NCBI GenBank assembly: GCA_023144585.1
Contig: JAGLFI010000011.1
Location: 1-11,686 of the forward strand
Length of the DNA: 11,686 bases
Direction: 5' to 3'
From: Desulfobacula sp.
Lineage (GTDB): Bacteria; Desulfobacterota; Desulfobacteria; Desulfobacterales; Desulfobacteraceae
The notes beneath the pieces were generated by a model. It searched no databases and was not told the DNA's origin. It saw nothing but the letters and a program-made list of their open reading frames with translations. The first letter of the stretch is position 1. Every line of letters starts with the position of its first letter. The translations under genes and the position numbers were made by a program. Shown piece after piece: positions 1 to 11,686 of the stretch.

Positions 1-612
1 CTGGTCCATATTTCAGATATTTCCTGGACAAAGAGAATCAAACATCCGTCTGAAATATATAAGAAAAATGCAACTATCCAGGCAGTTGTTCTTGATATTG
101 ACAAATCCAATGAACGATTTTCTTTGGGTATCAAGCAGACCCAGGCAGATCCATGGGAATCAGTTGCCCAGCGCTATGAAGTAGGAAAGGAAATAACCGG
201 TGTTATCACTAATTTGACGGATTTTGGTGTATTTATTGAACTTGAAGAGGGTATCGAAGGTCTTGTTCATGTATCTGAAATTAGCAAAGAGAATATCAAA
301 AGTCCAAAAGATCATTACAAAATCGGTGAAACAATTACGTCTAAAGTAATGAACATCAACAGTGATGAAAGACGTATCGGCCTTTCAATTAAACGGCTTG
401 AAAAAGACGATGATGATAAATATCTTGAAAAATTTGCTAAAAATATGAAACCTGCTACATCCTCTTTTGGTGAAATCCTGAGAACCAATATTCAGGAGCA
501 GATTGAAGCAAATAAGGTTCAGGATGAACAAAACCAAGACACTGAAGAAACTGATAAACCCGACATCGATAAATCCGGAGATGAAGAAAATAAAAAAACT
601 GAAGAACAATAA
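1..612 (+). CDS. rpsA: 30S ribosomal protein S1, C-terminal part (5' end outside window)
   Basis: S1 binds mRNA on the small ribosomal subunit and helps start translation on structured or weak leaders. The reading frame is open from the first base, so the gene begins upstream; 203 residues are visible before TAA. Residues 1-45 are the end of one S1 (OB-fold) repeat, with LVHISDISW and the closing FSLGIKQ. Residues about 59-135 are a full further S1 repeat, with FGVFIELEEGIEGLVHVSEIS and the closing RIGLSIKRLEK. These are probably the last two of six repeats, by analogy with other S1 proteins. The last 65-70 residues are a Glu/Asp/Lys/Gln-rich, low-complexity tail that looks disordered. An internal TTG at 124 is not a credible start because the S1 repeat continues upstream of it. 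sppA follows 109 nt later, a neighbourhood I recall from deltaproteobacteria. The family assignment is secure. Confidence 0.97.
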   Translation: MVHISDISWTKRIKHPSEIYKKNATIQAVVLDIDKSNERFSLGIKQTQADPWESVAQRYEVGKEITGVITNLTDFGVFIELEEGIEGLVHVSEISKENIKSPKDHYKIGETITSKVMNINSDERRIGLSIKRLEKDDDDKYLEKFAKNMKPATSSFGEILRTNIQEQIEANKVQDEQNQDTEETDKPDIDKSGDEENKKTEEQ

Positions 613-618
613 CGCAAA

Positions 619-637
619 CTATAACCTATTGTTATAG
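619..637 (+). other. Small perfect inverted repeat after rpsA
   Basis: CTATAAC (619-625) and GTTATAG (631-637) form a 7-bp perfect stem with a 5-nt loop, seven bases after the rpsA stop codon. It has no T-run and is AT-rich, so it is not a terminator by itself. It may protect the 3' end of rpsA mRNA or act with the stronger hairpin downstream. Function is unknown. Confidence 0.4.
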
Positions 638-657
638 AGTGCAAAATTGTGTATAAA
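629..657 (+). promoter_or_regulatory. Candidate sigma70-type promoter for sppA
   Basis: TTGTTA (629-634) is separated by 17 nt from TATAAA (652-657), a fair match to the -35/-10 consensus. Transcription would begin near 664, inside the rpsA terminator. The new transcript would then carry only the second arm of that hairpin and escape termination. This would allow sppA to be expressed independently of rpsA. It rests on consensus matching in AT-rich DNA, so false positives are likely. Confidence 0.3.
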
Positions 658-694
658 GGCCGGACAATCTTAAAGTTGATCCGGCCTTTTTTTT
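655..694 (+). terminator. Rho-independent terminator of rpsA
   Basis: AAAGGCCGGA (655-664) pairs perfectly with TCCGGCCTTT (680-689), giving a 10-bp GC-rich stem with a 15-nt loop, followed at once by an unbroken T-run to 694. This is a textbook intrinsic terminator, 43 nt after the rpsA stop. The matching A-run on the 5' side could make it partly bidirectional, but no minus-strand gene ends here. Confidence 0.92.
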
Positions 695-721
695 AAAAAA
701 TTTATTAATTAGGACCTTTAT

Positions 722-1624
722 ATGTTTGCCCGAAGACATCCATTCTTATTTTTCTTAATGATTATTTCAACTTGTTTTACTATTGCATTCATAGGATTAA
801 TTGTTCTTGTATCCTTTGGTTCGAAGATGCTGAACACTCAATTTGCCAAGCAGTACGCTTCATCCGGAGGCAATATTGGTATTGTAGAAATCAATGGAAT
901 GATATTGTCTTCCAAAAAAATTATTCACAACATTAACATCTTTAAAGATAATAATGATATTAAAGCTATCATTTTACGAATCGACTCGCCTGGCGGGGGA
1001 ATCGGTCCTTCCCAGGAAATCTATCGTGAAATCATGAAAATCAAAGTGGATAAAAAAATAATTACCTCCATGGGATCGGTTGCTACCTCGGGTGGATACT
1101 ATATTGCTTCTGCAACTGACGGGATAATTGCCAATCCCGGGACCCTCACCGGCAGTATTGGTGTGATCATGGAATATGCCAATATTATGGAACTTGCTAA
1201 AAAAATCGGCATATCTCCTATTGTGATTAAAAGTGGTGAATTTAAGGATATGGGATCTCCTTTAAGAGAACTTAAAGATTCGGAAAAAAAGATTTTTCAA
1301 GCGCTGGTAGACGAGCTTCACCTTCAATTTGTAACTGATGCCGCCACCGCAAGGGGTATTGACATTAAGACTATGGCAATGTTGGCTGACGGCAGAGTTT
1401 ACACCGGTCAGAAAGCACTTAAATTAAAATTGATTGATCGCCTGGGAAATTTGGATGATGCCGTCCAATGGGCAGGGGAAATGGCCAATATCAAAGGGAA
1501 ATTAAAACCTGTTTATCCCAGAGAAGATAAAATCACTTTTTTAAAAAATCTTGCAGACTCTTTATTCAAAGATATCAACATTTCCGGCACCGTAACGGAT
1601 AATCTCCGGTATATCATCAATTAA
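722..1624 (+). CDS. sppA: Signal peptide peptidase SppA, short S49-family form
   Basis: Membrane-bound serine protease that degrades signal peptides left in the membrane after protein export. The 300-residue length fits the short, single-domain form rather than the ~600-residue E. coli form. Residues 8-31 are one hydrophobic membrane anchor after a basic N-terminus (FARRHP). The S49 core includes LRIDSPGG (86-92), the nucleophile region ATSGGYY with Ser123, and SGEFKD with Lys175. The 52-residue Ser-Lys spacing equals that of the Bacillus SppA dyad (Ser147/Lys199), so the enzyme looks catalytically complete. The start ATG has AGGA at 711-714, seven bases upstream. The last 20 codons overlap the 3' end of the convergent yciO-like gene by 63 nt, so no dedicated terminator can lie between them. 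Sohlh-type or Clp alternatives are excluded by the S49 motifs. Confidence 0.93.
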   Translation: MFARRHPFLFFLMIISTCFTIAFIGLIVLVSFGSKMLNTQFAKQYASSGGNIGIVEINGMILSSKKIIHNINIFKDNNDIKAIILRIDSPGGGIGPSQEIYREIMKIKVDKKIITSMGSVATSGGYYIASATDGIIANPGTLTGSIGVIMEYANIMELAKKIGISPIVIKSGEFKDMGSPLRELKDSEKKIFQALVDELHLQFVTDAATARGIDIKTMAMLADGRVYTGQKALKLKLIDRLGNLDDAVQWAGEMANIKGKLKPVYPREDKITFLKNLADSLFKDINISGTVTDNLRYIIN

Positions 1625-2170
1625 GGAAACAACACTTGATGGAGATCCCGAAACAGGCCCGCCGTCAATCACTACATCTATGGTTTTTATAAAATAATCA
1701 TGAAGCAGTGATGGATTTTCGAATATTTGTCCATCCGGGCGGGTTGCACTGGTTGAAATGATTGGATGTCCAAGCCCTTTGGCCATCGCCAAAGCAATCT
1801 CATTATCCGGAACCCTGATCCCTGCAGTTTTTCGTTTGGTCAGCATCATTTTGGGAACCAATTTTGAGCCGGCCAGAACAAATGTATAAGGCCCCGGCAA
1901 TAATCTTTTCATGTTTCGATATGCAAAATTGGATACTTTGGCATATTTGGAAATATCTTTTAAATCAGGACAGATAAAACTAAACGGTTTGTTTTTGTTG
2001 CGCTGTTTTATGGCATAAATTTTTTCAATGGCTTTTTTATTCATAATATCACATCCGATACCATAAAATGTATCCGTTGGATATGCTACAATCCCGCCTT
2101 TGTTGATAATATCTACTACCCGTGAAATCTGGCGTTCCTGGGGATTTTGCGGATTGATCTTTAACAGCAT
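1562..2170 (-). CDS. YrdC/Sua5/YciO-family protein (L-threonylcarbamoyladenylate synthase-like)
   Basis: The 202-residue protein is a single YrdC-like domain. TsaC/Sua5 members make threonylcarbamoyl-AMP from Thr, bicarbonate and ATP, the first step to the t6A37 tRNA modification; YciO is a related branch of less certain role. Visible signatures are YPTDTFYGIGCD (30-41), AIKQRNKNKP with Lys55 and Arg57, LLPGPYTFVL, KRKTAGIRVP and PIISTSAT (136-143). The opening INPQNPQERQI and the RKT-IR-VP segment resemble E. coli YciO, while the K-x-R motif lost in E. coli YciO is kept here. The Asn of the usual SxN motif (S-A-N) is Thr143. It is therefore intermediate, and I withhold a gene symbol. The start ATG at 2170 has no strong Shine-Dalgarno. 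The gene diverges from guaB and its 3' end overlaps sppA. Confidence 0.88.
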   Translation of the reverse strand: MLLKINPQNPQERQISRVVDIINKGGIVAYPTDTFYGIGCDIMNKKAIEKIYAIKQRNKNKPFSFICPDLKDISKYAKVSNFAYRNMKRLLPGPYTFVLAGSKLVPKMMLTKRKTAGIRVPDNEIALAMAKGLGHPIISTSATRPDGQIFENPSLLHDYFIKTIDVVIDGGPVSGSPSSVVSLIDDIPEIIRYGAGNVDIFE

Positions 2171-2267
2171 GAGTTTATCTTTATCCCGTTTTCCTGAGAT
2201 TCATTTTTCACTTAAATAAGCCAAATATTAAATTAAACAAAAGACAAATTAGCGATAAAAAGTAATT

Positions 2268-2296
2268 ATGTCAATCAATATTCATCTTGCTATAAA
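2268..2296 (+). promoter_or_regulatory. Candidate promoter for guaB-dnaE
   Basis: In the 243-nt divergent gap (2171-2413), ATGTCA (2268-2273) lies 17 nt from TATAAA (2291-2296), each with 4-5 of 6 consensus bases. It would leave a leader of about 110 nt before guaB. A second possible pair is TTGATT (2335-2340) and TTTAAG (2358-2363), also 17 nt apart. A small hairpin (TAAGA, TCTC, TCTTA) spans 2360-2373. I see no purine riboswitch core. The rest of the gap is AT-rich with no gene. Confidence 0.3.
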
Positions 2297-2401
2297 CTAT
2301 GATTTTTAGTAAGAGTACGTGTTTATATACTGATTTGATTTTAAATAGAACTGGTGGTTTAAGATCTCTCTTAGTTTGCCGGTTTAATAGATTTCCTTTC
2401 C

Positions 2402-2406
2402 GGAGG
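2402..2406 (+). promoter_or_regulatory. Strong Shine-Dalgarno of guaB
   Basis: GGAGG ends seven bases before the guaB ATG at 2414. It fixes the start and predicts efficient translation of the first gene of the guaB-dnaE pair. Confidence 0.85.
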
Positions 2407-2413
2407 TTAACTT

Positions 2414-3895
2414 ATGTCCAATATAGTACCCAATACAGTCTTTGAAGAAGGGCTGTCATTTGATGATGTCCTTTTATTACCCGGTTATTCAGCCATCCTG
2501 CCCGATGACGTTATGACGCATACACGCTTGACCAAAAAACTTGAACTCAATATTCCCATTGTCAGTGCAGCCATGGATACAGTTACTGAAGCATTGACCG
2601 CCATTAGTATGGCAAGGGCAGGGGGATTAGGCTTTATCCATAGAAACTTAAGTATTGAAGAACAATCTATTGAAGTTGACCGGGTAAAAAAATCAGAAAG
2701 TGGGATGATTGTTGATCCTGTTATTGTCCATCCAGATGTTCCTATTTCAAAGGTTTTGAAAATTATGGCCAAATACAGGATTTCCGGTATTCCTGTGACT
2801 GAAAAAAATAAGCTTGTCGGTATTGTGACTAACAGAGACTTACGATTTGAGACTGAGCTTGCAAAGCCTACAAGAGAAGTTATGACCAGTGAAAACCTAG
2901 TGACGGTTCCGGAAAAATGTACCCTTGAAGAATCTAAAGTTATGCTTCACAAACATAGAATTGAAAAACTTCTGGTGGTTGATAAAACAGGCAAGCTCAA
3001 AGGGTTGATTACCATAAAAGATATTGAAAAAATCAAAAAGTATCCCAATGCATGTAAAGACTCTTTAGGAAGACTGAGAACTGGTGGAGCGATAGGGGTT
3101 GGTTCCGACATGATGCAAAGGGTGGAAGCCTTATTAAAAGCAGGGGTGGACGCCCTTGTCATTGACACCTCCCACGGCCATTCAAAAAATGTAATTGATG
3201 CAATTAAAACCATAAAACATAACTTTCCTGCCAGCCAGCTAATAGCCGGCAATGTGGCGACGGAAGCAGGTGCTAAAGCCCTGATAGATGCGGGAACTGA
3301 TGCGGTAAAAATCGGTATTGGTCCGGGTTCCATTTGTACAACCCGTATTGTTGCAGGCGTTGGTGTACCGCAATTGACTGCTATCCAGAACTGCAAAGAA
3401 ATATCAAAGTCAACCGGCGTTCCCATCATTGCAGATGGCGGCATCAAGTTTTCCGGTGATATTGCCAAAGCCCTGGGAGCCGGTGCTGATTCGGTCATGC
3501 TGGGAAGTCTTTTAGCCGGTACTGAAGAAAGCCCGGGCGAAATGGTTATCTATCAGGGGCGTTCTTACAAGGCATACCGAGGTATGGGATCCGTCGAAGC
3601 CATGAGAAAGGGCAGCTCAGACCGGTATTATCAGAAAGATACTGGTGTGGATGAAGAACTTGTTCCTGAAGGTATTGTCGGCAGAATCCCCTATCGAGGA
3701 ACAGTCAGAGAAAATATTGTACAGATGATCGGCGGGCTTAAGGCGGGTATGGGCTACCTGGGAGCCGCTACAATTGAAGAGCTTCATGAAAAGGCGAAAT
3801 TTATTAAAATCAGTTCAGCAGGGCTTAGGGAAAGCCATGTACATGATGTTATCATCACCAAAGAGGCTCCAAATTACAGGGTTGAAAGCACTTAA
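2414..3895 (+). CDS. guaB: Inosine-5'-monophosphate dehydrogenase (IMPDH)
   Basis: Cytosolic enzyme that oxidises IMP to XMP with NAD+, the committed step to GMP and GTP. At 493 residues it is full length (E. coli 488). The catalytic barrel is split by a regulatory tandem CBS (Bateman) module at about residues 97-207 ([28 protein letters not shown]). The catalytic loop [11 protein letters not shown] carries Cys308, which forms the E-XMP* intermediate. The flap contains the Arg404-Tyr405 dyad in SSDRYYQ, at the same 96-residue distance from Cys308 as in E. coli. SAAMDTVTE and DGGIKFSGD (341-349) bind substrate. The start is set by GGAGG at 2402-2406. dnaE begins 6 nt after the stop, so the two are very probably co-transcribed. 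Confidence 0.98.
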
Positions 3896-3901
3896 ACGAG
3901 A

Positions 3902-6900
3902 ATGACCAAATTAGCATCATCATTTTATCATCTTCATCTTCATACAGAGTATTCACTTCTTGACGGCGCCATAAGGCTGGACTCCTTATTTAAGAAATGC
4001 CATGAGTATGGAATGGACGCTGTATCCATGACGGATCACGGCACCATGTTCGGTGTTGCAGCCTTTTATGAAAAAGCCAAAAAAGAATCTGTTAAACCGA
4101 TTATCGGGTGCGAAGTCTATGTGGCGCCCAGAACTTTGAATGATAGAACCCAAATGGATCACAAGGGATTGACCCATTTGGTTCTTCTGGCAAAAGACCG
4201 TGAAGGATATACCAACCTATGCAAACTGGTCTCCATTGCACAACTCAAAGGGTTCTATTATAAGCCAAGAATTGACAAGGAACTTCTTGTCAACCATTCA
4301 AAAGGATTGATCGGGCTCTCTGCCTGTCTTAAGGGAGATATTTCCCAAAATATTATCCAGAATAAGATGAATGCTGCAGATGATGCAGCCGGATTTTATC
4401 TGAATACATTTGGTGAAGGAAATTTTTTTCTGGAGATCCAGGAAAATGGAATGCAAATTCAGCATAAGGTCAATGAAGGACTTCTTGATATCAGCCGTCG
4501 ACTGTCCATTCCCATGGTGGCTACCAATGACTGCCACTATCTTTCCAAAGGTGATGATAAAGCCCATGAAATTTTGCTTTGTATCCAGACCGGTGACACC
4601 TATAATAATCCTGACAGATTTAAATTTGATTCTGATCAATTGTATTTTAAATCTTCTGATGAAATGGTTGAATCCTTTGGTAAATATAAGGGTGCAATAG
4701 AAAATACAGAGCAGATAATTTCAAGATGTAATGTTGAATTTGATCATAAAACCTATCATTTCCCAAGATATGCAAAAACCAAAGATGAGTCTGAGGATGA
4801 AATCTTTAAATCCAAGGCAATGGAAGGTTTTGAGAAAAAACTTGATGTTATTAAAAAATTAAATCCTGATATTGATGAAAAAGTTTACAGGGATCGCCTT
4901 GATTATGAGATGGGGGTTATCCTTAAAATGGGATTTCCCGGATATTTTTTAATTGTTGCTGATTTTATAGAATACGCTAAAAAAATCAATGTGCCGGTGG
5001 GTCCTGGAAGGGGATCGGCTGCAGGATCCATGGTGGCTTATGCAATGGATATTACAGCCCTTGATCCTATTGAGCACGGACTGATTTTTGAAAGATTTTT
5101 AAATCCTTCCCGTATGAGCATGCCGGACATTGATGTGGATTTTTGTATCGAAGGGCGGGATCAGGTCTATAAATATGTTATTGACCGGTATGGCGGCCCC
5201 GAGTATGTCTGCCAGATTATCACCTTTGGAAAGTTGAAGGCTAAAGCTGTCATCAGGGATGTAGGAAGGGCTATCGGGGTTCTTTTATCCGAAGTGGACG
5301 AAATAGCAAAAATGATCCCGGATAACGCCAAGAACCTGACAAAGGCTATTGAGGAAGTTCCCCTTATTCGGGAAAAATGTGCTGAGTCTGAAGAAAAGAC
5401 TCAAATGCTGAAAGTATCCCTTCTTTTGGAAGGGTTGCCAAGGCATGCCTCCACCCATGCAGCCGGTGTTGTGGTTTCTGATAAACCTTTGAACGAATAT
5501 CTTCCTCTGTATAAAGGTAAAGAGGATGAGACCGTTACCCAGTTTGACATGAATTATGTTGAAAAGCTGGGGCTGGTTAAATTTGATTTTTTGGGGTTAA
5601 GAAACCTCACAGTTATAAAAAACTGTATTGAGCTGATTAAAAAACAGGGAAAAACGCCACCGGATTTTTTAAATCTTGATTACAAAGATGCCAAAACATT
5701 TGAGCTGTTGCAAAATGCTGACACCACCGGGGTATTTCAGCTTGAAAGTTCCGGCATGAAAGATCTGATTTCAAGACTTAAACCGGCAAGCTTTTCAGAT
5801 ATTGTCGCTCTGGTCGCCCTTTATCGCCCGGGTCCTCTGGACAGCGGTATGGCAGATACCTATGTTGAGAGAAAACATGGCCATGAAGACGTGGTCTACC
5901 TTTTTGATGAACTTGAACCGGTTTTAAAAGAAACCTATGGGGTGATTCTTTACCAAGAACAGGTCATGAAAATAGCCGCCGTGCTTGCCAATTATTCAAT
6001 GGCAGATGCAGACGGACTTCGAAAAGCCATGGGAAAAAAGATTGTTTCCATGATGGAAGAGCATCGAGCACTATTCCTGAAAGGTGCTAAAGAGAATAAC
6101 CATGACCCTAAAAAGGCAGCAGAACTTTTTGATCTGATGGAAAAATTTGGGGGATACGGCTTTAATAAGTCCCATAGTGCAGCCTATGCCTTCATTGCCT
6201 ATCAAACTGCGTATTTAAAGGCCAATTTTGCCCTTGAATTTATTGCGGCTTTAATGACCAGTGAGAGAAATAATTCCGATGCTGTCATTAAATACATGGA
6301 TGAGTGCCGGAACCATAATATCAAAGTTCTACCGCCGGATGTAAATAAGAGTGATGCCCATTTTATCGTATTTGACGGATGTATCAGATTCGGCCTTGCT
6401 GCAGTGAAAAATATTGGGGATGCCGCCATTGCATCCATTGTTGAATCAAGGAACAAAGAGGGAGAATACGAAAGTATTTATGATTTTTGTGAGCGGGTCA
6501 ATGTCGGCAAGGTGAATAAAAAAGTTCTTGAGGCCTTGATCAAATGCGGTGCGTTTGACTCTATCAATACAAAGCGCAGCCAGATGATGGCTGTTTTTGA
6601 AGATGCCCTGGAACATGGATCAAGGATACAAAAGGAAAAAGCTGACTCACAATTGGATTTATTTGCAGATTCAAATATGGGAATCGCACTGCCTGTGAGC
6701 AGGCCAAAATTGCCTGACATAGATGAATGGGAAGAAAGCATGCTTTTAACCCTGGAAAAAGAGTCTTTGGGTTTTTATATTTCAGGTCATCCCCTTGATA
6801 AATACGAAAAGCTAATTCAAAAATATGCGACTGTAAATTCTGTTAATATTCATGATATTGCTGATGGAAAAATGATCCGTATGGCTGGTACTATAAAGGC

Positions 6901-7426
6901 CATAAAGCTTCACAAAACAAAAAAAGGAGATATGATGGCATTTTCTGCCATCGAGGATCAGGCAGGCTCCATTGAAGTTGTGGTATTTCCCAATCTTTAT
7001 GTTAAAGCTCACATGCTTCTGGCTGATGAGAAAATTGTTATTTTAGAGGCCCAGGTTCAAAAAAAAGAAAATATTGTCAAGCTTATTGCAGAAAAAATTG
7101 TCTCCATTGAACAGGCTTCGTCCGAGTGGACCAATGGTGTACTGATCAAAATTGATGCTCAGGAATCTTCTTCAGATACACTAGGAAAACTTAAAGCGAT
7201 AATTGAAAGTTTTCCTGGTGATTGTACGGCCTGTTTAAAAATAGAGATAGAGGATAAGCCGCCTGTACTGATTAAACTTTCGGATGAATATATGACCGGG
7301 TCTGAGCCTTCCTTTTTTACAACAGTGGAAGACCTGCTGGGTGAGGGTGCTATTGAAACCAGATGTGCTCCTGTTAAAGAAAAACAAAAGAAAAACAAAC
7401 CCTGGCTTAACAGGAACAATTCTTAA
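3902..7426 (+). CDS. dnaE: DNA polymerase III alpha subunit
   Basis: Replicative polymerase catalytic subunit, 1174 residues (E. coli 1160), apparently complete. Order: PHP domain (8-~275) with HLHLH (His12/His14), TDH (45-46), GCE71 and TNDCH (Asp210/His212); C-family palm with VPVGPGRGSAAGS (364-376) and acidic residues Asp411 and Asp413 in PDIDVDF, plus Asp562 in KFDFLGL; fingers with ALYRPGPLDSGM (639-650) and FGGYGFNKSHSAAYA (749-763); helix-hairpin-helix near 832-850; a clamp-binding pentapeptide QLDLF (917-921); an OB fold about 990-1070; and a C-terminal region to 1155 with a basic end. The PHP metal ligands look intact, unlike E. coli. The start is 6 nt after guaB with only a weak GAG upstream, suggesting translational coupling. 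No canonical terminator follows; a 12-bp palindrome AACTAATTAGTT lies at 7439-7450. Confidence 0.98.
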   Translation: MTKLASSFYHLHLHTEYSLLDGAIRLDSLFKKCHEYGMDAVSMTDHGTMFGVAAFYEKAKKESVKPIIGCEVYVAPRTLNDRTQMDHKGLTHLVLLAKDREGYTNLCKLVSIAQLKGFYYKPRIDKELLVNHSKGLIGLSACLKGDISQNIIQNKMNAADDAAGFYLNTFGEGNFFLEIQENGMQIQHKVNEGLLDISRRLSIPMVATNDCHYLSKGDDKAHEILLCIQTGDTYNNPDRFKFDSDQLYFKSSDEMVESFGKYKGAIENTEQIISRCNVEFDHKTYHFPRYAKTKDESEDEIFKSKAMEGFEKKLDVIKKLNPDIDEKVYRDRLDYEMGVILKMGFPGYFLIVADFIEYAKKINVPVGPGRGSAAGSMVAYAMDITALDPIEHGLIFERFLNPSRMSMPDIDVDFCIEGRDQVYKYVIDRYGGPEYVCQIITFGKLKAKAVIRDVGRAIGVLLSEVDEIAKMIPDNAKNLTKAIEEVPLIREKCAESEEKTQMLKVSLLLEGLPRHASTHAAGVVVSDKPLNEYLPLYKGKEDETVTQFDMNYVEKLGLVKFDFLGLRNLTVIKNCIELIKKQGKTPPDFLNLDYKDAKTFELLQNADTTGVFQLESSGMKDLISRLKPASFSDIVALVALYRPGPLDSGMADTYVERKHGHEDVVYLFDELEPVLKETYGVILYQEQVMKIAAVLANYSMADADGLRKAMGKKIVSMMEEHRALFLKGAKENNHDPKKAAELFDLMEKFGGYGFNKSHSAAYAFIAYQTAYLKANFALEFIAALMTSERNNSDAVIKYMDECRNHNIKVLPPDVNKSDAHFIVFDGCIRFGLAAVKNIGDAAIASIVESRNKEGEYESIYDFCERVNVGKVNKKVLEALIKCGAFDSINTKRSQMMAVFEDALEHGSRIQKEKADSQLDLFADSNMGIALPVSRPKLPDIDEWEESMLLTLEKESLGFYISGHPLDKYEKLIQKYATVNSVNIHDIADGKMIRMAGTIKAIKLHKTKKGDMMAFSAIEDQAGSIEVVVFPNLYVKAHMLLADEKIVILEAQVQKKENIVKLIAEKIVSIEQASSEWTNGVLIKIDAQESSSDTLGKLKAIIESFPGDCTACLKIEIEDKPPVLIKLSDEYMTGSEPSFFTTVEDLLGEGAIETRCAPVKEKQKKNKPWLNRNNS

Positions 7427-7444
7427 TTTAAAATTTAAAACTAA

Positions 7445-7480
7445 TTAGTTGTTGCCAACGGTCAGATTATCGACTATCTA
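7445..7480 (-). other. In-frame amber codon plus ten-codon BON extension
   Basis: Reading on from the TAG (7478-7480) in the same minus-strand frame gives IVDNLTVGNN and then TAA at 7445-7447. This matches the final strand of a BON domain. The TAG stands at the position of Arg in the first repeat (VRRIE against NR-stop-IVD). The extension stops 18 nt short of the dnaE stop codon. Whether it is translated cannot be told from sequence. Confidence 0.6.
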
Positions 7481-8038
7481 TCGATTTCCACCAACCTTCC
7501 GTACAATATAAAGAGTTCTTTCTTTTTTTTTTTGTGATTTAACAATACCTGTCACTGTGATGATATTATTATTGGTATCAACATCAATATTGGTAGACCG
7601 GATATCCGGATCTTTTAGAAGCTCCGTTCTTATTTTGCTTGTAAGGATAGTATCATCTAGAATCTGACCAAAAGTGGTTTCACCGACAAGGAGCTGGTTC
7701 TCAATCCTTCTGACACCTTCAACCCCTCTTGCAATGTCTGCTGCCATCCTTCGTTGATATGAAGATTCAACCACTCCGATGAGGTAAACCACGCCGTTTA
7801 ATACATCCACGTCAATCTGCCGTGCCTTTACAGAGTTATCTGAAATCATTTTGATTTTAACGGTTGCGGAAATAATGGAATCGTCCACCATAGTACCGAG
7901 GGATCGTTCATCTGTGGCGCCTTTATATCCGCCATAGACAACAGCACCACCAACAACCGCAGCACCCGTAGCGCCACAGCCGCTGAAGATTAAGGAAGTT
8001 ATCAATGCAAGAGATAAAAATAAATATCGGAAATTCAT
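7478..8038 (-). CDS. BON-domain outer-membrane lipoprotein (DolP/OsmY-like), ends at in-frame TAG
   Basis: The 186-residue protein has a lipoprotein signal peptide with FSGC, so cleavage and lipidation at Cys21 are likely. No Asp follows the Cys, which favours outer-membrane sorting. A Gly/Ala-rich stretch follows (22-42), then two BON domains at about 48-118 and 122-186. BON proteins bind phospholipid membranes; DolP (YraP) in E. coli has this architecture and supports outer-membrane integrity, so a similar role is inferred. The second BON domain stops short at VGGNR followed by TAG. The same frame continues as IVDNLTVGNN before TAA at 7445-7447, which completes the domain and aligns with VEGVRRIENQLLVG of the first. 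An 11-A run lies at codons for QKKK. AAGGAGG (8045-8051) sets the start. A truncated but possibly functional gene, or a readthrough gene. Confidence 0.85.
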   Translation of the reverse strand: MNFRYLFLSLALITSLIFSGCGATGAAVVGGAVVYGGYKGATDERSLGTMVDDSIISATVKIKMISDNSVKARQIDVDVLNGVVYLIGVVESSYQRRMAADIARGVEGVRRIENQLLVGETTFGQILDDTILTSKIRTELLKDPDIRSTNIDVDTNNNIITVTGIVKSQKKKERTLYIVRKVGGNR

Positions 8039-8044
8039 TTTGTG

Positions 8045-8051
8045 CCTCCTT
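8045..8051 (-). promoter_or_regulatory. Strong Shine-Dalgarno of the BON lipoprotein gene
   Basis: On the minus strand the bases read AAGGAGG, about six bases before the ATG at 8038. It decides the start and so the signal peptide. Confidence 0.85.
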
Positions 8052-8091
8052 ATTAAAAATCGTCACGGTTAAGATTGATAGGTTATAAAGT

Positions 8092-8124
8092 TTGACGTAT
8101 CAAGTAATTGTGTTTATATATAAT
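8092..8124 (+). promoter_or_regulatory. Sigma70-type promoter for djlA
   Basis: TTGACG (8092-8097) is 17 nt upstream of TATATA (8115-8120), which runs into TATAAT (8119-8124, spacing 21). It is the best promoter-like pair in the window and lies in the 137-nt gap between the divergent BON and djlA genes. The leader to the djlA ATG would be about 45 nt. On the other strand TATAAC (8082-8087) could be a -10 for the BON gene, without a good -35. Confidence 0.5.
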
Positions 8125-8175
8125 CTTTGAAAATGATACAAGGATTTTGATTTTTTTTATTAGAAAGGATGATAA

Positions 8176-8940
8176 ATGAGCTGGCTGGGTAAAATGATCG
8201 GGGGGACCATCGGGTTTGCACTGGGTGGTCCTTTAGGTGCGGTGGCAGGCGCTGCATTTGGGCATACATTTGTGGATAAAAAAGAACAGGTGTATCTTTC
8301 ATCAAGACCTGGAGCACAGGCCACGCTCTCTTCAAATGAGGAGGCTCAGCTTGTTTTTTTCACGGCTGCATTTTCCATGCTGGCCAAAATTTCCAAAGCA
8401 GATGGCCAAGTGACTGAAAATGAAATATCTGCCATTGAAAGCTTTATGAAACGAGATCTTCAGCTTGATCTGAACAGCCAACAGACAGCTATCAATATAT
8501 TCAGGCAGGCTGTTGATTCTCCTGAAAATTTTGATGCTTTTGCCAACCAGTTTTATTCTGTATTCAGAACCCAGCTCAATATTATTGAGCTGATGATGGA
8601 TATATTATTGAGAGTATCTACTGCAGACGGAAGCATTGCTAGTGAAGAAGAGGCCATGCTTTTATCAGCCACAAGAATTTTCAATTATTCCACTACAGAC
8701 TATGCAAGGCTTAAATCAAAATATGTCAAAGAAACCAATAAATATTATGCTGTCTTGAAATGTGATGAAACTTCATCCAATGAAGAGATAAAAAAACAAT
8801 ATCGAAAGCTTGTAACCGAATACCATCCGGACAAAATTGAAGCCAAAGGACTTCCTGAAGAGTTTATTAAATTTGCCAATGACAAATTCAAGGAGATCCA
8901 GGAAGCCTATGACAACATAAAAAAAGAAAGGGGAATGTAA
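8176..8940 (+). CDS. djlA: DjlA-like membrane-anchored J-domain co-chaperone (TerB + DnaJ domains)
   Basis: A 254-residue DnaK co-chaperone; DjlA is anchored in the inner membrane with its J domain in the cytosol. Residues 4-30 are a Gly-rich hydrophobic anchor with glycines at 5, 9, 13, 17, 21, 25 and 29. A TerB-like helical domain spans about 55-170, with paired acidic motifs KADGQVTENE (74-83) and TADGSIASEE (149-158). The J domain is at the C-terminus (188-254), with HPD at 217-219, which stimulates DnaK ATPase. The segment YHPDKIEAKGLPEE and the ending QEAYDNIKKERG closely resemble E. coli DjlA. The linker between TerB and J domains is much shorter than the Gly/Gln-rich one of E. coli. 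AGGAT (8166-8170) precedes the ATG. The gene converges on the Fe-S gene, 19 nt apart. Confidence 0.9.
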   Translation: MSWLGKMIGGTIGFALGGPLGAVAGAAFGHTFVDKKEQVYLSSRPGAQATLSSNEEAQLVFFTAAFSMLAKISKADGQVTENEISAIESFMKRDLQLDLNSQQTAINIFRQAVDSPENFDAFANQFYSVFRTQLNIIELMMDILLRVSTADGSIASEEEAMLLSATRIFNYSTTDYARLKSKYVKETNKYYAVLKCDETSSNEEIKKQYRKLVTEYHPDKIEAKGLPEEFIKFANDKFKEIQEAYDNIKKERGM

Positions 8941-8959
8941 GCCTAATTTTATCCGATTT

Positions 8960-10030
8960 TTAAGACGGAAGAAGGCCTTTTTCCTTGACAATATCCATGT
9001 AGGTTTCAACAATATTGGCCGGTGGCTCAATTTTTTCGGTTTCTTTTTTATCCTTAAGAGACATGGCCTCAAACTCACAGACAGTTACACAAAGACCACA
9101 TCCGATACACCGGTCTAAATTCACTGAGGCAAGGATTTTTTCCTCATCCATGTCAATGGCATCCATGGGACAGATTTCTTCACACGCCTGGCAACCGGTA
9201 CACTCATCTTCTTCAACACTGGCCTGGAAGTTAGAATTGACAATCTTTGCAGGGGCTTCAAAGTCCTTTATATTCATAAGGATCTGGCAGCAGCAGTCAC
9301 AGCAAAGACAAATATTGATGGGTTTTTTTGCATTGAACGGCTGGACAACAAGTCCTTGCTTAACCCCTTTTTTGAGAATATCCAAGGCCTCTTTTTGGGA
9401 TATGGTTCTACCTATGCCGCGGTTTTCATACATATAGGCACCGCTCCCGAAAATCAGACAGGCCTCACTGATTTTATCACAGCCCTTGCCCATGATGGTG
9501 TGCTCTTTTCTACAGATACAGGGGGTTACAAGAATTTTTGATTGGGATTTTATGATGTTTTCAACTTCCTCATAATCCATTATATTGAGTTCCGTGTTAA
9601 CTGCTTTTGCAACTGGCACCACCCTGAGCTGCTGGGTTTTATGCTTATACTGGTCTTTTATCAGGAACGGAACATATTCATTAAAATCCTTAATCAGCTC
9701 CTTGGTCAGCCTGTTGACCTGATATTCCCAGATACCCACCACAAACTGAGCAAACATAAAGGTGTTTATACCATTTCGATTTACATGGATAATCAATCCT
9801 TTTTTACCCATTTCAATCAATATGGGTTCTATCACTTTGGGATCCTTATCGGCTCTTTTTGCAATAGTTTCAACAGTCTCAAGCATAAGAACAAGGGACA
9901 AATCAAGTTCTGCCTCTTCTTTTGTAAAAAGTTGTTTTAAAATTCTAAGTTCAACCCCTGATTCGGTTTCAGGAAAACCGCTGGGGGTATTATCAAGGTG
10001 GACAGCGAGTTTTTTGTAAACATTTTCCAT
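8960..10030 (-). CDS. Cys-rich 4Fe-4S dicluster ferredoxin-domain protein
   Basis: I do not know a specific function. From the ATG at 10030 the protein has 356 residues. Residues 1-~110 are Cys-free and helical; ESGVELRILKQLFTKEEAEL and a following segment look like a winged-helix fold. The C-terminal half has 18 cysteines: CIC (171, 173) with Cys184 and Cys191; CLCCDCCC (241-248); and two ferredoxin motifs, CTGCQACEEICP (277-288) and CIGCGLCVTVCE (308-319), for two [4Fe-4S] clusters. No signal peptide or membrane segment is seen, so it is probably a cytosolic electron carrier or redox protein. An upstream in-frame TTG at 10063 would overlap mtaB, but GGAG at 10040-10043, nine bases before the ATG, favours 10030. 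It lies 25 nt downstream of mtaB, so an mnmA-mtaB-ferredoxin operon is likely. Confidence 0.85.
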   Translation of the reverse strand: MENVYKKLAVHLDNTPSGFPETESGVELRILKQLFTKEEAELDLSLVLMLETVETIAKRADKDPKVIEPILIEMGKKGLIIHVNRNGINTFMFAQFVVGIWEYQVNRLTKELIKDFNEYVPFLIKDQYKHKTQQLRVVPVAKAVNTELNIMDYEEVENIIKSQSKILVTPCICRKEHTIMGKGCDKISEACLIFGSGAYMYENRGIGRTISQKEALDILKKGVKQGLVVQPFNAKKPINICLCCDCCCQILMNIKDFEAPAKIVNSNFQASVEEDECTGCQACEEICPMDAIDMDEEKILASVNLDRCIGCGLCVTVCEFEAMSLKDKKETEKIEPPANIVETYMDIVKEKGLLPS

Positions 10031-10039
10031 GGTGTAAGT

Positions 10040-10043
10040 CTCC
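10040..10043 (-). promoter_or_regulatory. Shine-Dalgarno that decides the ferredoxin-protein start
   Basis: The minus strand reads GGAG nine bases before ATG 10030-10028. The alternative TTG at 10063 lies inside mtaB and has no such site, and residues after the ATG (MENVYKKLAVHLDN) look like the natural start of the family. Confidence 0.65.
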
Positions 10044-10055
10044 GATATACTAACG

Positions 10056-11369
10056 TTAATCAATAATTTTACCTATAATATTCATGTCTTTATCACACTG
10101 TTCAGGGATAAGATCAATAATTTTCCCTCCAAGATCATGGCAGTTACTTAAAAAGATCATTAAATAATTGGATGTAACAGCCTTAAGCATCCCTGTTCTA
10201 TCATCAGGCTTATGCTGTACAAGACCCGTAAGTTTTTTGTTCAAATTAACATTAACAAAAACCTTTCTTTTTATTTTGCCAAGTTCCCGCATCTTTGCAC
10301 ATCGTTGCTTGATGATTTGCGGATCAACCTTATTATCAAAATGATAAGCCGGAGTTCCTTTTCTGGCAGAAAACGGAAAGACGTGAAGATAGGATATGGG
10401 AAGCTTTTTAATCAATTGATACGTATTTTCAAATTGTTCATCTGTTTCCGAAGGAAATCCGATCAATGTATCTACACCAATACCGGCGCTGGGAATTTTT
10501 TCGTGAATTTTATGGATGATTTCTTCAAACAGCGAGGCATCATAGGGCCGCTTCATTTTTTTTAATATATCATCATCCCCGGATTGCAGGGGAATGTGGA
10601 AATGATCGCATAAAATATTTTCCTGTTTGGCAAGATTAATAATACCGTCATTGATTTCACCGGGTTCTATGGAACTGAGCCTTATCCTGTGAACAGGTCT
10701 TTCATCGTTAATTTTTTCAAGCAATTGCAGCAGCGATGTTTTTTTTTTAAAATCAAGGCCATACATACCGGTATGGATTCCTGTGATGATAACCTCTTTA
10801 AACCCTGAATCATTCAACTCTCTCAAATGTTTAAAAACTTTTTTTTGAGGCATGCTCACGGAAGACCCCCTGGCATGGGGGACAATACAATAGGTGCAAA
10901 ACGCATTGCAGCCATCCTGTATCTTAAGATATACTCTTGTCATTTCACCCTTTACCGCTTGATCAAAACTTTGGAATATATTTGCTTTGCTGTGATCAAT
11001 TTTTTTAAATGTCAAGGGGAACTTGTCTTCAAAAATAGATGCAACATGGTCTGCAATTTGAATCTTGTCTTTATGGCAGACAATCTGGTGAACTTGTTCA
11101 ATTTTTTTTATTTGATCAGAATCGGTCTGGGCATGGCATCCTGTGACAATCACTTTTGCATCAGGGTTTTCCCTGATAATTTTTCGAATGGCCTGTCTTG
11201 ACTGCATACTGGCTTTGGATGTGACAGAACAGGTGTTGATGATAAAAACATCTGCTTTTTGTTTTTTTTCACCCTTTATCCAACCCTGTTTTTCAAGGCT
11301 TAATGCAATACCGTCACTTTCATATTGATTGACTTTGCATCCCAGGGTTTCTATATAAAATTTCTTCAT
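10056..11369 (-). CDS. mtaB: tRNA (N6-L-threonylcarbamoyladenosine(37)-C2)-methylthiotransferase MtaB
   Basis: A 437-residue radical-SAM enzyme that converts t6A37 to ms2t6A37 in tRNAs reading ANN codons. The N-terminal methylthiotransferase domain has three cluster cysteines: Cys11 in TLGCKVNQYES, Cys47 in NTCSVT and Cys78 in TGCHAQ. The radical-SAM motif CNAFCTYC holds Cys154, Cys158 and Cys161, followed by IVPHARG. HIPLQSGDD (about 257-265) and GVDTLIGFPSE are typical of the family, and a TRAM RNA-binding domain occupies about 370-435. TLGCKVNQ and the NTCSVT wording fit MtaB rather than MiaB or RimO; that subfamily call is from recognition. The ATG overlaps the mnmA stop in ATGA, so translation is coupled to mnmA. 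Its substrate depends on a TsaC-type enzyme such as the one at 1562-2170. Confidence 0.95.
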   Translation of the reverse strand: MKKFYIETLGCKVNQYESDGIALSLEKQGWIKGEKKQKADVFIINTCSVTSKASMQSRQAIRKIIRENPDAKVIVTGCHAQTDSDQIKKIEQVHQIVCHKDKIQIADHVASIFEDKFPLTFKKIDHSKANIFQSFDQAVKGEMTRVYLKIQDGCNAFCTYCIVPHARGSSVSMPQKKVFKHLRELNDSGFKEVIITGIHTGMYGLDFKKKTSLLQLLEKINDERPVHRIRLSSIEPGEINDGIINLAKQENILCDHFHIPLQSGDDDILKKMKRPYDASLFEEIIHKIHEKIPSAGIGVDTLIGFPSETDEQFENTYQLIKKLPISYLHVFPFSARKGTPAYHFDNKVDPQIIKQRCAKMRELGKIKRKVFVNVNLNKKLTGLVQHKPDDRTGMLKAVTSNYLMIFLSNCHDLGGKIIDLIPEQCDKDMNIIGKIID

Positions 11370-11686
11370 TGAATAATACCGGCTCCCAGAATCCTGGCAT
11401 CTTTGTAAAATACTGCTGCCTGTCCCGGAGTAATTGCTTTCTGAGGTTTGTTAAATACAACCTCTCCAAAAGGTTTGTTAAAGGTGAGTGTGGACAAGGC
11501 CTCTTTGTGGCTGTATCTTATTTTAGTCATAATATCAGGGATAGTCTTCAGGTCTGAAAAATTCCAGTTTATCTGGCCAATGGTAAAATTTTGTCTTAAC
11601 AGGTCCTTTTTAAAGCAGACCTTAAGGAGATTGTTTTTTACATCAATCTGTTTAACATAATAGGGCTCTTTTGCAGGGCAGTTAAT
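11366..11686 (-). CDS. mnmA: tRNA-specific 2-thiouridylase MnmA, C-terminal 106 residues (5' end outside window)
   Basis: MnmA activates U34 of Lys, Glu and Gln tRNAs with ATP and inserts sulfur to make s2U. Only the C-terminal part is visible; the frame is open to the window edge and ends in TGA at 11366-11368. KIRYSHKEA and the closing TPGQAAVFY-DARILGAGII match the MnmA beta-barrel end (E. coli: TPGQSAVFY...LGGGII). The catalytic P-loop and cysteines lie outside the window, so activity cannot be judged. It overlaps mtaB by four bases (ATGA), which places it first or upstream in the operon with mtaB and the Fe-S protein. Confidence 0.93.
   Translation of the reverse strand: MNCPAKEPYYVKQIDVKNNLLKVCFKKDLLRQNFTIGQINWNFSDLKTIPDIMTKIRYSHKEALSTLTFNKPFGEVVFNKPQKAITPGQAAVFYKDARILGAGIIQ

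Follow-up and report, generated by a model that had tools for sequence, protein, structure and literature searches.

The window analyzed here, 11,686 bp in length, corresponds to the complete contig C13 of a draft assembly comprising 315 contigs and 1.52 Mb, which is 68.33% complete and from which only 6 tRNAs were recovered. By sequence similarity the draft genome is Desulfobacula-like: the locus closest to the BON-domain protein considered below (82% identity) lies in Desulfobacula sp., and the homologues of this protein include one of Desulfobacula toluolica. Direct reading of the genome covered 81 of the 315 contigs (630,115 bp, 41%), which contain 11,344 N. The window encodes on its minus strand a dual-BON lipoprotein whose reading frame is closed by a TAG codon shortly before the end seen in relatives, with the following features:

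7478..8038, minus strand: dual-BON lipoprotein gene terminated by TAG, 186 aa (open reading frame and Pfam)
7478..7480, minus strand: TAG codon in frame (open reading frame and orthologue comparison)
7448..7477, minus strand: ten codons after the TAG, IVDNLTVGNN, like the ends of full-length relatives
7445..7447, minus strand: TAA, the next in-frame stop
7454..7657, minus strand: second BON domain, extending across the TAG (58.1 bits, one TAG inside)
7682..7885, minus strand: first BON domain (64.7 bits)
7791..8030, minus strand: mosaic segment with one mismatch to the relative G025 (exact runs at 7872-8030 and 7791-7870)

The probably truncated second BON domain

The 186-aa protein ends in ...RKVGGNR and does not contain the ten residues encoded downstream of the TAG, which closely resemble the ends of full-length relatives. 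An earlier note on this DNA had described a frame that stops at TAG after VGGNR and runs on through IVDNLTVGNN to a TAA, in position-by-position register with the end of the first repeat; both descriptions hold, and the coordinates 7445-7480 are exact. Its tally of the stops of ten genes is also correct, with eight TAA, the TAG of the BON gene, and one TGA (11366-11368, in a partial gene at the right edge). That the TAG is the only one among the ten carries no weight as a signal, as the probability of at least one TAG in ten genes is 0.81 at the frequency measured in this genome (81 of 536).

In a profile search of the genome, the match to the second BON domain covers profile positions 1-68 of 69 with one in-frame TAG inside, so that the gene has the two BON domains of DolP- and OsmY-type proteins, the second of them spanning the TAG. 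The whole-protein Pfam BON score is 105.1 bits for the 186-aa form, in which two BON stretches are still matched, and rises to 113.4 bits on read-through of the TAG, a loss of 8.3 bits on stopping. The read-through protein matches the PDB sequences of YraP/DolP 7a2d (E = 8.1e-20) and 8rjx (E = 5.8e-19). Judged by sequence, the protein resembles the envelope proteins DolP (YraP) and OsmY, in which an N-terminal signal with a Cys precedes two BON domains, but unlike in them the second BON domain as written would be without its last strand. Proteins of this kind are further characterized by binding of anionic phospholipid via helix 1 of BON2. The topology given for the BON domain in PMC7806268 is alpha-beta-beta-alpha-beta, and on this topology together with homology the ten lost residues should correspond to the last beta strand of the second domain.

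The TAG position in relatives and the mosaic structure of the gene

We examined the 19 best loci besides the gene's own (L012-L030), 16 of which were read by motif and three (L023, L027, and L030) inspected separately. The codons found at the site in the 16 loci are AAG (4), AAA (1), CAG (4), CAA (3), GAG (1), ACG (1), AAC (1), and AGG (1); at the corresponding position L023 has Gln and L027 a sense codon. The second BON domain is kept in 18 of the 19 loci, and none of these 18, including those in pyl-bearing genomes, has a stop at the site, while the downstream extension is matched in the relatives. The remaining locus (L030:1483-1845, in the genus relative G012) stops behind its first BON domain and therefore lacks the site, being a natural single-BON form within the genus. 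A broader alignment of homologues comprised 119 of the 120 listed proteins (the gene's own product being omitted) out of 249 found in all, and gave Q in 73, K in 17, R in 11, other residues in 13, and a gap in 5 at this position. Two of the five homologues lacking the site (P0024 and P0041) are close to the C-terminal half of our protein, and Asn 191, after the site, is kept in 114 of 119. By these alignments the position of the TAG is a variable one, at which most relatives have Gln, Lys, Arg, or Glu; it had been read as Arg or Lys by analogy with the first repeat, but homologues have mainly Gln there.

The two halves of the gene have different affinities. The protein encoded by codons 1-88 is identical to P0002 at 88 of 88 residues and to P0009 at 87 of 88, whereas the best matches of the remainder are P0008 (89%) and P0012 (88%), with P0002 at only 69%. 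At the DNA level, positions 7791-8030 have one mismatch in 240 bp to G025, and 100-bp windows outside this segment have 60 to 93% identity on the left and 72 to 94% on the right. Trees of the half-genes place the BON gene in different clades (support of 0.936 for the first half and 0.873 for the second), and the first-half clade is set apart at 1.000 in the second-half tree. On this pattern, 7791-8030 was either acquired as a short tract by recombination or results from a chimeric contig. Since the C-terminal half belongs with Gln-bearing proteins, the lost residue was probably Gln rather than Lys or Arg, and the AAG-to-TAG change proposed in the earlier note is not the best guess for the origin of the codon.

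Pyrrolysine machinery and the use of TAG as a terminator

Pyrrolysine has been published in Desulfobacula-related Deltaproteobacteria (PMC8318568), and its occurrence in this bacterial group, on which the suggestion of UAG decoding had drawn, is borne out by our survey of the genus. Our tRNA-Pyl pattern, built from seven genus pylT genes, was positive in 13 of 25 genus relatives; it replaced an earlier pattern derived from two order-level relatives that matched only 1 of 17 genomes and was uninformative, as it missed G041, where ARAGORN found tRNA-Pyl. The distribution of tRNA-Pyl in the genus is patchy, and G010 and G014 each have two copies. PylS exceeded the cut-off in 9 of the 25 relatives, and G019, with 159.6 bits on a partial frame, would be a tenth. 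In three relatives (G010, G021, and G023) pylT is present and PylS is not over the cut-off, which is probably explained by contig breaks: the pylT contig of G010 (C205, L149) ends inside what we take by eye to be a PylC-like frame adjoining a PylSn-like frame, and those of G023 (C184, L151) and G021 (C651, L152) presumably end inside PylB-like frames.

The genus pattern found no pylT in the 1.52 Mb of the genome studied here. The best PylS match is 24.1 bits, below the cut-off of 178.15, and the two PylC matches, as markers of pyrrolysine biosynthesis, are likewise sub-threshold (34 and 25.8 bits versus a cut-off of 248.3). No CTA anticodon is present among the 6 tRNAs recovered or in the 81 sampled contigs. 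The MTTB profile has zero matches in the 1.52 Mb, which thus contain no MttB-type methyltransferase with an in-frame TAG. We searched 19 genus relatives for the same family: all 9 with pylT have MTTB matches (6 to 28 each), and among the matches listed a TAG-containing one occurs in 8 of the 9; of the 10 without pylT, 5 have no MTTB and 5 have 2 to 16 matches, with no TAG-containing one among the matches listed. The lack of MTTB in our genome is more in keeping with absence of the cassette than with its presence. As the draft is 68% complete and yielded 6 tRNAs, the absence of pyl genes from it is weak evidence and not proof.

The case is like that of the organisms described in PMC8318568 in that it concerns the same genus or close kin, an in-frame UAG, and a group in which about half of the sampled relatives have tRNA-Pyl. 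As described there, however, UAG occupies a conserved position in the active site of trimethylamine methyltransferase, whereas here it lies at a variable site of a BON lipoprotein whose orthologues are without it, in a genome where no pyl gene scored above threshold.

TAG is an ordinary terminator in this genome. Among mechanically defined open reading frames of at least 100 aa, taken longest first from the 630,115 bp, TAG ends 81 of 536, TAA 314, and TGA 141, a usage similar to that of G008, a member of the genus that is assembled as one contig and lacks pylT, where TAG terminates 52 of 313 frames in 400 kb. The expectation that genomes with pyl genes avoid TAG as a stop found no counterpart in the stretches sampled: in seven stretches around pylS from pyl-bearing genus members there is no visible depletion, with TAG terminating 17 of 91 frames, some of which may be pieces of mttB genes split by TAG. 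In the tRNA-Pyl carriers G018 and G013, the orthologous BON gene is terminated by TAG at its normal end, so that TAG terminates the BON gene even in species that encode pyrrolysine.

We also considered genome-wide recoding of TAG and rejected it, as the lengths of post-stop extensions do not set TAG apart: the mean extension in the genome's own frames is 46 codons after TAG, 42 after TGA, and 53 after TAA, and extensions of at least 100 codons follow 11 of 81 TAG, 14 of 141 TGA, and 38 of 314 TAA stops. A ranking of these extensions by codon score was set aside because it was judged to recover mostly adjacent genes sharing one frame.

Interrupted genes in the draft and the reading of the TAG

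Other conserved genes in the draft are also interrupted by in-frame stops. A filter for split-like frames (a run-on of at least 40 codons after the stop and no ATG in the first codons) returned 49 candidates in our sample, of which 28, chosen by hand, were translated across the stop and scanned with Pfam. The stop falls within a matched domain in 7 of the 28, six times as TGA (ClpB, acyl-CoA dehydrogenase, radical SAM, rhomboid, molybdopterin oxidoreductase, and an ArsP-type permease) and once as TAG (a penicillin-amidase-like frame). Two further candidates are borderline, with the match extending 6 residues (TGA, L069) or 1 residue (TAG, L111) beyond the stop, and the remaining 19 have no listed domain stretch across it. 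The ClpB gene (L101:8688-11300, on contig C305 of the same draft) is a full-length frame of 871 codons with a TGA at codon 319, a TAA at codon 596, and no frameshift. Nonsense-like interruptions by TGA also occur in the frames for acyl-CoA dehydrogenase (L111:461-2287), radical SAM (L093:2457-3365), and rhomboid (L084:4356-5330), and by TAG in the penicillin-amidase-like frame (L092:3-854).

Some of the TGA codons are of another appearance. That of the molybdopterin frame (L100:2340-4379) lies where we take formate dehydrogenases to have their selenocysteine, and in-frame TGA codons occupy selenocysteine-like places in a CCG-domain protein (L071:3783-4817, NTE-U-GH) and in the ArsP-type permease (L116:6821-7897, GG-U-GC). 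The latter two may be Sec sites, in which case the permease may be an unusual selenoprotein. Thus one TGA interruption at least, and perhaps as many as three, would seem to be selenocysteine sites and not damage, and the remaining interruptions look like nonsense, with all three stops represented.

Counted without overlap, the candidates number 33 in 630 kb of our genome (5.2 per 100 kb) and 13 in 400 kb of G008 (3.2 per 100 kb, or 14 candidates and 3.5 per 100 kb when G008 is cut into 8-kb pieces); these are filter counts, the Pfam scan having been applied to our own candidates alone. The excess over G008 is modest, and on this evidence the TAG of the BON gene is not the sole site of its kind in the draft but one among several.

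Two readings of the codon had been offered at the outset, a fresh nonsense mutation and decoding of UAG; the first fits the evidence gathered here, and the second finds no support in the pyl gene searches, the use of TAG, or the orthologues. Very probably, UAG terminates in this gene, and a private nonsense change, in the organism or in the draft consensus, ends the protein at 186 aa. A single-codon change to TAG at a variable position, private to this genome, would leave UAG to act as a plain stop; the ten residues, and with them the last strand of the second BON domain, would be removed, presumably with a mild phenotype or none. This is generally the form that a private nonsense change takes in a draft genome, affecting one codon in a single genome, with intact downstream sequence and other genes interrupted, and the present case shows no difference in kind. 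Some observations stand against this reading: the codons after the TAG still resemble those of relatives, as read-through predicts, although ten codons decay slowly; pyl genes are common in the genus, and their absence from so incomplete a draft weighs little; some of the TGA interruptions look like selenocysteine sites; and the excess of split-like frames over G008 is modest.

It is about equally probable that the change is a real one in the organism and that it exists in the draft consensus alone. The latter, a sub-case of the preferred explanation to which we give slightly less than an even chance, supposes that the organism has a sense codon and that the draft merges reads of coexisting strains. 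The stops of three kinds in other conserved genes, two of them in ClpB, the higher density of split-like candidates than in G008, the abrupt switch of closest relative within the BON gene, and the many contigs and N positions of the draft all fit such an error, but real nonsense changes together with real recombination would give the same picture, and the TGA excess may partly reflect selenocysteine. It is also conceivable, though improbable, that the protein is functional in its shorter form, which would be tolerated or selected, and that the end of the second BON domain, or the whole of it, is dispensable. The single-BON orthologue of G012 slightly raises the odds of this and slightly lowers those of a plain nonsense change, and by its sequence suggests that loss of the domain's end is bearable; homologues without the aligned site, two of them near our C-terminal half, point the same way. 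The five gapped homologues may, however, reflect contig ends or misassembly, and the conservation of the motif after the site and of the second domain in nearly all loci argues against dispensability.

Decoding of UAG as pyrrolysine in an envelope protein that is not a methyltransferase, with the pyl cassette in the unassembled part of the genome, is unlikely, and we consider it very doubtful even beside a functional short form. It would have a Gln or Lys codon drift to TAG at a tolerant site because amber is translated, and it draws on the frequency of pylT among relatives, including G025, the near-match to part of the BON gene; on the TAG-containing MTTB genes of relatives; on the roughly one-third of the genome that is missing; and on the intact codons after the TAG. 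Against it are the 1.52 Mb without pylT, MTTB, or PylS or PylC over the cut-off, the sense codons at the site in orthologues of pyl-bearing genomes, and the free use of TAG as a terminator. To our knowledge there is also no catalytic reason for pyrrolysine in a BON domain. The faintest chance of all falls to another amber suppressor tRNA, or basal read-through, yielding some full-length protein. Some read-through of UAG is normal, and with 6 tRNAs recovered most of the tRNA set is unseen; no CTA tRNA occurs among those recovered or in the 81 contigs, however, and TAG is a common terminator here. A private nonsense change, in the organism or in the draft, is therefore the explanation that we favor.

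If the codon were decoded, it would place pyrrolysine outside the methylamine methyltransferases, at a neutral site, and would mark the beginning of a stop-to-sense reassignment. In a genus this rich in pyl genes, with tRNA-Pyl in about half of the members sampled, a draft genome with a lone in-frame TAG invites a call of recoding, and caution is needed; taken together, the checks of the cassette, of terminator use, of orthologues, and of other interrupted genes indicate that recoding is not needed to account for the TAG of the BON gene.
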